DNA from: an uncultured Bacteroidota bacterium
GTDB taxonomy: Bacteria > Bacteroidota > Bacteroidia > Chitinophagales > Chitinophagaceae
Assembly (NCBI GenBank): GCA_903819975.1
Contig: CAIJFI010000008.1
Coordinates: forward strand, 1-64,000
Direction: 5' to 3'
Length of the DNA stretch: 64,000 bases
Part shown: positions 1-64,000 of the stretch, in pieces
Layout of the letters: each line of letters begins with the position of its first letter
Numbering within the stretch: position 1 is the stretch's first letter
Translations under genes and position numbers: made by a program
Notes under the pieces: model-generated
The model's database searches: none
Told to the model about the DNA's origin: nothing
What the model saw: the letters and a program-made list of their open reading frames with translations, nothing else

Positions 1-1
1 C

Positions 2-397
2 CTTTTTATAAGCTTTTTAATATCTATTAATTCATTTAGTCAAATTGTTTTTTCAAATGACTTTGATGTAATTAAAAATAATAAACAAAAATATATTAAT
101 CAACCTTTAAGTATACTACTTAATGATATTGAACATGTGGTAAAAAAAGCAAGTATAGTTAGGCCCAACAAATCACTCAATCGACCATCAGAATTTGTAT
201 TTTATAATATTACACAAGTACAATATGATAGTTTAATCTATTTTCATAAAAAATATAGTGCTATAATTGTACCTGTAAAGGAAAATTTGTTTTTTGATTA
301 TGCTGAAAGAAGAATTTTTGAATATAAAAATTGGCCTAAAAGCGACTTAGATATTTTTAAACAATCATTAGTCATTGACATATATTTTGTTAATTAA
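2..397 (+). CDS. Hypothetical exported protein, 3' part only
   Basis: The frame is open from the left edge of the window, so the real start lies outside; 131 residues are visible. The first visible residues are hydrophobic and run into SINSFSQ, which looks like the end of a Sec signal peptide, so export is inferred. A GTG at 137 could be read as a start but is unlikely because the frame stays open upstream of it. The mature part is rich in Lys, Asn, Tyr and Ile and has no motif I recognise. The gene is followed by an AT-rich gap and a convergent gene. Function unknown. Confidence 0.6.
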   Translation, partial: LFISFLISINSFSQIVFSNDFDVIKNNKQKYINQPLSILLNDIEHVVKKASIVRPNKSLNRPSEFVFYNITQVQYDSLIYFHKKYSAIIVPVKENLFFDYAERRIFEYKNWPKSDLDIFKQSLVIDIYFVN

Positions 398-472
398 ACT
401 TTATTATTGCCATTGATAATTTAATATTAATGATGTTTAGCGAGTATAGATTTAACTACATGTTTATAAAAA

Positions 473-1534
473 TTAATATAGTTTATAATATAAATCCCAA
501 TTAATATTATCTTTCGGACTTCTTTCTCCTGTTATATTTTTTGCTAACGAATCTAAAGATGTTTTTGAATTTAGTGCACTTTCATAGTCTTGGATATAAT
601 TAGCAAAAAACAATATATAATCCTTCTTATCCCTATAAGAATAACTGTTTATTTCAAAGAATTTATATATAGCATGATCAATAACCTTTTTTGGAAATCT
701 TGGTGGTATACAAAGTTTTACTTTTTTTTCTAATGGTTTTGCAGGTATTACTAAACCATTAGAAAATATCATATCAACCTCGTCTTTTGTTAAAATGGGT
801 TTGAACTGATTATTAATAGATTTTTCAAATTGTTCTTTAAATAAGAAAGAGAAGAAGTGTTTAATTTCATCTATACTCATTTTACCATCAATCGTTTTAC
901 TTTTTTTAGCTTCCCAATGATCTTCTATAAGATTACTAGTATTTTCTACACTATCTATTTCTACTACATCTTCTTTATCAATTAAGGCCAGATTAATATT
1001 ATTTACTTTAATCCATTGCAGTATTTTGTCATTTATTGACGGCAAAAGATAGGAAATGCTGTCTTTTGATGTTAATCTATGAAGGAAGTAACCATATTCT
1101 TCTTTGTTGCCATAATAGTTATCACATAATTGAAAGTCTAAAAATTCTTTAATATTAGCCTTTAAAGAATAGAGTTCGATCAATTTTAATCCAAAAAGTA
1201 CCTGAAATTGTTCATCATTTACATAAGCTCTACTAAAGTTTAGATTTTTATCCAAATCATAGAAGTCCCCTTCATAGCCAAAGAAATCTGGCACCACATT
1301 ATTTGAACTATTTTCCTCCTCCAATCTTAAGTATTTTTCATAATATCCTTCCTTTTCTTGTGTGATTGGCTTTCTTAAGAATGGAGCAACCTCAGAATTA
1401 ATCACTGCTTGTTTTAGGACGCTGAATATATATTGGGCATCAATTGGCACTACCTTATTCTCAATCAATTTATTTGCAAAGTGTTTTAATGAAGATAGTT
1501 CTATATGGTAGTCAATTTCTTGAGGGTAGTTCAT
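473..1534 (-). CDS. Hypothetical protein, accessory region
   Basis: A 353-residue acidic, soluble-looking protein with no signal peptide. I recognise no family. The C-terminal third, with a CIPPRFPKK stretch and an aromatic-rich end, looks like a folded helical domain. The frame extends to 1591, but a TATTTTTG -7 box on the minus strand at 1559-1552 lies inside that extension and 18 bases before the ATG at 1534, so the downstream start is preferred. It is divergent from the zinc-ribbon gene at 1797, with a palindrome-rich intergenic region between. The lack of recognisable homology and its neighbours suggest mobile-element cargo; this is inference. Confidence 0.6.
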   Translation of the reverse strand: MNYPQEIDYHIELSSLKHFANKLIENKVVPIDAQYIFSVLKQAVINSEVAPFLRKPITQEKEGYYEKYLRLEEENSSNNVVPDFFGYEGDFYDLDKNLNFSRAYVNDEQFQVLFGLKLIELYSLKANIKEFLDFQLCDNYYGNKEEYGYFLHRLTSKDSISYLLPSINDKILQWIKVNNINLALIDKEDVVEIDSVENTSNLIEDHWEAKKSKTIDGKMSIDEIKHFFSFLFKEQFEKSINNQFKPILTKDEVDMIFSNGLVIPAKPLEKKVKLCIPPRFPKKVIDHAIYKFFEINSYSYRDKKDYILFFANYIQDYESALNSKTSLDSLAKNITGERSPKDNINWDLYYKLY

Positions 1535-1551
1535 GCGGTTAATTTTAACAA

Positions 1552-1559
1552 CAAAAATA
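1552..1559 (-). promoter_or_regulatory. -7 promoter box TATTTTTG
   Basis: The minus strand reads TATTTTTG here, matching the Bacteroidota -7 consensus TAnnTTTG, 18 bases upstream of the ATG at 1534. No clear -33 element was found at the usual distance. Confidence 0.4.
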
Positions 1560-1692
1560 CTGATAAACCAGCTCAAAAAAGGCCATGTCAATATCTTATT
1601 ATTATACCAAATATTATGTGAAATATGATGTCTTATAAAATATCAAAAGGGGAAATGTCATTTTCTAAGATAATATTATAGCAAAATAAGCA

Positions 1693-1721
1693 TACGTCGA
1701 CGACGTACACAACGTATACGT
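1693..1721. promoter_or_regulatory. Paired palindromes, possible operator
   Basis: TACGTCG-A-CGACGTA (1693-1707) is a perfect 7-bp inverted repeat, followed five bases later by the perfect palindrome ACGTATACGT (1712-1721). Both are GC-rich islands in a very AT-rich intergenic region between divergent genes. Likely roles are a regulator binding site or a recombination core; neither can be decided here. Confidence 0.4.
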
Positions 1722-1796
1722 TTTTTGAATATAAATCAATGATATCAATGGTTTTATTAAAAGACAGAATTAGTTTTGCTTTTTAAACCAAAGGAT

Positions 1797-2159
1797 ATGA
1801 AAATTGATGAAATAAGATTATGTGAATATTGTCATGGGGTTATTCCAGACACACGTAATAAGAACAGTAAATATTGTTGCGACACCTGTTACTGTAAAAA
1901 CAAGGCTGAGATAGCTATTGATATGCAAAAAAAGAAAGTACATGCACTCCTGATTTTAATGAATGATGAGATAATACATGATCTGTATTTAAAGTATGAG
2001 TCAAAATTCTACATCAATGCAAAGGAGCTGATTGACAGAGGCTTTAATTGGACAATTTACAATGCATCAATCATTATAAACAATTTGCCAGCCAAGTCAC
2101 TTATTCGATATGGCTATACTCTATTTAATAACCAATCTGTTCAACTATGGAAACTTTAA
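1797..2159 (+). CDS. Zinc-ribbon hypothetical protein
   Basis: A 120-residue protein starting at the ATG at 1797, which has AAGGAT just in front; a TTG seven codons upstream is possible but less likely. Near the N terminus CEYC and, about 15 residues later, CCDTC form two Cys pairs typical of a zinc ribbon. The rest is helical with no other motif seen; a short wHTH-like fold in the second half cannot be excluded. The 3' end overlaps the next gene by 13 bases, so the two are translationally linked. Exact function unknown; small zinc-ribbon proteins in compact sets like this often belong to phages or plasmids. Confidence 0.6.
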   Translation: MKIDEIRLCEYCHGVIPDTRNKNSKYCCDTCYCKNKAEIAIDMQKKKVHALLILMNDEIIHDLYLKYESKFYINAKELIDRGFNWTIYNASIIINNLPAKSLIRYGYTLFNNQSVQLWKL

Positions 2160-2383
2160 ATTCACTACTTTCAAATGATATAGGATACCTGAATGCTCTT
2201 AGGCATGCTCCAGCAGTTCCACCACCAGCATCTGCGGCAATACCACCTGCTGATATTAAATTACCTGCCAAAAAATTCAAGATCCCAAATTGGGGATGGA
2301 TTTTAGTAGGGTTAGGATTATCTGCTTTCGTAGTGTATAAATGGAGGCAGTATCAAGAAAAGAATAAATCTAAGAATATATAA
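2147..2383 (+). CDS. Small single-span membrane protein
   Basis: A 78-residue protein. Residues about 22-42 are an Ala/Pro-rich linker (APAVPPPASAAIPP), followed by a basic stretch and one membrane segment (WGWILVGLGLSAFVVY) near residues 49-65, then a charged tail. It starts inside the zinc-ribbon gene, and the next gene begins four bases after its stop, so the three form one unit. Architecture resembles small virion or conjugation membrane proteins but no family is recognisable. Confidence 0.55.
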   Translation: METLNSLLSNDIGYLNALRHAPAVPPPASAAIPPADIKLPAKKFKIPNWGWILVGLGLSAFVVYKWRQYQEKNKSKNI

Positions 2384-2386
2384 GCT

Positions 2387-2686
2387 TTGGACATTTCAAA
2401 TCAAATATTACTTAGCGGCATAACTCCGAATCAATTGGTTGAACTATTAAGACCAATGATAAGGGAAGAGGTGCGCCTTGTAATGTCTGAACAGGAAGAG
2501 AAGCTGATTTCACCTGCTGAAGCATGTAAATTATTTAAACCTGCTATTACTAAAGCGACATTAACCTCATGGACGGAGAAGGGTTGGCTTCAATTACATA
2601 GGATAGGAGGAAGGAATTTTTACCTCCAGTCTGAGATATTAGCAAGTACTTTGAAGCTAGGGAAGTATAGGAGTCTTTGTGCGTAG
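2387..2686 (+). CDS. Excisionase-like helix-turn-helix protein
   Basis: A 99-residue protein with a TTG start at 2387, four bases after the previous stop. Residues about 40-90 (LISPAEACKLFKP, then TLTSWTEKGWLQLHRIGGRNFYL) have the layout of the MerR/excisionase-type HTH: helix, turn, recognition helix with a Trp, then a GGRxFY wing. Such proteins act as excision directionality factors or small regulators in mobile elements. A short hairpin with a T run follows. No integrase is visible in the window. Confidence 0.6.
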   Translation: MDISNQILLSGITPNQLVELLRPMIREEVRLVMSEQEEKLISPAEACKLFKPAITKATLTSWTEKGWLQLHRIGGRNFYLQSEILASTLKLGKYRSLCA

Positions 2687-2705
2687 AATAATGTAGGGTG
2701 TTTAT

Positions 2706-2726
2706 TCAGTATTAGTACTGATTTTT
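2706..2726 (+). terminator. Short rho-independent terminator
   Basis: Perfect 6-bp arms TCAGTA and TACTGA with the 4-base loop TTAG, then five T. It lies 20 bases after the excisionase-like gene and closes the three-gene set. Confidence 0.45.
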
Positions 2727-2856
2727 AGAACTTAAATAATTTTTATTTTGCATTATAATTACAAAATATATCCTGTATGGTAGTAATTCGAGTTTCAGCC
2801 ATGTTATATTTGAGATTAAAAATTTTTGGTGACATGAAAACTTTAACAAAGACATA

Positions 2857-4380
2857 ATGAAAGTATTACTTGATACGAATATTATCATTCACAGAGAAGC
2901 CAGCAAGATTTACAACCTTGACATTGGACAGCTTTTCAATTGGCTCGACAAACTTAAATACGACAAATACATTCACCCATTGACAATTCAGGAGTTAAAC
3001 CGTTTTAAAGACCCCGACTCCTTGAAAACTATGAACATAAAAATTGAAAGTTACAATCAATTAAAACATCAAGCACCTTTAAGTGACACTATTAAACAAA
3101 TAAGCCAACAAGTTGACAGCCAAGAAAACGACCTTAATGACACACAAATACTAAACGAAGTTTTTGAAAATAGAGTTGATATACTGATTTCGGAAGACAA
3201 AAAAATACTAACGAAAGCAAAACTTCTAGGAATAAACGATAGAGTTTTTCGTATTGAAACATTTTTAGAAAAGGTGACTGCTGAAAATCCTCAATTAGTA
3301 AAGCATAAAGTTTTAGCAGTTAAAAAAATTGACTTTGCAGAAGTTGACTTAAAAGACAGCTTCTTTGACAGTTTTAGAAATGATTATACTCCGTTTGACA
3401 AATGGTTTAACAGCAAAGCAGAACAACCTTGTTATGTTTGTTATAGCGAAAACAAACTGACTGCTTTCTTGTATATAAAAATTGAAAAGGCAGGAGAAGA
3501 ATCATATAGTGAAATAACACCTATTTTCAAACCTAAGAAACGACTGAAAATAGGAACTCTTAAAGTAACTGGTAACGGCTATAAAATTGGAGAACGGTTT
3601 TTAAAAACAATCTTTGACAATGCTCTTTTGTTCAAGGTAGAAGAAATTTATGTAACTATTTTTGACAAAAGACCCGAACAAGAGCAACTCATTGAAATGT
3701 TGGAAGAATGGGGCTTTAAGAAATACGGGATTAAAACTACGCAAAACGGAGACGAATTAGTTTATGTTAGAGAGTTTAGCAAAAATCTACCTGTAAACAT
3801 TGAAAATCCCAAACTTACATTTCCATTCTTTTCAAGAGAAACAGACAAATATTTAATAAGAATAGAACCACAATATCATACAGAACTGTTTCCTGACAGC
3901 ATCAACACAAGAGAAGACAAGGCAAAATATATCGAGAATGAACCGCACAGAAACAGAATAAGTAAAGTTTATATTTCTCATTCACAAGACAGAAATTTAA
4001 AGTCAGGAGACATTGCCCTGATTTATCGAATTGGCGAAAAATCACCCAAGACATACTCAAGTACCGTAACGACAATTTGCATTGTAGAAAGTGTTAAAGA
4101 CAACTTTAAGGACTTTGACGATTTTTTTAATAGTTGCAATAGGAGGACAATGATTTCAAAACTGGATTTGAAAACAAAGTGGTGGGACAAATTTCCAGAA
4201 TACAAACCTTTTGTAATCAATTTTCTATATGCTCACTCTTTGCCGACACCAAAACCAACACTTGGTGATTTGATTAAATTAAAAATATTCGCAGATCCAA
4301 TGAGTTTAACCAAAGGATTTACTAAATTGACCAACGAACAGTTTAACGATTTGATTAACTTTGCCTACAGCAAGAAATAA
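2857..4380 (+). CDS. PIN-GNAT-PUA-like multidomain protein
   Basis: 507 residues in three parts. Residues 1-140 are a PIN nuclease domain with all four acidic positions visible: D6 in LLDTN, E46, D95 and D114 in the SEDKKIL motif. Residues about 190-308 look like a GNAT acetyltransferase fold, with GNGYKIGERFL as the acyl-CoA loop and EEWGFKKYG as the usual GNAT end. Residues about 330-505 begin YLIRIEPQYHTELFPD and resemble an EVE/ASCH (PUA-like) nucleotide-binding domain. An ASCH protein follows six bases downstream. Asp is mostly GAC here, unlike neighbouring genes, which suggests transfer. PIN domains cut RNA, so an RNA-directed toxin or defence role is inferred; substrate unknown. Confidence 0.7.
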   Translation: MKVLLDTNIIIHREASKIYNLDIGQLFNWLDKLKYDKYIHPLTIQELNRFKDPDSLKTMNIKIESYNQLKHQAPLSDTIKQISQQVDSQENDLNDTQILNEVFENRVDILISEDKKILTKAKLLGINDRVFRIETFLEKVTAENPQLVKHKVLAVKKIDFAEVDLKDSFFDSFRNDYTPFDKWFNSKAEQPCYVCYSENKLTAFLYIKIEKAGEESYSEITPIFKPKKRLKIGTLKVTGNGYKIGERFLKTIFDNALLFKVEEIYVTIFDKRPEQEQLIEMLEEWGFKKYGIKTTQNGDELVYVREFSKNLPVNIENPKLTFPFFSRETDKYLIRIEPQYHTELFPDSINTREDKAKYIENEPHRNRISKVYISHSQDRNLKSGDIALIYRIGEKSPKTYSSTVTTICIVESVKDNFKDFDDFFNSCNRRTMISKLDLKTKWWDKFPEYKPFVINFLYAHSLPTPKPTLGDLIKLKIFADPMSLTKGFTKLTNEQFNDLINFAYSKK

Positions 4381-4385
4381 GAAAA

Positions 4386-4763
4386 ATGAAAGTAGTATTA
4401 TCAATAAAACCAGAGTTTGCGTTCAAGATTTTTGACGGGACAAAGAAGTTTGAATTTAGGAAGTCAATTTTCAGAAATGTGAATATAAAATCAGTAATAG
4501 TATACGCTTCGTCGCCTATTCAACAAGTAATTGGAGAATTTGAAATTGATGAAGTTTTAAATTATGACCTTTCTACACTTTGGGACTTAACACAGGAATA
4601 TTCAGGCATCAGCGAGGAATTTTATTACGATTACTTCGCAAACAAAGAACAAGGTTTTGCAATTAAAATCAAAAAGACAAGAAAGTATAGAAAGCCAAAA
4701 TGTTTGAAGGAGGACTTTAACCTATCTCCACCACAATCATTTGCATACTGGACTGCCAAATGA
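4386..4763 (+). CDS. ASCH domain protein
   Basis: 125 residues that are essentially one ASCH domain: MKVVLSIKPEFAFKIFDGTKKFEFRK carries the family's GxKxxExR motif (G18, K20, E23, R25) near the N terminus, and the fold continues through VIVYASSPIQQVIGEFEI. ASCH is a PUA-like fold that binds RNA or modified nucleotides. The start is six bases after the PIN-GNAT stop, so the two genes are almost certainly one operon. A partner or antidote role is inferred only from context. Confidence 0.75.
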   Translation: MKVVLSIKPEFAFKIFDGTKKFEFRKSIFRNVNIKSVIVYASSPIQQVIGEFEIDEVLNYDLSTLWDLTQEYSGISEEFYYDYFANKEQGFAIKIKKTRKYRKPKCLKEDFNLSPPQSFAYWTAK

Positions 4764-4841
4764 GAAACACATTTGCAAACACAGGCTATGCGTCATGAGG
4801 TGACGTGCGAACTTGTAGCTTTTTGCTTAATTCAAGTTATC

Positions 4842-4905
4842 TGCAGGTTGGCAGTTTGGAGCTCCGAAACCCACCAAAACGCAATGACTGAAAACCATAC
4901 CTGCA
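4842..4905. repeat. Spaced inverted repeat between ASCH gene and decayed ORF
   Basis: TGCAGGT at 4842-4848 is matched by ACCTGCA at 4899-4905, with about 50 bases between. The surrounding 160 bases are non-coding and richer in G+C than the flanks. The long spacing is more like a recombination site or an RNA element than a terminator. Confidence 0.3.
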
Positions 4906-4924
4906 ACAACATCGAAATCTATAA

Positions 4925-5224
4925 CTGCTTGACAAAGTTCAAAACTTTATAAAGTTTGCAGACATTAAAATCAATGTTTTGCTTATAATTAGTGGTGTAA
5001 CAACAACATTTATATTAACTAATTTTGAAGAACTTTTTGAATTGTGTCATATTTCTAAAATAACGCTTGGACTATTCCTCGTTTTATTTTTAGTATTCAT
5101 TGTTTTTTCGATTTTGACCATTTCGCCCAGAAAAGACAATCATACAAGGAATTCAGTACTAATACTAATTTATTTGTATAAATTAAAAATCAGTATAAGT
5201 ACCATTGTTTCACAATATTTTTGA
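4925..5224 (+). pseudogene. Fragment resembling a Pycsar-type membrane effector
   Basis: The frame opens just after a stop at 4922 and has no ATG near its start; a TTG at 4979 is the first plausible start. It encodes a FIKFADIKINVLL stretch, one membrane helix, a polar loop, a second helix (LFLVLFLVFIVFSILTI) and SPRK. This order, a helix with FADxK, two membrane spans, then a Pro-Arg, is that of the DUF5706/PycTM family of cyclic-nucleotide-triggered membrane effectors. The 3' part then loses family resemblance, and no cyclase gene is present. I read it as a truncated, probably inactive remnant. An unrelated small membrane protein is possible. Confidence 0.4.
4942..4957. repeat. Perfect 16-bp palindrome
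   Basis: AAACTTTATAAAGTTT reads the same on both strands. It lies inside the open frame of the decayed membrane-effector fragment and before its possible TTG start, so it may be an operator or promoter-proximal site. Chance is not excluded in AT-rich DNA. Confidence 0.3.
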
Positions 5225-5250
5225 TTCTAATTTCAATGAAAAATATCAAA

Positions 5251-6006
5251 ATGAAAAAACAACTATTACTCATTAATTTAATTGTATTTTTTTTATTTTC
5301 AAGTTGTTTTAAACAGACTTCTAGTAGTGCAATAGATCAATTAAATGAAATTAAAAGTACCGTTGGATCTGAAGGCGAAATTAAAATTAACAATTCAATT
5401 GTAAAATCTAATGTTACAACAAATAGTATTGATAATCCAACAATTAACATCGGAAAAAATCTTAGTTTAAAGGAGTTTAAGGATGCGTATAAAAGTTTAA
5501 AGGAAAATCGAAAAAAAGAATTTCAATTAACAAATATTCATTATTCTAAAGACACAGTATTAAAACATGATTCTGCGAGTTCCATAAAAATTAAACCTTT
5601 TGATTTAATGTATGATGAAGGTGAAAATCCTGGTATAAGGCCTGCCGGGTATTATACGATAACAAACTATAGTTCTATATTACAAAATAATAATGGAAAT
5701 AGTTCGTTATTTAGTAACATGGTACTAGTATTTAATACCAATAACCTTGGAATGGTAATTGGGACTCCTTCAATATATTATACTAGTGTTAATTTATTCA
5801 CTTGGAATCAACTATACGTTTCGCCAATTGCCTTTGATCCTAATACCCATATTTCAACATTTACAATTTCAGGAACTTCAACTTTTGGCATCTCTCTTGG
5901 CGGATCACTTTTGGGATGGGTATCTCCACAATCTTTTCAAGTTAGCATTAATATGGATGCAAACTCATCTTGGTTGGATAGGATAATTGATATAACAACA
6001 CCATAA
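5251..6006 (+). CDS. Hypothetical lipoprotein
   Basis: From the ATG at 5251 the protein is 251 residues; upstream TTG (5221) and ATG (5236) only add a short tail before the signal peptide. The N terminus MKKQLLLINLIVFFLFSSC is a lipoprotein signal with Cys at the lipobox. The mature part begins with a polar, helical region, then becomes Ser/Thr/Asn-rich beta sequence (GISLGGSLLGWVSPQ), so it is probably a surface-exposed or periplasmic lipoprotein. No family recognised. A small membrane protein gene follows after five bases. Confidence 0.6.
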   Translation: MKKQLLLINLIVFFLFSSCFKQTSSSAIDQLNEIKSTVGSEGEIKINNSIVKSNVTTNSIDNPTINIGKNLSLKEFKDAYKSLKENRKKEFQLTNIHYSKDTVLKHDSASSIKIKPFDLMYDEGENPGIRPAGYYTITNYSSILQNNNGNSSLFSNMVLVFNTNNLGMVIGTPSIYYTSVNLFTWNQLYVSPIAFDPNTHISTFTISGTSTFGISLGGSLLGWVSPQSFQVSINMDANSSWLDRIIDITTP

Positions 6007-6011
6007 TTTTT

Positions 6012-6245
6012 ATGAATATTAAATTTCAAGAATTAATTTTCTTATTACTACTATTTATATTTTTTTGTTATGTTTTAAAATATTTTTTAATTTTTTTAGA
6101 ATACACTCTTAATATTAAGTGGATTAATAATTTCAAAAAAATTATTATAATATCGTTTGTTATTTATATTTTCCTGATTACAATTACCTTGTTAACAAGA
6201 GAGCAAAGAAATAGTAAAAAAATAGAATTTAAGAAATATAGTTAA
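6012..6245 (+). CDS. Small two-span membrane protein
   Basis: 77 residues, two hydrophobic helices (ELIFLLLLFIFFCYVLKYFLIF and IIIISFVIYIFLITITLL) separated by a short basic loop, and a Lys-rich C terminus. It follows the lipoprotein by five bases, so the pair may be co-expressed. No family recognised; immunity-type or transport accessory roles are possible but unsupported. Confidence 0.45.
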   Translation: MNIKFQELIFLLLLFIFFCYVLKYFLIFLEYTLNIKWINNFKKIIIISFVIYIFLITITLLTREQRNSKKIEFKKYS

Positions 6246-6620
6246 GTCTAAATCGTTTGCAATTAGTGAACAAAATTGTTTACGAACTATAAAATAGAAT
6301 CTATCACATTTTAACTAGAAGTAAATAATAGATAAAAAATCAATATGAATGACTAATTTTTCATACTAACTATCTTAGAGTCTTATAATATTTCCAATTT
6401 ACTGCATATAATAACCTCTAAGCGTATTAAAATTTGAATAATCAAAAAATTAATTAAAATCATTTTCTATTATATCTATATGAGTTCTAATCTATGTGTT
6501 ATAGGGAAAAACAGACTATTTTAATTTATTTGTGACTTTATTAGTTTTCGAAAACAAATTCTTTGAAATCAAACCAATTCTCAATCAAATACCCACCCTT
6601 TTTTAAGTTGAATTAATTTT
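6246..6620. other. AT-rich region without a convincing gene
   Basis: No long frame and no RNA signal seen. On the minus strand at about 6606-6541 a short frame ends GGYLIENWFDFKEF before a stop, which may be the tail of a lost gene, but it is only about 20 codons. Confidence 0.4.
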
Positions 6621-6647
6621 AGTGTCACCTATAGTGTCACCTGACAC
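6621..6647. repeat. Direct repeat with overlapping inverted repeat
   Basis: AGTGTCACCT occurs at 6621-6630 and again at 6633-6642. The second copy starts a perfect hairpin GTGTCA-CC-TGACAC (6634-6647). It sits between the accessory island and the terminator of the tRNA-like gene, where an integration junction would be expected. Confidence 0.4.
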
Positions 6648-6653
6648 AAATAA

Positions 6654-6696
6654 AAAAGCTCCTAAAAGATTTATTATCAATCTAATAGGAGCTTTT
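6654..6696 (-). terminator. Terminator of the tRNA-like RNA
   Basis: 10-bp arms AAAAGCTCCT (6654-6663) and AGGAGCTTTT (6687-6696), with a second inner pairing AGATT/AATCT. On the minus strand the hairpin is followed by TTTTTTATTT, a typical rho-independent end for the RNA gene at 6702-6865. It may also work for the plus strand. Confidence 0.75.
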
Positions 6697-6701
6697 AATT
6701 G

Positions 6702-6865
6702 CTGTAGGGGGAGGGCTCGAACCTCCATGAGGCAGTTAGTTGTAGCACAAAGTTCAGTGGTCGACCCTGGTCGCCTATTGCTAGACGGCTCTATGCTATA
6801 TTTATCCCGTTATCCCCACCCCCGAGACAAGGGGGCATGTATGCCAAGATTTCATCACCCCACAG
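6702..6865 (-). ncRNA. tRNA-like RNA with long insert
   Basis: On the minus strand CTGTGGGG (6865-6858) can pair with CCCTACAG (6709-6702), a 7-8 bp acceptor-like stem with one G-U. Next comes a D-arm-like part (ATG paired with CAT, GG at the loop), close to class II Leu tRNAs, then a perfect 5-bp stem CCCCC/GGGGG (6835-6831 and 6823-6819) around the loop TTGTCTC, then 92 unpaired-by-template bases, then a T arm GGAGG-TTCGAGC-CCTCC (6726-6710). The T loop fits the tRNA consensus. A strong terminator follows. A normal class II variable arm is under 25 bases, and the loop would give GUC, which does not fit Leu. No tmRNA tag frame is seen. It may be an interrupted tRNA or a novel structured RNA. 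Confidence 0.5.
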
Positions 6866-7025
6866 TATTAAGAACTTATCATTTGAGCACGGTAGCCATT
6901 GTTTTCCCCTCATTTGATATATCAAAACTAAGGTAATGCCCTATATGTTGCAAATATTTTAAGTATTATTTTTAAAATATAGAAATTATTTAATAATTTG
7001 CTCATATATTTAAAATCATACAAAT

Positions 7026-7514
7026 ATGGAGCCAAAAAATAATGCCAAATTAAACGTTGACAAAAGCTTAGATAAGCTGGATTTGCAAATAATTCAAGCA
7101 ATGATGCAGGATGCCGAAGTTTCTTATGCCGACCTTGGAAAGCAGTTTTTTGTATCGGGAGGTACGATTCACGTACGTATTAAAAAATTGGAGGAATTGG
7201 GTATTGTACAAGGTAAAAGACTAGCTGTAGATTTAAAAGTCCTTGGCTACGATATAATTGCATTCATCGGGATATATTTAGAAAAGAGTTCAATGTATGA
7301 TACGGTGGCTCAGGCATTAAAAGCAATTCCACAAGTGGTACGTGTAAATTATACAACAGGTAACTATAGCATGTTTGTTGAAATTGTTTGCAAAGACATT
7401 CAACAATTACGTTTTGTATTACATGATGAGTTGCAAAAAATAAAAGGAATTGAAAGAACAGAAACTTTAATTTCCTTGGAAGAAAGTTTTTCACGTAATG
7501 TAAGGATCGTATAA
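7026..7514 (+). CDS. Lrp/AsnC family transcriptional regulator
   Basis: 162 residues. Residues about 15-70 are an AsnC-type HTH (LDLQIIQAMMQ, DLGKQFFVSGGTIHVRIKKLEELGIV), followed by the LYS-type/RAM ligand domain (IAFIGIYLEK, VVRVNYTTGNYSMFVEIV). Lrp proteins are feast/famine regulators that sense amino acids or related metabolites as octamers. It lies 34 bases upstream of the molybdenum hydroxylase genes in the same direction, so it may control them; that link is inferred. The regulator starts just after the tRNA-like gene, so the island boundary is at about 6.9 kb. Confidence 0.9.
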   Translation: MEPKNNAKLNVDKSLDKLDLQIIQAMMQDAEVSYADLGKQFFVSGGTIHVRIKKLEELGIVQGKRLAVDLKVLGYDIIAFIGIYLEKSSMYDTVAQALKAIPQVVRVNYTTGNYSMFVEIVCKDIQQLRFVLHDELQKIKGIERTETLISLEESFSRNVRIV

Positions 7515-7548
7515 GTAATCATTAGTAAATTACACTAAACACAAACAA

Positions 7549-8154
7549 ATGAAACCCTGCAATTATAACGATGCCAGAAGGGGCTTCTTAAAAAAGTCAG
7601 CAGCTATTGCCGCACTGTATATTACACCATCCATTTTTGTAAAGGCATTTGCAGTTGATGCAGTGGTGCCTACTCCTATTGCTAAAGAAAAATTATCCGT
7701 TACAATAAATGGAAAATTAGTGCAAGTAGAAGTGGATGCGCGTATTACTATATTAAATTTATTAAGAGAAGAATTGTCTTTTACTGGCACAAAGAAAGGT
7801 TGTGAAATGGGACAATGTGGTGCTTGCACTATTCATATTAATGGTAAGCGTACTAAGTCTTGTATGGAATTAGCAGTCAACCATCAGAATAATAAAATCA
7901 CTACAATCGAGGGCTTGTCTGCAACAGAACAATTACATCCTATGCAAGCGGCATTTTTAAAGCATGATGCTTTTCAGTGTGGCTATTGTACATCTGGACA
8001 AATTATGTCGGCAGTTGCTTGTGTTAGAGAAGGACAAGCAAAGTCACGTGATAGTATTAAAGCATTTATGGATTTCAATATTTGTAGATGTGGTGCTTAT
8101 CAAAATATTGTTGATGCCATTGAAGAAGTTGCTAAAACAAGTGCTAAAATTTAA
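7549..8154 (+). CDS. (2Fe-2S) subunit of molybdenum hydroxylase, Tat-exported
   Basis: 201 residues. The N terminus has a twin-arginine signal (ARRGFLKK followed by a hydrophobic core ending near AFAVDA), so the complex acts in the periplasm. The plant-type [2Fe-2S] cluster motif is CEMGQCGAC with the later Cys in KSCMEL; the second cluster motif is CGYCTSGQ with CRCGAY near the C terminus. This matches the small subunits of the xanthine dehydrogenase family (IorA, YagT/PaoA). The large subunit starts 21 bases downstream. Confidence 0.9.
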   Translation: MKPCNYNDARRGFLKKSAAIAALYITPSIFVKAFAVDAVVPTPIAKEKLSVTINGKLVQVEVDARITILNLLREELSFTGTKKGCEMGQCGACTIHINGKRTKSCMELAVNHQNNKITTIEGLSATEQLHPMQAAFLKHDAFQCGYCTSGQIMSAVACVREGQAKSRDSIKAFMDFNICRCGAYQNIVDAIEEVAKTSAKI

Positions 8155-8175
8155 TCATCCCTTTATTTATAAAAT

Positions 8176-10413
8176 ATGAATACTAAAAATATCGATACTA
8201 TATTCTGGGAAGATGAGAGAGTAGATGGTGCAGATAAAGTAACAGGTAAGGCTAGATATACAGCAGAGCATAACTTGCCAAACATGGCTTATGCCGTTTT
8301 TGTAACAAGTAATATTGCAAAAGGAACTATAAAAAATTTAGATACTACCAAGGCACTTGCTATGAACGGCGTCCTTGATATCATTTATTATGCTAACTGT
8401 CCTGCTGTGCCTGGTTATAATAGCAATGCGGCAGAAAGACCTAAGAATGTGAGTGAGTGGAGAGGGCATAAAGTTTTATATGATAATAAGGTTCGCTTTT
8501 TTGGACAACCTATTGCTTTAATTGTAGCAGATAGTTTAGAAAATGCTAATGCTGCCATTAGGTTTGTGAAACCAGAATATGAAAAAGAAAGCTTTGAAAC
8601 TAATTTTGATAAAGCAAGATTAGACCCTGCAAATTTAAAAGCACCTATATCTTATAAAAGAGGTGCGGGCAATACAAAGGCAATAGCTGCCACAGTGGAT
8701 GCAGAATTTAATATTCCAATTGAAGTACATAACCCAATGGAGTTGCAGGCTACTATTGCTTATTGGGAGGCAGAAGATAAATTGCTTTTGTATGACAAGA
8801 CCCAAGGCCCTAAAAGTACACAGGGTATTGTAGCAAGAACATTTGGATTGCCAGAAAAAAATGTAAGAGTTATTGCAGAAAACGTGGGTGGGGCTTTTGG
8901 AAGTAGCTTAAGATCTTGGGCTAATGTACCTGCTGCTTGTATTGCAGCAAAAAAATTAAATCGTCCTGTAAAACTGGTGTTGACACGTCCACAAATGTTT
9001 AGCTTAATAGGTTACCGCCCTCAGTCTTGGCAAAAGGTAAATATAGCTTCCGATGCTGAAGGTAATTTTTTATCCATTAATCACGAAGCCATAAGTAGTA
9101 CTAGTAGGTATGAAGATTTTAGAGAAGGTATTGTTGATGTATCTAAATTTTTATATGCATGTGAAAACGTAACTACTAAATATAGCATTCTGCCACTTGA
9201 TTTGAGTACACCTATTTGGATGCGTGGTCCTGGTGAAGCAACAGGATGCTTTGCGTTAGAGTCTGCAATAGATGAACTTTCCTATAAATTAAAAATGGAT
9301 CCAATTGCGTTAAGAATTAAAAACTTTACGACTGTTAATCCTGAAAACAAATTACCATTCTCCGACAACAACTTAAAAGCTTGTTATGATTATGGCAAAG
9401 AAAAAATTGGTTGGAAAAACAGACCAGCGGTTCCTGGAACCTTAAAAGAAAATGGCTGGCTGATTGGTTATGGAATGGCAGTGGGTGTATTTGGTGCTGG
9501 AAAAGGATCTGCTTCTGTAAGGGCAGTATTATCTAATGATGGCAAATTGTTATTAGAGTGTGCTGTAAGTGATATGGGTCCTGGTACCACTACTGCTATG
9601 ACAAGAATAGCTGCTGAGACTATGCAAATGCCTATTGGTAAAATTAAATTTAAATTAGGAGATTCTGATTTGCCTCCTGGCCCTTCACAAGGTGGATCAG
9701 GCACTACATCTACTGTTGGATCTGCTGTAGATTTAGCATGTAAAACTTTACAACAAAAATTAATTGGGTTGGCAATTCAGTTTGCACCTGGTTTTAGTTC
9801 TTTTACTGCGGATACATTAGAAGTTAAGAATGAATTAGTATCGCTAAAAACAGATGCCTCAAAAAATATTAATATTGTTGAATTACTAAAATTAGCCAAT
9901 CAAGAAAAGATTGATTTAACCATAACCTCTAACGGTAAAACAGCGGAGCAATTAAAGTTTACAAGTAATTCTTTCTCTGCACATTTTGTAAAACTAGCAG
10001 TCAATGCAAAAGATGGTAAAATAAAAGTATTGCAGGTAATTACAACAGGAGATTCTGGAAAAATTATAAGTCCTAAAACAGCAAGAAGTCAAATGTTGGG
10101 TGGAGTAGTTGGAGGATTGGGAATGGCACTATCTGAAAAATTAGAAATTGACCATACTACAGGACAAATTTCAAATGCAAGCTTTGGTGCATATCATGTA
10201 CCACTTCACTCTCAAATTCCACCAACTGAAGCATGGTTTGTAAACAAACCCGATATGAATATGAATGATATTGGTGCAAAAGGAATTGGGGAAATTGCAT
10301 TGATTGGTTTTGCCGCGGCTATTTCAAATGCTGTATACAATGCAACTGGAAAGCGCGTGAGAGATTTACCAATCACGCCAGATAAGCTAGGATTTAAAAC
10401 TACAAAAGCTTAG
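8176..10413 (+). CDS. Molybdopterin-binding subunit of aldehyde/xanthine dehydrogenase family
   Basis: 745 residues, a normal length for the family. Molybdopterin-binding signatures seen are GGAFGSSLRSW, RGPGEATGCFALESAID and, near the end, GAKGIGEIAL, where the Glu is the catalytic base. It has no signal peptide and probably rides out with the Tat-exported small subunit. Together they resemble IorAB-type two-subunit enzymes that oxidise aldehydes or N-heterocycles; no FAD subunit gene (YagS/PaoB type) is next to them, so electrons probably go to a cytochrome or quinone. The substrate cannot be read from sequence. A bidirectional terminator follows. Confidence 0.9.
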   Translation: MNTKNIDTIFWEDERVDGADKVTGKARYTAEHNLPNMAYAVFVTSNIAKGTIKNLDTTKALAMNGVLDIIYYANCPAVPGYNSNAAERPKNVSEWRGHKVLYDNKVRFFGQPIALIVADSLENANAAIRFVKPEYEKESFETNFDKARLDPANLKAPISYKRGAGNTKAIAATVDAEFNIPIEVHNPMELQATIAYWEAEDKLLLYDKTQGPKSTQGIVARTFGLPEKNVRVIAENVGGAFGSSLRSWANVPAACIAAKKLNRPVKLVLTRPQMFSLIGYRPQSWQKVNIASDAEGNFLSINHEAISSTSRYEDFREGIVDVSKFLYACENVTTKYSILPLDLSTPIWMRGPGEATGCFALESAIDELSYKLKMDPIALRIKNFTTVNPENKLPFSDNNLKACYDYGKEKIGWKNRPAVPGTLKENGWLIGYGMAVGVFGAGKGSASVRAVLSNDGKLLLECAVSDMGPGTTTAMTRIAAETMQMPIGKIKFKLGDSDLPPGPSQGGSGTTSTVGSAVDLACKTLQQKLIGLAIQFAPGFSSFTADTLEVKNELVSLKTDASKNINIVELLKLANQEKIDLTITSNGKTAEQLKFTSNSFSAHFVKLAVNAKDGKIKVLQVITTGDSGKIISPKTARSQMLGGVVGGLGMALSEKLEIDHTTGQISNASFGAYHVPLHSQIPPTEAWFVNKPDMNMNDIGAKGIGEIALIGFAAAISNAVYNATGKRVRDLPITPDKLGFKTTKA

Positions 10414-10420
10414 ATAACCA

Positions 10421-10448
10421 AAGAGGCGCTTCAATTGAAGCGCCTCTT
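10421..10448. terminator. Bidirectional terminator
   Basis: A 28-base perfect palindrome, AAGAGGCGCTTC with its complement around AATT, followed by a T-rich run. It separates the convergent molybdenum hydroxylase and acyl-CoA dehydrogenase genes. Confidence 0.9.
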
Positions 10449-10486
10449 TTCTTTCTTTTATAAATTCCATTTTAACCAATCTCGAT

Positions 10487-12262
10487 TTATAATTTGTAAC
10501 CATCATCGGCTACTAATTGTGCGCAAATTCTTCGGCGTGCTTCCTTGGTATTAAATGGCTCTACTTTAGTGAATCGCTTTAATCCAATATGCATCATTCT
10601 TAATTCATCACCTTCCGCAAAACTATTTAATGCGTCTTTACCTGCTTTATTAATAGCATCGGCTGCATCATAAATATAAGTGCGTACAATATCGGCCTGA
10701 ACCGCAGTTGCAGCTTCTCCTTTTAATGTTGTTAATTTTTCTAATCTTAACAATGCAGATTCTGCATGGAAAGCAATAATAGACATATCTGCAATGTTCA
10801 TTAAAATTTCTTGCTCCTTATTTAATGTCATCATTAATTTTTGCACTGCTGCACCTGCTACCATTAAAATACATTTCTTAAAATTAGCGATGTACTTTTT
10901 TTCTTTTGCAAATGCACCTTCTTCCTCAGCACCGAAATCGGGAATGCTCATTAACTCTTGTTGCACACTCATGGCTGGTCCCATTAAATCCAACTTACCT
11001 TTCATAGCACGTTTTAAAACCATATCCACAGTCAACAATCTATTAATTTCATTCGTGCCTTCGTAGATTCTATTAATACGACTATCACGATATGCTTTTG
11101 ATATACTATACTCGTCGCTATATCCATTACCACCATGTACCTGTACACCTTCGTCCACTACATAATCCAATACTTCTGAACCGAATACTTTCAATATCGC
11201 ACACTCAATTGCATATTCTTCTGCAGCACCTAATAATGATTCAGATAAGTTCTTTCCACTTGCTGCAAGTTCAGATTCCATCTCGTCAATATTACGTGAC
11301 ACACGGTACAATGCAGTTTCACCCACCCACATTCTAATAGCCATTTCGGCTAATTTATGTCGGATAGCACCAAATTTTACAATTGGTAATTTAAATTGCT
11401 CTCTTGTTTTTGCATATTGTACACTGGTAGTAATCGCTCTGCGCGCACCGCCTAATGTTGCTGCTCCTAATTTTAAACGTCCAATATTTAAAATATTAAA
11501 TGCGATTACATGTCCTTTACCAATTTCGCCTAATACATTTTCTACCGGTACTTTACAATCTTGAAAATACAATTGTACAGTACTAGATCCTTTAATTCCC
11601 ATTTTATGTTCTTCAGGACCTTGTGTAAATCCTTCCATTCCACGCTCTAAAATAAAACAGGTAAATTTATCTCCATCAATTTTTGCAAACACACTATATA
11701 CATCTGCAAAACCTCCATTAGTGATCCAACATTTTTGGCCATTTAAAATATAATGTTTCCCGTCTGCAGATAATGTTGCTGTGCTCTTTGCACCTAATGC
11801 ATCAGAGCCACTATTTGGTTCGGTTAATCCGTAAGCACCTTTCCATTCGCCACTTGCTAATTTAGGTACATACTTTGCACGTTGTGCTTCGGTACCAAAA
11901 TATAAAATAGGTAAGGTTCCAATCCCAGTATGTGCTGCATTGGCAACAGAGAAAGAATAACCTCCCCCTAAATATTCTGCAACAATGGTTGCTGTTACAA
12001 AATCTTTTCCTAAGCCACCATATTGTTCTGGTACGGTAATACCTAAAAGCCCTTGCTCACCTGCTTTTGCTAATAAGCCTGGCATTAAACCTGGCTCTAA
12101 TTTATCAATTCGGTCTGCTACCGGCAATACTTCGGTATCAACAAATTGGTCGCACATATCACGCACCATAATTTGTTCTTCGTTAAATTCTTCTGGAATA
12201 AAAACATCTGCTGCTTTCACTTCTTTAATAATCCATTCTCCTCCGTGAATTGTTGTTCCCAT
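10487..12262 (-). CDS. Acyl-CoA dehydrogenase (long, VLCAD/ACAD9-like)
   Basis: 591 residues, the length of the Bacteroidota VLCAD/ACAD9-like type, which has an extra C-terminal helical domain. Seen motifs: AYGLTEPNSGSDA (FAD/acyl-CoA binding), CWITNGG, and YEGTNEINR with the catalytic Glu. It removes two hydrogens from fatty acyl-CoA in beta-oxidation, using FAD. The MarR gene lies upstream on the same strand, 41 bases away, so they are likely co-transcribed and MarR is a probable regulator. No other beta-oxidation gene is nearby. Confidence 0.95.
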   Translation of the reverse strand: MGTTIHGGEWIIKEVKAADVFIPEEFNEEQIMVRDMCDQFVDTEVLPVADRIDKLEPGLMPGLLAKAGEQGLLGITVPEQYGGLGKDFVTATIVAEYLGGGYSFSVANAAHTGIGTLPILYFGTEAQRAKYVPKLASGEWKGAYGLTEPNSGSDALGAKSTATLSADGKHYILNGQKCWITNGGFADVYSVFAKIDGDKFTCFILERGMEGFTQGPEEHKMGIKGSSTVQLYFQDCKVPVENVLGEIGKGHVIAFNILNIGRLKLGAATLGGARRAITTSVQYAKTREQFKLPIVKFGAIRHKLAEMAIRMWVGETALYRVSRNIDEMESELAASGKNLSESLLGAAEEYAIECAILKVFGSEVLDYVVDEGVQVHGGNGYSDEYSISKAYRDSRINRIYEGTNEINRLLTVDMVLKRAMKGKLDLMGPAMSVQQELMSIPDFGAEEEGAFAKEKKYIANFKKCILMVAGAAVQKLMMTLNKEQEILMNIADMSIIAFHAESALLRLEKLTTLKGEAATAVQADIVRTYIYDAADAINKAGKDALNSFAEGDELRMMHIGLKRFTKVEPFNTKEARRRICAQLVADDGYKL

Positions 12263-12303
12263 AAAATAGGTTTTATATTTTTTGTCGAAAGTTTCTGTCT
12301 TTG

Positions 12304-12759
12304 TTAAACTAAATCAGGATGCGTTAAATTATCATACACTCTTTGCAAAACATTTTTCACTGTTTCAATTTCTTCCTTACTAATATTTTGCAAAGCTTCA
12401 TTCATTGTTTGATTTGCTAACTCGTAAGTTGTTTGCTGCAATGGCTTTGCTGCTTCCATTAAACACACTTTGTTAATACGCCTGTCGGTTGTACTTGCAA
12501 CACGTGTAACAAGTCCTTGCTTTTCTAAATTGTCAATCAAACGCGTGATACTTGCTTTGTCTCTAAAAGTTCGCGTGCCTAATTCTTGTTGACTTAATCC
12601 ATCTTCTTTCCATAAGTGATACAGTACAGACCATTGTTCGATAGTAATTTCAAGTCCGGCGTTACGGAAGTTCTTTTGTAGTCGACGGGCTACAGCAATC
12701 GTGGCCATGCCATTAATGACACTGTATAATTCCCCTCGTTTAAATTGGTTGTTTGACAT
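12304..12759 (-). CDS. MarR family transcriptional regulator
   Basis: 151 residues, winged helix in the middle (EQWSVLYHLWKEDGLSQQELGTRTFRDKASITRLIDNLEKQGLV, then the wing STTDRR with its DR motif), flanked by dimer helices. MarR proteins repress as dimers and release DNA on binding small molecules, often fatty acyl-CoA or phenolics. It is first in the unit with the acyl-CoA dehydrogenase. A perfect 16-bp palindrome just before its start suggests autoregulation. Confidence 0.93.
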   Translation of the reverse strand: MSNNQFKRGELYSVINGMATIAVARRLQKNFRNAGLEITIEQWSVLYHLWKEDGLSQQELGTRTFRDKASITRLIDNLEKQGLVTRVASTTDRRINKVCLMEAAKPLQQTTYELANQTMNEALQNISKEEIETVKNVLQRVYDNLTHPDLV

Positions 12760-12763
12760 ATAG

Positions 12764-12779
12764 TTAGTTATGCAACTAA
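12764..12779 (-). promoter_or_regulatory. Putative MarR operator
   Basis: TTAGTT-ATGC-AACTAA, 6-bp arms around 4 bases, lies between the -7 box and the MarR start codon at 12759. Position and symmetry suit a dimeric winged-helix repressor. Confidence 0.5.
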
Positions 12780-12781
12780 TT

Positions 12782-12789
12782 CAAAAGTA
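12782..12789 (-). promoter_or_regulatory. -7 promoter box of the MarR-acyl-CoA dehydrogenase unit
   Basis: The minus strand reads TACTTTTG (TAnnTTTG), 23 bases upstream of the MarR start. The palindrome at 12764-12779 sits just downstream, where a bound repressor would block transcription. Confidence 0.5.
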
Positions 12790-12834
12790 CGACCAATTTG
12801 AGGATTTCACCAAATTTTTGATAGAGAAAGCAAG

Positions 12835-12842
12835 TAACTTTG
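12835..12842 (+). promoter_or_regulatory. -7 promoter box of the glycosyltransferase gene
   Basis: TAACTTTG matches TAnnTTTG and ends four bases before the ATG at 12847, implying a very short or absent leader. Confidence 0.4.
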
Positions 12843-12846
12843 GCCT

Positions 12847-13980
12847 ATGTTAGCAATATTGGATTGGACTGTAGCCATTTTGACCATTTTATATGCCCTT
12901 TTATTAATGGCTTACCGTTATTGGTTTGGCAGGTTAAAGACTTTTGAGCGGGATGATGCTTATAATGACAATATTCGTTTTACTGTTGTGATTCCTGCCC
13001 GAAATGAGGCAGCAAATATTAAAGCCTGCGTTGATTCTATCTTGAGTCAGGATTACCCATTGGATTGTTTTGAGGTAATTGTAATTGATGATTTTTCGGA
13101 GGACGATACCGCCTTTATTGTAAAGGCTATTGGCTATGATTTTCCAAATGTGCACTTATTAAGTTTGGCCGATTATTTTAAACCAGGCGAGATGAATTCT
13201 TTTAAAAAGAAGGCCATTGAAAAAGCAGTGAGTCAAGCAAAAGGGCAGTGGATTGTTACAACCGACGCTGACTGCATTATTCCTAAACAATGGCTTACTT
13301 TATACAATGCATATATTTTACAAAATAAGCCTGTGTTTGTTGCTGCGCCTGTTATGTTTATAAAAGAATCGGGTATTTTAAATGAATTTCAAGTACTTGA
13401 TTTTTTAGCATTACAAGGTATTACTGCTGCGGCAGTTGTCGCTGGCAAGCATTCTATGAGTAATGGGGCCAATTTAGCTTTTGAAAAATCGGCTTTTATT
13501 GCTGTTGGTGGCTATCAAGGTGTAGATCAAATTGCAAGTGGGGATGATATGTTTTTAATGCATAAAATGAAAGTGACTTTGTCTAATAGAATTGGATATT
13601 TATTCCACCCTGGGGCTATCGTATTAACCAAGGCCATGGGCAATTGGAAGGATTTTATCATGCAAAGAATTAGATGGTCTAGTAAGGCCCGTTATTATGA
13701 TGATAATTCCATCTTTTGGGTCCTTTTATTAGTGTACTTATATAATTTTTCATTCCTTTTATTGCTATTATCAGGGGACTATTCAAGTTTATCGATAACG
13801 ATTGCGTTTAAAATATTCTTTGAGCTTTTCTTTTTACAACCGGTAGCTGATTTTTTCAAAATGCCAGGCCAATTGCGCTATTTCCCATTATATCAGCCCC
13901 TACACATTCTATATACTTTGATAGCTGGTCTCTTTGGTCAAGTGAAGACCTATACATGGAAAGGTCGTCAGGTAAAATAA
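12847..13980 (+). CDS. Family 2 glycosyltransferase, membrane-bound
   Basis: 377 residues. An N-terminal membrane helix is followed by a GT-A domain with VIPARNEAANI, VIDDFSEDD and TTDADC (metal-binding DxD-like), then QRIRW, the QxxRW signature of processive membrane GT2 enzymes, and at least two C-terminal membrane helices (ending in a VYLYNFSFLLLLL-type segment). This layout fits transfer of a sugar to a lipid or surface polysaccharide. Donor and acceptor unknown. A TAACTTTG -7 box lies directly upstream at 12835-12842, very close to the ATG. Confidence 0.9.
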   Translation: MLAILDWTVAILTILYALLLMAYRYWFGRLKTFERDDAYNDNIRFTVVIPARNEAANIKACVDSILSQDYPLDCFEVIVIDDFSEDDTAFIVKAIGYDFPNVHLLSLADYFKPGEMNSFKKKAIEKAVSQAKGQWIVTTDADCIIPKQWLTLYNAYILQNKPVFVAAPVMFIKESGILNEFQVLDFLALQGITAAAVVAGKHSMSNGANLAFEKSAFIAVGGYQGVDQIASGDDMFLMHKMKVTLSNRIGYLFHPGAIVLTKAMGNWKDFIMQRIRWSSKARYYDDNSIFWVLLLVYLYNFSFLLLLLSGDYSSLSITIAFKIFFELFFLQPVADFFKMPGQLRYFPLYQPLHILYTLIAGLFGQVKTYTWKGRQVK

Positions 13981-13995
13981 GCTATAAATAATTAC

Positions 13996-14024
13996 TTGTT
14001 GAACCTTGTATTTTCGTAATTTTG
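13996..14024 (+). promoter_or_regulatory. Promoter of korB
   Basis: TTGTTG (13996-14001) and TAATTTTG (14017-14024) are spaced as -33 and -7 elements of the Bacteroidota sigma factor. The korB start at 14045 is 20 bases downstream, so korB has its own promoter. Confidence 0.55.
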
Positions 14025-14044
14025 TAGTCTAAAAGAATGAGTTT

Positions 14045-15082
14045 ATGTCTACAGAAACTTTAGCACAAGCAACCCCATTAACAGCAAAAGATTTTTCATC
14101 TGATCAGGAAGTACGTTGGTGCCCTGGTTGTGGTGACTATTCTATTTTAGCGCAAGTGCAAAAAGTAATGCCAACTATTGGTGTTCCTAAAGAAAATATT
14201 GTTGTAATAAGTGGTATTGGTTGTAGTAGCCGTTTCCCGTATTACATGAATACATATGGTATGCACTCTATTCACGGTCGTGCAACTGCAATTGCGAGCG
14301 GCTTAAAAGCTTCTCGTCCTGAATTAAGTGTTTGGATTGTTGCAGGTGATGGTGACTCTATGAGTATTGGTGGAAATCATACAATCCATATGTTAAGAAG
14401 AAATTTTAATGTAAACTTCTTAGTATTCAACAACCAAATTTATGGTTTAACTAAAGGTCAATATTCTCCAACATCTGAAGTGAATAAAATCACTAAGAGT
14501 TCTCCTTATGGAAGTATCGACCATCCATTTAATCCTGCTGCATTAGCATTAGGTGCTGACGCAACTTTTGTTGGTCGTACTATGGATCGTGATCCAAAGC
14601 ATATGCAATATATGATTAGCCGTGCTGAACAACATAAAGGAACTTCTTTCTTAGAGATCTATCAAAACTGTAGCATCTTTAATGATGGTGCATTTGAAAT
14701 ATTTACAGAAAAAGCAACTAAGCCTTTACACGCATTGTTCTTAGAGCAAGGCAAGCCATTAACTTTTGGTGCAAATGGTGAACAAGGTTTGCGTTTTGAT
14801 GGTATGCGCCCCGAGGTTGTAACAATTGGTGAAAAATATAGCGCAGACGATTTATGGATTCATGATGAGAAAGATTTTTATAAAGCACAAATCTTAACTC
14901 GTTTGTTTGACAATCCTTCCGAAGTTGGTGCGGTGTTCCCACGTCCTTTTGGTGTATTCTTTACAGCTGATCGTCCTTGTTACGAAGACATGATGGCTTT
15001 ACAATTAGAAGAGTCTTTAGTAAAAGGTCCTGGTGATTTAGATAAATTAATCCGTGGTCGTGAGACTTGGGATATTAAATAG
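14045..15082 (+). CDS. korB: 2-oxoacid:ferredoxin oxidoreductase, beta subunit
   Basis: 345 residues. CPGCGDYS at the N terminus, GIGCSSRFPYY, and the thiamine diphosphate motif GDGDSMSIGGNH ending in NN identify KorB-type beta subunits, which decarboxylate 2-oxoglutarate or a similar 2-oxoacid and reduce ferredoxin. The alpha subunit (KorA), which binds CoA and substrate, is normally just upstream; here a glycosyltransferase is there instead and korB has its own promoter and terminator. The partner must be elsewhere in the genome. Substrate is not provable from this subunit alone. Confidence 0.92.
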   Translation: MSTETLAQATPLTAKDFSSDQEVRWCPGCGDYSILAQVQKVMPTIGVPKENIVVISGIGCSSRFPYYMNTYGMHSIHGRATAIASGLKASRPELSVWIVAGDGDSMSIGGNHTIHMLRRNFNVNFLVFNNQIYGLTKGQYSPTSEVNKITKSSPYGSIDHPFNPAALALGADATFVGRTMDRDPKHMQYMISRAEQHKGTSFLEIYQNCSIFNDGAFEIFTEKATKPLHALFLEQGKPLTFGANGEQGLRFDGMRPEVVTIGEKYSADDLWIHDEKDFYKAQILTRLFDNPSEVGAVFPRPFGVFFTADRPCYEDMMALQLEESLVKGPGDLDKLIRGRETWDIK

Positions 15083-15094
15083 TATTATTAAAAG

Positions 15095-15119
15095 ACGTCT
15101 CCTAAAGGGGACGTTTTTA
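15095..15119 (+). terminator. Terminator after korB
   Basis: Stem ACGTCTCC/GGGGACGT with one G-U pair and loop TAAA, then TTTTT. It separates korB from the convergent regulator gene. Confidence 0.8.
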
Positions 15120-15131
15120 TTTTAGGTCATT

Positions 15132-15779
15132 TTACAAATCAATATAATTTCTTTTAAGGGCCGTCATAACCATGGCGGTCCTTTGTTTTACCTGCAATTT
15201 TTTAAACACTCTATCTCTATATCCAAAAATGGTGCTTACACTTTTATTTAATTCACTAGCAATTTGTTCATAGCTTAAGTCCTTTGTACAAGCTTGTATA
15301 AATAATATTTCATTTTGAGTGAGCGGCGATGTGTTGTATTTTAATTCTTTTATCGCGATTTCGCCAAGCATATTACTTGTAATTAATTTTAACTTATCCG
15401 CAGATAATTTATATTTTGTTCTACGCCTTACACAATGCTTTAAATCTATCAAAGGCTCGTCTGTAAAAAAGATTCCGTCAAGTCCATTCTTGAGTAAAAA
15501 GCAAATGCCTTTCATGAATTTCGCGTCGGACTTTAAAAGTATAAAGCTGTGACTGTTATTTGCTTTAATAGCCTTAATCATCTTTACTAATTCTGTATAA
15601 TGGAAGCAATCCGAAATAATACATAAGTCTGGGGGCTGCGATAGCTGTTTTATAAAATCAAGACATGCATTTATGCAGTCTCCATTATATATTACTTTGC
15701 AGTCCTCTTGTTTTTCTATAACTAATTTAAATGCAGCACGTGTTAAAACCTTTTCTTCTAAATAGGTGATACTAAACAT
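15132..15779 (-). CDS. LuxR-type regulator with atypical receiver domain
   Basis: 215 residues. The C-terminal 65 residues (LTQNEILFIQACTKDLSYEQIASELNKSVSTIFGYRDRVFKKL) are a LuxR/GerE HTH. The first 120 residues have receiver-like spacing, but where the phosphate-accepting Asp is expected the text is PDLCIISDCF: Ser takes the normal site and Asp is one position later. It may be a pseudo-receiver that does not use a kinase. No histidine kinase gene is near. Targets unknown. Confidence 0.8.
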   Translation of the reverse strand: MFSITYLEEKVLTRAAFKLVIEKQEDCKVIYNGDCINACLDFIKQLSQPPDLCIISDCFHYTELVKMIKAIKANNSHSFILLKSDAKFMKGICFLLKNGLDGIFFTDEPLIDLKHCVRRRTKYKLSADKLKLITSNMLGEIAIKELKYNTSPLTQNEILFIQACTKDLSYEQIASELNKSVSTIFGYRDRVFKKLQVKQRTAMVMTALKRNYIDL

Positions 15780-15827
15780 GATTTTGTTTTTACAAATAAA
15801 ACCTAATCAAGTGGTAATAAAAATGGG

Positions 15828-15835
15828 TACTTTTG
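15828..15835 (+). promoter_or_regulatory. -7 promoter box of the YciO/YrdC gene
   Basis: TACTTTTG matches TAnnTTTG, 13 bases before the ATG at 15849. Confidence 0.45.
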
Positions 15836-15848
15836 CACCATATCTTTT

Positions 15849-16457
15849 ATGCTAATTAGTATTCATCCAGACAATCCTCAAGCTAGACAACTTTCTATGG
15901 TGAAAGACTGTCTTGAAAGCGGCGGCATTATTGCATATCCCACTGACACCATATATGGTCTGGGTTGTGATATTTTTCATCCAGAAGCGATTGAGAAAAT
16001 ATGTGCTATAAAAAAAGTAAATCCTGAAAAAGCAAATCTTAGTTTTATCTGCTCTGATCTAAGTGATTTGAGTCTATATGCTAAGGCAATTGACAACTCT
16101 TTGTTTAGAATTATAAAAAAAGCCTTGCCTGGACCCTTCACTTTTATCTTACCAGCTAGTAAGCAGGTGCCTAAAATATTGCAATCTAAAAAAAAGACAA
16201 TTGGTCTTCGTATACCTGATAATAAAATTGCACTTTCTATTATATCAACATTGGGTCACCCAATTTTGTCTGCGAGTTTTCCAGGTGACAACATTGAAGA
16301 CTATACCGACCCGGAAATTATTTATGAGCATTGGGGTAATCAGGTGGACATGGTAATTGATGGTGGAATAGGAGGTATTGTTCCTTCTACTGTTGTGGAT
16401 TGTACAACTAACGATTATGTAGTTACACGCCAGGGTGCTGGCATTTGGGATTACTAG
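15849..16457 (+). CDS. YrdC/YciO family protein (threonylcarbamoyl-AMP synthase-like)
   Basis: 202 residues of the Sua5/YciO/YrdC family. N-terminal IHPDNPQ, the PTDTIYGLGCD nucleotide loop, SFICSDLSDLSLYA, LPGPFTFIL and KTIGLRIP are all seen. The IHPDNPQ start and KKTIGLRIP match YciO more than E. coli YrdC, so it may be a paralogue rather than the enzyme that makes the t6A precursor from threonine, bicarbonate and ATP. If the genome has no other copy, this one would do that job. It is single and has its own promoter. Confidence 0.88.
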   Translation: MLISIHPDNPQARQLSMVKDCLESGGIIAYPTDTIYGLGCDIFHPEAIEKICAIKKVNPEKANLSFICSDLSDLSLYAKAIDNSLFRIIKKALPGPFTFILPASKQVPKILQSKKKTIGLRIPDNKIALSIISTLGHPILSASFPGDNIEDYTDPEIIYEHWGNQVDMVIDGGIGGIVPSTVVDCTTNDYVVTRQGAGIWDY

Positions 16458-16504
16458 TGTCTTTGCACTTAACTACTCTCCTGTATTTTAAACTATTATA
16501 AATT

Positions 16505-17089
16505 TTATTGTGGAGGTAGAATATTAAAACTTTTACGGTGTTCAAAACACAGTCCGTATTTTTCTATTGCGGCCCTATGAATTGCTGTTCCATAACCTTT
16601 ATTCTTTTCCCATCCATACTGTGGGTATTGTAAATGTACTTTTTCCATATAACTATCACGTGCAGTTTTTGCTAAAATACTTGCAGCAGCAATATGTGCG
16701 TATAGCCCATCGCCCTTGATGATAGTTTGATGTGGTATTTTTTTATAAGGGTAAAATCTATTGCCATCAACTGCAATATACTTAGGACGTTTTTTTAATT
16801 GATCCAATGCCAAATGCATACATTTAATAGAAGCTTTTAAGATATTGGAGTCGTCTATTTCTGCTGCAGTTTGTGAAGCGACTGCCCATGCAATTGCAGT
16901 TTCTTTAATTATTGGCTCTAATTCCTGCCTTTGTTTTTCAGTAAGCTTTTTGCTGTCATTTAAGAGCGGATGATAAAAATTGGCTGGCAATATTACTGCT
17001 GCTGCAAACACGGGTCCAGCATAACAGCCACGTCCTGCTTCGTCGCAGCCAGCTTCTAATCCTTTATCTTGATAAGCGTTTAATAACAC
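16505..17089 (-). CDS. rnhB: Ribonuclease HII
   Basis: 194 residues with CDEAGRGCYAGPV at the N terminus, which supplies two of the acidic metal ligands (D, E), and KGDGLYAHIAAASILAKTARD carrying a further catalytic Asp. It cuts RNA in RNA-DNA hybrids, mainly single ribonucleotides and primers. Size is typical. Convergent with the YciO gene. Confidence 0.97.
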   Translation of the reverse strand: MLLNAYQDKGLEAGCDEAGRGCYAGPVFAAAVILPANFYHPLLNDSKKLTEKQRQELEPIIKETAIAWAVASQTAAEIDDSNILKASIKCMHLALDQLKKRPKYIAVDGNRFYPYKKIPHQTIIKGDGLYAHIAAASILAKTARDSYMEKVHLQYPQYGWEKNKGYGTAIHRAAIEKYGLCFEHRKSFNILPPQ

Positions 17090-17175
17090 ATTGTAAATTT
17101 CTTATTTCTTTTTCACAAACCAAAATCAATCTCTCATTTCTGATATACTATTAGCTACTCAATCCCAATACTTAG

Positions 17176-17183
17176 TACCTTTG
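17176..17183 (+). promoter_or_regulatory. -7 promoter box of ctaA-pdxH
   Basis: TACCTTTG matches TAnnTTTG and lies 23 bases before the ctaA start at 17207. Confidence 0.5.
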
Positions 17184-17206
17184 TGTCGTATTCAATTTAG
17201 TATATA

Positions 17207-18292
17207 ATGAGTATTGAGTTAAACGATCATAAATCAAAGGCAGTTGCCAATTGGTTATTATTAGGAGTGGGAATGACGGTAATTCAAATTGCCTTGGGGG
17301 GCATTACACGATTAACAGGAAGCGGCCTTTCCATTACCGAGTGGGATGTAGTTACAGGCGCGTTGCCTCCAATGAGCGAAGCACATTGGCAAACGCTTTT
17401 TGCTAAGTATAAAACAACGCCTCAGTTTCAGTTACTGAACTTTGATTTTACACTTTCTAATTTCAAGTTTATCTTTTTTTGGGAATGGTTCCATCGCTTG
17501 TGGGCCCGAACTATTGGTTTGGTTTTTGCAGTTGGCTTTATGTACTTTTTTGTAAAAAAATATTTTAAACCAACAATGATAAAACCCTTAGGAATTTTAT
17601 TTTTACTAGGTGCATTGCAAGGTGCTATTGGATGGATAATGGTTGCAAGTGGTTTGGAAGGAGATGCAGTTTATGTTAAGCCAACACGTTTAGCACTTCA
17701 TTTTATTTTTGCATTAGGTTTACTTGCCTATACTTATTGGTTTGCATTATCATTAAAAGCAAATGCAATTGAGAAACAAAATATAAGTTCAGAAGCACAT
17801 CTTAAAATAAAAAGCATCCGAAAATGGGCTTGGGTAATTATAGTGATTTTATTTTTCCAACTAATATATGGTGCATTAATGGCTGGACATAAAGCTGCTA
17901 ATGTTGCTAGTACTTGGCCAACAATTAATGGACAATGGCTACCAATGGGGCTTACAAGTAAAGACGGCTTTTTATTAAACGCTGTTAACAATACAATTTG
18001 GATTCACTTTTTTCATAGAGGCTTGGCTTATATTTTATTAACCATTATCATTTATTGGTCTGTACAAATGAATAAAATTAGAGCTAACCGTTTTTGGGCA
18101 CAAGTAAATAGTTTGCCATTGTTTCTTGTTTTTATTCAGGTTTTATTAGGAGTGCTAACTATTTTAACTAGTGCCAATATTATTCCTGGTGTTTGGGCTA
18201 AGTTTGAATGGTTTGCTCAATTGCATCAATTGGTGGGCATGTTATTATTATTGAGTGTGGTGAATATTATTTATGTAACTAAGGAAGTTTAA
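17207..18292 (+). CDS. ctaA: Heme A synthase (COX15/CtaA)
   Basis: 361 residues with eight predicted membrane helices. The conserved N-terminal GGITRLTGSGLSITEWDVVTGALPP, the FFWEWFHRLWAR motif and the later HFFHRGLAY and QLHQLVGM provide the paired haem-ligand His. It oxidises haem O to haem A for cytochrome oxidase, in the inner membrane, so the organism has a haem A-containing terminal oxidase. PdxH gene follows 10 bases later in the same unit; the link is positional. Confidence 0.95.
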   Translation: MSIELNDHKSKAVANWLLLGVGMTVIQIALGGITRLTGSGLSITEWDVVTGALPPMSEAHWQTLFAKYKTTPQFQLLNFDFTLSNFKFIFFWEWFHRLWARTIGLVFAVGFMYFFVKKYFKPTMIKPLGILFLLGALQGAIGWIMVASGLEGDAVYVKPTRLALHFIFALGLLAYTYWFALSLKANAIEKQNISSEAHLKIKSIRKWAWVIIVILFFQLIYGALMAGHKAANVASTWPTINGQWLPMGLTSKDGFLLNAVNNTIWIHFFHRGLAYILLTIIIYWSVQMNKIRANRFWAQVNSLPLFLVFIQVLLGVLTILTSANIIPGVWAKFEWFAQLHQLVGMLLLLSVVNIIYVTKEV

Positions 18293-18302
18293 AAATTATT
18301 TT

Positions 18303-18947
18303 ATGAATAAAGATATTTCAAGCATTAGAAGAGACTATCAATTGGCTTCATTAGACGAAGCTTCAAGTGCTGCAAATCCAATGGATCAGTTTGAGCATTG
18401 GTGGGAAGATGCTATTCAAAGTAATATTGATGAAGTAAATGCTTTTATATTATCTACTATTGCATTAAGTGGTGCTCCTGCTTCTCGTGTATTATTATTA
18501 AAAGGCTTTACACCCGAAGGTTTTGTTTTTTTCACTAACTATGAAAGTAATAAAGGAAAAGAAATAGAAGCACACCCTGTTGTGGCAATGAATTTTTTTT
18601 GGAAAGAACTAGAAAGACAAGTGCGTATTACCGGATCAATTAAAAAAGTAAGTTCTGCCGAAAGTGAAGAGTACTTTCATTCACGTCCTGTTGGAAGCCA
18701 AGTGGGTGCTTGGTCCTCACCTCAAAGTAAAGTAATTCCTAATCGCGAATATTTAGAAGGTCTAGTTACGGCAAATTTAGATAAATATAAGGACGGTAAT
18801 GTGCCACTGCCTCCACATTGGGGCGGCTATATAGTGCATCCTACTAGCATTGAGTTTTGGCAGGGTAGAAGCTCTCGCTTACATGATAGATTACATTATA
18901 CATTAAATGAAAATCATAGTTGGACTAAAGTAAGATTGGCTCCTTAG
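18303..18947 (+). CDS. pdxH: Pyridoxamine 5'-phosphate oxidase
   Basis: 214 residues, typical length. RDYQLASLDEASSAANPMDQFEHWW at the start, ASRVLLLKGFTPEGFVFFTNYES for FMN binding, and VGAWSSPQSKVIPN and FWQGRSSRLHDR near the end match PdxH. It makes pyridoxal phosphate from pyridoxine or pyridoxamine phosphate using FMN and oxygen. Ten bases after ctaA; followed by a strong terminator. Confidence 0.97.
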   Translation: MNKDISSIRRDYQLASLDEASSAANPMDQFEHWWEDAIQSNIDEVNAFILSTIALSGAPASRVLLLKGFTPEGFVFFTNYESNKGKEIEAHPVVAMNFFWKELERQVRITGSIKKVSSAESEEYFHSRPVGSQVGAWSSPQSKVIPNREYLEGLVTANLDKYKDGNVPLPPHWGGYIVHPTSIEFWQGRSSRLHDRLHYTLNENHSWTKVRLAP

Positions 18948-18985
18948 CATTTCTAAATCAATTAGGATTTAATAATTTAAAAACA

Positions 18986-19013
18986 AAAACCCCAAGGCTT
19001 GCCTTGGGGTTTT
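18986..19013. terminator. Terminator after pdxH, bidirectional
   Basis: Stem AAACCCCAAGGC and its complement around a short loop, with A and T runs on both sides. It serves pdxH and the convergent transketolase gene. Confidence 0.85.
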
Positions 19014-19066
19014 AAATATCTATAAGAGTGGTAAAAGTGATAGCATTAAATTTTTCTTAAATGCTA

Positions 19067-20035
19067 TTATTTAACCTTTCTACTAATTACTTTCTTCGCA
19101 GCTTCTACAATGTTTACTGCGTCTAATCCGTATTTAGTTAACAATTGGTTTGGTGTTCCACTTTCACCAAATGTATCTTTAGTTCCAACAAATTCTTGAG
19201 GTACTGGACAATTTTTTGCAGCTACTTGTGCAACCACATCACCCATACCGCCAATAATATTATGCTCTTCGGCTGTTACTACACAACCTGTTTTTTGTAA
19301 GCTTTTAATAATTGCAGCTTCATCCAAAGGTTTAATAGTATGTAAATTAATTACCTCTACACTTATTCCTTCTGCTTCTAATTGTTTTCCTGCTTCAATT
19401 GCCTTCCATACTAAGTGACCACATGCAATAATAGTTACATCGGTACCTTCTGCTAAAATTTGGGCTTTACCAATTACAAAATCCGATCCGTCTTCCTTTG
19501 TAAAGTTTGGCCATTTTGGACGACCAAATCTTAAGTAAACAGGACCTTGGTAACTTGCAACAGCCTTAGTTGCTGCTTTTGTTTGGTTATAATCACAAGG
19601 CACAATAACTGTCATGCCTGGTAACATTTTCATTAATCCTATGTCTTCTAATATTTGGTGTGTTGCGCCATCTTCTCCTAATGTTAATCCTGCATGTGAT
19701 GCACAAATTTTTACATTCTTATCTGAATAAGCAACTGATTGTCTAATTTGATCATACACTCTACCTGTACTAAATCCTGCAAAAGTAGTTGTGTAAGGAA
19801 TCTTACCGCCAATAGTTAAACCTGCAGCAATACCAATCATGTTTGCTTCGGCAATTCCCACTTCAATAAACTGAGTTGGCAATTCTTTCATTAATGGCCC
19901 TAACTTAAATGAACCAGCTAAGTCGGCAGTTAATACGACTACGTCTTTATTTTCTCTAGCAATTTCTAAAATACCATCACCAAATCCGGCTCTGGTTTCT
20001 TTTTCGTTTTGTGCTACAATGTCTTTTACGTTCAT
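19067..20035 (-). CDS. Transketolase, C-terminal subunit
   Basis: 322 residues covering the pyrimidine-binding and C-terminal domains of a split transketolase: VVVLTADLAGS, FIEVGIAEANMIGIAAGL, the long AGLTLGEDGATHQ loop that binds thiamine diphosphate, and VTAEEHNIIGGMG. The N-terminal half with the GDG...N cofactor motif is usually directly upstream; here the upstream gene is a CarB half 48 bases away, so the N-terminal partner must lie elsewhere. The enzyme transfers two-carbon units in the pentose phosphate pathway. A 1-deoxyxylulose-5-phosphate synthase C half is less likely. Confidence 0.9.
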   Translation of the reverse strand: MNVKDIVAQNEKETRAGFGDGILEIARENKDVVVLTADLAGSFKLGPLMKELPTQFIEVGIAEANMIGIAAGLTIGGKIPYTTTFAGFSTGRVYDQIRQSVAYSDKNVKICASHAGLTLGEDGATHQILEDIGLMKMLPGMTVIVPCDYNQTKAATKAVASYQGPVYLRFGRPKWPNFTKEDGSDFVIGKAQILAEGTDVTIIACGHLVWKAIEAGKQLEAEGISVEVINLHTIKPLDEAAIIKSLQKTGCVVTAEEHNIIGGMGDVVAQVAAKNCPVPQEFVGTKDTFGESGTPNQLLTKYGLDAVNIVEAAKKVISRKVK

Positions 20036-20083
20036 ATGTTATAGGTTGTGCTATTAAGCAGTAAGTGAAATAATTATTGCTAT

Positions 20084-21730
20084 TTAGTTTTCAAAAGTAG
20101 AATAAAAGTATGGTGTCTTAGCTTCAAACTCTGCTGCGCAGGTATCCACCATTTTATATACTCTTGTAATGCCTAATGCTTTACGTTTTTCATACACTGC
20201 ATCGTCATTCGTGTTGCCTTGTAATACTTTTGCAATTTGTATATCGCTAAATCCATGCTTTTTTGCTTCTTTTAAAATCGCTGTAGGCAAACTCTCTAAT
20301 GTATGCTTCATCAATTCTTTTTCTACATCACAGATAATTCTAATTTGATATAAGAACCAATTGTCTATTCCTGTTGCAGCTGCAATAGAACGAACAGTTG
20401 AACCTTGCATTAAAGCATCCTTAATTCTGAAGATACGATCCCATTTTGGTATCTTGATATATTCCATCAACTCTTCGTTCTTCATTAAACTTTTTCCGTA
20501 GTATCCTAAACCAATTGCTTCGTTCTCTAAACTTTGACAAGCTTTTTGAATTGCTTCGGTAAAACTTCTTCCAATAGCCATTACCTCACCCACACTCTTC
20601 ATTTGTAATCCTAAGGTATCATTCGCGCCTTTGAATTTATCAAAGTTCCATCTTGGTACTTTTACAATTACATAATCCAAAGCTGGTTCAAAGTATGCCG
20701 AAGTAGTTTGTGTAATTTGATTTTTTAATTCATCTAAGTGATAACCAATTGCCAACTTAGCTGCAATTTTTGCAATAGGATAACCTGTTGCTTTTGATGC
20801 TAATGCTGATGAACGCGACACACGTGGATTAATTTCCACAGCAATTAATTCTTCTGTCGCAGGATTCAACGCAAACTGTACGTTACATCCTCCAGAAAAG
20901 TTTCCTAAACTGCGCATCATTAACATTGCCTTGTTTCGCATTTCTTGAAATGCTGTATCGCTTAATGTCATTGCAGGTGCTACTGTGATAGAGTCTCCAG
21001 TGTGCACTCCCATTGGGTCCAAGTTTTCAACAGTACATATAATTACTACGTTATCCGCTTGGTCTCTTAATAATTCTAATTCATATTCTTTCCATCCTAA
21101 AACCGCTTTCTCTACCAATACTTCATGCATTGGCGAAGCCTTTAATCCTTTTTCTAATGCAGCATCTAATTCACTTGCATCATGCACAAATCCTCCACCA
21201 GTTCCACCTAATGTAAATGATGGACGTATTACTAATGGGAATCCAATTTTTTGTGCAATTTCTTTTCCTTCTAAAAAACTATTTGCTACTTGGCTTGGCG
21301 CTACTGCCATTCCAATTTTCACCATTAATTGTCTAAATTTTTCTCTATCCTCTGCTGTATCAATAGCTTCAACATCCACACCAATCATTCTACAATTGTA
21401 TTGTTTCCACAATCCAATTTCATCTGCTTCTTTACATAAGTTTAACGCTGTTTGTCCTCCCATTGTTGGAAGCACTGCATCAATTTGATTTTCTTGTAAT
21501 ATTTGTTCAAGACTTTCAATAGTTAATGGCAATAAATAAACTTTATCAGCCATCATTGGATCGGTCATGATAGTAGCCGGATTGCTATTAATTAAAATCA
21601 CTTTAATTCCTTCCTCTCTTAATGAACGCGCAGCTTGCGATCCTGAATAGTCAAACTCGCAGGCTTGTCCAATAATAATGGGTCCAGAACCTACAATTAA
21701 TACGGATTTAATGGATGTGTCTCTAGGCAT
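20084..21730 (-). CDS. carB: Carbamoyl-phosphate synthase large subunit, N-terminal half
   Basis: 548 residues instead of the usual 1070. VGSGPIIIGQACEFDYSGSQA at the start, RPSFTLGGTGGG and EINPRVSRSSALASKATGYPIA cover the first ATP-grasp domain that makes carboxyphosphate, and the oligomerisation domain ends at CAAEFEAKTPYFYSTFEN, where the second half would begin in E. coli. The stop is clean and nothing like the second ATP-grasp domain follows in any frame, so this is a natural split at the domain border rather than a frameshift. The carbamate-phosphorylating half must be elsewhere. A natural split is known in some archaea and Aquifex. Confidence 0.95.
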   Translation of the reverse strand: MPRDTSIKSVLIVGSGPIIIGQACEFDYSGSQAARSLREEGIKVILINSNPATIMTDPMMADKVYLLPLTIESLEQILQENQIDAVLPTMGGQTALNLCKEADEIGLWKQYNCRMIGVDVEAIDTAEDREKFRQLMVKIGMAVAPSQVANSFLEGKEIAQKIGFPLVIRPSFTLGGTGGGFVHDASELDAALEKGLKASPMHEVLVEKAVLGWKEYELELLRDQADNVVIICTVENLDPMGVHTGDSITVAPAMTLSDTAFQEMRNKAMLMMRSLGNFSGGCNVQFALNPATEELIAVEINPRVSRSSALASKATGYPIAKIAAKLAIGYHLDELKNQITQTTSAYFEPALDYVIVKVPRWNFDKFKGANDTLGLQMKSVGEVMAIGRSFTEAIQKACQSLENEAIGLGYYGKSLMKNEELMEYIKIPKWDRIFRIKDALMQGSTVRSIAAATGIDNWFLYQIRIICDVEKELMKHTLESLPTAILKEAKKHGFSDIQIAKVLQGNTNDDAVYEKRKALGITRVYKMVDTCAAEFEAKTPYFYSTFEN

Positions 21731-21735
21731 TTGTA

Positions 21736-21743
21736 CAAAAATA
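21736..21743 (-). promoter_or_regulatory. -7 promoter box of carB
   Basis: The minus strand reads TATTTTTG, five bases upstream of the ATG at 21730. A very short leader would result. No -33 element seen at a good distance. Confidence 0.35.
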
Positions 21744-21845
21744 TAAATTGCGCAAATCTACTAAAAATGAGGCGCATTTTACCGCTTTTCAACCCTAAAC
21801 ATTTTTCTCCTTTTTAAATGCTATCTTCACCGCAATTCAAGTATT

Positions 21846-22310
21846 ATGGCAGTTATCAAAGAAGGGGCTAAGGCGCCTGCATTTAAAGGGGTTGATCAGA
21901 ACGGGAAAACAGTGGCTTTGGCCGATTTTAAGGGCCAAAAGGTAGTTTTATACTTCTATCCAAAGGACGATACTCCAGGTTGTACGGCTCAGGCCTGTAA
22001 CCTTAGAGACAATTACAAGAAATTGATGAAAAAAGGCTTACAAGTGTTAGGTGTGAGCGTAGACTCAGTTGCTTCTCATGGAAAATTCATTGAAAAGTAT
22101 GAATTGCCTTTCTCATTGATTGCAGACGAGGACAAGAAAATAGTTGACAAATACAATTTATGGGGCCAGAAGAAATTCATGGGCCGAACTTATATGGGAA
22201 CAACACGTACCACGTTTTTGATAGATGAGGCTGGTATTGTTCAACATATTATAGAAAAGCCTGATACCAAAGACCACACTAAAGAAATATTAGAGATTAG
22301 CGGTTGGTAA
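21846..22310 (+). CDS. bcp: Thioredoxin-dependent thiol peroxidase, Bcp-type
   Basis: 154 residues. LYFYPKDDTPGCTAQACNLRD has the peroxidatic Cys in PGCT and the resolving Cys five residues later, as in atypical 2-Cys Bcp (PrxQ). RTTFLIDEAGIV is the conserved tail. It reduces hydroperoxides with thioredoxin in the cytoplasm. Single gene. Confidence 0.95.
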   Translation: MAVIKEGAKAPAFKGVDQNGKTVALADFKGQKVVLYFYPKDDTPGCTAQACNLRDNYKKLMKKGLQVLGVSVDSVASHGKFIEKYELPFSLIADEDKKIVDKYNLWGQKKFMGRTYMGTTRTTFLIDEAGIVQHIIEKPDTKDHTKEILEISGW

Positions 22311-22364
22311 TTGATCATATTTGCAGTCTAAATGTAGAATTAATTCGTACTTTGTTCTACTATC

Positions 22365-23441
22365 ATGCAACTTGTAAATCAATTATATTTTTCTGTTTTC
22401 GTTTTTGCTGTAATCACATTTTTTGATCTACTTATTAAGTTCAAAAGACCACTCGTATTAAAGCTGATATTACTAGTTTTAGTTGCTTGTCTTGGTATAG
22501 CTACCTTTATTCATTCGCAGTTTTCTGACATTACTAATTACGTCTTTCTTTTCATTTTATTTAAAGCAATCATTGCAAGTTCATTCATGCAAATATTTGC
22601 AATTTTATATTTTCCTAAATATAAAACCTGGGTCAATTTCATTTCTATTTTACTAATATCATTTACTATATTTTCCTATTACTACAGTCTAAAATATATA
22701 CCAGGTTACTTAAATCATCTAAAACAACAAACCATTGTTATTGTTATTGATGAAGGATTGACATTACCTATGTTTTTTAAGATAGCTAAGCCTGTATTGA
22801 TCCTTACGTTCATGTTAACCTTTATTTATTTCCTTTATAACATAACTGTTAATTTTAAAATAAGTAATCTCTATTTTGATAAAATAAAAAAATGGACCAT
22901 TGCCATTTTCATCTTGATCCTAAATATTCTAACGCTTTATCTGCCATTCCCATTTTATAAAACTTATCCGGAACTAGGACATTATATAACCGTGTATTTA
23001 TATCTATATATTTTATTGGTCATTTTTTACCGACCAGTTTTTCTAAATAAATCTGCATTAAAAATAGCGTTAGGAGAGAACTTTAATAGAGATGCCAAAT
23101 ATGCTATTAGTGAACTTGATTTTATTAATGCTTTTTATACAAAACAATATTTTACTAATAAGGAGGCATCTATAGAAGACTTTGCTCAAATTTTGAAAGT
23201 AGAGTCAAGTGAGCTATATCGTTTCATATATAATAAATATGACATGACTTTTAATGAGATGGTTAACAAGAATCGTGTATCATATTTTATTGACATCGTA
23301 AATAATCCAAAGTACAATAATTATACAATTGACGCCCTGGCAAAAGAGGTAGGATTCTCGTCGAGACAACATTTATACAAGCCATTTAAGAAATTTCATG
23401 GCGGTAATCCATCGGATATTGTAGATGCTTCCAATGATTAA
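22365..23441 (+). CDS. Membrane-anchored AraC family regulator
   Basis: 358 residues. The first about 230 residues contain six to seven hydrophobic helices; then about 20 basic residues and a C-terminal AraC HTH (SIEDFAQILKVESSELYRFIYNKYDMTFNEMVNKNRV, then DALAKEVGFSSRQHLYKPFKKFHGGNPSD). This fused architecture is known in Bacteroidota and suggests direct sensing at the membrane. It lies about 120 bases upstream of the surface operon in the same direction, so it probably controls it. Ligand unknown. Confidence 0.88.
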   Translation: MQLVNQLYFSVFVFAVITFFDLLIKFKRPLVLKLILLVLVACLGIATFIHSQFSDITNYVFLFILFKAIIASSFMQIFAILYFPKYKTWVNFISILLISFTIFSYYYSLKYIPGYLNHLKQQTIVIVIDEGLTLPMFFKIAKPVLILTFMLTFIYFLYNITVNFKISNLYFDKIKKWTIAIFILILNILTLYLPFPFYKTYPELGHYITVYLYLYILLVIFYRPVFLNKSALKIALGENFNRDAKYAISELDFINAFYTKQYFTNKEASIEDFAQILKVESSELYRFIYNKYDMTFNEMVNKNRVSYFIDIVNNPKYNNYTIDALAKEVGFSSRQHLYKPFKKFHGGNPSDIVDASND

Positions 23442-23540
23442 GAGTTTCTAATTTGTTGATTATCAGAGTTTCACAACTGACAACTAGGTTTCAAGCATAT
23501 TTTCTCCTTTAAATTGGCTCACTCGCTCTAGTAATGCATA

Positions 23541-23560
23541 TTTGAGTATATATACTCAAA
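23541..23560. promoter_or_regulatory. Perfect 20-bp palindrome before the surface operon
   Basis: TTTGAGTATATATACTCAAA is identical on both strands and ends two bases before the ATG at 23563. It could be a binding site for a dimeric regulator or an RNA hairpin that hides the start. Confidence 0.55.
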
Positions 23561-23562
23561 AC

Positions 23563-24297
23563 ATGTACGAATTCAATCTAAAGGGAAGGCAAATAATTGT
23601 TGTATTATTTCTAGTAATTGCCCCTCAATTTTTAAATGCTCAGAACTTATTTACTAAGTCAAAGGCATTTGTTTTATCAAAAACTAATCAAGTTAATGGC
23701 AGTGGAATTTACCTGTTTGGTGGAATGGACTTGTCAAAACAGAACATCTCAACTGGTTCTTACGCCTCTGCTTTTAACTATAATCTCTCTAATTATAGTA
23801 ATAATGCATTTAAACCAGGTTTTTTTGCAGGTTTAAGGGCTCAAACTGCCTATCAGCAAAATCATGCACTTTCTTTTGACATGAGCATTCATAGAATGTC
23901 AACCGGTACCAATTATAAAGAGTCTGTTACGTTGCAACCTTTCTTAGGAACCTTTTCACAATTTAAAGCAGACAATCTTTTTTGGATGTTGAATACCGCT
24001 GTGCATTACAAGCAAATCTTAAACATCACTGATACGAGTAAGTTTAAATTTCAACTTGTATTTGGCCCAAGCTTAGATACAAGACTTTCTGCTCAATCAG
24101 AAGATAACATTGCACACAGCAATTACCACCGTTTAGTTTTAAAAGGAGATATTGGATTAGAATTTAGCAATAGAAACTATTACACATTTTTCTTGCATTA
24201 CAAACAAGGCATTTCTTCATTTACGGCTTCTCCAATTCATACTTCTCTAAATAGTTTTGATTTTGGAATGTTGGTTAAAGCAAGTGATTTCTTCTAA
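23563..24297 (+). CDS. Outer-membrane beta-barrel protein
   Basis: From the ATG at 23563 the protein is 244 residues; a TTG at 23542 would lie inside the palindrome. A signal peptide (IIVVLFLVIAPQFLNAQ) is followed by alternating hydrophobic strands ending in aromatic residues (FSNRNYYTFFLHYKQ and FDFGMLVKASDFF at the C terminus), typical of a small barrel. First gene of the operon after the AraC regulator. Similar in style to PorP/SprF-type partners of surface proteins, but this is not shown. Confidence 0.75.
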   Translation: MYEFNLKGRQIIVVLFLVIAPQFLNAQNLFTKSKAFVLSKTNQVNGSGIYLFGGMDLSKQNISTGSYASAFNYNLSNYSNNAFKPGFFAGLRAQTAYQQNHALSFDMSIHRMSTGTNYKESVTLQPFLGTFSQFKADNLFWMLNTAVHYKQILNITDTSKFKFQLVFGPSLDTRLSAQSEDNIAHSNYHRLVLKGDIGLEFSNRNYYTFFLHYKQGISSFTASPIHTSLNSFDFGMLVKASDFF

Positions 24298-24311
24298 TAT
24301 AAAATACAACA

Positions 24312-24725
24312 ATGAAAATAATAAATAAATATATCGCAATAACGGCCTTGCTTTTTATTGGATTTAATGCTTGCACTAAAGACGAGAAAGCTGCTGAATT
24401 GAATGTTACAAAGAATATGGTTTCAGATAAGACCTGGTATTTGGATTATAGCGTTACAAACAATACCACTAAGTCTTATGTTGGACAAACTACCTACTTT
24501 ATTAATTTTTTAAAGACAGGTAGAACAAACGACTCTGATGGTATTTCAGGAACCTATCAAATTCAAAAGCCAGCAAATATGTTACAAGTACAGGTAACTG
24601 CAACAACTGTTTCAGGAACATCTGCAAATTATACTTATGACATTGAATCTGTTGGAAATCAGAATTTGATTTTGGCTTATACAAAAAATGGTATTAGAAC
24701 GCAATTATACTACAGTACAAAATGA
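24312..24725 (+). CDS. Small lipoprotein, lipocalin-like
   Basis: 137 residues. Signal peptide with lipobox FNAC near residue 21, then a beta-rich mature part: DKTWYLDYSVTNNTTKSYVGQTTYFINFLKTG resembles the first strands of small lipocalin-like Bacteroidota lipoproteins. Stop overlaps the next start by four bases (ATGA), so the two are co-translated. Role unknown. Confidence 0.7.
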   Translation: MKIINKYIAITALLFIGFNACTKDEKAAELNVTKNMVSDKTWYLDYSVTNNTTKSYVGQTTYFINFLKTGRTNDSDGISGTYQIQKPANMLQVQVTATTVSGTSANYTYDIESVGNQNLILAYTKNGIRTQLYYSTK

Positions 24726-25246
24726 GTAAAATTCAACAATTAAGTTTTGTAAGTGCTGCTTTTATTTTTTGCATGCTAATTAGCAATATTGCCTTTGCAC
24801 AAACCATGCCTGCTTTTACAATGAGTAGTGTTGGTATAATTAGCAATACAAAAAGCAATGCTACTGCAATAAATTTTTCAAGTACCGCTAACTGTATAGA
24901 TGTGCAAACTGGCATTGCTGTTTTAAGTGGAACAAGAGCCAATGGCCAATTTGTAGTTAACTGTGATGTGCCTGTGCAATTTAATGCATTAGGAATAAAA
25001 TTATTTCCCAATCCAGTTGTGGGATTGACGAAAGTTAAATTTTTAAATACCCCTCCACTCACGGAATATTTCAACTTGACGGTTTGGACAATGGAAGGCG
25101 CAATGGCTATCTCCAGAAAAGAAACAGGTTACAATATTTATCAAGGAGTCATTATAGATATGGGAAAACTAATCGCAGGAACCTATATCATCAAAATTGA
25201 GTCTGCAAACTATGTAGATGCTATCAAATTTATAAAAGCTAATTAA
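24722..25246 (+). CDS. T9SS type A sorting domain protein
   Basis: 174 residues. Signal peptide (FIFCMLISNIAFAQ), about 70 residues of Ser/Thr/Asn-rich sequence with two Cys, then a T9SS type A sorting domain (IKLFPNPVVGLTKVKF, LTVWTMEGAMAISRK and GTYIIKIE) that sends cargo across the outer membrane by the type IX system. The cargo part is very small, so the protein may mostly be an anchor or adaptor for the adhesin gene that follows nine bases later. Its start overlaps the lipoprotein stop. Confidence 0.85.
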   Translation: MSKIQQLSFVSAAFIFCMLISNIAFAQTMPAFTMSSVGIISNTKSNATAINFSSTANCIDVQTGIAVLSGTRANGQFVVNCDVPVQFNALGIKLFPNPVVGLTKVKFLNTPPLTEYFNLTVWTMEGAMAISRKETGYNIYQGVIIDMGKLIAGTYIIKIESANYVDAIKFIKAN

Positions 25247-25254
25247 TACCCAAT

Positions 25255-28200
25255 ATGATCAACAATTTATCAAACACCATAAAAGCATTCATGTTACTTG
25301 TTTGTTTTTCATTTTTTCAAAATGAAATAAAAGCACAAACATTTGACAATGGCATATTTTTTCAAGCGCTTGCTAGGGACAGTTATTCAAACCCAGCAAA
25401 AGACAGAAAAATTTATGTTCAGTCTACAATTATTCAATCAAGTGTAACAGGTACAAAGGTACTTGTGGAAGAGTTTCAAGTTACTACGGATGCCTCAGGG
25501 GTATTTGGTATTAGCATTGGTAAGGGGACACGAACTTCTGGAACAATGTCTGGATTAAATAGCGTTGATTGGTCAGCAGGTCCTTACTTTTTAAATCTTC
25601 AAATTTCTATCACTCCGGTAGCTCCACTTGAAAACTGGAATTATGCTAAGGACTGGATAGATTTAGGTACTACCTCTTTTGGAACAGTGCCTTATGCGTT
25701 ACATGCTAAAACAGTTGCTGGTTTTGATACTAAATTAAATGTAAGTGATACGGCTAGAATGTTGTCTACTTATGCAAAAACGCAATTGGTAAACACAAAA
25801 TTAAATATTGCTGACACAATTACATTGTCAAATAGAATAAATTTAAAAGCAAACGCTTCAGATGTTGCTACTAATACAGCAAACATTGTAACAAACACAA
25901 ATAGCATTGCTACAAATGCTACTAATATTGCTACTAATACTGGAAATATTGCAGTTAATACAAGTGATATATCAACTTTAAATACAAATGTTGCAACTAA
26001 CACTGCGAACATAGCTAATAACACAAGTGACATTGCTTTAAAAGCGAATATTTCAAGTTTAGCAACTGTTGCTACAAGTGGAAGCTATAATGATTTAAGT
26101 GATAAACCTTCATTGCCTATTGCTGCTGCAAATACTTTGGGTGGCGTGAAAGTTGGGAATAATTTAGCAATAGACGCAAATGGAGTTTTATCTAGTACAG
26201 CAATTCCTTATGCAGGTGCAACAAGTGCCGTTAATTTAGGCGCATACGATTTAACTGTGAATGGATTACGTATTGGATTAGGTGGTAGCTTGATACCAAG
26301 TAATGTGGTAGTAGGTAAATCTGCAATGAATAATAATACTACTGGAGCTAATAATATTGCAGCAGGATTTGAGGCACTAAAATCAAACACTATTGGATAT
26401 TCAAACGCTGCTTTTGGCGGGGCTGCATTAACATCTAATACTACAGGTTTTTATAATACTGCTTTAGGTAAAGATGCCTTAAGAACTAATACTATAGGTT
26501 TAGAAAATACGGGTGTGGGTTTGTCTTCTTTATATAGTAATGCTGGTGCTAGTTACAATACTGCATTAGGTTCTTCCTCTTTAGTTGGAAATACAACTGG
26601 AGAATACAATACTGCAGTTGGTAGACAAGCTGCAGGAGCTACAACAATAGGATCAAATAATGTAGCCGTTGGAGCGGGGGCTTTAAATACTAATATAATT
26701 GGATCAAGTAATACAGCAATTGGTAGAAGCGCCGACGTTTCTGCAAATAATATTTCAAACTCAACTGCATTAGGTTATGGTGCAATTGTTACTGCTAATA
26801 ATTCAATCCAATTAGGAAATCTTAGTGTAACAAACGTTAAAACAAGTGGTACCGTTACTGCTGGTGAAGTTACTTATCCAAATGCACATGGTACAAATGG
26901 ACAGGTTTTAACAACAACAGGTAGTGGTGCATTAACATGGGCAACTCCAGCTAGCACAGCTAATGCATCCTCATTAACAGGTATTGTTAGTGTTGCAAAT
27001 GGTGGAACAGGACAAACAACTATACCAGGTATTTTAACAACATTGGGTTTATCAAGTAATAATATTGCAATTGGAAATGGTGCAGGATCAACTGGATTAG
27101 GGCCTAATGCAAATACGGTTGCTATAGGTGGTGGCGCTGGTCAAACAGCTCAAGGACAAAGTTCTATTGGTATTGGATATGTTGCTGGTTATGCTAACCA
27201 AGGAGCAAATTCATTGGCAATTGGTGGTAACGCTGCACAAAGTAATCAGGGACAACAAGCTGTTGCATTAGGTTTTGCCGCGGGTCAAAATGGTCAAGGT
27301 GCTTTTTCTGTTGCCTTAGGTGCATTTGCTGGTAATTCTCAAGTTGCAAATAGCATCGCAATAAATGCAACAGGTGCTAACTTAAATCCTAGTAACTCAG
27401 GTTTTTATGTAAATCCAGTTCGTGCTACAACTGCAACTTCTTCATTATTGTATTATAATACTTTGACTAAAGAAATTACTTCTGCTACAGGAAGTTTTGT
27501 TGATTTAACAACAGCACAAACTATTGCTGGTGTAAAAACATTTAGTTCAAACATAAATGTAAATGGAATTAATGTTGGTCGTGGTAATGGAAACAATGAT
27601 GAAAGTTTAGCGGTAGGAGCTGGTGCAATGGGATCATCTAATGTTAATGGTAAAAGAAATACCGCTATAGGTTATGGTGCAATGGCTAGATATAATGGTA
27701 CCTCATGGGATAATAATACAAGTGTTGGTTACAATAATTTACCTGGTATGACAAGCGGATCTGGGAATACTTCAGTAGGTGCAGAATCAATGATGGCAAA
27801 TGCAACAGGTACCCAAAATACATCTGTTGGAAATCAGTCTTTAATTAATACAACAGGGAATGATAATATTGGTATTGGTAAACGTTCAGGCCAAACAATA
27901 ACAACAGGAAGTCAAAATACAATTGTAGGTACCGATGCGGATGTTGCAACCAATAATTTAAACAATGCAACTGCAATTGGTTATGGTGCAAATGTTGCAG
28001 CAAGCAATACCATTCAATTAGGAAATACAAGTATTACAAATGTAAAAACTAGTGGTGCAATAACTGCAGGTGCTGTTACTTATCCGAAAGTTGATGGAAC
28101 AAATGGACAAGTGTTAACAAGTGACGGAAGCGGTACTGCAAGTTGGCAGTCTACGGCTAGTTTTATACATTATGTTGGAGAAAACTATGGGGGTGGTATC

Positions 28201-28656
28201 GTAGTAGCAGTTTGGAAGACAAGTGGAGTGGAGCATGGATTAATTGTTGCAAAAACTGATGCTAGTTCAGGTGTAGTTTGGAGTGATATTACAAATTCGA
28301 GTTCTAATGCCACAAGTTTAACAGATGGCTTATCAAATACTAATTTAATTATTATACAAAATTCAGGAAGCACTAGTGCTGCTAAGGTTGCAGATGATTT
28401 TACAGTAACTGATGCAAGTGGAACATTTAGTGATTGGTACTTACCATCAGTATCGGAATTTGGATTTGTATACATGTTAAAAGATGCGTTACCATTTTAC
28501 GGCTCTAATTCGTTTGATAATGGTAATTACAACACTTCAACTGAATCATCTGCAAATGCTTATTATGGCTATTCATTTAGCTCTTTTAGTGGTGGCAAAC
28601 AGAGTAATATGGGAAAAGGAAACTCGTTTCGAGTAAGAGCTATGAGAAGTTATTAA
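25255..28656 (+). CDS. Large YadA-head-like surface adhesin
   Basis: 1133 residues. Signal peptide to about residue 28, an N-terminal domain (EFQVTTDASGVFGISIGKG, GTVPYALHAK), a coiled-coil-like region at about 205-265 (repeats of NTxNIATNT type), a long run of YadA-head-like repeats with AxGxGA and NTAxG spacing, and a C-terminal DUF1566-like domain from about residue 970 (GGGIVVAVWKT, DWYLPSVSEFG). Two 80-residue blocks at 483-562 and 885-964 are near copies. No YadA anchor or T9SS domain is present, so secretion may depend on operon partners. Adhesion or phage-tail-like binding is inferred. A convergent feoB follows with only 10 bases between. Confidence 0.85.
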   Translation: MINNLSNTIKAFMLLVCFSFFQNEIKAQTFDNGIFFQALARDSYSNPAKDRKIYVQSTIIQSSVTGTKVLVEEFQVTTDASGVFGISIGKGTRTSGTMSGLNSVDWSAGPYFLNLQISITPVAPLENWNYAKDWIDLGTTSFGTVPYALHAKTVAGFDTKLNVSDTARMLSTYAKTQLVNTKLNIADTITLSNRINLKANASDVATNTANIVTNTNSIATNATNIATNTGNIAVNTSDISTLNTNVATNTANIANNTSDIALKANISSLATVATSGSYNDLSDKPSLPIAAANTLGGVKVGNNLAIDANGVLSSTAIPYAGATSAVNLGAYDLTVNGLRIGLGGSLIPSNVVVGKSAMNNNTTGANNIAAGFEALKSNTIGYSNAAFGGAALTSNTTGFYNTALGKDALRTNTIGLENTGVGLSSLYSNAGASYNTALGSSSLVGNTTGEYNTAVGRQAAGATTIGSNNVAVGAGALNTNIIGSSNTAIGRSADVSANNISNSTALGYGAIVTANNSIQLGNLSVTNVKTSGTVTAGEVTYPNAHGTNGQVLTTTGSGALTWATPASTANASSLTGIVSVANGGTGQTTIPGILTTLGLSSNNIAIGNGAGSTGLGPNANTVAIGGGAGQTAQGQSSIGIGYVAGYANQGANSLAIGGNAAQSNQGQQAVALGFAAGQNGQGAFSVALGAFAGNSQVANSIAINATGANLNPSNSGFYVNPVRATTATSSLLYYNTLTKEITSATGSFVDLTTAQTIAGVKTFSSNINVNGINVGRGNGNNDESLAVGAGAMGSSNVNGKRNTAIGYGAMARYNGTSWDNNTSVGYNNLPGMTSGSGNTSVGAESMMANATGTQNTSVGNQSLINTTGNDNIGIGKRSGQTITTGSQNTIVGTDADVATNNLNNATAIGYGANVAASNTIQLGNTSITNVKTSGAITAGAVTYPKVDGTNGQVLTSDGSGTASWQSTASFIHYVGENYGGGIVVAVWKTSGVEHGLIVAKTDASSGVVWSDITNSSSNATSLTDGLSNTNLIIIQNSGSTSAAKVADDFTVTDASGTFSDWYLPSVSEFGFVYMLKDALPFYGSNSFDNGNYNTSTESSANAYYGYSFSSFSGGKQSNMGKGNSFRVRAMRSY
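26701..26940 (+). repeat. Adhesin internal repeat, copy 1
   Basis: Encodes GSSNTAIG to SGALTW (80 residues). Shares NSTALGYGA, QLGN, TNVKTSG and GTNGQVLT-type positions with copy 2 1206 bases downstream, in the same frame. Confidence 0.75.
27907..28146 (+). repeat. Adhesin internal repeat, copy 2
   Basis: Encodes GSQNTIVG to GTASW (80 residues). Corresponds block by block to copy 1, which suggests an old tandem or segmental duplication inside the gene. Confidence 0.75.
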
Positions 28657-28666
28657 TGAAATAGCA

Positions 28667-30784
28667 CTACTTCAAAAAATAATAAATCCCCCAACTGGAT
28701 AAATAAGCAAGGCCCGTCATCATGAAAAATTGAATGGCGGGCCATTTCCATGATTGGGTTTCACGTTTTACAACAGCTAGTGTACTCATACATTGCATAG
28801 CGAGTACATAAAATACCATTAAGGATAAAGCGGCAGCAAAACTATACACTGCAGTACCATCCGGGCGTTTAGCGGCTCTTAACTTTTCGGTTAAGGAACT
28901 ATTATCAGCGGCCTCTACGCTATATAAAGTTGCCATCGTGCCCACAAAAACTTCACGTGCAGCAAATGATGTAATTATTGCAATTCCCATTTTCCAATCA
29001 AATCCTAAAGGAGCAATTGTTGGTTCAATAGCTTTTCCTAATACACCCGCATAAGAGTGTTCTAGCTTTTGCGTATGGTATATTTTATCTAAATGAGTTT
29101 GTTGTTCTGGATGCAAACTAATTTGTTGTGTATGAGTAGCTTCTACTTGTTGCATTTGATTGCTTGGTCCATAGTTGCTTAAAAACCATAATAACAAACT
29201 AATGACCATAATTACTTTACCAGCATCTGTAACAAATATTTTAGCTTTTTGAACCATCGTTACACCAACATTTTTCCAGCGTGGTGCACGGTATACTGGT
29301 AGTTCTAAAATAAAATAACTCTTCTCCTTTATTTTCACAAACCATTTTAAAACCATACTTGCAAGTAAAGCCATTACAATTCCAAGTAAGTACAGCCCCA
29401 TCATCACTAATCCTTGTAAGCTTAAAAATCCAAAATATATTTTCTTATCAATTACTAAAGAAATCAAAATAGTGTAAACAGGAAGTCTTGCACTACAACT
29501 CATAAATGGTGTCACCATTATAGTAAGTAGTCTTTCTTTTTTATTCTCAATATTTCTTGCACTCATAATGGCAGGCACTGCACATGCAAAGCCGCTAATC
29601 ATGGGCATTACACTTTTTCCATTTAATCCAACCTTACGCATTAGTTTGTCACTTAAAAAACTAATGCGCGCCATGTATCCTGTATCTTCTAACAAAGTAA
29701 TTAAGCCAAATAGAATCATTATTTGTGGAATGAATACAAAAATGCCACCAAGTCCTGCAACTATTCCATTCACTAATAAGTCTTCCCACCAAGCATTTGG
29801 TAAAATATTATTTAAGTAAGAAGTTAAATTGGTAAACACCCATTCAATGGCATCCATCGGATATCTTGCCATCCAAAACACCGATTGAAACAAAACAAAT
29901 AAAACAAATAATAGAATGGCATAACCTCCAACTCGGTGAAGAAAAATATTGTCTAACTTATCGGTTCTTTTTTTCTTGGCTGTAGGGTCTGGTTCTGTAA
30001 CCCTATTTTTCATTATTTCTTGTATGTGTCCATAACGCTGTAATATTTCCTGTGCCTGCGTTTTAGTGTGATTAAAATTATTATCAATTTCAATCTGCGC
30101 TATCTTTTCCTGCATTTCTTGCTCTAAAGGAAATGCTTCATGGTGCATTAAATAGTGCAATGCAGCATAATCGCTATGCGTTGGATATAATTTTTTGAAT
30201 GCGTCAATTGCATCAGGCGCTAAATTTTTATTGTCAATAAAACTTTCTTGATTTTTTGATCTTGGTGTTTCAATAATCCCAATCAATGCATTTTTTAATT
30301 CAGTAAGCCCTTTATTTTTTCTTGCATCTACTGCTACAACGGGTATTCCTAAATCGGCTTGCAATCCTGCCACATCTATTTTAATTCCTTTTTTTGCAGC
30401 CAAGTCGTTCATGGTTAAAGCCAAAACAACCGGTTTTTTCAAATCAATAATTTGACTACAAAAAAGCAAATTCCTTTTTAAATTACTAGCATCGGCAACA
30501 AGTAAAATTACATCGGTATGCATTTCCAAATCAACACCTATTAATACTTTATATGCTACCCATTCGTCTTCTCTTTTTGGATAAAAGCTGTAGGTACCCG
30601 GTAAGTCAATAAGGGTAGATGGATGTCCACCTAATTGTAGCTCACCCGTTTTTTTATCTACAGTAACGCCAGGGAAATTGCCCACCTTTTGGTTCAAGCC
30701 CGTTAAGGCATTGAAAAGTGAACTTTTACCACAGTTTGGGTTCCCCACTAAAGCAATATGTATACCAGCTTTCATTAGCAACAA
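28667..30784 (-). CDS. feoB: Ferrous iron transporter FeoB
   Basis: 705 residues. G domain at the N terminus (LVGNPNCGKSSLFNAL, LIDLPGTYSFYP), a short linker, then about eight to ten membrane helices with the Gate motifs (SGFACAVPAIMSAR, MSCSARLPVY). It imports Fe2+ driven by GTP. The start could be M4 at 30775 (MKAGIHIALVG), which is the usual FeoB beginning. No feoA gene or FeoA domain is adjacent. It is convergent with the adhesin and divergent from the peptidase, with an inverted repeat between. Confidence 0.97.
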   Translation of the reverse strand: MLLMKAGIHIALVGNPNCGKSSLFNALTGLNQKVGNFPGVTVDKKTGELQLGGHPSTLIDLPGTYSFYPKREDEWVAYKVLIGVDLEMHTDVILLVADASNLKRNLLFCSQIIDLKKPVVLALTMNDLAAKKGIKIDVAGLQADLGIPVVAVDARKNKGLTELKNALIGIIETPRSKNQESFIDNKNLAPDAIDAFKKLYPTHSDYAALHYLMHHEAFPLEQEMQEKIAQIEIDNNFNHTKTQAQEILQRYGHIQEIMKNRVTEPDPTAKKKRTDKLDNIFLHRVGGYAILLFVLFVLFQSVFWMARYPMDAIEWVFTNLTSYLNNILPNAWWEDLLVNGIVAGLGGIFVFIPQIMILFGLITLLEDTGYMARISFLSDKLMRKVGLNGKSVMPMISGFACAVPAIMSARNIENKKERLLTIMVTPFMSCSARLPVYTILISLVIDKKIYFGFLSLQGLVMMGLYLLGIVMALLASMVLKWFVKIKEKSYFILELPVYRAPRWKNVGVTMVQKAKIFVTDAGKVIMVISLLLWFLSNYGPSNQMQQVEATHTQQISLHPEQQTHLDKIYHTQKLEHSYAGVLGKAIEPTIAPLGFDWKMGIAIITSFAAREVFVGTMATLYSVEAADNSSLTEKLRAAKRPDGTAVYSFAAALSLMVFYVLAMQCMSTLAVVKRETQSWKWPAIQFFMMTGLAYLSSWGIYYFLK

Positions 30785-30847
30785 AGCTAACTTTTAAGAT
30801 TGGCTAAGACTTACGAAATTAGAAATTGGACTTCGTACTAAACAATA

Positions 30848-30861
30848 GTGACACAAGTCAC
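30848..30861. promoter_or_regulatory. GTGAC-N4-GTCAC inverted repeat
   Basis: GTGAC-ACAA-GTCAC, a 5-4-5 palindrome between feoB and the peptidase gene, about 64 bases upstream of the feoB start. Spacing like that of FNR/CRP-type sites; could control feoB. It may be chance. Confidence 0.3.
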
Positions 30862-30882
30862 CTATTTACTAGCTCCTTTACT

Positions 30883-30890
30883 TATTTTTG
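30883..30890 (+). promoter_or_regulatory. -7 promoter box of the M28 peptidase gene
   Basis: TATTTTTG matches TAnnTTTG, 18 bases before the ATG at 30909. Confidence 0.45.
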
Positions 30891-30908
30891 TGTTCAAATA
30901 TCAAAAGA

Positions 30909-32534
30909 ATGAGAAGAATAGCTATTGCAATGTTACTGTTTGCCCCAATTGGCCTTTTAGCACAAAAACTAAGTAAGTCCGATAAAGCCTTGATTCAAAA
31001 CTTAAAAGGTCATATTCAGTTTTTGGCAAGTGACGCATTAGAGGGTCGTCGTTCTGGTGATGTTGGAGAGCAAAAAGCAGTGGATTATGTTATTGCTCAA
31101 TACCAAGATTTAGCCATACATCCAATGGGTGAGAATGGATATATTCAAAATTTTCCAATTGACGAAGGAAAGCGATTTGATGCAAATGCGTTTATAAAAA
31201 TTAATAATCAAAAAGCAATTTTAGATTCTGATTTTTTTGCGTTGTCAAATAGTGGTTCCAATAATTTTAATGCTCATTCTTCGGTTGCATTAAACGAAGT
31301 AAACCAAGTATGGTTTAAAGATGTAAATGAAATACTTGAGGAAAATACCAGCAATCCTCATTTTGATATCAATGAATGGCTTGTTACCACTGCCTCTCAG
31401 CTTAAGAGTAAAGGTGCTGTTGCTTTGTTTTTACACAATAGTGGTAACTTAGTTGACAATATTCAGTTTAATAAATATGATACAGCAAAAGCTTTGGCAA
31501 TACCTGTAGTTTATTTTACAAAGCAAGGTTATGCAAAACATTTTAGCGACGAAACAGGCACTTATACAATTGAAGCAAAAGTTCAGTTTGAGCATCCAAC
31601 GCGTACTGCACATAATGTAGTTGGCTTTATAGATAACCATGCAGCAAATACAATTATACTTGGTGCACACCTGGATCATTTAGGTTACAATCAAGATAAG
31701 CATGGATTGGATTTAAATAACTTTATTCATAATGGTGCCGACGATAACGCTAGTGGTACTGCGGCTTTGATTGAATTAGCAAAATCACTTATTAAGAAAG
31801 CGCCTAAGAATAATAACTACTTAATTATACATTTTTCTGGTGAGGAATTAGGCTTGCTAGGAAGTAAATATTGGTTAGATCATCCTACTTACAAAGGAAA
31901 TTTTAATTACATGATCAATATGGATATGGTAGGTAGATATGATACGGCTCGTAAATTAACTATTGGTGGTTATGGAACTTCTAGTAAGTGGTCTGAGATT
32001 TTATCTAAAATTCCTACTACATTATTAACGCATTATGATAGTGCAGGAACTGGTCCAAGCGATCATGCAAGTTTCTATCGTAAAGATATGCCTGTGTTAT
32101 TTATGTTTACAGGAAGTCACTCAGACTATCACAAAGCAACAGATGATTGGGATAAAATTAATTATGAAGGGGAAAAAGATATTGTACGTTTAGTTCAAAA
32201 TATTATTAAAGCAACCGACAACTATAGCAAACTTGATTTCTTAAAAACACGCGAACAAAGTATGGGTAAAAGTACCAAGTTTACAGTGAGCTTAGGTGTC
32301 ATGCCTGACTACGCGTTTACTGGCACTGGCGTTAGGATTGAGGGCACTAGTCAAGGTAAATTAGGAGAGAAAATTGGATTAAAAAGTCAAGATGTTTTAA
32401 CGCAATTAGGTGACTATAAATTAATTGACGTAATGGGTTACATGCAAGCACTTGGTAAATTTAAGAAAGGTGATAAAACTACTTTAATTATAAAGAGAGC
32501 TAGCGAAGAAATGAAATTTGATATTCAATTTTAA
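30909..32534 (+). CDS. M28 family zinc aminopeptidase with PDZ domain
   Basis: From the ATG at 30909 the protein is 541 residues. Signal peptide (IAIAMLLFAPIGLLAQ), so it is periplasmic or surface. Zinc ligands of the M28 family are seen in LGAHLDHLG, GADDNASG, SGEELGLLGS, NMDMVGR and SDYHK. A PDZ-like domain is at the C terminus (SLGVMPDYAFTGTGVRI, then IGLKSQDVLTQLG). It cleaves N-terminal amino acids from peptides. It has its own promoter; the next gene is IPExxxVDY-like. Confidence 0.92.
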   Translation: MRRIAIAMLLFAPIGLLAQKLSKSDKALIQNLKGHIQFLASDALEGRRSGDVGEQKAVDYVIAQYQDLAIHPMGENGYIQNFPIDEGKRFDANAFIKINNQKAILDSDFFALSNSGSNNFNAHSSVALNEVNQVWFKDVNEILEENTSNPHFDINEWLVTTASQLKSKGAVALFLHNSGNLVDNIQFNKYDTAKALAIPVVYFTKQGYAKHFSDETGTYTIEAKVQFEHPTRTAHNVVGFIDNHAANTIILGAHLDHLGYNQDKHGLDLNNFIHNGADDNASGTAALIELAKSLIKKAPKNNNYLIIHFSGEELGLLGSKYWLDHPTYKGNFNYMINMDMVGRYDTARKLTIGGYGTSSKWSEILSKIPTTLLTHYDSAGTGPSDHASFYRKDMPVLFMFTGSHSDYHKATDDWDKINYEGEKDIVRLVQNIIKATDNYSKLDFLKTREQSMGKSTKFTVSLGVMPDYAFTGTGVRIEGTSQGKLGEKIGLKSQDVLTQLGDYKLIDVMGYMQALGKFKKGDKTTLIIKRASEEMKFDIQF

Positions 32535-32550
32535 CAAGTCTATTTAGTCA

Positions 32551-32994
32551 ATGAGTGCAAAATTAATTTTAAATCAAGACGAAATTAATGAACATGATTT
32601 TGAAGGTACACGTATCTTAGGAATCACTGCGCCCATTAAAAATTTTCAGTTTTGTATTTTATTAAATCAATACATGGGTTTTGAATTTAGATTTAATCCC
32701 GAACACGAAATTGCTTTAAAGAGAAAAAATAGGACTTATTATTTTTCTATGTATGAGGCCAATGAACCAAATACTACTATCCAACATTTTGTGTATCACA
32801 ATCAATACGACGGTGAATACTTGTTGCCCGAATTAAAGCATATGGACTTTATTTGGTGGATAAGAGGGGATTGGGTTGAAGACGAAAAAGTAAAAGAAAT
32901 TTCCCAAACCATTCGCGACATTAAAGGCGTACAATTGGTTGTGGAGTTGACTCCTGAGCATATAAAGAATAAGGGTAACCTTATATTTGAATAG
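32551..32994 (+). CDS. IPExxxVDY family protein
   Basis: 147 residues. The family's hallmark near the C-terminal half reads LPELKHMDFIWWIRGD here, that is LPE-three residues-MDF, so two core positions deviate from IPExxxVDY. The family is Bacteroidota-specific and of unknown function, in other genomes often next to pyruvate kinase; no kinase gene is here. It is 16 bases after the peptidase. Confidence 0.75.
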   Translation: MSAKLILNQDEINEHDFEGTRILGITAPIKNFQFCILLNQYMGFEFRFNPEHEIALKRKNRTYYFSMYEANEPNTTIQHFVYHNQYDGEYLLPELKHMDFIWWIRGDWVEDEKVKEISQTIRDIKGVQLVVELTPEHIKNKGNLIFE

Positions 32995-33005
32995 GTTATG
33001 TTGGC

Positions 33006-34058
33006 TTATGGCTCAACAACAATTCGCTTTCCAATATAATTTTCGCATACACCGATAGGTTCTGTATAATCAATGCCAGCAGCTATTAATACAGCTTGTA
33101 CTTCGCTTAATGAACTAGGTGTTACTGCTATTAATAATCCACCGTTTGTTTGTGGATCCGGTAAAATTAGGCTTGCCTCTTTTTCGTCAATACTTGCGTC
33201 TAACTGAATGCTCTCAGACGTTGCATTCCAGTTTCTTGCTGTTGCACCAGGTATTGCTTTTTGTGCAATATAATTTCTAACAACAGGAATCATTGGAATT
33301 TTAGCATAAGATAATCTTGCAGTTAAATTACTGCCTTCCATCATTTCGGTTAAGTGACCTGCTAAACCAAATCCAGTAACATCGGTCATTGCATGCACTC
33401 CTTTTATTTTTCCCAATGCTTCGCCAGCTTTATTTATTGTAGTTAATTGTTTAACTAATAAAGCTAAATCTGGTTCGGTTAACAATCCTCTTTTTTGAGA
33501 AGTTGCAAGTATCCCAACGCCTAATGGTTTTGTAATAATTAATACATCCCCTTCCTTAGCGGTATCATTTCTTTTTAAATTTTCTATAGCTACTAATCCG
33601 TTTACAACCAATCCAAAAATTGGATCTTGGCTATCAATGCTATGACCTCCTGCTATTACAATACCCGCTTCGGTACAGGTTTTGCGGGCACCCTCCATTA
33701 CTTGTGCTGCAACGCTTGCAGGTAATGTTGCTAGTGGCCAACCTAAAACAGCCAATGCGAAAATTGGTTTACCTCCCATTGCATAAACATCACTTATTGC
33801 ATTAGCCGCTGCAATTTGTCCAAAGGCAAATGCGTCATCTACAATTGGCATAAAAAAATCGGTGGTACTTATCATTGCCGTTTTTTCATCAATTTGATAA
33901 ACAGCTGCATCGTCCCTGCTATCATTCCCTACTAATAGTTGAGGGATATTATTTTTTGCACCAACATTATGTGCTGCTAATATTTCTGAAAGTACTGCTG
34001 GCGAAATTTTACATCCACATCCTCCGCCTTTACTATGTTGTGTTAATTTTATTTCCAT
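33006..34058 (-). CDS. selD: Selenide, water dikinase
   Basis: 350 residues. The active-site region HSKGGGCGCKISPAVL carries Cys, not selenocysteine, at the catalytic position, followed by GNDSRDDAAV (metal and ATP binding) and TTDFFMPIVDDAFAFGQIAAANAISDVYAMGGKP. It makes selenophosphate from selenide and ATP, used for selenocysteine or for the 2-selenouridine of tRNA. No selA, selB, selC or mnmH is in the window. Stop lies 11 bases from the previous convergent gene; birA is three bases upstream, likely one transcript. Confidence 0.96.
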   Translation of the reverse strand: MEIKLTQHSKGGGCGCKISPAVLSEILAAHNVGAKNNIPQLLVGNDSRDDAAVYQIDEKTAMISTTDFFMPIVDDAFAFGQIAAANAISDVYAMGGKPIFALAVLGWPLATLPASVAAQVMEGARKTCTEAGIVIAGGHSIDSQDPIFGLVVNGLVAIENLKRNDTAKEGDVLIITKPLGVGILATSQKRGLLTEPDLALLVKQLTTINKAGEALGKIKGVHAMTDVTGFGLAGHLTEMMEGSNLTARLSYAKIPMIPVVRNYIAQKAIPGATARNWNATSESIQLDASIDEKEASLILPDPQTNGGLLIAVTPSSLSEVQAVLIAAGIDYTEPIGVCENYIGKRIVVEP

Positions 34059-34061
34059 GAT

Positions 34062-34850
34062 TTATATTTCCCAGGTTATTTCTCCAAAATTATATGTTTG
34101 TTCTATTCCTTTGTTAATTATTAATTGCCCCAATTTATTTACTCCAATCACTTTTCCTGTAAATACAATTTGATTGTGTTTGAATTTTACGAACTCATTT
34201 TTTTTATATAAACGATTATTGTACTCAATCAACATTGTTTCAAACTTCCCTTGAATCCATTCGTTTACACGCTTTGTTAATGCAGCCGACAATTCTTTTA
34301 ACAATAATGGTATCTCAAATGTTTTTCCTGTGATTTGTTTTAATGAAACAGGGTTGCTTAATGCACTTGAAAATTGTGTTTGGTTAATATTAATCCCCGT
34401 CCCAATAATGGCCCAGGTCCATTCTGCCCCCCTTAATGTGTTTTCAATAAGGATTCCCCCTGCCTTTCTGTCACGCCAATAGAGATCGTTTGGCCATTTT
34501 ATATAGGTTTCACCACCAGAATGTGCCTCAAAAAAGTCGGTTAAGGCCAAAGAAACGGCCACAGAAAGTCCAAATTGCTGGTTTTGAGACCATTTTAAGC
34601 CCAATTCCATAGGATTTTGGATGCTGCTAAGGCCTAAAGTATAGGAACATAGTAAATTTTCGCCTTTTTCACTTCCCCATGATTTGCCCATTTGGCCCTT
34701 CCCATGGGTCTGAAAATCAGCACGGTAGCAACTGCCAGATACCGCCATTTGTTGTTGGACTTGGCTTATGGCATAAATATTGGTACTATCAACGGAAGAC
34801 AGTTCTATGAGCGGCTCGCCTAATGTGATAATTGGTGTGGCAGGTGACAA
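34062..34850 (-). CDS. birA: Biotin--[acetyl-CoA-carboxylase] ligase
   Basis: 262 residues. SVDSTNIYA, THGKGQMGKSWGSEKGENLL (ATP/biotin loop with the GRGxxGR-type motif replaced by GKGQMGKSW), KWPNDLYWRDRKAGGILIE and IGTGININQ identify BirA ligases. The C-terminal SH3-like domain follows. No N-terminal HTH, so it is a simple ligase without repressor function. It attaches biotin to carboxylases. selD follows three bases later, on the same strand. Confidence 0.95.
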   Translation of the reverse strand: MSPATPIITLGEPLIELSSVDSTNIYAISQVQQQMAVSGSCYRADFQTHGKGQMGKSWGSEKGENLLCSYTLGLSSIQNPMELGLKWSQNQQFGLSVAVSLALTDFFEAHSGGETYIKWPNDLYWRDRKAGGILIENTLRGAEWTWAIIGTGININQTQFSSALSNPVSLKQITGKTFEIPLLLKELSAALTKRVNEWIQGKFETMLIEYNNRLYKKNEFVKFKHNQIVFTGKVIGVNKLGQLIINKGIEQTYNFGEITWEI

Positions 34851-34955
34851 AGAATTGTTATTTTTGTAAAGTTAGCTAGTTTCATGTGTGTCAAACAAAA
34901 ATGATTGACAAAATGATTTGACTAACAAGGCATTAACAAATAAAAATTAGCATTA

Positions 34956-35363
34956 TTGGAACCTCTTTCCGCATTAAAAGATCGTAAAAAATCTCCAACG
35001 CAACTTACCAGAAGTAGTAAAATTTTCAAAACCATTATCCAGGCAATTCAGGATAAAAAAGGTGAAAATATAATTAGCTTAGATCTTAAGAAAATACACG
35101 AAGCTTCGGCCGATTTCTTCATTATCTGTGAAGCAAGTAACACCACTCAATTAAAAGCAATTGCTGATAATATTGAATATGAGGTAAAACACAAATGTGA
35201 TGAATATCCATACAAGAGCGAAGGTAAAACTGCGGCTCAATGGCTATTGATTGACTATATCAATGTTGTGGTGCATGTAATGCATCCAGAAGCAAGAACT
35301 TTTTATAAGTTAGAAGAAATCTGGAATGATGCTGATAGTAAAATTCATGATTTAGAGAACTAA
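34956..35363 (+). CDS. rsfS: Ribosome silencing factor RsfS
   Basis: 135 residues. The only plausible start is a TTG at 34956; no ATG occurs in frame near there, and a stop precedes it at 34941. DKKGENIISLDL, ADFFIICEASNTTQLKAIADNIEYEVK and EGKTAAQWLLIDYINVVVHVMHPEARTFYKLEE fit RsfS, which binds L14 and keeps the 50S subunit from joining. FtsH follows 49 bases downstream, the usual Bacteroidota order. Confidence 0.95.
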   Translation: MEPLSALKDRKKSPTQLTRSSKIFKTIIQAIQDKKGENIISLDLKKIHEASADFFIICEASNTTQLKAIADNIEYEVKHKCDEYPYKSEGKTAAQWLLIDYINVVVHVMHPEARTFYKLEEIWNDADSKIHDLEN

Positions 35364-35412
35364 TTTCAAAGACGCTTGTTATAATTCGCAATAAACGCAA
35401 TAATAATTACAA

Positions 35413-37539
35413 ATGATTCCTGATAATAATAATTCAAAAAAGAAAGGCCCATTGGGAGATGGCCCTAAGTTACCTAAGTTCAATGTATACTGGTTTTATG
35501 GTATAGTGGGTATCTTTCTAATGTACTTGATGCTTTTTTCAAAAATGGCACCTGACGTTAATACAATTTCACACAATGAATTTGTAAAATTAATGGCTAG
35601 TGGCGACGTTGAAAAATTCGTTAAGGTTGAAAATAAAAAAGTGGTTCACTTTTATATTAAAGGAGATAGTCTTGACAAAGAATTCTATGTTCAGAAGTTT
35701 AAAACCAAATTGAATAAGGAAAAAGTTAAAGGCAATTATTTATTTGAATATAAGATTGACGATTGGTCTTCTTTTAATAAGGAAGTGCAAGACATTTATA
35801 CAAAATATGCTATCATTAATATTCCAGATAGTAGTTCTGATACCGAGAGTGATTGGTTTGGTCCAATAGCAAACACTATTTTTTCTTTAGTATTAATAGT
35901 GGTGGTTTGGGTTGTATTAATGCGTAAGATGGGTGGCGGCGCAGGTGGAAGCGGCGGCCCAGGTGGCATATTTAATGTTGGGAAATCTAAGGCAACCTTA
36001 TTTGAAAAAGGAGGCACTAAAGTAAATATCACTTTTGCAGATGTTGCAGGTTTGGAAGAAGCAAAAGAAGAAGTAATGGAAATTGTCGACTTCTTAAAAA
36101 ATCCAAAAAAATACACCAACCTAGGTGGTAAAATACCTAAGGGTGCTTTGTTAATTGGCCCTCCAGGTACAGGTAAAACTTTATTGGCGAAAGCAATGGC
36201 AGGTGAAGCACAGGTTCCTTTCTTTAGCTTAAGTGGTTCCGACTTTGTGGAGATGTTTGTGGGTGTGGGCGCAAGTAGAGTGCGTGATTTGTTTAAACAA
36301 GCAAGAGAAAAGGCACCATGTATTATTTTTATAGATGAGATTGATGCGATTGGTCGTGCACGTGGAAAAAATGCCATGATGAGCAATGACGAGCGTGAAA
36401 ATACATTAAACCAATTATTGGTGGAGATGGATGGATTTGGTGGAGACACGGGTATTATTATTTTAGCTGCAACCAACCGTCCAGACGTATTGGATAGCGC
36501 CTTGTTAAGACCAGGTCGTTTTGATCGTCAAATTTCAATTGATCGTCCTGATGTTAAAGGTCGTCAAGAAATTTTCAAAGTACATTTAGGTCCTATTAAA
36601 GTTTCTGAAAGTTTAGATATTTATAAATTAGCGGAACAAACTCCAGGATTTGCGGGTGCTGACATTGCGAATGTTTGTAATGAAGCGGCATTAATTGCAG
36701 CGCGTAAAGGAAAAACTGGTGTTGAGATGCAAGATTTTCAAGATGCAATTGATAGAGTTATTGGAGGTTTAGAAAAGAAGAATAAAATCATCTCTCCAGA
36801 AGAAAAAGAAGTAATTGCTTATCACGAAGCAGGTCATGCAATTTGTGGTTGGTTCCTAGAGCATGCATACCCATTATTAAAAGTTACGATTGTGCCAAGA
36901 GGTACAGCGGCACTGGGTTATGCGCAATACACTCCTAAAGAGCAATACTTATATACCATTGAACAATTAACGGATCAAATGTGTATGACATTGGGCGGAA
37001 GGGCAGCAGAGCAAATTTTCTTTGGTAAAATTTCAACAGGTGCTTCTAACGACTTACAACAAATTTCTAAGATGGCTTATTCGATGGTAACAACTTATGG
37101 AATGAACGAGAAAATTGGCAATGTAAGTTTCTACGATCCTTCTCAAGAAAATACTTTTCAAAAACCATTTAGCGAAGAGACTGGTAAAATAATTGATGAA
37201 GAAGTAAGAAAGATGATTGGTGAAGCTTATCAAAGAACACTAAAATTATTAACCGAGCGCAAGGGTGAGGTAGAAAAATTAGCAAAAGAATTATTAGACA
37301 AAGAGGTGTTGCATAAGGCAGATGTAGAATTATTAATTGGTAAGCGTCCTTTTGAGGAAGAAAAAGCGATAGGCGCTTTTGATGCGAGCAATACTTATGC
37401 TCCAACGGAAACGACTGTTGTTAGTCCAACTGATAATACCGAAAGAGCTACACCTTCTAATGATGTAAACACCGACGATACTATTGATCATGCAAATGCA
37501 ACAATCAATGCTGCAGATGCAACTGGAAATAATGAATAA
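35413..37539 (+). CDS. ftsH: ATP-dependent zinc metalloprotease FtsH
   Basis: 708 residues. Two membrane helices (about 28-45 and 153-172), then an AAA module with GPPGTGKT (Walker A), [11 protein letters not shown] (Walker B) and the SRH region, then the protease domain with the zinc motif HEAGH. A Thr/Asn/Asp-rich tail of about 40 residues follows, which is longer than in E. coli. FtsH degrades misfolded membrane proteins and regulatory targets. Preceded by rsfS and followed by a LUD gene after eight bases. Confidence 0.98.
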
Positions 37540-37547
37540 TATTTTAG

Positions 37548-38189
37548 ATGGAATCGCAAGGCGCAAGAAATAAAATATTGAAAAAAATTAAACAGGCACT
37601 TAAGTCGCCAGTGCCTGTGCCATTTCCGGATCAAGTTGCGGAAACGCCCATCTTTATTCCAACAGAACAAGAGTTGGCAATAAGTTTTGCCGAAAAGTTC
37701 ACAGAATTACTAGGCAAATTTGTTTATTGTGCAGACGAAGGCGAGTTGGCGCAACAATTAGCTGGATTAATCAAAGCGCATAAATGGGAAAAAATATATT
37801 CTCAGGAATCAGGCTGGTTGGATGATATGAGCGAATATCAATTTGATCCAGTAACCACCGACGATTTAGCAACTTGTGACGCCTCCATTACTTTGTGCGA
37901 ACATTTAGTTGCACGCACAGGTACAATTGTTTTAAGTAGTCAACAATTAAGTGGACGTGCTTCTAGTGTATACGCCCCAGTTCATATTTGTATTGCATAT
38001 ACGCATCAGTTGGTTTTTGATATAGCTGATAGTTTACATCAGTTTAAAAACGAAATGGATCACATGCCTTCTATGATTAGTTTTGCAACTGGCCCAAGTC
38101 GTACGGCTGACATTGAAAAAACTTTAGTGGTGGGAGTGCATGGACCTAAGGAAGTGTATTGTTTTTTAGTTGATAAATTGACCGATTAA
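37548..38189 (+). CDS. LUD domain protein, LutC/YkgG-like
   Basis: 213 residues, a single LUD domain. CDASITLCEHLVARTGTIVL, SSVYAPVHICIAYTHQ and the end MISFATGPSRTADIEKTLVVGVHGPKEVYCFLVD are the family signatures. LutABC oxidises L-lactate, but LutA and LutB are absent here, and Bacteroidota commonly place this gene after ftsH. Role in this context is unclear; lactate use is not supported by neighbours. Confidence 0.85.
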   Translation: MESQGARNKILKKIKQALKSPVPVPFPDQVAETPIFIPTEQELAISFAEKFTELLGKFVYCADEGELAQQLAGLIKAHKWEKIYSQESGWLDDMSEYQFDPVTTDDLATCDASITLCEHLVARTGTIVLSSQQLSGRASSVYAPVHICIAYTHQLVFDIADSLHQFKNEMDHMPSMISFATGPSRTADIEKTLVVGVHGPKEVYCFLVDKLTD

Positions 38190-38211
38190 TACTTTATATA
38201 AATCTGCTTTC

Positions 38212-38970
38212 ATGGAACTGGCCCCAGGAAAAAAAATATACTTTTTATCTGACTTTCATTTGGGAGCTCCTAATGAATTGGAAAGCAGAAAACGTGAAGA
38301 TCGTTTAGTTCGATTTTTGAATCATGCGAAGCAGGATGCTGCTGCTTTTTTTATAGTAGGAGATATTTTTGATTTCTGGTTTGAATATAAAACTGTGGTG
38401 CCAAAAGGCTTTGTGCGTACATTAGGGTGCTTAGCTCAAATTAGTGATGCAGGTATTCCAATTCATATTTTCACTGGCAACCATGATTTGTGGATGAATG
38501 ATTATTTAACAAAAGAGTTAAACGCAAAAGTGTATTTTGAACCACATCCTTTTATTTTAGGGAATAAACAATTCTATATTGGGCATGGGGATGGATTAGG
38601 TCCAGGTGATTATGGGTATAAGCGTTTAAAAAAGATTTTCACGAATCCTTTTTGCCAATGGTTATTTAGATGGATACATCCAGACGCGGGCATAAGACTA
38701 GCAAATTACTTTAGTGCTAAGAGTAGGGCAAAAACGGGGACTTCCGATGAAGTTTTTTTAGGAGAAGACAAAGAATGGCTAATTATTTATACCAAAGAAA
38801 AGGCCAAAGAAATGGATGTAGACTACTTTGTTTTTGGGCATCGGCATTTTGCCATTGATTTTGCCATAAATGAACGCAGTCATTATATAAACCTTGGAGA
38901 CTGGATTCGATTAAATACCTATGGCGTATTTGACGGCGAAACTATGCAATTATTAAAGTGGGAAGCCTAA
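38212..38970 (+). CDS. lpxH: UDP-2,3-diacylglucosamine diphosphatase
   Basis: 252 residues of the calcineurin-like phosphoesterase fold. LSDFHLGAP, VGDIFDFWFEYK, FTGNHDLWM, IGHGDGLGPGDYG and VFGHRH are the metal-binding motifs. LpxH hydrolyses UDP-2,3-diacyl-GlcN to lipid X in lipid A synthesis at the inner membrane, so the cell makes LPS. In a run with ftsH and an MscS gene; 22 bases after the LUD gene. Confidence 0.93.
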   Translation: MELAPGKKIYFLSDFHLGAPNELESRKREDRLVRFLNHAKQDAAAFFIVGDIFDFWFEYKTVVPKGFVRTLGCLAQISDAGIPIHIFTGNHDLWMNDYLTKELNAKVYFEPHPFILGNKQFYIGHGDGLGPGDYGYKRLKKIFTNPFCQWLFRWIHPDAGIRLANYFSAKSRAKTGTSDEVFLGEDKEWLIIYTKEKAKEMDVDYFVFGHRHFAIDFAINERSHYINLGDWIRLNTYGVFDGETMQLLKWEA

Positions 38971-38986
38971 TTAAAAGCTTTGAATT

Positions 38987-40048
38987 ATGAATTTAGATCA
39001 ACAAATACTTTCTAATCCTATTAAAAGTTACCTAATTATCTTAGGTATACTCTTAGTGACTTTCATTATTAAAAGACTCATTTCTCGTTTTTTTGCAAGT
39101 CTTATTTATACATGGATTGACAAGAAAAATCATTCTGAATTAAGAAAGACACACGTTCATCGATTAGTGGTACCTATTGAAAGGTTCTTAATTTTCATGG
39201 TTGCTATAGTCGCATTTTACGAATTAAAATTTCCTGAAGCCTGGAACTTACACTTATATAAAATTTCGTTACAGGTTGCAATGGAGTCGGCTGTTAAGTT
39301 GGTGTTTATTATTTTATTAATCCGAGTTTGTTTACGCACTTTAGAATTCATTGCTATAATTCTTGAAGAGAAAGCTAAATTATCTAAGGACCAAACAGAC
39401 GACCAGTTGATATTATTTTTCAGAGATTTTTTTAAAGTAATCTTATACATTGTTGGAGTATTAATGGTCCTGCATTATGTATTTAATGAAAATATTGGAA
39501 ACTTAGTTACAAGTTTAAGTATTGTTGGTGCAGCAGTAGCTTTGTCCATGAGAGAGAGCTTGGAAAACATCATTGCCTCTTTTATAATATTTTTTGACAA
39601 GCCCTTCACAGTTGGCGACTTAGTGAAAGTAAATGCATTTACTGGTACGATCGAAAAAATAGGTTTAAGAAGTACCCGTATTCGCACCGAAAGCAAAACC
39701 TATATTTCGGTACCCAATAAACAAATGGTGGATACAATTGTAGACAATATTAGTTTAAGAACTGAGCGCAAAATAGAGATGGATTTGCAAATAAGTATTG
39801 ACACGTCAGCACAAGCTCTGTCTGCATTTGCGCAGCATTTAAGAGAAACCACAAATGCTATAAAAGATATTAAATCGGCTACTGTTTTTATATCAGAATC
39901 GGGGAAACAATTTCATGCTATTCATGTTGAATGTTTCGTTCCCTTGTATGTAGAAATAGCAGGATTTCAAATGCTGAGAGAGGAATTAAATTTAGCTGCA
40001 ATAAGTTACGCTAATGAGCAAGGAATAAAATTTGCGGAAAAGGGCTAA
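38987..40048 (+). CDS. Mechanosensitive ion channel, MscS family
   Basis: 353 residues. Four to five membrane helices, the last being the pore helix LVTSLSIVGAAVALSMRESLENIIASF, then FDKPFTVGDLVKVNAFTGTIEKIGLRSTRIRTESKTYISVPN, the beta domain. It opens on membrane stretch to release solutes. 16 bases after lpxH. Confidence 0.92.
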   Translation: MNLDQQILSNPIKSYLIILGILLVTFIIKRLISRFFASLIYTWIDKKNHSELRKTHVHRLVVPIERFLIFMVAIVAFYELKFPEAWNLHLYKISLQVAMESAVKLVFIILLIRVCLRTLEFIAIILEEKAKLSKDQTDDQLILFFRDFFKVILYIVGVLMVLHYVFNENIGNLVTSLSIVGAAVALSMRESLENIIASFIIFFDKPFTVGDLVKVNAFTGTIEKIGLRSTRIRTESKTYISVPNKQMVDTIVDNISLRTERKIEMDLQISIDTSAQALSAFAQHLRETTNAIKDIKSATVFISESGKQFHAIHVECFVPLYVEIAGFQMLREELNLAAISYANEQGIKFAEKG

Positions 40049-40054
40049 TAAAAA

Positions 40055-40681
40055 TTACAAACTACTTTTTAAAGAAATTAAAAAGTTTTTAATATTTTTT
40101 AAATTGTTCAACAAGGCTAAATCTTTTACTGCTTTTTCTTTATTGTTTTTCAAATATGTTTTTGCGCCGTCAATAGAATATTTCTTTTCGCGTAATAAAT
40201 AATATATCTGCTTTAAAAATTCAATGTCTTGTGCGCGAAACAATCTATCTCCCTTTCTTGTTTTTCTTGGTTGTAATTGCTTGAATTCTTTTTCCCAGTA
40301 TCTTATTAGTGAAGTATTTACATTAAACCAAACTGCCACCTCGCCAATTGGGTAGTATAATTTTTTAGCTAATTCGTCGGAGGAAGGAACTTGTAATTTA
40401 TCAATATCACCTTCCATAGAAGCAAATGATTTTCTCCCTCTTTTATGCGTTGCATTGTTTTTTCCAAAATTCATCGGTGTTCTCGAAACACTCGGAATAG
40501 TATCATTAATAATTATTTCTACTTTTTCCTCGGCAACTATATTTGAAGATGCTTCTTGATGAGGAGTAACAAACTGAACAGGTTTTTTAGATACTAATTT
40601 CTCGGCCTTTGTTCTTTTAATATGAACCGGCGCGCTTGGTGGATTTCCAAATAAGTCTAACTGTTGCAATTCTATAGCCAT
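40055..40681 (-). CDS. MerR family transcriptional regulator
   Basis: 208 residues. A long disordered basic N-terminal region (about 110 residues), then a MerR HTH (YYPIGEVAVWFNVNTSLIRYWEKEFKQLQPRKTRKGDRLFRAQDIEFLKQIYYLLREKKYSIDGAKTYLKNNKEKA). The usual effector domain is absent, so it is an HTH-only member common in Bacteroidota. Its stop is six bases from the convergent MscS gene. Target unknown. Confidence 0.88.
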   Translation of the reverse strand: MAIELQQLDLFGNPPSAPVHIKRTKAEKLVSKKPVQFVTPHQEASSNIVAEEKVEIIINDTIPSVSRTPMNFGKNNATHKRGRKSFASMEGDIDKLQVPSSDELAKKLYYPIGEVAVWFNVNTSLIRYWEKEFKQLQPRKTRKGDRLFRAQDIEFLKQIYYLLREKKYSIDGAKTYLKNNKEKAVKDLALLNNLKNIKNFLISLKSSL

Positions 40682-40766
40682 GGAACAAAGTTAGGGGACT
40701 ATGTATTCCAACTACTCCCTGTAAATGATTGGTGGATAAATTGTTAAGTATGACGTATTTTTGGGC

Positions 40767-41831
40767 ATGCGTTTATTTGTAATAGCAGAAACAGAATTAT
40801 GTATCCCAAGGGCCTTGGTTATTGCTCAGGTTGAGGATATTATATATAGTTGTGCCACAAATTTAGATGCACAGGTGATTGTGGTAGGTGATAATTTTCC
40901 AGAAGCCTTTATGCAGTTTTGTATTAAATATGAAACCGTTAAAATAATAACAAATAAGGAAGCTGCCCTATTTATAAAGCAAGTAACCAATGCTGCAATT
41001 ATCCATTTTGGGGTGAACGTAAAATGGGGGAAGGCTTTCCCTAGCTACTTTATACCATTATCCACCCCTATACAAACAGCTAATTTGTCTTTTTTAAGCC
41101 GATTTTTACTCAGGAGAAAATATAATACTTGGCTTGCCAAGTCTACCAAAGTGCTATGTAACAATCATTGGGGTTTAACAAGTTTGCAGACTTACTATCC
41201 ACTATTTGAAAAAAATATTCAGCAAGTTATATTGCCAAATATGCAAGCTCCAATTTTTGAATGGCAGGAGCTTTCTGAAGCAAAGGAAAAGCTTACCAAT
41301 GGCAACAATTATTTTCTCGCTTTTGCCCCTGTAGTAAGGTTTACAGACATATTAAAAGAGTTTTCAGTTTTTAAAAAATGGCAACAAACTACAATGCACT
41401 TGGTTTTTGTTTTTGATACAAAACAAGAAGTTGCTATTGCCCATCAACAATTAAAGGGGTATAAATTTAGACAGGATATTGCTGTTCATCTTGCAGAAGA
41501 AGTTTGTTTGGAATGGATTGCAGCTACTTATGCCATATTGTGGGAAGGTGTTGATTTCTCAAAAAGCAGATGGGTAGAATACGCTATTCAATATGATGTT
41601 CCTTTGTTATTTGATGCTCAAATTAATTTGCCCGAAAATTGGTTAAAAGCTGGCGAGAATTTTGCATTTACAGAAAAACAAGCACTTTCAAATCATTTTA
41701 AACTTTACTATAAGGACGAAGTGTATAGACAAGCAAGAGCAAGAATGGGCAAGGAGTGGCTGCATTTATTGAATCAAAATTCCATAGGCCAAGAGTTATT
41801 TAATAAAATTGTACTTTCGCATATCATTTAG
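40767..41831 (+). CDS. Glycosyltransferase-like protein (GT-B fold suspected)
   Basis: From the ATG at 40767 (the upstream TTG adds two residues) the protein is 354 residues. N-terminal Rossmann-like half with AIIHFGVNVKWGKAFPSYFIPLS, a middle VLCNNHWGLTSLQ helix and a C-terminal half with YAILWEGVDFSKSRWVEYAIQYDVPLLF resemble GT-B transferases, where the last part binds the nucleotide sugar; the family is not certain. It has no membrane segment. Followed by gldC 15 bases later. Confidence 0.6.
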   Translation: MRLFVIAETELCIPRALVIAQVEDIIYSCATNLDAQVIVVGDNFPEAFMQFCIKYETVKIITNKEAALFIKQVTNAAIIHFGVNVKWGKAFPSYFIPLSTPIQTANLSFLSRFLLRRKYNTWLAKSTKVLCNNHWGLTSLQTYYPLFEKNIQQVILPNMQAPIFEWQELSEAKEKLTNGNNYFLAFAPVVRFTDILKEFSVFKKWQQTTMHLVFVFDTKQEVAIAHQQLKGYKFRQDIAVHLAEEVCLEWIAATYAILWEGVDFSKSRWVEYAIQYDVPLLFDAQINLPENWLKAGENFAFTEKQALSNHFKLYYKDEVYRQARARMGKEWLHLLNQNSIGQELFNKIVLSHII

Positions 41832-41846
41832 GTTAATAATAATACC

Positions 41847-42194
41847 ATGCATCAATCAAATATCAATGTAACGGTTCATTTAGATGAACAAAAAATTCCT
41901 CAAAATATTCAGTGGTCTGCGACAGATAGCACAGCTACCGAAGCACAGGATGCGCGCGCGATGATGCTTACATTTTGGGATCCAGCCGACAAAACAGCCC
42001 TACGCATAGATCTTTGGACAAAGGATATGATGGTAGACGAGATGGCTGATTTCTTTTATCAAAATTTAATGGGTATGGGCGACACCTACCTAAGAGCTAC
42101 ACAGGACAAGGCCATAGCTGATGATTTTAAAGCCTTCGCTAAATCATTTTATCAAAAATTCAAAGCAAGTCAAACTGCAGAAAATAATAAATAG
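41847..42194 (+). CDS. gldC: Gliding motility protein GldC
   Basis: 115 residues matching the GldC family throughout (INVTVHLDEQKIPQNIQWSA, then LRIDLWTKDMMVDEMADFFYQNLMGMGDTYLRATQD). GldC is cytoplasmic and found across Bacteroidota; its exact role in gliding is unsettled and many non-gliding members have it. It lies seven bases before a YqeY gene. Confidence 0.9.
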   Translation: MHQSNINVTVHLDEQKIPQNIQWSATDSTATEAQDARAMMLTFWDPADKTALRIDLWTKDMMVDEMADFFYQNLMGMGDTYLRATQDKAIADDFKAFAKSFYQKFKASQTAENNK

Positions 42195-42200
42195 TATACC

Positions 42201-42653
42201 ATGAGCTTAGAAACAGAAGTAATGTCTTTGATGAAAGACGCAATGAAAAACAAAGACGAAGTTTTATTGAGAGGTTTAAGAGCCATCAAAGCAGAAATAA
42301 TAAAAGCTAAAACCGAACCAGGTGCAAACGGTGAAATTTCGGCTGATACCGAAATGAAATTATTACAAAAACTAGTTAAATCTCGTAAGGATTCTTTAAC
42401 TATTTATCAAGAACAAAACAGACCCGATTTAGCAACTAAAGAATCAGAGGAAATTGCCGTGATTGAAAAATTCTTGCCTGCACAAATGAGCGAGGATGAA
42501 GTAAAAGCTGCAGTTCAAGCAATTATAGCACAAGTGGGTGCAGCTGGTCCTCAGGATTTGGGAAAAGTGATGGGCGTTGCTACAAAACAATTAGCAGGCA
42601 AAGCGGATGGCAAAGTTATTTCGGCTGTTGCTAAAACACTACTTACTGCATAA
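42201..42653 (+). CDS. GatB/YqeY domain protein
   Basis: 150 residues: AMKNKDEVLLRGLRAIKAEIIKAK, SRKDSLTIYQEQNRPDLATKESEEIAVIEKFLPAQMSEDEV, LGKVMGVATKQLAGKADGKVISAVAKTLL. This is the YqeY domain, related to the tail domain of GatB; possible role in tRNA amidotransfer or binding, not proved. Between gldC and a CvpA gene, four bases from the latter. Confidence 0.92.
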   Translation: MSLETEVMSLMKDAMKNKDEVLLRGLRAIKAEIIKAKTEPGANGEISADTEMKLLQKLVKSRKDSLTIYQEQNRPDLATKESEEIAVIEKFLPAQMSEDEVKAAVQAIIAQVGAAGPQDLGKVMGVATKQLAGKADGKVISAVAKTLLTA

Positions 42654-42656
42654 TAT

Positions 42657-43172
42657 ATGTGGATAGACATACTTACAGGTACTATCTTAATTATTGCAAT
42701 ATTGCAGGGCTATAAAAATGGACTTATTCGTGCAATTGTGTCCTTTATGTCCTTGTATATAGGGTTGATTCTTGCATTTCAATTTGCAGGATGGGTTGCA
42801 GCTCAATTAAAAGAACACACCAAAATTGCTTCTCATTGGTTGCCATTTATTTCCTTTTTAATGGTACTTATTGTTGTTTTATTAATACTTAGATGGACTT
42901 CCAGATTATTGCAACAAACAGCTGAGTGGTTAATGCTTGGATGGTTGAATAAATTGCTTGGAATTGTCTTATATGGTTTTATTTATTTTACCATGCTAAG
43001 TGCTGTAGTATATTTTTTGCAAATTTTAGGTGTTTTAGAGGCTTCAAAAATGAAGGAAGCCTATTCCTATGATTATTTACAACGTTGGTGGCCTTATTGT
43101 ATGGGTAAAATAGGTGAATGGCTACCTTCTATCAAACATAGCATTGCTACTTTCTCCAATCCTTTAAAATAA
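42657..43172 (+). CDS. CvpA family membrane protein
   Basis: 171 residues, four membrane helices with the CvpA N-terminal text (WIDILTGTILIIAILQGYKNGLIRAIVSFMSLYIGLILAFQFAG). CvpA is an inner-membrane protein needed for colicin V export in E. coli and for envelope homeostasis elsewhere. Four bases after the YqeY gene. Confidence 0.9.
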   Translation: MWIDILTGTILIIAILQGYKNGLIRAIVSFMSLYIGLILAFQFAGWVAAQLKEHTKIASHWLPFISFLMVLIVVLLILRWTSRLLQQTAEWLMLGWLNKLLGIVLYGFIYFTMLSAVVYFLQILGVLEASKMKEAYSYDYLQRWWPYCMGKIGEWLPSIKHSIATFSNPLK

Positions 43173-43234
43173 TGTAACATTTGGGATAGCTATTTTTTGC
43201 AATGATTTAAGTACCTTTATCCATATTGATTGCT

Positions 43235-43996
43235 ATGGAATACGAAATTAAAAAAGAAGGAAAATTCGAGTATTTGGAAGTGGGTGAGGGAGAAACGCTA
43301 ATGCTTTTGCACGGCTTGTTCGGTGCCTTAAGTAATTTCTCAGATCTTATTGAAAAATTTAGAACTACCCATAAAGTGGTGGTGCCAATATTACCCTTAT
43401 TTGACCTTGATATTTTACATACAAGTGTAACTGGTTTGGCAAAACATGTCACTCAATTTATTGAACAAAGAGGCTATGATAATATTAATTTATTAGGCAA
43501 TTCCTTAGGAGGTCATGTAGGGCTAGTATATGTCTTAAAACATCCTGAAAAAGTAAAGTCGTTAACATTAACTGGAAGTAGTGGTCTTTTTGAAAATGCT
43601 ATGGGAGATAGTTACCCTAAACGAGGTGATTACGAGTATATTAAAAACAAGACGGCGCAAACTTTTTATGATCCAGCAATGGCAACAACTGAGTTGGTTG
43701 ATGAGGTTTTCGAAATTACCAGAAACAGGATTAAGGTTATTAAAATTATAGCACTTGCAAAAAGTGCAATTAGAAATAATTTAGGCGAAGAGTTGAATCA
43801 AATTAAAGTACCTACATGTTTGATTTGGGGAAAGAATGATATTGTAACACCGCCTTTTGTTGCAGAAGAATTTAAAAAACTAATTCCGCATAGTGAATTG
43901 CATTTTATTGACAAATGTGGTCATGCGCCTATGATGGAAGTGCCACATGAGTTTAATGAAATTCTTTCTACTTTTTTATCATCACTTCCAAAGTAA
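43235..43996 (+). CDS. Alpha/beta hydrolase
   Basis: From the ATG at 43235 the protein is 253 residues (a TTG at 43226 only adds three). MLLHGLFGAL (oxyanion HG motif), LLGNSLGGHVG with the nucleophile Ser, an Asp in LIWGKNDIVTPP and the His in DKCGHAPMMEVP complete the triad. Substrate unknown. A CBS gene follows four bases later. Confidence 0.92.
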   Translation: MEYEIKKEGKFEYLEVGEGETLMLLHGLFGALSNFSDLIEKFRTTHKVVVPILPLFDLDILHTSVTGLAKHVTQFIEQRGYDNINLLGNSLGGHVGLVYVLKHPEKVKSLTLTGSSGLFENAMGDSYPKRGDYEYIKNKTAQTFYDPAMATTELVDEVFEITRNRIKVIKIIALAKSAIRNNLGEELNQIKVPTCLIWGKNDIVTPPFVAEEFKKLIPHSELHFIDKCGHAPMMEVPHEFNEILSTFLSSLPK

Positions 43997-44000
43997 TACT

Positions 44001-44666
44001 ATGTCAATGTTAGCTGCAACTATTGCTATTAAAGGACTGCCAATGCTTCATATGGAAGATAAGGTTGCTTTTGCTTTGCAGTGCATGGAGGATTTTGATG
44101 TACAACATTTGCCTGTTATTAAAGACGATTATTTTATAGGTGTAGCATTTAAATCCGACTTATTAGATGCAAATGAAACACTTGCTTTAGAAACTATTAG
44201 TGATCAATTATTGAAAATTGGCATAGCGGGTTCTGCACATTTTTTAGCCGCATTGGATTTATTTACTAAACATCACTTGTCTTTATTGCCTGTTTTAAAT
44301 GAACAACAAGAATGTATAGGGGTTATAACACAACAACATTTAAACGACAGCCTTGCACAATTTTTAGGAGTTGCAAAGCCAGGCGCTATATTGGTTTTAT
44401 CTGTTTCTCCTTTCCAATATTCTTTAGCCGAAATGAGCAGACTAGTGGAAACCAATAATGCACAAATTGTGCAATTAAATAGTTTTTATGATGAAGCTAA
44501 CGGCAGCTTAGTGGTAACACTAAAATTAAATAGGGACGAAGCTGGTGCAATCATTGCAACCTTTCAAAGATACGATTACCAAGTGCTTCACTATTTTGGC
44601 AACTCCCCTTTAAATAATGATATAGAAGATCATTATCATCATTTAATGAATTATTTAGATGTTTAA
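44001..44666 (+). CDS. CBS-pair (with ACT-like) protein
   Basis: 222 residues starting at the ATG at 44001; a start at 43947 would overlap the hydrolase and is rejected. Two CBS repeats (MLHMEDKVAFALQCMEDFDVQHLPVIKDDYFIGVAF, then HHLSLLPVLNEQQECIGVITQ), followed by an ACT-like part (GAILVLSVSPFQYSLAEMSRLVETNNAQIVQL). CBS pairs bind adenosyl nucleotides. The 3' end overlaps the next gene by eight bases. Confidence 0.85.
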   Translation: MSMLAATIAIKGLPMLHMEDKVAFALQCMEDFDVQHLPVIKDDYFIGVAFKSDLLDANETLALETISDQLLKIGIAGSAHFLAALDLFTKHHLSLLPVLNEQQECIGVITQQHLNDSLAQFLGVAKPGAILVLSVSPFQYSLAEMSRLVETNNAQIVQLNSFYDEANGSLVVTLKLNRDEAGAIIATFQRYDYQVLHYFGNSPLNNDIEDHYHHLMNYLDV

Positions 44667-46056
44667 ATTATTTATTCCAACTTGTTTATTTGTATTGGTA
44701 TTTGTTGGGGTACAGGTTAAAGCAAATGGTCAAATTACAATTGCACATATAGATATAGAGGGTAACACAAGAACCAAACCATATATAATTTTAAGGGAAC
44801 TCCCTTATCAAGTGGGGACTGTAATTTCAATGGATTCTATTTCAAGTTTAAACACACTTGCAAAACAACAATTAATTAATACTTCTTTATTTACAGATGC
44901 TCAAGTAACGGCTCAAGAGACAGACGGTCATAACCTTAATATTAAAATTAAAGTAACCGAAAGGTGGTATTTTTTCCCACTGCCTTATTTTAGATGGGTC
45001 GATAGAAATTTAAGTGAATGGTGGAACACACAACACCACAGCCTAGATAGGGTGAATTATGGAATTAACTTTAGGCAAGCCAATGCAACTGGGAATAACG
45101 ACCGCCTTACACTTGGACTTATAACTGGATACACGCAACAAGCAGTTGCCAGATACAACTTTCCTTACTTGGACAAAAAACTAAAATTTGGTATGGGTTT
45201 GGGATGGCAATACTTTACGCAAAAAGAATTGAATACTTCTACTTTTTCTGATAAACAAGTTTTCACAAAAACACTAAGCACAATTCAAAGTGGATATAGA
45301 GCCAATATAAATTTAAGCTATCGTTCTAATTTATATGAAAGACATGGTGTGCAGATAGGAATCGGCAATTCTGAAATTACTGATTCTGCGTTATTAGTGC
45401 AACCAAATTATTTCCCAAATCACGGCAAGTCACTTTCTTATTTTGATTTATCTTACACATATTCAAAAATAAAATTTGATTATAACGCATATCCATCTGA
45501 AGGTAACAGCGCTGAATTTGGGTTTTATCAACGTTTTTCGGGCAGTAATAATCTTAGTTCATTTCAATTTAGAAAACTACACGCCCATCATATTTCTGCC
45601 AACAATTTTTACTTATTAGAATCAAATTCACAAGTTAAAATAGTGCCTAATCAAAACTATATGGATAGTAGATTAATGGGTTATGGTACAATGCAAATGA
45701 ATGGATTTGAATACTATGTTATAGACGGGAACGCAGGTACTATTGCAAAAGCAGAATGGCATCATTTATTAGGAAGCTATACGGTGCCTAAAAAAAGTGG
45801 AATAGGTATTGTTGATCGATTTAACAAGCACTTACCTGAGATTAAATACCAGTTTTGGCTAAAGGCCTTTACCAACTTAGGATATGCGTATAGCCAATAT
45901 CCTAGCAATGCGAGTAAATTATCAAATACCCTGTTAAGATCAGCTGGAGTTGGGCTAGATGTTATTAGCATTTACGACCTAGTTATAAAAATTGATTATA
46001 GTGTGAATCAGTTGGGGGACAAAGGGTTATATTTGCATGGCGGAATTAATTTTTAA
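44659..46056 (+). CDS. Omp85-like protein with a single POTRA domain
   Basis: 465 residues. Signal peptide ending near VKANGQ, then one POTRA domain (ITIAHIDIEGNTRTKPYIILRELPYQVG, then the KVTERWYFFPLPYF end), then a beta barrel with strands such as RVNYGINFRQANATGNNDRLTLG and KSLSYFDLSYTYSKIKFDYNAYPSEG. This is a BamA/TamA-like architecture but much shorter than BamA in this window. Function unknown; perhaps an outer-membrane assembly or lipid factor. Overlaps the CBS gene and precedes nadK by eight bases. Confidence 0.8.
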   Translation: MFKLFIPTCLFVLVFVGVQVKANGQITIAHIDIEGNTRTKPYIILRELPYQVGTVISMDSISSLNTLAKQQLINTSLFTDAQVTAQETDGHNLNIKIKVTERWYFFPLPYFRWVDRNLSEWWNTQHHSLDRVNYGINFRQANATGNNDRLTLGLITGYTQQAVARYNFPYLDKKLKFGMGLGWQYFTQKELNTSTFSDKQVFTKTLSTIQSGYRANINLSYRSNLYERHGVQIGIGNSEITDSALLVQPNYFPNHGKSLSYFDLSYTYSKIKFDYNAYPSEGNSAEFGFYQRFSGSNNLSSFQFRKLHAHHISANNFYLLESNSQVKIVPNQNYMDSRLMGYGTMQMNGFEYYVIDGNAGTIAKAEWHHLLGSYTVPKKSGIGIVDRFNKHLPEIKYQFWLKAFTNLGYAYSQYPSNASKLSNTLLRSAGVGLDVISIYDLVIKIDYSVNQLGDKGLYLHGGINF

Positions 46057-46064
46057 TTTTTCAC

Positions 46065-46946
46065 ATGAAAGTTGCAATTTATAGTAGGGGTGTAGATTTA
46101 GATCAACAGCAATCTTTGAATGCATTGTTGTTTGAATTGAATAGATATGATATTACTATTTATGTGTTCGAGGATTTATTAGTAAAATTTTCATTACAAA
46201 ATCCTGCCGAAAAAGAACCGCTTATTCCATTTAGTTGTTCCTCTGATTTACATAATACTATCGACTGTTTAATTAGTTTAGGAGGAGACGGCACAGTGTT
46301 AGATGCAATTACTTTAGTTGGCGATACCAATATCCCAATTTTAGGAATTAACTATGGTCGCCTAGGATTTTTAGCATCTATTTCAAAAGACGAATTAAGT
46401 TTAATGGTAGATGCATTAGTGAATAGGACTTATGTGATTGAGAAAAGATCATTAATGCATTTAGATGCTAACCTACCTATATTTGGTGCAACTCCCTTTG
46501 CATTAAATGAATTTGCGATTCATAAGAGAGATACCTCTCCAATGATAAAAATCCACACTTATTTAAATGGAGAATTTCTTAATTCCTATTGGGCAGACGG
46601 ATTAATAGTTGCTACACCAACAGGTTCTACAGGTTATAATATGAGCTGTAATGGTCCAATTCTTTTCCCAGACTCTTCAAGTTTTGTGATAACTCCAGTT
46701 GCCCCACATAATTTAAACGTACGTTCTATAGTAGTTCCAGACAGTTCTGTTATTTCTTTTGAAATAGAAGGACGCACCGAAGAATTAATATGTGCAATGG
46801 ATGCACGCAAGGAAATTGTACCAAAGAATATCGAATTGGCTGTCAAGAAAGAAAATTTCTCAATACATTTTATTCGACTCAACGAAAATAGTTATCTTTC
46901 AACTCTTAGAACTAAGCTTACTTGGGGGCTAGATAAAAGAAATTAA
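46065..46946 (+). CDS. nadK: NAD kinase
   Basis: 293 residues with LGGDGTVLDAI (the GGDGT phosphate loop), NEFAIHKRDTSPM and DGLIVATPTGSTGYNMSCNGPI. It makes NADP from NAD and ATP. Three bases separate it from porG, in the usual Bacteroidota nadK-porG-uppS-bamA order. Confidence 0.97.
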   Translation: MKVAIYSRGVDLDQQQSLNALLFELNRYDITIYVFEDLLVKFSLQNPAEKEPLIPFSCSSDLHNTIDCLISLGGDGTVLDAITLVGDTNIPILGINYGRLGFLASISKDELSLMVDALVNRTYVIEKRSLMHLDANLPIFGATPFALNEFAIHKRDTSPMIKIHTYLNGEFLNSYWADGLIVATPTGSTGYNMSCNGPILFPDSSSFVITPVAPHNLNVRSIVVPDSSVISFEIEGRTEELICAMDARKEIVPKNIELAVKKENFSIHFIRLNENSYLSTLRTKLTWGLDKRN

Positions 46947-46949
46947 TAC

Positions 46950-47771
46950 ATGCGTAGAATTCAACTTATATTTTTAATGACAAGTATCTTGTTCGCCATT
47001 AATTTGTCGGCACAACATATTTCGTTGATTGAAAATAAGGGTGAGATTGGCATAATGGGAGGAGGTTCTTTTTATAGAGGAGATATCGCTTCTGATGTTT
47101 TATTTTTTAAACCTAATTTCGGCGCTTTTTATAAAAAGCAATTGAATGACTATGTTGGTGTAAGACTTAATTACGAATACATTTCAATTGGGGCAAACGA
47201 CATGCAATCCAATAACTACTATCAACATATGCGTGCTTTAAATTTTACACGCGTATCGCATGACGTAAGTATAATGGGTGAATTTTATTTTTCTAAGTTT
47301 ATCAATGGGAATAAAAAGTACAATTTTTCTCCCTATTTAGGATTTGGAATTGGTGCTTGGAAATCCATTAGCGGAACCACAAACTTAGATACACCAACTA
47401 CACAGAGAACTATTACATTTCCTATCAATCTTGGATTTAAATATAATGTGAAAGGTCCTTGGAATTTATTTGGAGAGGTTACTTACCGTTTCACTAATTC
47501 AGACAAGATTGATTATTTCGCAGATGAAACCTTTCATATTCCTACAGGGCTTCCTTATGGTTTACCAGCAAATCAATATGGATTACAAGCTAGCACTTCA
47601 GGGAATGACCAATATTTTACTGCTAAATTGGGTATTTCCTATAATTTGTTGACCATTTATGGTCCGGATAAACCAAAAACGTCTAGAAAGTGGCTATTCT
47701 TTAAAAGTAGGGAGCAACAACCCTATAAATCTAAGTCTAGAGGGATATTTGGCTTCTTGAAACGCAAATAA
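46950..47771 (+). CDS. porG: PorG-like outer-membrane protein (DUF6089)
   Basis: 273 residues. Signal peptide (FLMTSILFAINLSAQH), then an eight-stranded barrel with GEIGIMGGGSFYRGDIASD, NYEYISIGANDMQSNNYYQHMRALNF and FSPYLGFGIGAWKS, and a basic tail. The nadK-porG-uppS-bamA order is what identifies PorG, a T9SS outer-membrane component that binds the PorK-PorN ring in Porphyromonas. It fits with the T9SS sorting domain at 24722. Confidence 0.8.
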   Translation: MRRIQLIFLMTSILFAINLSAQHISLIENKGEIGIMGGGSFYRGDIASDVLFFKPNFGAFYKKQLNDYVGVRLNYEYISIGANDMQSNNYYQHMRALNFTRVSHDVSIMGEFYFSKFINGNKKYNFSPYLGFGIGAWKSISGTTNLDTPTTQRTITFPINLGFKYNVKGPWNLFGEVTYRFTNSDKIDYFADETFHIPTGLPYGLPANQYGLQASTSGNDQYFTAKLGISYNLLTIYGPDKPKTSRKWLFFKSREQQPYKSKSRGIFGFLKRK

Positions 47772-47797
47772 GCAGGGTATTTTCTTATTTTTACATT

Positions 47798-48529
47798 ATG
47801 GAAACATTGGATATGACCAGGCTACCTAAACATATTGCTATCATCATGGATGGTAATGGAAGGTGGGCTAAGGATCAGGGGCAGGATAGGCTTTTTGGCC
47901 ATTATCACGGAGTGGTGAGTGTGAGAAAAATAGTAGAAGCAGCAACCGAAATTGGCATCCAATATCTAACCTTATATGCCTTTAGTACCGAAAATTGGGA
48001 TAGACCTGAGGCTGAGGTAACTGGCTTAATGACGCTATTTGTGGACACAATTGCCAAAGAAGTACCTGATTTACATAAAAATAATATCAAATTACAGTTT
48101 ATAGGTAACCTTAATATGTTACCAGATCATGCAAAAAAGGCACTTGCCGATGCAACTACTCAAACTGCTCAAAATACTGGATTAACATTGGTAATTGCAT
48201 TAAGTTATAGTGGTAGATGGGAGTTGATTGAAGCCACTAAATCTATAGCTCAGAAAGTCAAAAATGGCGAATTGGCGGTAGAAGCTATAAATGAGGAAGT
48301 ATTTGCCGAAAACCTTGCTACCAAAGGAATTCCAGATCCAGAACTCATGATTCGAACTAGTGGAGAGTGCAGGATTAGCAATTTTTTATTGTTTCAATTG
48401 GCCTATGCTGAATTTTACTTTACCGAAACCAGATGGCCTGAATTTAGAAAGGAACATTTGGTGGAAGCCTTGTTGCAATACCAGTCACGTGAACGTCGAT
48501 TTGGCAAAACAAGCGCACAGGTTCAATAG
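47798..48529 (+). CDS. uppS: Isoprenyl transferase (undecaprenyl diphosphate synthase)
   Basis: 243 residues. IIMDGNGRWAKDQGQDRLFGHYHGV (catalytic Asp and the GNGRWA motif), LYAFSTENWDRP and DLMIRTSGECRISNFLLFQLAYAEFYFTETRWPEF. It condenses isopentenyl diphosphate units to the C55 lipid carrier for peptidoglycan and O-antigen. 26 bases after porG. Confidence 0.97.
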   Translation: METLDMTRLPKHIAIIMDGNGRWAKDQGQDRLFGHYHGVVSVRKIVEAATEIGIQYLTLYAFSTENWDRPEAEVTGLMTLFVDTIAKEVPDLHKNNIKLQFIGNLNMLPDHAKKALADATTQTAQNTGLTLVIALSYSGRWELIEATKSIAQKVKNGELAVEAINEEVFAENLATKGIPDPELMIRTSGECRISNFLLFQLAYAEFYFTETRWPEFRKEHLVEALLQYQSRERRFGKTSAQVQ

Positions 48530-48617
48530 ATTATAAAATAAAATAATATATTTTATTTTGTTTTTTAACAAAGACTTTGAAATATTACGAGTAATTTGCG
48601 ACACTTTTAAATCATAA

Positions 48618-51374
48618 ATGTTTAGCCCCAAGCAGATGCAGAAATCTCTCCAATTTATTATAGGTGTTTTATTCCTAGTTTTATCTACTAGCTCTAGTTT
48701 TGGGCAGGATACTCCGGTTAAAGACACAGTTTCCCAAATCAATGCGAAACTGATGGGAATTTTTAATCAAAAAACACCTACAAAATATAAGATTCGCAAC
48801 ATCAAAGTTGTTGGAAATCAGAACTTTGATGAAGCACTTTTATTGTCTTTATCTACTATTAATACTGGCGACGAAGTAACTATTCCAGGTGGTGATAATT
48901 TCGGGAAAGTAATCCATAAATTGATGGATCAAAATTACTTTAGCGATGTAAGTGTTTATTTAACAGATGTTCAAGATAATCAAATAGACATTGAAATTAG
49001 TGTTGTTGAAAGACCTCGTTTATCTAAATTTAATTTCATTGGAATTCGCAAATCAGATAACGATGAACTTTCAGGTAAAACAGGTTTACTTCCAAATAGG
49101 GTTGTTACTGAGAATATGAAAATCACTGCAGTAGAAGGTATTAAAAAGTTTTATGCAGAAAAAGGTTTCCAGGATGTAAAAGTGACTATTAAAGAAAAGA
49201 AAGATCCAGCTAGAAAAAATAATTTGTTACTAGATTTTGTTGTTGACAAAGGCCCTAAAGTGCGTATCAACAATATTAATTTTGGCGGGAACAAAGTAGA
49301 AGAGGGCAAGCTTAAAAAAAGTTTGAAAGAAATTCATGAGAAGCCTAGATTAACCTTATATCCAATCAATGATAAACCAATGATTGTGAAAACTACTCCT
49401 TATACTTTTGATGAGTATTTAAGAGAGAAAGGTTATTTAACATTTACAAAGACTAGAAAAATATTAAACCCATATGCTAGAATTTCTTTCTCTTCAGCTA
49501 AGTTTAATCCAAAGAAATTTGACGAGAGTAAAGATAATTTATTAAACTACTACAACTCTTTAGGTTTTAGAGATGCTGTGATTGAAAAAGATACAGTATA
49601 TCATAATGCAGCTGGCAATTTGAACATTGACATGCAATTAAAAGAGGGTCGTAAATATTATTTCGGAAATATCACTTGGAGAGGAAATACAAAATATCCG
49701 GATTCATTATTATCTGCAATTTTAAATATTAAAAAAGGGTCAACTTATAATCGTGAAACTTTATATAATAAGTTAGGAAAAACACAAACTGCCGAAGGTG
49801 GTGACATTAGCGGATTATACCAAGACGATGGTTATTTATTTTTTGCAGTTGATCCAATTGAAACTGCAGTTTATAATGATACAATCGATTATGAAATTAG
49901 ATTAAGAGAAGGTCCGCAAGCAACTATTAAAACAGTTCGTATTACTGGCAACGAAAAAACAAAAGATTTTGTTATTCGTCGTGAAATTAGAACAGTCCCA
50001 GGCGACAAATTTAGCCGTACATTATTAATTCGTTCTCAACGTGAAATTGCGCAGTTAAACTTTTTTGATCAAGAAAAAATAAGACCAGAACCCGTTCCGA
50101 ATCCAGAAGATGGAACAGTGGATATTAACTATAGTGTAGAAGAAAAATCTAGCGATCAGTTAGAATTGAGTGCTGGATGGGGAGGTTATATTGGACTAAC
50201 TGGAACACTAGGTGTTACTTTTAACAACTTCTCTTCTAAAAATTTATTTAAGAAATCTGCTTGGGATCCATTGCCAATGGGTGACGGTCAAAAGTTAAGC
50301 GTACGTGTTCAAAGTAATGGTAAAGCTTTCCGTTCTATCAATACTTCTTTCACAGAACCATGGTTTGGTGGAATAAAAAGAAATTCATTAACAGTAAGCG
50401 TATTTAATACCAAGTATGGTCAAACAATTGACCAAGCAACAGGTATTTACGATATTAATGCTGCAGATAATCAATATATCTCAACAACAGGTGCTACCAT
50501 TTCATTCGGTCGCCAATTGGCATGGCCGGATGACTATTTCTCATTTAGCTATGGTTTAAACTTTACGAGATATACTTTAAAGAATTATCCAATTGATCCT
50601 TATAACTTACCAAATTTCAAAAATGGCAATGTAAACAATATCAATATCCGTTTAGCATTACAAAGAACTTCGGTGGATCAACCTTTGTTCCCAAGAACAG
50701 GTTCTACTTTCTTATTAAGCGGTCAATTTACTCCACCATATTCTTTGATAGATCCATCTGTGAATACGGGTGATAATAAGTTTGAATTATTAGAATACCA
50801 TAAATGGAGATTTAATGGAGAATGGTTTATTCCATTAGGCAAGCCAGCAGGTGAAGATCATAACAAACAATTCGTTTTACGCTTTGCTGCTAAATATGGT
50901 TTCCTTGGAAGATATAATACTGACTTAAGTATTTCTCCTTTTGAAAGATTCCAATTAGGTGATGCTGGTTTAAGTAATCAGTTTGCATTATTAGGATATG
51001 ATATCATTGCACAAAGAGGTTACCCTGTTTATCAAAATTCTAATCCTAAAATTAATCCTGATCAACAAACAGCTACACAGCACTTTACTATATTTAATAA
51101 ATACGCAATGGAAGTAAGATATCCATTAAGTTTAGCTGCAAGTAGTACCATTTATGCTTTAGGATTTTTTGAAGCAGCAAACGGATGGTATAGTATGAAA
51201 GATTACAATCCATTTGAATTAAGACGTTCGGTAGGTATTGGTATGCGTTTTTACCTACCTATGTTTGGTTTATTAGGATTTGACTACGGCGTAGGTATTG
51301 ATAGATTAAATAGCACTAATACGCTTAAAGATGCAGGTAGATTTACCTTCATGTTAGGCTATGAACCAGAATAG
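48618..51374 (+). CDS. bamA: Outer membrane protein assembly factor BamA
   Basis: 918 residues. Signal peptide (LQFIIGVLFLVLSTSSSFGQD), five POTRA domains (the first YKIRNIKVVGNQNFDEALLLSLS, the last ATIKTVRITGNEKTKDFVIRREIRT), then a 16-stranded barrel with the conserved end FGFDYGVG-type text. It inserts barrel proteins in the outer membrane. Skp-like genes follow, the first overlapping the end region. Confidence 0.97.
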   Translation: MFSPKQMQKSLQFIIGVLFLVLSTSSSFGQDTPVKDTVSQINAKLMGIFNQKTPTKYKIRNIKVVGNQNFDEALLLSLSTINTGDEVTIPGGDNFGKVIHKLMDQNYFSDVSVYLTDVQDNQIDIEISVVERPRLSKFNFIGIRKSDNDELSGKTGLLPNRVVTENMKITAVEGIKKFYAEKGFQDVKVTIKEKKDPARKNNLLLDFVVDKGPKVRINNINFGGNKVEEGKLKKSLKEIHEKPRLTLYPINDKPMIVKTTPYTFDEYLREKGYLTFTKTRKILNPYARISFSSAKFNPKKFDESKDNLLNYYNSLGFRDAVIEKDTVYHNAAGNLNIDMQLKEGRKYYFGNITWRGNTKYPDSLLSAILNIKKGSTYNRETLYNKLGKTQTAEGGDISGLYQDDGYLFFAVDPIETAVYNDTIDYEIRLREGPQATIKTVRITGNEKTKDFVIRREIRTVPGDKFSRTLLIRSQREIAQLNFFDQEKIRPEPVPNPEDGTVDINYSVEEKSSDQLELSAGWGGYIGLTGTLGVTFNNFSSKNLFKKSAWDPLPMGDGQKLSVRVQSNGKAFRSINTSFTEPWFGGIKRNSLTVSVFNTKYGQTIDQATGIYDINAADNQYISTTGATISFGRQLAWPDDYFSFSYGLNFTRYTLKNYPIDPYNLPNFKNGNVNNINIRLALQRTSVDQPLFPRTGSTFLLSGQFTPPYSLIDPSVNTGDNKFELLEYHKWRFNGEWFIPLGKPAGEDHNKQFVLRFAAKYGFLGRYNTDLSISPFERFQLGDAGLSNQFALLGYDIIAQRGYPVYQNSNPKINPDQQTATQHFTIFNKYAMEVRYPLSLAASSTIYALGFFEAANGWYSMKDYNPFELRRSVGIGMRFYLPMFGLLGFDYGVGIDRLNSTNTLKDAGRFTFMLGYEPE

Positions 51375-51378
51375 ACAA

Positions 51379-51924
51379 ATGATAAAATCATTTTTTATGA
51401 AATTTAATAAGTTTTTAGTTTTACTTGTAGTTGGAGCGTTTTTTACATTATCTGTGAACGCGCAGCAATCTAGATATGCCGTGATTAATACTAAGTATAT
51501 TTTAGAGAAGATTCCCGAATACAAGGATGCTGATAAAAAATTAAAGGAATTAGGTGACCAATGGCAAACAGAGATTGACGAAAAGCAAATTGCCTTGGAT
51601 AAAATGTATAAAAACTATGAGGCTGAGCAGTTTATGCTTTCAGAAGACCTTAAGAAAAAGCGTGAAGATGAGCTTTTTATGAAAGAGAAGGAATTGAGGG
51701 ATTTGCAAAAGAAGCGTTTTGGATACGAAGGAGACCTGTTTAAAGAGCGCCAAAAACTAGTAAAGCCAATTCAGGATAAGGTATATAATGCAGTTCAAAA
51801 ATTGGCTGTTGCCCGTTCTTATGACTTCATTTTGGATAAAAGTGAAGGAATAACCATTATATTTGCTGACCCGAAATTGGATAAAAGCGACGAAATTTTA
51901 AGACAATTAGGGATCAATAATTAA
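51379..51924 (+). CDS. Periplasmic chaperone OmpH/Skp family, first copy
   Basis: 182 residues from the ATG at 51379. The frame also has ATG at 51361 (inside bamA) and at 51397 (MKFNKFLVLLVVGAFF), which would begin directly at the signal peptide; the last is plausible. RYAVINTKYILEKIPEYKDADKKLKELG and the long coiled coil (KQIALDKMYKNYEAEQFMLSEDLKKKR) are Skp features. It keeps unfolded barrel proteins soluble for BamA. Confidence 0.92.
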   Translation: MIKSFFMKFNKFLVLLVVGAFFTLSVNAQQSRYAVINTKYILEKIPEYKDADKKLKELGDQWQTEIDEKQIALDKMYKNYEAEQFMLSEDLKKKREDELFMKEKELRDLQKKRFGYEGDLFKERQKLVKPIQDKVYNAVQKLAVARSYDFILDKSEGITIIFADPKLDKSDEILRQLGINN

Positions 51925-51947
51925 AACACAAACACAAAAAATAGAGT

Positions 51948-52574
51948 ATGAAAAAAGGTTTCTTATTTGCAGCTGTATTATTAGTTGCAATTTCTTTTAC
52001 AAACAGTGCTTCTGCACAAGCTCCAGTTAAAATTGGTTACTTTGACGAACAAAGCCTTATTGGTTTATTCCCTGGTATCCAAGAAAAATTAGATACCATC
52101 TTGCAATCATTTGCAAAAGATTCTTTACAAGAAGAGTATAACTACACTTTAAAAGATTTTCAAGTTAAAGATAGTATCTATAAAAAAGATTCAGCTGATT
52201 TAGCTAAAAGACCAAAGGCGTTAGAATTGGCTACAACCGATTTAAATCGTTTAAAATACAAGTTGATCAACTGGCAACAGTATCAACAAGAGTCTATGCA
52301 ACAAAAGCAAGAGCAAATTTTATTGCCTTACAGACAAAAAATTTATGCTGCATTAAGCGAAGTTGTTGCTGAAAACAAATACACTTGGGTATTAAATGCA
52401 AACGCATTATCTCCATATTATCAACCTTCAATTGCTGATAACTTATCTATCAGAGCTGCTTTAAAATTAAAGCTTGCTTTACCTAAGGAAGTAGAAGAAG
52501 CATTTAGAGTTGCTACAGGTGGTGCTCCAGCAAAAGCGGCTGCTCCAGCTAAGGCTCCTGCTAAGAAAGGATAA
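51948..52574 (+). CDS. Periplasmic chaperone OmpH/Skp family, second copy
   Basis: 208 residues. Signal peptide (LFAAVLLVAISFTNSASAQ), PVKIGYFDEQSLIGLFPGIQEKL, a Lys-rich coiled coil and an Ala/Pro/Lys-rich tail (KAAAPAKAPAKKG) that is not found in the first copy and may bind the cell wall. Same operon as bamA and the first Skp gene. Confidence 0.92.
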   Translation: MKKGFLFAAVLLVAISFTNSASAQAPVKIGYFDEQSLIGLFPGIQEKLDTILQSFAKDSLQEEYNYTLKDFQVKDSIYKKDSADLAKRPKALELATTDLNRLKYKLINWQQYQQESMQQKQEQILLPYRQKIYAALSEVVAENKYTWVLNANALSPYYQPSIADNLSIRAALKLKLALPKEVEEAFRVATGGAPAKAAAPAKAPAKKG

Positions 52575-52594
52575 TATTGAAAAATATATTTTGA

Positions 52595-52625
52595 AAGAAC
52601 CTCGTTGTTATGCAACGAGGTTCTT
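52595..52625 (+). terminator. Terminator-like hairpin after the Skp genes
   Basis: 13-bp arms AAGAACCTCGTTG and CAACGAGGTTCTT around TTATG, followed by AGTTTT. It could end the bamA-skp unit; the murI start is 25 bases on. Confidence 0.7.
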
Positions 52626-52649
52626 AGTTTTACACCAAGAATTAATTTT

Positions 52650-53471
52650 ATGTCTGCACCCATTGGCGTTTTTGATAGTGGATATGGTGGATTAACCATC
52701 TTGAAGGAATTGAAAAAACAATTACCTCAACATGATTATATCTACCTAGGTGATAATGCGCGCGCTCCTTATGGGACAAGATCATTTGAAACTGTTTACC
52801 AATACACATTGGAAGCAGTAAAATGGTTTTTTGATCAAGGTTGTTCATTGGTAATCCTCGCATGTAATACAGCATCTGCAAAAGCATTGCGTAATATCCA
52901 ACAATTAGACCTGCCGCATATTGCTCCAGACAAACGTGTATTAGGAGTAATTCGTCCATCTTCCGAAGTATTGGGGAATTATACTAATTCGAATCATGTA
53001 GGCATTATGGCAACCTTAGGTACGGTGCAAAGTGATAGTTATATAATAGAATTATCTAAGTTTTTCCCTAAAGTTCATGTTCATCAGCAAGCCTGTCCAA
53101 TGTGGGTGCCACTAATTGAAAATGGAGAATATGATAAGCCCGGCGCAGACTATTTTGTGAAAGGATACTTAGATGAGCTATTTAGCCAATCTAAGGACAT
53201 TGATACTATTTTGCTTGCATGCACTCATTATCCTTTATTGGAGGCTAAAATAAAGTCCTATTTGCCCGAAGGGGTCAAATTAGTGTCTCAGGGGGACATT
53301 GTAGCTGATAGTTTGGTCAAATATTTGCAAATTCACCCCGAAATAGACCAAAAATGTAGCAAAAATGGAAAAATCCAGTTTTACACTACAGACAACGCTC
53401 AAACCTTCGAAAAACAGGCCAGTAGCTTCTTTGGACAAAAAATTGAAGCAAATCACACAGATTTAGCATAA
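52650..53471 (+). CDS. murI: Glutamate racemase
   Basis: From the ATG at 52650 the protein is 273 residues. GVFDSGYGGLTILKEL, YLGDNARAPYG, ACNTASA (first catalytic Cys) and LLACTHYPLLEAKI (second catalytic Cys) match MurI, which makes D-glutamate for peptidoglycan. An upstream in-frame TTG at 52605 would lie inside the terminator hairpin and is rejected. Confidence 0.97.
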   Translation: MSAPIGVFDSGYGGLTILKELKKQLPQHDYIYLGDNARAPYGTRSFETVYQYTLEAVKWFFDQGCSLVILACNTASAKALRNIQQLDLPHIAPDKRVLGVIRPSSEVLGNYTNSNHVGIMATLGTVQSDSYIIELSKFFPKVHVHQQACPMWVPLIENGEYDKPGADYFVKGYLDELFSQSKDIDTILLACTHYPLLEAKIKSYLPEGVKLVSQGDIVADSLVKYLQIHPEIDQKCSKNGKIQFYTTDNAQTFEKQASSFFGQKIEANHTDLA

Positions 53472-53488
53472 GATTTCAAAAAATACCC

Positions 53489-53496
53489 TATTTTTG
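53489..53496 (+). promoter_or_regulatory. -7 promoter box of rpmH
   Basis: TATTTTTG matches TAnnTTTG, 84 bases before the rpmH start, leaving a leader that holds a 16-codon frame. Confidence 0.5.
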
Positions 53497-53518
53497 CCGT
53501 CCTTTCACAGGTAGTGGT

Positions 53519-53569
53519 ATGGTGACTGCTATTGAACGTGGAAACAATATTAGCGAACTAAGTAAGTAA
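53519..53569 (+). CDS. Possible leader peptide before rpmH
   Basis: ATG GTG ... TAA, 16 codons ([16 protein letters not shown]), ends ten bases before the rpmH start. It could be a regulatory leader or chance. No comparison was possible. Confidence 0.25.
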
Positions 53570-53579
53570 AAAAAACAAG

Positions 53580-53735
53580 ATGAAACGTACATTTCAACCT
53601 CATAAACGTCGTCGTAAATCAGTTCATGGTTTTCGTAAGCGTATGGAATCAGCTAATGGTCGTAAAGTATTAGCAAGCCGCCGTAAGAAAGGACGCAAGA
53701 AACTAACTGTATCTAGCGAGAAAGGATTAAAATAA
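53580..53735 (+). CDS. rpmH: 50S ribosomal protein L34
   Basis: 51 residues: [22 protein letters not shown] and [15 protein letters not shown] match L34 throughout (its hallmark KRTFQPxxRxRxxxHGFRxRM). It is too short for long-frame listings but is clear. It is followed by a terminator hairpin and rnpA, in the typical order rpmH-rnpA-yidD. Confidence 0.97.
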
Positions 53736-53767
53736 TTTAATCTCTATCCGTAGAAACTTATAATTTT

Positions 53768-53799
53768 AAAGTCCTCCCGAATTTCGAGAGGACTTTTTT
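53768..53799 (+). terminator. Terminator directly before rnpA
   Basis: AAAGTCCTC and GAGGACTTT arms with an inner CGA/TCG pairing, then TTT. It ends one base before the ATG of rnpA at 53801, so it may act as an attenuator that lowers rnpA relative to rpmH. Confidence 0.75.
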
Positions 53800-53800
53800 A

Positions 53801-54262
53801 ATGTCTGCATTTAATTATACGCAATTGTCTAAACTGTTTACATATCAAAAAGCCGACAAGCTAAAGAGTAGAAAGCAAACTCAATATTTGTTTTCGAAAG
53901 GGCAGTCTATGAATGCATTTCCTATTAAATTAATTTACACCATAGAATCTGCAACTGATTTAAGTGCCGATTATAATGTAGCAGCAATTATTTCAAATGG
54001 TGTATTGCAAACTGGAGTAGGGGCACCCAGCAGAACTTTTAGAAAAGCAGTTGCGCGTAATAGAGTAAAACGTTTGTTACGCGAAGGCTATCGTTTAGAG
54101 AAGCCTGAATTCCTTTCCCATGCTGTATTACAAGGAAAAAGAGTTAATTTATTTTTTTTATATACCGATGCTACTGTTTTAACACAATCAGCTATCCAAG
54201 AAAAAATAAAACAACTTTTGACAAGACTTTCTGAAAAATTAAATGACTTAAGTAACAAGTAA
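53801..54262 (+). CDS. rnpA: Ribonuclease P protein component
   Basis: 153 residues. The RNR-type motif region reads [17 protein letters not shown], with the N-terminal [17 protein letters not shown]. The first 12 residues look extra compared with E. coli, so an inner start is possible. It is the protein subunit of RNase P for 5' tRNA processing. yidD starts one base after its stop. Confidence 0.94.
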
Positions 54263-54263
54263 A

Positions 54264-54497
54264 ATGAAGCCGTTTAAGAAAATTATTGCATTTCCTTTTC
54301 TTGTACTTATTCGATTTTATCAGTATGCGCTTTCTCCTTATTTAGGTGGAAGCAAATGCAGGTATACTCCAACCTGTTCTCAATATACTTTGGAAGCAAT
54401 TCAAAAATATGGTCCTATTAAAGGAATTTATTTAGGAGCTAAGCGTTTAAGTAAATGTCATCCTGGTGGTGGTCATGGATATGATCCGGTCCCATAA
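54264..54497 (+). CDS. yidD: Membrane protein insertion efficiency factor YidD
   Basis: 77 residues, all of the YidD family ([48 protein letters not shown]). It helps YidC. It follows rnpA. Confidence 0.97.
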
Positions 54498-54521
54498 TTT
54501 AACATTCATTCCGTTGCATAA

Positions 54522-54556
54522 AAAAAACCGCCCCTTTATTAGAGAGACGGTTTATT
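54522..54556. terminator. Weak bidirectional terminator
   Basis: AAACCG and CGGTTT arms with an imperfect inner stem, flanked by A and T runs, between yidD and the convergent SOD gene. Confidence 0.5.
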
Positions 54557-54592
54557 ATTTTAATGATTATTGCTAATCACTTTATTGTATTT

Positions 54593-55198
54593 TTATTTTG
54601 CTGCTGCAAAACGATCAGCAACAACAGCCCAGTTTACTACATTCCAAAATGCTGCTAAATAGTCAGCTCTTCTGTTTTGATATTTTAAGTAGTAAGCATG
54701 CTCCCAAACGTCCGCTCCTAATAATGGAGTTCCTTTAACTTCGGCAACATCCATTAAAGGATTGTCCTGATTTGGAGTAGAACTAACTTCTAACTTACCA
54801 TCTTTTACAATTAACCAAGCCCAACCGCTACCAAAACGAGTCATACCCGCAGCAGCAAACTTTTCTTTGAATGCATCAAAGCTTCCAAAAGCTGCAGTAA
54901 TTGCATCTCCCAAAGCGCCTGTAGGTGTTCCGCCTGCGTTTGGTGCTAAACTAGCCCAGAAAAAGCTATGGTTCCAGTGACCACCACCGTTATTTCTAAC
55001 AGCAGGGCTGATAGTACCAGCAACTGCTACTAATTCCTCAATACTCTTGCCTTCGTTTGGAGTCCCAGCAACAGCTTTGTTTAAATTGTCTACATATGCT
55101 TGATGGTGCTTTCCATGATGGATTTGCATTGTTAATGTATCAAAATGAGGTTCTAATGCTTCGTGTGCGTATGGTAACGCTGGTAAAGTAAATGACAT
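54593..55198 (-). CDS. Fe/Mn superoxide dismutase
   Basis: 201 residues. His of [16 protein letters not shown], His of [11 protein letters not shown], and Asp and His of [18 protein letters not shown] are the metal ligands. FWNVVNW and the GGGHWN context fit either metal. It removes superoxide. It is monocistronic by orientation and followed by a weak terminator. Confidence 0.96.
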
Positions 55199-55326
55199 AT
55201 TATTTTATTTATTTGTTTCTTGAATGAGGCTCAAAATTACACCCCTTTCCCGGAATTAAACGAAGGCAGGGCATTTTTTCCCTATTTAGAAAGTTAAATT
55301 TTACAAACAATAAAAAATGGATGACC

Positions 55327-55767
55327 TTATCGTTTTGCTTTAAAAAATGCCTGCATGAGCGCGGCACATTCTTCTTGTAGTATGCCACCTTCAATTGTTG
55401 TGGCAGGGTGGAACGGATTTTTTTCAGTCACACGTCGGTAACTATTCTTTTCATCGTAGGCACCAAATACAATATGGCCAATTTTGTTCCAATACAATGC
55501 ACCTGCACACATTAAGCAGGGTTCTACAGTTACGTATAATGTTGCTTCGGGTAAATATTTGGATTGCAAACTTTCGCATGCACTTGTAATTGCTAAAATT
55601 TCGGCATGTGCAGTTACGTCTTTTAATAATTGTACTTGGTTATGTCCTTTTGCAACTATTTTTCCATGCATCACAACTACAGCACCAACTGGTACTTCAT
55701 CAACGTCAAAGGCCCTCTGTGCTTGCACGAGGGCCTGACGCATAAATTGTTCATGAATATTATCCAC
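55327..55767 (-). CDS. tadA: tRNA adenosine deaminase
   Basis: 146 residues. The zinc-binding HAE motif (TAHAEILAI) and PCLMCAG (two Cys ligands) are seen, with the GAYDEKNSYRRV text typical of TadA. It turns A34 into inosine in tRNA-Arg(ACG). 128 bases separate it from the SOD gene. A DUF1080 gene lies upstream on the same strand. Confidence 0.93.
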   Translation of the reverse strand: MDNIHEQFMRQALVQAQRAFDVDEVPVGAVVVMHGKIVAKGHNQVQLLKDVTAHAEILAITSACESLQSKYLPEATLYVTVEPCLMCAGALYWNKIGHIVFGAYDEKNSYRRVTEKNPFHPATTIEGGILQEECAALMQAFFKAKR

Positions 55768-55773
55768 TAAATA

Positions 55774-56469
55774 TTATAATTTTTGGATTCTAATATTTCT
55801 GAATGAAACTTCATTGCCATGATCTTGTAATGCAATGTGTCCTGAGAATACTTTTCCGAAATCAGGTGATTCTCCTTTAGCAAACTTTGATCTTCTAATT
55901 AATTCTTTCCAAGCATCATCTCCTAAATGTGTATTAACAACAGTCACGTCATTCATCTTTAATTCTAATACTCCTTTACTTGAAATGATATCTACTTTGT
56001 TCCATTGCTCATAAGGTTTAACATAACCTTCCTTGCCAACAATTAAGTCGTATAAATTTCCTGCACGATGACTAATTATTTTTGCATCCGGATGTCCATC
56101 ATTATCTAGCACTTGCATCTCAGGGCCTGAATGCCAAGTGTTATCATATTTTGCAGGATTGTCCTGTACAAAAAAGATAATACCACTATTCCCATTCTTA
56201 GAAATCTTCCATTCTAATTGTAAATGAAACTCATTATAACCTTCGTTGGTTACAAGATCTCCGCCGCCTTTTCCATCTACTTTTGCTGTAGGGTCTAATA
56301 TAAGTGATCCGTCAACTGCTTTCCATGCAGCTCCTGCAGTTTTTTCGCCATAGCTATGCCAGCCATTGGTTGTTTTTCCATCAAATAAGGAGATCCATTT
56401 TTCTTGTGCATTAACTTGAATGCAAACAAGTGAAGTGAATAAAGCAAGTACTAATGTTTTCATAAGCAA
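55774..56469 (-). CDS. 3-keto-disaccharide hydrolase (DUF1080)
   Basis: 231 residues. Signal peptide (LVLALFTSLVCIQVNAQ; the start may be M3 at 56463), then the DUF1080 jelly roll: KWISLFDGKTTNGWHSYGE, GYNEFHLQLEWKISKNGNSGIIFFVQD, and HIALQDHGNEVSFRNIRIQ. This family cleaves 3-keto glycosides in Bacteroidota. Its neighbours are a cytochrome c, two TIM-barrel proteins, a Gfo/Idh enzyme and a GMC oxidoreductase, which together support that role. Confidence 0.9.
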   Translation of the reverse strand: MLMKTLVLALFTSLVCIQVNAQEKWISLFDGKTTNGWHSYGEKTAGAAWKAVDGSLILDPTAKVDGKGGGDLVTNEGYNEFHLQLEWKISKNGNSGIIFFVQDNPAKYDNTWHSGPEMQVLDNDGHPDAKIISHRAGNLYDLIVGKEGYVKPYEQWNKVDIISSKGVLELKMNDVTVVNTHLGDDAWKELIRRSKFAKGESPDFGKVFSGHIALQDHGNEVSFRNIRIQKL

Positions 56470-56486
56470 TCGTTGTGTTTAAGATC

Positions 56487-56870
56487 CTATTTTTTTAAAA
56501 GTAATACATATTTTACCATCGCCTCTGCATCTTCTTGTTTAAGTGCAGGGTGCGGTGTCATTGGGATTGCGCCCCAAACACCACTACCGCCCTTCATAAT
56601 TTTTTCAGCTAACATTTTTATAGTTGCATCGCTATTATCGTATTTCGCTGCAACATCCTTGTATGCAGGCCCAATATTTTTTTCATTTGCTTTATGACAA
56701 GTCAAACAATCGTTCTTCCCAATTAATTCCAATCCTTTTGTATAGTCTGGATTAGATGATAATGAACTAGTAGCTGATGTAGCTGTTGCGTCTACAGTTT
56801 TGTTATCCTTATTTCCACCACATGCTATTAATGCAGCTACAACCACAATTGTTCCTAAAACCTTTTTCAT
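56487..56870 (-). CDS. Lipoprotein cytochrome c
   Basis: 127 residues. Lipobox at VVVAALIAC, then a single haem motif CLTCH in the middle, and Met in IPMTPHP as the probable second ligand. It could accept electrons from the GMC dehydrogenase nearby, as LacB does in Caulobacter. Located in the periplasm, membrane-tethered. Confidence 0.9.
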   Translation of the reverse strand: MKKVLGTIVVVAALIACGGNKDNKTVDATATSATSSLSSNPDYTKGLELIGKNDCLTCHKANEKNIGPAYKDVAAKYDNSDATIKMLAEKIMKGGSGVWGAIPMTPHPALKQEDAEAMVKYVLLLKK

Positions 56871-56899
56871 ACTTTAATTTTTATTAGTTTATGATTTGA

Positions 56900-57955
56900 T
56901 TATTGAATGCCCAATATTTTTTTGTTAAATGCCTCATCCGATCCAGTGCTTGCAAAATCATCAAAAGCTTTTTCGGTAACTTTAATGATATTGTTTTGAA
57001 TAAACACTGCACCTTCGGCTGCCCCAACTTCTGGATGTTTTAAGCAACATTCCCATTCCATAACAGCCCATCCTTTATAGTCATATGCCGCCAATTTGCT
57101 AAAGATACTTTTAAAATCAACCTGACCATCACCAAGCGATCTAAAACGTCCAGCACGATCTATCCAATTTTGATAACCGCCATATACACCTTGCTTTGCG
57201 GAAGGATTAAATTCAGCATCTTTTACATGGAACATTTTGATGCGCTCATGAAAAGCGTCAATGTATCCCAAATAATCCATGCATTGTAAAACTAAATGTG
57301 AGGGATCATATAATAAACATGCGCGTGGATGTTGATGCACTTTTTCTAAAAACATTTCATATGAAACACCATCATGTAAATCTTCACCAGGATGAATTTC
57401 ATAACATAAGTCAACGCCTACTTTATCATATTCATTTAATATAGGCATCCATCTTTTTGCTAATTCTTCAAATCCTGTTTCAACCAATCCTGCAGGGCGT
57501 TGTGGCCAAGGATAAACAGTATGCCATAACAATGCTCCACTAAAAGTTGCAGATGCATTAAGTCCTAAATTTTGTGAAGCTTTTGCAGCATATTTTAATT
57601 GTTGCACTGCCCACTCGGTTCTTGCTTTTGAATTGCCACGAACTTCGACAGGTGCAAATCCATCAAACTGCGCATCATATGCTGGGTGAACCGCAACCAA
57701 TTGACCTTGTAAATGTGTAGACAATTCTGTTATTTCTAAACCCGCAGCATTTACGATGCCTTTAATTTCGTCGGCATATGTTTTACTTTCTGCGGCTTTT
57801 TGCAAATTGATACATCTTGCATCCCAACTAGGAATTTGAACTCCTTTGAAACCCAATCCGGCTGCCCATTTACAAATACCTTCTAAAGTATTAAATGGGG
57901 CAACGTCGCCCATGAATTGAGCTAAAAATATACCTGGTCCTTTTACTGTTGTCAT
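56900..57955 (-). CDS. Sugar phosphate isomerase/epimerase family protein
   Basis: 351 residues of the xylose isomerase-like TIM barrel: GIFLAQFMGDVAPFNTLEGICKWAAGLGFKGVQIPSWD, EIHPGEDLHDGVSYEMFLEKV, ACLLYDPSHLVLQ, HVKDAEFNPSA and WAVMEWECCL are metal-binding or core strands. No signal peptide, so it is cytoplasmic. In the 3-keto-sugar cluster it could isomerise a keto sugar; substrate unknown. Confidence 0.88.
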   Translation of the reverse strand: MTTVKGPGIFLAQFMGDVAPFNTLEGICKWAAGLGFKGVQIPSWDARCINLQKAAESKTYADEIKGIVNAAGLEITELSTHLQGQLVAVHPAYDAQFDGFAPVEVRGNSKARTEWAVQQLKYAAKASQNLGLNASATFSGALLWHTVYPWPQRPAGLVETGFEELAKRWMPILNEYDKVGVDLCYEIHPGEDLHDGVSYEMFLEKVHQHPRACLLYDPSHLVLQCMDYLGYIDAFHERIKMFHVKDAEFNPSAKQGVYGGYQNWIDRAGRFRSLGDGQVDFKSIFSKLAAYDYKGWAVMEWECCLKHPEVGAAEGAVFIQNNIIKVTEKAFDDFASTGSDEAFNKKILGIQ

Positions 57956-57978
57956 TTATTATATTTTATTTACGTTGA

Positions 57979-59136
57979 TTATAAAACGTAAGGAGTCCAT
58001 TTTTTATCTGAATGTGCCGATGCAACTACATTATCGATAAATGCCATACCTCTTAAGCCGTCTTCAATACCAGGAAAATCTAACATTTCCGGAGTTGGAG
58101 TAGTGCCATCTATTTTGCAACCTAGTGTTAAGGCAAAGTTGCGATAGATATTTGCAAATGCTTCTAGGTATCCTTCTGGGTGACCAGCCGGAGTGCGACA
58201 GTTGTGAGATGCTGCTTTATATAAATGTGCACTGCCTGCTCTTAAAATTTGTGTAGGTGCATCTAGCCATTTTACAATTAATGAATTGGGCTCATGTTGG
58301 AACCATTCTATCCCTCCTTTTTCACCATATACTCTAATTTTTAATGCATTCTCTTCACCCGCTGCAACCTGTGATGCCATTAATACACCTTTAGCGCCGT
58401 TATCAAATTTTAACATCACTGCACCGTCGTCATCCATTACACGACCTTCCACTAAAGTGTTTAATTCGGCACAGATATCTGTAATTTTAGAACCTGTTAC
58501 ATATTCTGATAAATGTGCTGCATGTGTGCCAATGTCACCCATTACAGAGCTTTTACCCGATTTCTTAGGATCCGTTCTCCATGCGGCTTGTGCGTTACCT
58601 TCTCTTTCCGAAAGTTTGCTTAACCAGCCTTGTGGATATTCCACCCATACCTTGCGGATTTTTCCTAATTGCCCCTCTTTTATCATTGCTTTTGCTTGCT
58701 TAACCATTGGATAACCCGAATAAGTATGTGTCAAACAAAGTGTGAGTCCAGTTTCGTCTAATTTCTTTTTTAATTGTTTTGCTTCGTCTAATGAAAATGT
58801 AATTGGCTTTTCAATAACTACATTAAAACCATAATCTAATGCCATCATGGCTGGTGCAAAATGAGCAAAGTTGGGAGTAACAATGGTAACAAAATCCATA
58901 CGTTCGTTTGCTGGCAAAGCAGCTTCGGCTTTGATCATTTCTTCGTAGGTAAGATACGTTCTTGATTCAGGCAAGAATAATGCTTTGCCTGAGGTAATAG
59001 CAATTTCTGGATTAATACTTAGCGCTCCACAACAAATTTCTATTAAACCATCCATGTTTGCTGCTAAGCGGTGAATGGCGCCAATAAAGGCATCTTGGCC
59101 ACCACCGACCATGCCCATGCGAAGTTTTCTATTCAT
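57979..59136 (-). CDS. Gfo/Idh/MocA family oxidoreductase
   Basis: 385 residues. Rossmann start MGMVGGGQDAFIGAIHRLAA, the EKPITFSLDEAK catalytic Lys region, and GDIGTHAAHLSEYVTG in the dimer part. Such enzymes reduce or oxidise sugars with NAD(P). It is first in the leftward cluster unit, 23 bases before the TIM-barrel gene, and a -7 box TACTTTTG lies at 59200-59193. Confidence 0.92.
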   Translation of the reverse strand: MNRKLRMGMVGGGQDAFIGAIHRLAANMDGLIEICCGALSINPEIAITSGKALFLPESRTYLTYEEMIKAEAALPANERMDFVTIVTPNFAHFAPAMMALDYGFNVVIEKPITFSLDEAKQLKKKLDETGLTLCLTHTYSGYPMVKQAKAMIKEGQLGKIRKVWVEYPQGWLSKLSEREGNAQAAWRTDPKKSGKSSVMGDIGTHAAHLSEYVTGSKITDICAELNTLVEGRVMDDDGAVMLKFDNGAKGVLMASQVAAGEENALKIRVYGEKGGIEWFQHEPNSLIVKWLDAPTQILRAGSAHLYKAASHNCRTPAGHPEGYLEAFANIYRNFALTLGCKIDGTTPTPEMLDFPGIEDGLRGMAFIDNVVASAHSDKKWTPYVL

Positions 59137-59192
59137 TTTTTTAATGCAATTTTTAGCTTGACAATCATTTTATTGTGTCATAACAATACTTT

Positions 59193-59200
59193 CAAAAGTA
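59193..59200 (-). promoter_or_regulatory. -7 promoter box of the leftward sugar cluster
   Basis: The minus strand reads TACTTTTG (TAnnTTTG), 56 bases upstream of the Gfo/Idh start. The 59137-59328 region is a divergent intergenic space. Confidence 0.4.
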
Positions 59201-59328
59201 CACATTAGCAATTTCCCTCTATTTTCTCAAAAAACCCCATTTTTTCGTCAAAAATATTTCAAAAGAACGCAAATAAAATTTACATTTAACCAACGATTGC
59301 TTATTACTAAACTTACTATTTTCTTGCC

Positions 59329-60225
59329 ATGTCATCTTCTGTAAATAGACGAAATTTAATTAAACAAGTTTTAACCGGTTCCGCTGCTTTGGCTGCCGGC
59401 GTGGCTTTGCCGAAATCGGTTTTAGCTTCGGTTGCACAAGCACATGCTAATGGTAAATTAAAAGGAAACATCAATCATTCTGTTTGTAGATGGTGTTATA
59501 GTGACATGCAGTTAGAAGATTTGTGCAAAGTGGTTAATGAAATTGGATTTAATGCAATTGATTTATTAAAACCTAGCGAATGGCCCATTGCAAAAAAGTA
59601 TGGGTTAGATTGCTCCATGTGCTATACTGCTGGTGAGACTAGCTTAACCAAAGGGTGGAATGATTTAAAAAACCATGATTGGTTAATTAAAGATTATTTG
59701 GAAGGCATACAATTAGTTGCCGCTGCTGGGTATAAAAATTTAATTTGTTTTGCTGGTAATAGAAATGGAATGGATGACGAAACAGGTTTACAAAACTGTG
59801 TGACTGGTTTAAAACAAATTATGCCATTGGCTGAAAAATTAGGGGTGACCATTCAAATAGAATTGTTTAATTCAAGAATTGATCATAAAGATTATATGGG
59901 AGATAAATCTGCTTGGGGGATTGAACTTTGCAAGCGTTTAGGTTCTCCGAATTTTAAAATACTTTTTGACATTTATCATATGCAAATAGACGAGGGTGAC
60001 ATTATTCGTTCTATACAAGACAATCATCAATACTTTGGACACTATCATACAGCAGGTGTTCCAGGTCGACACGAGATTGATGAACGTCAAGAATTATATT
60101 ATCCTGCAATTATGCGTGCCATTGTAGCTACTGGATATAAAGGATATGTGGCACAAGAATTTATGCCAAAAGATACCGATCATATTGCCTCATTAAAAAC
60201 TGCAATCAGAATTTGCGACGTTTAA
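59329..60225 (+). CDS. Exported TIM-barrel protein (hydroxypyruvate isomerase-like)
   Basis: 298 residues. A twin-arginine-like signal (VNRRNLIKQVLTGSAALAAGVALP) precedes a hydroxypyruvate isomerase-like barrel: NHSVCRWCYSDMQLEDLCKVVNEIGFNAIDLL, IQIELFNSRIDHKDYMGD, KILFDIYHMQI and AQEFMPKDTDH. Export suggests action on sugars or acids in the periplasm. It is the first gene of the rightward unit, 66 bases before the GMC gene. Confidence 0.85.
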   Translation: MSSSVNRRNLIKQVLTGSAALAAGVALPKSVLASVAQAHANGKLKGNINHSVCRWCYSDMQLEDLCKVVNEIGFNAIDLLKPSEWPIAKKYGLDCSMCYTAGETSLTKGWNDLKNHDWLIKDYLEGIQLVAAAGYKNLICFAGNRNGMDDETGLQNCVTGLKQIMPLAEKLGVTIQIELFNSRIDHKDYMGDKSAWGIELCKRLGSPNFKILFDIYHMQIDEGDIIRSIQDNHQYFGHYHTAGVPGRHEIDERQELYYPAIMRAIVATGYKGYVAQEFMPKDTDHIASLKTAIRICDV

Positions 60226-60290
60226 TTTAAAATAGTTAATACAAGATTTTTTAAAAATACAATTTCAACACACAAATAAAATTCAAGAAA

Positions 60291-61970
60291 ATGGCGGGAC
60301 AACAGTATGACGCAATTGTCGTAGGATCTGGAATTAGCGGCGGTTGGGCAGCAAAAGAACTTACCGAAAAAGGATTAAAGGTTTTAATGTTAGAGCGCGG
60401 TAGAAATATCGAGCATATCAAAGACTATGTGAATGCAAATAAAGAAGCTTGGGAGTTTCCACATCGTGGTGGTAGAACGCAACAAATGATTCAAGATTAT
60501 CCTGTATTAAAAAGAGACTATCCTTTGAATGAAACCAATTTGGATTATTGGTGTGTTGACAAGGAAAGTCCTTATACCGAAACCAAACGTTTTGATTGGT
60601 TTAGAGGTTACCATGTTGGAGGTCGTTCTTTAATGTGGGGTCGTCAAAGTTACCGTTGGTCTGATTTGGATTTTGAAGCCAATGGAAAAGAAGGTATTGC
60701 TGTTGATTGGCCAGTACGTTACAAGGACATTGCACCTTGGTATGATTATGTAGAAAAATTTGCAGGCATTAGCGGTAATCGAGATGGATTGGATGTTTTA
60801 CCTGATGGCCAGTTTTTACCTCCAATGGATTTAACATGTGTAGAGAAAGATGTTGCCGAAAGAATTAAAAAAGAATTTAAAGGGGAGCGCCATTTAATTA
60901 TTGGACGTACTGCAAATATTACAGTCCCACACGGTGGTCGTCCTGGTTGTCAGTTTAGAAATAAATGTTGGTTGGGCTGTCCATTTGGCGGCTACTTTAG
61001 CACCCAGTCTTCTACATTACCTGCTGCAATGGCAACTGGCAATTTAACATTAAGACCTTGGAGTATTGTAACTGAAGTTAAATACGATAAAGATAAAAAA
61101 CGTGCAACAGGTGTAGTGGTTTTAGATGCTGAAACAAATAAAACTATTGAATACAGTGCAAAAATTATTTTCATAAACGCCTCTACATTAAACAGCACTT
61201 GGTTGTTGATGAATTCTGCAACTGATGTTTGGGAAGGTGGATTAGGAAGTAGTTCAAATGCATTGGGTAAAAATTTAATGGATCACCATTTAGGTATTGG
61301 TGCTGGTGGTTTAGTAGAAGGTTACGAAGATCAATATACTTTTGGTCGTCGTGCAAACGGATTTTATATTCCAAGATTCCGAAATGTTGGTAATGATAAA
61401 CGTGATTACTTACGTGGATTTGGATACCAAGGTAGTGGTAACAGACAGCACTGGCAACATGATGTTGCTGAATTTAGCATTGGCGCTGGATTTAAAGAAG
61501 CATTAACTGAACCAGGTGTTTGGACCATTGGTATGGGTGGATTTGGTGAGATGTTACCTGATCCAACTAACAAGGTAACATTAGATAAAACAGTTAAAGA
61601 TAAGTGGGGCTTAAATGTTTTAAACATTGATTGTGAGTTAAAAGAAAACGAACTAAAAATGCGCAAAGACATTTTAACTGATGCACAAGAACTATTAGAA
61701 AGAGCAGGCGTTAAAAACGTGACCGCACACGAAGGTGATGGTACTCCAGGACGTGGTATTCATGAAATGGGTACTGCACGTATGGGTAAGGATCCAAAAA
61801 CTTCGGTGTTAAATAGTAACAATCAGGTTTGGGATGCGCCAAACGTATTTGTTACAGACGGTTCTTTTATGACAAGTGCTTCTTGTGTGAACCCATCATT
61901 AACTTATATGGCATTCACTGCTCGTGCAGTTGACTTTGCGGTAAGTGAATTGAAAAAAGGAAACTTATAA
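60291..61970 (+). CDS. GMC family oxidoreductase
   Basis: 559 residues. FAD loop AIVVGSGISGGWAAKELTEKGLKVLMLERG at the start, and the GMC C-terminal motifs IHEMGTARMG with the catalytic His, and NPSLTYMAFTARA. Similar to the large subunit of periplasmic glucoside 3-dehydrogenases, which oxidise the C3 hydroxyl of sugars. It lacks its own Tat signal, but the next gene's small subunit has one, so the complex is probably exported by it. Confidence 0.92.
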   Translation: MAGQQYDAIVVGSGISGGWAAKELTEKGLKVLMLERGRNIEHIKDYVNANKEAWEFPHRGGRTQQMIQDYPVLKRDYPLNETNLDYWCVDKESPYTETKRFDWFRGYHVGGRSLMWGRQSYRWSDLDFEANGKEGIAVDWPVRYKDIAPWYDYVEKFAGISGNRDGLDVLPDGQFLPPMDLTCVEKDVAERIKKEFKGERHLIIGRTANITVPHGGRPGCQFRNKCWLGCPFGGYFSTQSSTLPAAMATGNLTLRPWSIVTEVKYDKDKKRATGVVVLDAETNKTIEYSAKIIFINASTLNSTWLLMNSATDVWEGGLGSSSNALGKNLMDHHLGIGAGGLVEGYEDQYTFGRRANGFYIPRFRNVGNDKRDYLRGFGYQGSGNRQHWQHDVAEFSIGAGFKEALTEPGVWTIGMGGFGEMLPDPTNKVTLDKTVKDKWGLNVLNIDCELKENELKMRKDILTDAQELLERAGVKNVTAHEGDGTPGRGIHEMGTARMGKDPKTSVLNSNNQVWDAPNVFVTDGSFMTSASCVNPSLTYMAFTARAVDFAVSELKKGNL

Positions 61971-62003
61971 TTGTATTAAATAATTAATTTAAAAAATAAT
62001 TTT

Positions 62004-62570
62004 ATGATGAATAGAAGAGAGGCCTTATCAAGAGTTGCCATCATTATGGGTGGAACTGTTTTAGGTGCTGAAGCTTTTTTATCGGGTTGTAAAACCAATA
62101 CGAAAGGTGTAACATTTTCAAAAGACGATGTTGCTTTTTTAAATGAGGTAGCTGAAACTATTATTCCTGCAACAAGCACGCCAGGTGCCAAAGAAGCTAA
62201 GGTGGGTGAGTTCATGACTGTTATGGTGAATGATTGTTATGAAGAAAAAGACCAAGCTGTTTTTATGGAAGGCATGAAAAAATTGGATGAAGCTTCTAAA
62301 AAACTAAATAGCAAAAGTTTTATGGAATCTACCCCTGAACAGCGCAATGCATTATTAGTTGCCCTGGATAAAGAAGCAAAGGAATACCAAAAAGCTGCGA
62401 AGCCTGAGGATCCTAAACATTACTTTACAATGATGAAGCAATTAACTTTATCTGGTTTCTTTACTTCGGAAGTAGGCGCAACAAAAGCTTTACGTTATGT
62501 AGCAGTTCCAGGTAAGTTTGATGGTTCTTATCCATATAAAAAAGGAGATAAAGCTTGGGCTACTAGCTAA
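62004..62570 (+). CDS. Gluconate 2-dehydrogenase subunit 3 family protein
   Basis: 188 residues. A twin-arginine and lipobox start (MNRREALSRVAIIMGGTVLGAEAFLSGC) is followed by the subunit-3 text (DDVAFLNEVAETIIPATSTPGAKEAKVGEFMTVMVND, TMMKQLTLSGFFTSEVGATKAL). It chaperones or exports the GMC dehydrogenase, as LacC and the gluconate dehydrogenase small subunit do. 33 bases after the GMC gene. Confidence 0.9.
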   Translation: MMNRREALSRVAIIMGGTVLGAEAFLSGCKTNTKGVTFSKDDVAFLNEVAETIIPATSTPGAKEAKVGEFMTVMVNDCYEEKDQAVFMEGMKKLDEASKKLNSKSFMESTPEQRNALLVALDKEAKEYQKAAKPEDPKHYFTMMKQLTLSGFFTSEVGATKALRYVAVPGKFDGSYPYKKGDKAWATS

Positions 62571-62584
62571 TTAAAATAAGTATT

Positions 62585-63439
62585 ATGAACAATTCAAGAA
62601 GAGATTTTTTACGCAATTCTGCTTTAGCGGGATTGGCATTATCTATACCATTTAAGAATGAATTAATGGCAATGGCTGGAACGACTAATTCATTTGGCAT
62701 TCAACTATGGACTGTAAAAGAAGCATTGGCAAAAGATCCATTAGCTGTTTTAACACATTTGTCTAAATGTGGCTATAAGAAAATTGAAAGCTTTGAAGGA
62801 GAAAAGGGAATTTTTTGGGGAATGAAAAATACGGAATTCAAAAAACATATGGATGAATTAGGCATGAAAATTGTTTCGTCTCATTGTGATACGCTTGTGA
62901 ATTTTGAACGTAAGTGTGCAGAAGCTGCCGAGATTGGGATGAAGTATTTAATCTGTCCTCACAAAGGAGCACAAAAATCAATTGACGATTTTAAGCGATT
63001 CGCAGTGGAGTTTAATGCATGTGGTGAAACCGCTAAAAAACATGGTATACGTTTTGCTTATCATAATCACGATTATTCATTTGTTCCAATGAACGGAGAA
63101 TTACCACAGGATGTTATGATGAATAATACAAATCCTGCCACTGTTGATTTTGAAATGGACATGTATTGGACAGTTTTTGCTGGTGTGGATCCTATTGCTT
63201 ATATGGACAAGCATCCAAACCGTTTTAAATTAGTACATGTCAAAGACTTGACTAAAATTGCAACTGGTCTTGAATCTTGTATCATTGGAAAAGGAACTAT
63301 AGATTATAAATCTTTATTGCCTAAAGTTGCAAAGCGTGGCGTACAACATATGATTGTTGAACAAGAAGCTTATACTGGCACAACGGAATTAGATGCTGCA
63401 AAAGCAGATGCCGCTTATTTGAAAACTTTGAAATGGTAA
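62585..63439 (+). CDS. Exported sugar phosphate isomerase/epimerase family protein
   Basis: 284 residues. A twin-arginine start (NSRRDFLRNSALAGLALSIPF) precedes a xylose isomerase-like barrel: FGIQLWTVKEALAKDPLAVLTHLSKCGYKKIESFEGE, GIRFAYHNHDYSF, ATVDFEMDMYWTVFAGVDPIAYMDKHPNRFKLVHVKDL and MIVEQEAYTG. It is part of the same rightward unit, 14 bases after subunit 3. A terminator follows. Confidence 0.88.
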   Translation: MNNSRRDFLRNSALAGLALSIPFKNELMAMAGTTNSFGIQLWTVKEALAKDPLAVLTHLSKCGYKKIESFEGEKGIFWGMKNTEFKKHMDELGMKIVSSHCDTLVNFERKCAEAAEIGMKYLICPHKGAQKSIDDFKRFAVEFNACGETAKKHGIRFAYHNHDYSFVPMNGELPQDVMMNNTNPATVDFEMDMYWTVFAGVDPIAYMDKHPNRFKLVHVKDLTKIATGLESCIIGKGTIDYKSLLPKVAKRGVQHMIVEQEAYTGTTELDAAKADAAYLKTLKW

Positions 63440-63460
63440 ATTAGTAACTGTCTTTTATAA

Positions 63461-63492
63461 AAAATCCCGATGCTTTTTGCTATCGGGATTTT
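63461..63492. terminator. Bidirectional terminator at the end of the sugar cluster
   Basis: AAAATCCCGAT and ATCGGGATTTT arms (11 bp) around a short loop, then TTTG. It separates the cluster from the convergent aminotransferase. Confidence 0.85.
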
Positions 63493-63530
63493 TGTTTGTA
63501 ATAATGATTTATAAAGTTTTTGTGAAACTA

Positions 63531-64000
63531 TTATTTTATCACTTCAATAAGGTCGGTTGTTTTAATAATTGTAGTTAGGGCATTGTGTAATGCTTCTAAA
63601 TCTTGTATACTGTTAAAGGCATTAATAGAGTAGCGCATGTAAATATCATCCCCTTGACGCATGATAGGAATTTCGATATTAAATTCTTTGAATAATTTCC
63701 TTTGTAAAATTTCGGGTTCTTTTGTTTTAATAGGAATACTTATCATTTGCCCAATCCATTCATTGGTTAAAGGACTTATAGGTTTACTTCCTAATAGCTC
63801 GTAAAACAATGGCGCATTGGCTAATACCATTTCATGACATTTTTTTGAAACTTCAGGCCATTTATGATCATTCATAAATATAATACTCATGGTTACAGCT
63901 AAAAATGCAGAGAAGTCCCTAGTACCAATCATTTGATGATAGTCCAAAAATGTAGAGTTAGAGGGTTTTGCTGCTTTGTACCCCCAGCTTACCACTAAGG
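63531..64000 (-). CDS. Class V aminotransferase-like protein, C-terminal part
   Basis: The frame is open to the right edge (the codon 63998-63996 is Leu), so the N-terminal part with the pyridoxal phosphate Lys is outside. The visible 155 or so residues begin LVVSWGYKA and include the class V motif YHQMIGTRDFSAFLAV (as in isopenicillin N epimerase-like enzymes and cysteine desulfurase relatives) and the C-terminal IRYSINAFNSIQDLEAL-type end. Substrate unknown. Confidence 0.85.
   Translation of the reverse strand, partial: LVVSWGYKAAKPSNSTFLDYHQMIGTRDFSAFLAVTMSIIFMNDHKWPEVSKKCHEMVLANAPLFYELLGSKPISPLTNEWIGQMISIPIKTKEPEILQRKLFKEFNIEIPIMRQGDDIYMRYSINAFNSIQDLEALHNALTTIIKTTDLIEVIK

Follow-up and report, generated by a model that had tools for sequence, protein, structure and literature searches.

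A gene for a tRNA-like RNA, in which a large conserved domain (the V domain) stands in place of the usual variable arm, lies on the minus strand of the window (the whole stretch of 64,000 nucleotides analysed here). Judged from its sequence and those of its relatives, it is probably a dedicated non-decoding tRNA on which AspRS and GatCAB would make asparagine under AsnC-type control, a reading drawn from the conserved letters of the RNA and from its gene neighbours and co-occurrence, namely an AsnC-like gene and gatB. Within the databases and literature searched, the RNA family is apparently undescribed; no paper describing it was found in the open-access literature, outside of which most subscription papers lie.

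All of the parts proposed in the initial annotation, that is, an acceptor stem, a Leu-like D arm, a GC anticodon stem, a T arm and a 92-base insert, were confirmed on the minus strand at 6865-6702 (Table 1), and the window copy also has T8-G9 (TG8-9) and G26. The mismatch between the GUC of the anticodon loop and a D arm of the Leu type is real, and is the main clue to the nature of the RNA. In the anticodon loop GTCTC is invariant and position 33 is variable. CCA is not encoded, and a C follows the discriminator, in the RNA as in 13 of the 14 own tRNA genes examined. The strong terminator claimed downstream was recovered as an inverted repeat with a T run, but a simple terminator scan lists nothing there. 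With promoter-like signals on one side and terminator-like signals on the other, the gene is likely to be a transcribed unit.

Table 1. Positions of the RNA gene, its parts and the adjoining features in the window
Feature	Position	Strand	Remarks
Terminator-like inverted repeat and T run	6654..6696 (arms 6654-6674/6676-6696)	minus	from the inverted-repeat listing and the letters
Whole tRNA-like RNA	6702..6865	minus	position -1 (C, 6865) to G73 (6702)
Discriminator G73	6702	minus	invariant
3' acceptor strand CCCTACA	6703..6709	minus	C71 and A72 (6703) invariant
T arm GGAGG-TTCGAGC-CCTCC	6710..6726	minus	pairs in alignments
92-nt variable region (V domain)	6818-6727	minus	from the anticodon arm to the T arm
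V-arm base stem, 3' strand CCTC	6729..6732	minus	covaries
Conserved internal loop of V domain, 3' side ACTAACTG	6733..6740	minus	from the alignment
Distal V domain: long helix and two small hairpins	6741..6800	minus	size varies among families
Conserved internal loop of V domain, 5' side ATAACGGGATAAA	6801..6813	minus	from the alignment
V-arm base stem, 5' strand GGGG	6814..6817	minus	covaries
Anticodon arm CCCCC-TTGTCTC-GGGGG	6819..6835	minus	loop TTGTCTC at 6830-6824
Leu-like D arm	6837..6855	minus	3-bp stem ATG/CAT; loop GG, then C, A
5' acceptor strand TGTGGGG	6858..6864	minus	U1 (6864) and G2 invariant
GTTCTT	6870..6875	minus	enriched near the RNA start in divergent regions
TAGTTTTG, fits TANNTTTG	6923..6930	minus	enriched upstream of the RNA
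AAATATTT, possible regulator site	6952..6959		enriched in divergent regions
Lrp/AsnC-family regulator, divergent to the RNA, nearest to E. coli AsnC	7026..7514	plus	PF13404 and PF01037 over cut-off

The usual finders are silent on this gene. ARAGORN reports no tRNA or tmRNA in the window and Rfam nothing at the gathering score; at E ≤ 10, a 391-nt region gave only chance-like Rfam matches, the top one of which lies on the terminator. A tmRNA identity was rejected, as no RF00023 match and no tag reading frame were found and the genome has its own tmRNA elsewhere (G000:C2:98082-98454), and so was a group I intron in a tRNA, for which Rfam gave no intron-core match; both absences had also been noted from the letters. 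The folding of the single sequence is slightly better than that of shuffled versions (z = -1.62, with 10 of the 200 shuffles equally good), and proof of the RNA must therefore be comparative.

Among 60 genomes searched by blastn, 29 of the 37 genus members (the window's own genome among them) match at E < 1e-15, three of the matches being cut by contig ends (G024, G031 and G032) and one having an internal deletion (G034), and weaker matches occur in other families. In the 117-nt copy of G034 (L060:1451-1567), the V domain is incomplete, and the 5' side of its internal loop is among what is missing. In an alignment of 14 sequences, a structure of 25 pairs (acceptor with -1:73, eight; D, three; anticodon, five; V base, four; T, five) is formed in 350 of 350 cells, eight of the pairs have changed on both sides, and the covariation score is 0.360, versus 0.184 in shuffles; slid versions of the structure pair in 51-69% of the cells. 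An alignment from a pattern scan, which was fitted to the model, has 107 distinct rows with 98.4% of 2652 cells paired and 13 pairs changed on both sides. Pairing fails there mostly at -1:73, in 17 rows, and at one pair each of the anticodon stem (16 rows) and the D stem (9 rows), and -1:73 is therefore not a strict pair.

The 4-bp base stem of the V arm covaries and is paired in every readable row, the shortest copies included, from which it follows that the 92-nt domain belongs to the RNA. The CTAA of the internal loop is kept in 94 of 105 copies, and the part beyond this loop varies: in the window copy it is a branched structure of about 60 nt, and in G052 the second copy has just a short hairpin there. 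Altogether, the copies found by the pattern scan are 109-197 nt long. Tandem pairs of copies occur in G037 and G052, and five consecutive copies were seen in Phaeodactylibacter xiamenensis (L226:311-1052). Of the three natures offered in the initial annotation, a new structured RNA is supported by the conservation and covariation, the stems and the V-arm base being kept in relatives. A relic is ruled out by the compensatory changes and the conservation across many families, and an interrupted tRNA is not supported, given the base stem, which is paired in every readable row of alignment A3, even in copies of 109-114 nt. On this comparative evidence, the gene is a real tRNA-like RNA with a conserved V domain, and neither a relic nor an interrupted tRNA.

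A first set of 54 distinct copies shows no variation at U1, G2, T8, G9, the GG of the D loop, TTCGA, GUCUC (34-38), C71, A72 and G73. For the identity counts in the copies from the pattern scan, duplicates were removed along with any row that was shorter than 100 nt or lacked GTCTC, which left 105 of 110 rows in A3 and 56 of 115 in A4. When the acceptor stem was left free in the scan pattern, U1 was found in 104 of 105 distinct copies, and G2, C71, A72 and G73 in all 105. According to PMC9976931, in the portion consulted, the strong determinants of Asp identity are G73, G34, U35, C36 and C38, with G2-C71 a minor one, whereas amidation is conferred by U1-A72 and is blocked in tRNA-Asp by G1-C72 and U20a; the G1-C72 of bacterial tRNA-Asp is also called crucial for Asp identity there. 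All five strong AspRS determinants are present in the 54 copies, and so is the GatCAB pair U1-A72, whose two letters also have the near-complete counts given above for the pattern-scan copies. The G1-C72 of bacterial tRNA-Asp is absent from all 54, and since U1-A72 takes the place of a pair called crucial for Asp identity, this counts against easy charging with aspartate. U20a is likewise lacking: the second place after the D-loop GG is A in 54 of 54 copies, by a 20a numbering that is our own (in the pattern-scan copies, the A after GG-C is set by the pattern itself). The genome's own tRNA-Asp has G1-C72 and its own tRNA-Asn has U1-A72; both have the D loop GGTTA, versus GGCA in the tRNA-like RNA, and its tRNA-Ser genes also carry G73.

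The canonical marks of a cloverleaf (T8, G18G19 and a TTCRA T loop) are present in 54 of 54 copies, and decoding tRNAs need, besides, U33 and a purine at position 37. Position 33 is T in 44 distinct copies, C in nine and G in one, and position 37 is T in all 54. With U33 lost in some copies and U at position 37 in all, the RNA seems unlikely to be used for decoding. An ordinary tRNA-Asp is also present in the window's genome.

Covariance model R1 gave strong matches (E < 1e-14) in 238 of the 396 order genomes; in a draw of 396 genomes from the class, 72 had such matches. At E ≤ 0.01 the model matches 287 of the 396 order genomes, apparent ordinary tRNA genes included; the 49 of these 287 genomes with matches only at E ≥ 1e-14, most of these matches having the length of ordinary tRNA genes, were not scored as carriers, and some of the matches, such as those in G394 (4.2e-11) and G572 (108 nt), may be diverged copies. 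A DNA pattern scan over one genome per species (84,980 species) found at least 120 matching stretches. Among the 80 matches listed, 79 are Bacteroidota by title and one is an Ignavibacteriales MAG (NCBI phylum Ignavibacteriota), and 23 of the 80 loci have at least two RNA copies. The listed carriers include Chitinophaga (Chitinophaga pinensis), Niabella, Pedobacter, Sphingobacterium, Algoriphagus, Cyclobacterium, Spirosoma and Dyadobacter. On the 3' side of the RNA (473-6640 in the window), gene order differs among the genomes of the genus and the regulator side is conserved, as though elements integrated preferentially at the 3' end of the RNA, in the manner known for tRNA genes. A relative of a small HTH protein encoded there (2387-2686) lies on the same side of the RNA in G034 (L071).

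The conserved neighbour of the RNA is an AsnC-like gene. The closest solved chain to the product of 7026-7514 is E. coli AsnC (E = 1.4e-34), and its best model is the NCBIfam AsnC equivalog, with 159.7 bits, below the curated 227 bits. Such a gene lies upstream in divergent orientation in 47 of 53 loci (L081-L133), at 112-387 nt from the listed RNA copy, in 13 of 15 longer neighbourhoods and in the window; at L078, a 142-aa frame lies between it and the RNA. Among the 80 matches listed, a set that shares four identical elements with the 53 loci, it has this arrangement in 50, including the Ignavibacteriales locus, and is missing from 30, three of which have too little sequence. In E. coli, according to the part of PMC8707732 consulted, asnA is activated by AsnC, an effect that asparagine dampens, and the regulator is cited as divergent to its target.

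Three short signals recur in the divergent regions. In 86 such regions, which are related sequences, TANNTTTG, presumably the Bacteroidota -7 box, lies 20-90 nt upstream of the RNA in 49 (shuffles, 6.5), GTTCTT lies within the last 45 nt before the RNA in 40 (shuffles, 0.7), and AAATATTT occurs in 46 (shuffles, 7.7). The GTTCTT, which we take to be boxA-like at 6870..6875, is at the same place in only four of 29 own tRNA genes; as for AAATATTT, it is our guess that it is the site of the AsnC-like regulator. An exact palindrome, TTTGATATATCAAA, was seen in the divergent region of the window (6926-6913), with a similar form in close relatives in the genus, and is not a common exact palindrome among the 86 regions.

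The presence of GatCAB, scored from gatB alone, tends to follow that of the RNA. Across the 396 genomes of the order, 231 have both, seven the RNA without gatB, 63 gatB without the RNA, and 95 neither, so that gatB occurs in 231 of 238 RNA-positive versus 63 of 158 RNA-negative genomes; Fisher values for this table take no account of descent. In the window's family (47 genera), the corresponding numbers are 110, one, four and 18 (gatB in 110 of 111 RNA-positive versus four of 22 RNA-negative genomes). Genera g27, g28, g31 and g50 mix carriers of the pair with genomes having neither; the concordance in the family is 128 of 133, a value reached in eight of 20000 trials when gatB was shuffled within genera. 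No gatB was found near the RNA in any of the 80 named loci examined.

In 28 chosen genomes, gatB was present in all 16 RNA-positive and in four of 12 RNA-negative ones. AsnRS is over cut-off in all 28 and GlnRS in 24, and decoding therefore does not explain GatCAB in most of them. The four genomes without GlnRS, all with gatB (RNA-negative G431 and G448, RNA-positive G482 and G594), need GatCAB for glutamine anyway, as we infer. The remaining RNA-negative chosen genomes with gatB are G019 and G025, which, like G001, were called RNA-negative from blastn only.

In the window's genome, neither asnA nor asnB was found at E ≤ 1e-20. Of 49 RNA-positive genomes tested, 39 have asnB over cut-off, five only below cut-off and five none, the AsnB-family genes of carriers being often in several copies and about 590-650 aa long; asnA was found in nine of 78 genomes tested. 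With an AsnB-family match in 39 of 49 carriers, and asnA in RNA-positive G054, G093 and G594, the RNA is not the sole possible source of asparagine in those genomes. Within the window's family, asnA occurs in four of 22 RNA-negative versus none of 37 RNA-positive genomes (Fisher 0.016, descent ignored), and in g27, g31 and g50 it is the genomes lacking both the RNA and gatB that have it (G304; G427; G308 and G322, respectively). It is also found in RNA-negative G466 and G460. This pattern would suit a replacement between asnA and the route with the RNA and gatB, but it is not exclusive. An AsnC-like gene was found beside none of the asnA loci of the nine genomes. Four genomes, G070, G250, G276 and G419, gave no strong RNA match and no gatB, asnA or asnB match, and are possible asparagine auxotrophs.

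The RNA is also encoded by viruses, 107 viral stretches matching its pattern. All 80 of those examined have a model match with GUCUC (78 complete, two cut by the stretch end), and the distinct viral copies have U1 in 56 of 56, and A72 and G73 in 54 of 54 readable ones. Neither an AsnC-like gene nor gatB was found in any of the 80 stretches, which are parts of contigs. Genes for tRNA or tmRNA accompany the RNA in 45 of the 80 stretches, at least five of them in 20, with tRNA-Asp in 13, tRNA-Asn in seven and tmRNA in six, and the RNA sits within stretches with as many as 26 (L302) and 20 (L335) such genes. Arrays of 14-26 tRNA genes that include the RNA were noted in L302, L335, L284, L293, L341 and L300, with a tmRNA in the first two. 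Since it sits among viral tRNA genes, tRNA-bringing viruses bring the tRNA-like RNA too; a role of the viral copy in protecting the asparagine supply is a guess. By blastn, the 164-nt window copy had no match in phage and plasmid records, nor had two viral copies in phage records or one Chitinophaga copy in plasmids.

In the mechanism we propose, the RNA would be matured like a tRNA, AspRS would read G34-U35-C36, C38 and G73 and attach aspartate to it, and GatCAB would recognise U1:A72 and amidate the RNA-bound aspartate to asparagine. Reading of Asp codons would be prevented by U37, by the loss of U33 and by the V domain, and the asparagine would then be released from the RNA or handed on. 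The AsnC-like protein would sense asparagine and set the RNA level, much as asnA is controlled by AsnC in E. coli. The asparagine reading is weakened by the 63 RNA-negative order genomes with gatB and the seven RNA-positive ones lacking it, by the AsnB-family genes of most tested carriers and the asnA of three, and by the viral stretches that carry the RNA with neither gatB nor regulator in the stretch. It is further weakened by the 30 of 80 loci without the AsnC-like gene, by the NCBIfam score below cut-off and by the asnA genes of nine genomes, which lack an AsnC-like neighbour.

Among the nearest known systems is the tRNA-dependent synthesis of asparagine in Bdellovibrio, Deinococcus and Thermus, in which a non-discriminating AspRS and GatCAB act on tRNA-Asn; the part of PMC4206432 consulted also counts 18 genera, Bacteroidetes among them, with AsnRS, GlnRS and GatCAB and no asparagine synthetase. 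As we propose here, AspRS and then GatCAB act there on a U1-A72 RNA while AsnRS and GlnRS are present, but the RNA of that account is the decoding tRNA-Asn (GUU), whereas here a separate GUC RNA has a large V domain and an anticodon loop unlike that of decoding tRNAs. As it carries the Asp anticodon GUC, an ordinary discriminating AspRS would presumably do here. The AsnC-asnA pair of E. coli, as described in the portion of PMC8707732 at hand, likewise has a divergent AsnC-type regulator with asparagine supply as the output (inferred in our case), but its target is an enzyme gene and ours an RNA gene under putative control. The non-proteinogenic tRNA-Gly of S. aureus is, in what we have of PMC4052509, also kept from translation for another use, but has the usual dimensions and shape of a tRNA, owes its escape to weak binding of EF-Tu, and serves another amino acid and use. 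A long variable arm and an unusual architecture are shared with tRNA-Sec, allo-tRNA and selC* tRNA-Cys, which, in the section of PMC7609411 consulted, have lengthened acceptor and anticodon stems; unlike these, the present RNA has acceptor and T stems of 7 + 5 bp, an anticodon stem of 5 bp and a V domain whose internal loop is conserved. With tmRNA (RF00023), it has in common a tRNA-like body, a stable RNA and a presence in viral tRNA arrays, but it has no tag reading frame and no match to that family.

Among other explanations, the one that survives best, though we consider it unlikely, is that the RNA carries Asp or Asn for some other tRNA-dependent reaction (envelope, lipid or peptide modification) and not for free asparagine. 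The same identity elements would serve, the carriers that also have AsnB-family genes would be accommodated, and tRNAs withheld from translation are known from the tRNA-Gly isoacceptors of S. aureus (PMC4052509, as far as consulted); however, the conserved neighbour is an AsnC-type amino-acid regulator, and no transferase gene was noticed adjoining the RNA in the neighbourhoods compared. Slightly less likely still is a tRNA-shaped regulatory RNA that pairs with mRNA through GUCUC, or acts as a decoy for AspRS, GatCAB or the regulator, with no need to deliver an amino acid. An invariant GUCUC in an exposed loop, the failure to keep U33 and the linked regulator gene would all agree with this, but it leaves the invariant U1:A72, G2:C71 and G73 and the link to gatB unexplained, unless the RNA is a decoy for AspRS or GatCAB. 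That the RNA accepts serine, or is some other class-II tRNA-like RNA, appears improbable: a long variable arm and G73, the latter shared with the genome's own tRNA-Ser genes, are features that SerRS reads (PMC7609411, in the part seen), and to that extent they weaken the asparagine reading, but GUC, C38, U1:A72 and the link to gatB are left without explanation. Even less probable is a role in decoding, with Asp codons read as Asp, or as Asn by programmed mistranslation, since the GUC anticodon and the place in viral tRNA arrays, which would fit it, are set against U37 in every copy, the loss of U33 in some, and an ordinary tRNA-Asp in the window's genome and in 13 of 80 viral stretches. As for an interrupted tRNA or a relic, to which the Leu-like D arm and the one relative with a shortened insert (L060) might point, the covariation, the wide conservation and the lack of a group I intron or tmRNA match in Rfam leave it hardly credible.

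Within the searches made, this would be an undescribed RNA family, found across several Bacteroidota orders, once in Ignavibacteriales, and in viral contigs. If the asparagine reading is true, the purpose of this tRNA is the production of an amino acid and not the reading of codons. The presence of GatCAB in bacteria that have AsnRS as well as GlnRS, which PMC4206432, in the portion consulted, calls possibly vestigial for some delta-proteobacteria, would also be explained, and the asparagine source of many environmental Bacteroidota would become directly testable. In its broadest form, to which we give about even chances, much of Bacteroidota would make all of its asparagine, or a share set by regulation, on a purpose-built non-decoding RNA with Asp identity and the amidation pair. 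This RNA would stand in the place of the enzyme gene of E. coli, controlled by a regulator of AsnC type that senses asparagine, and would be useful enough for tRNA-rich phages to carry copies of it.
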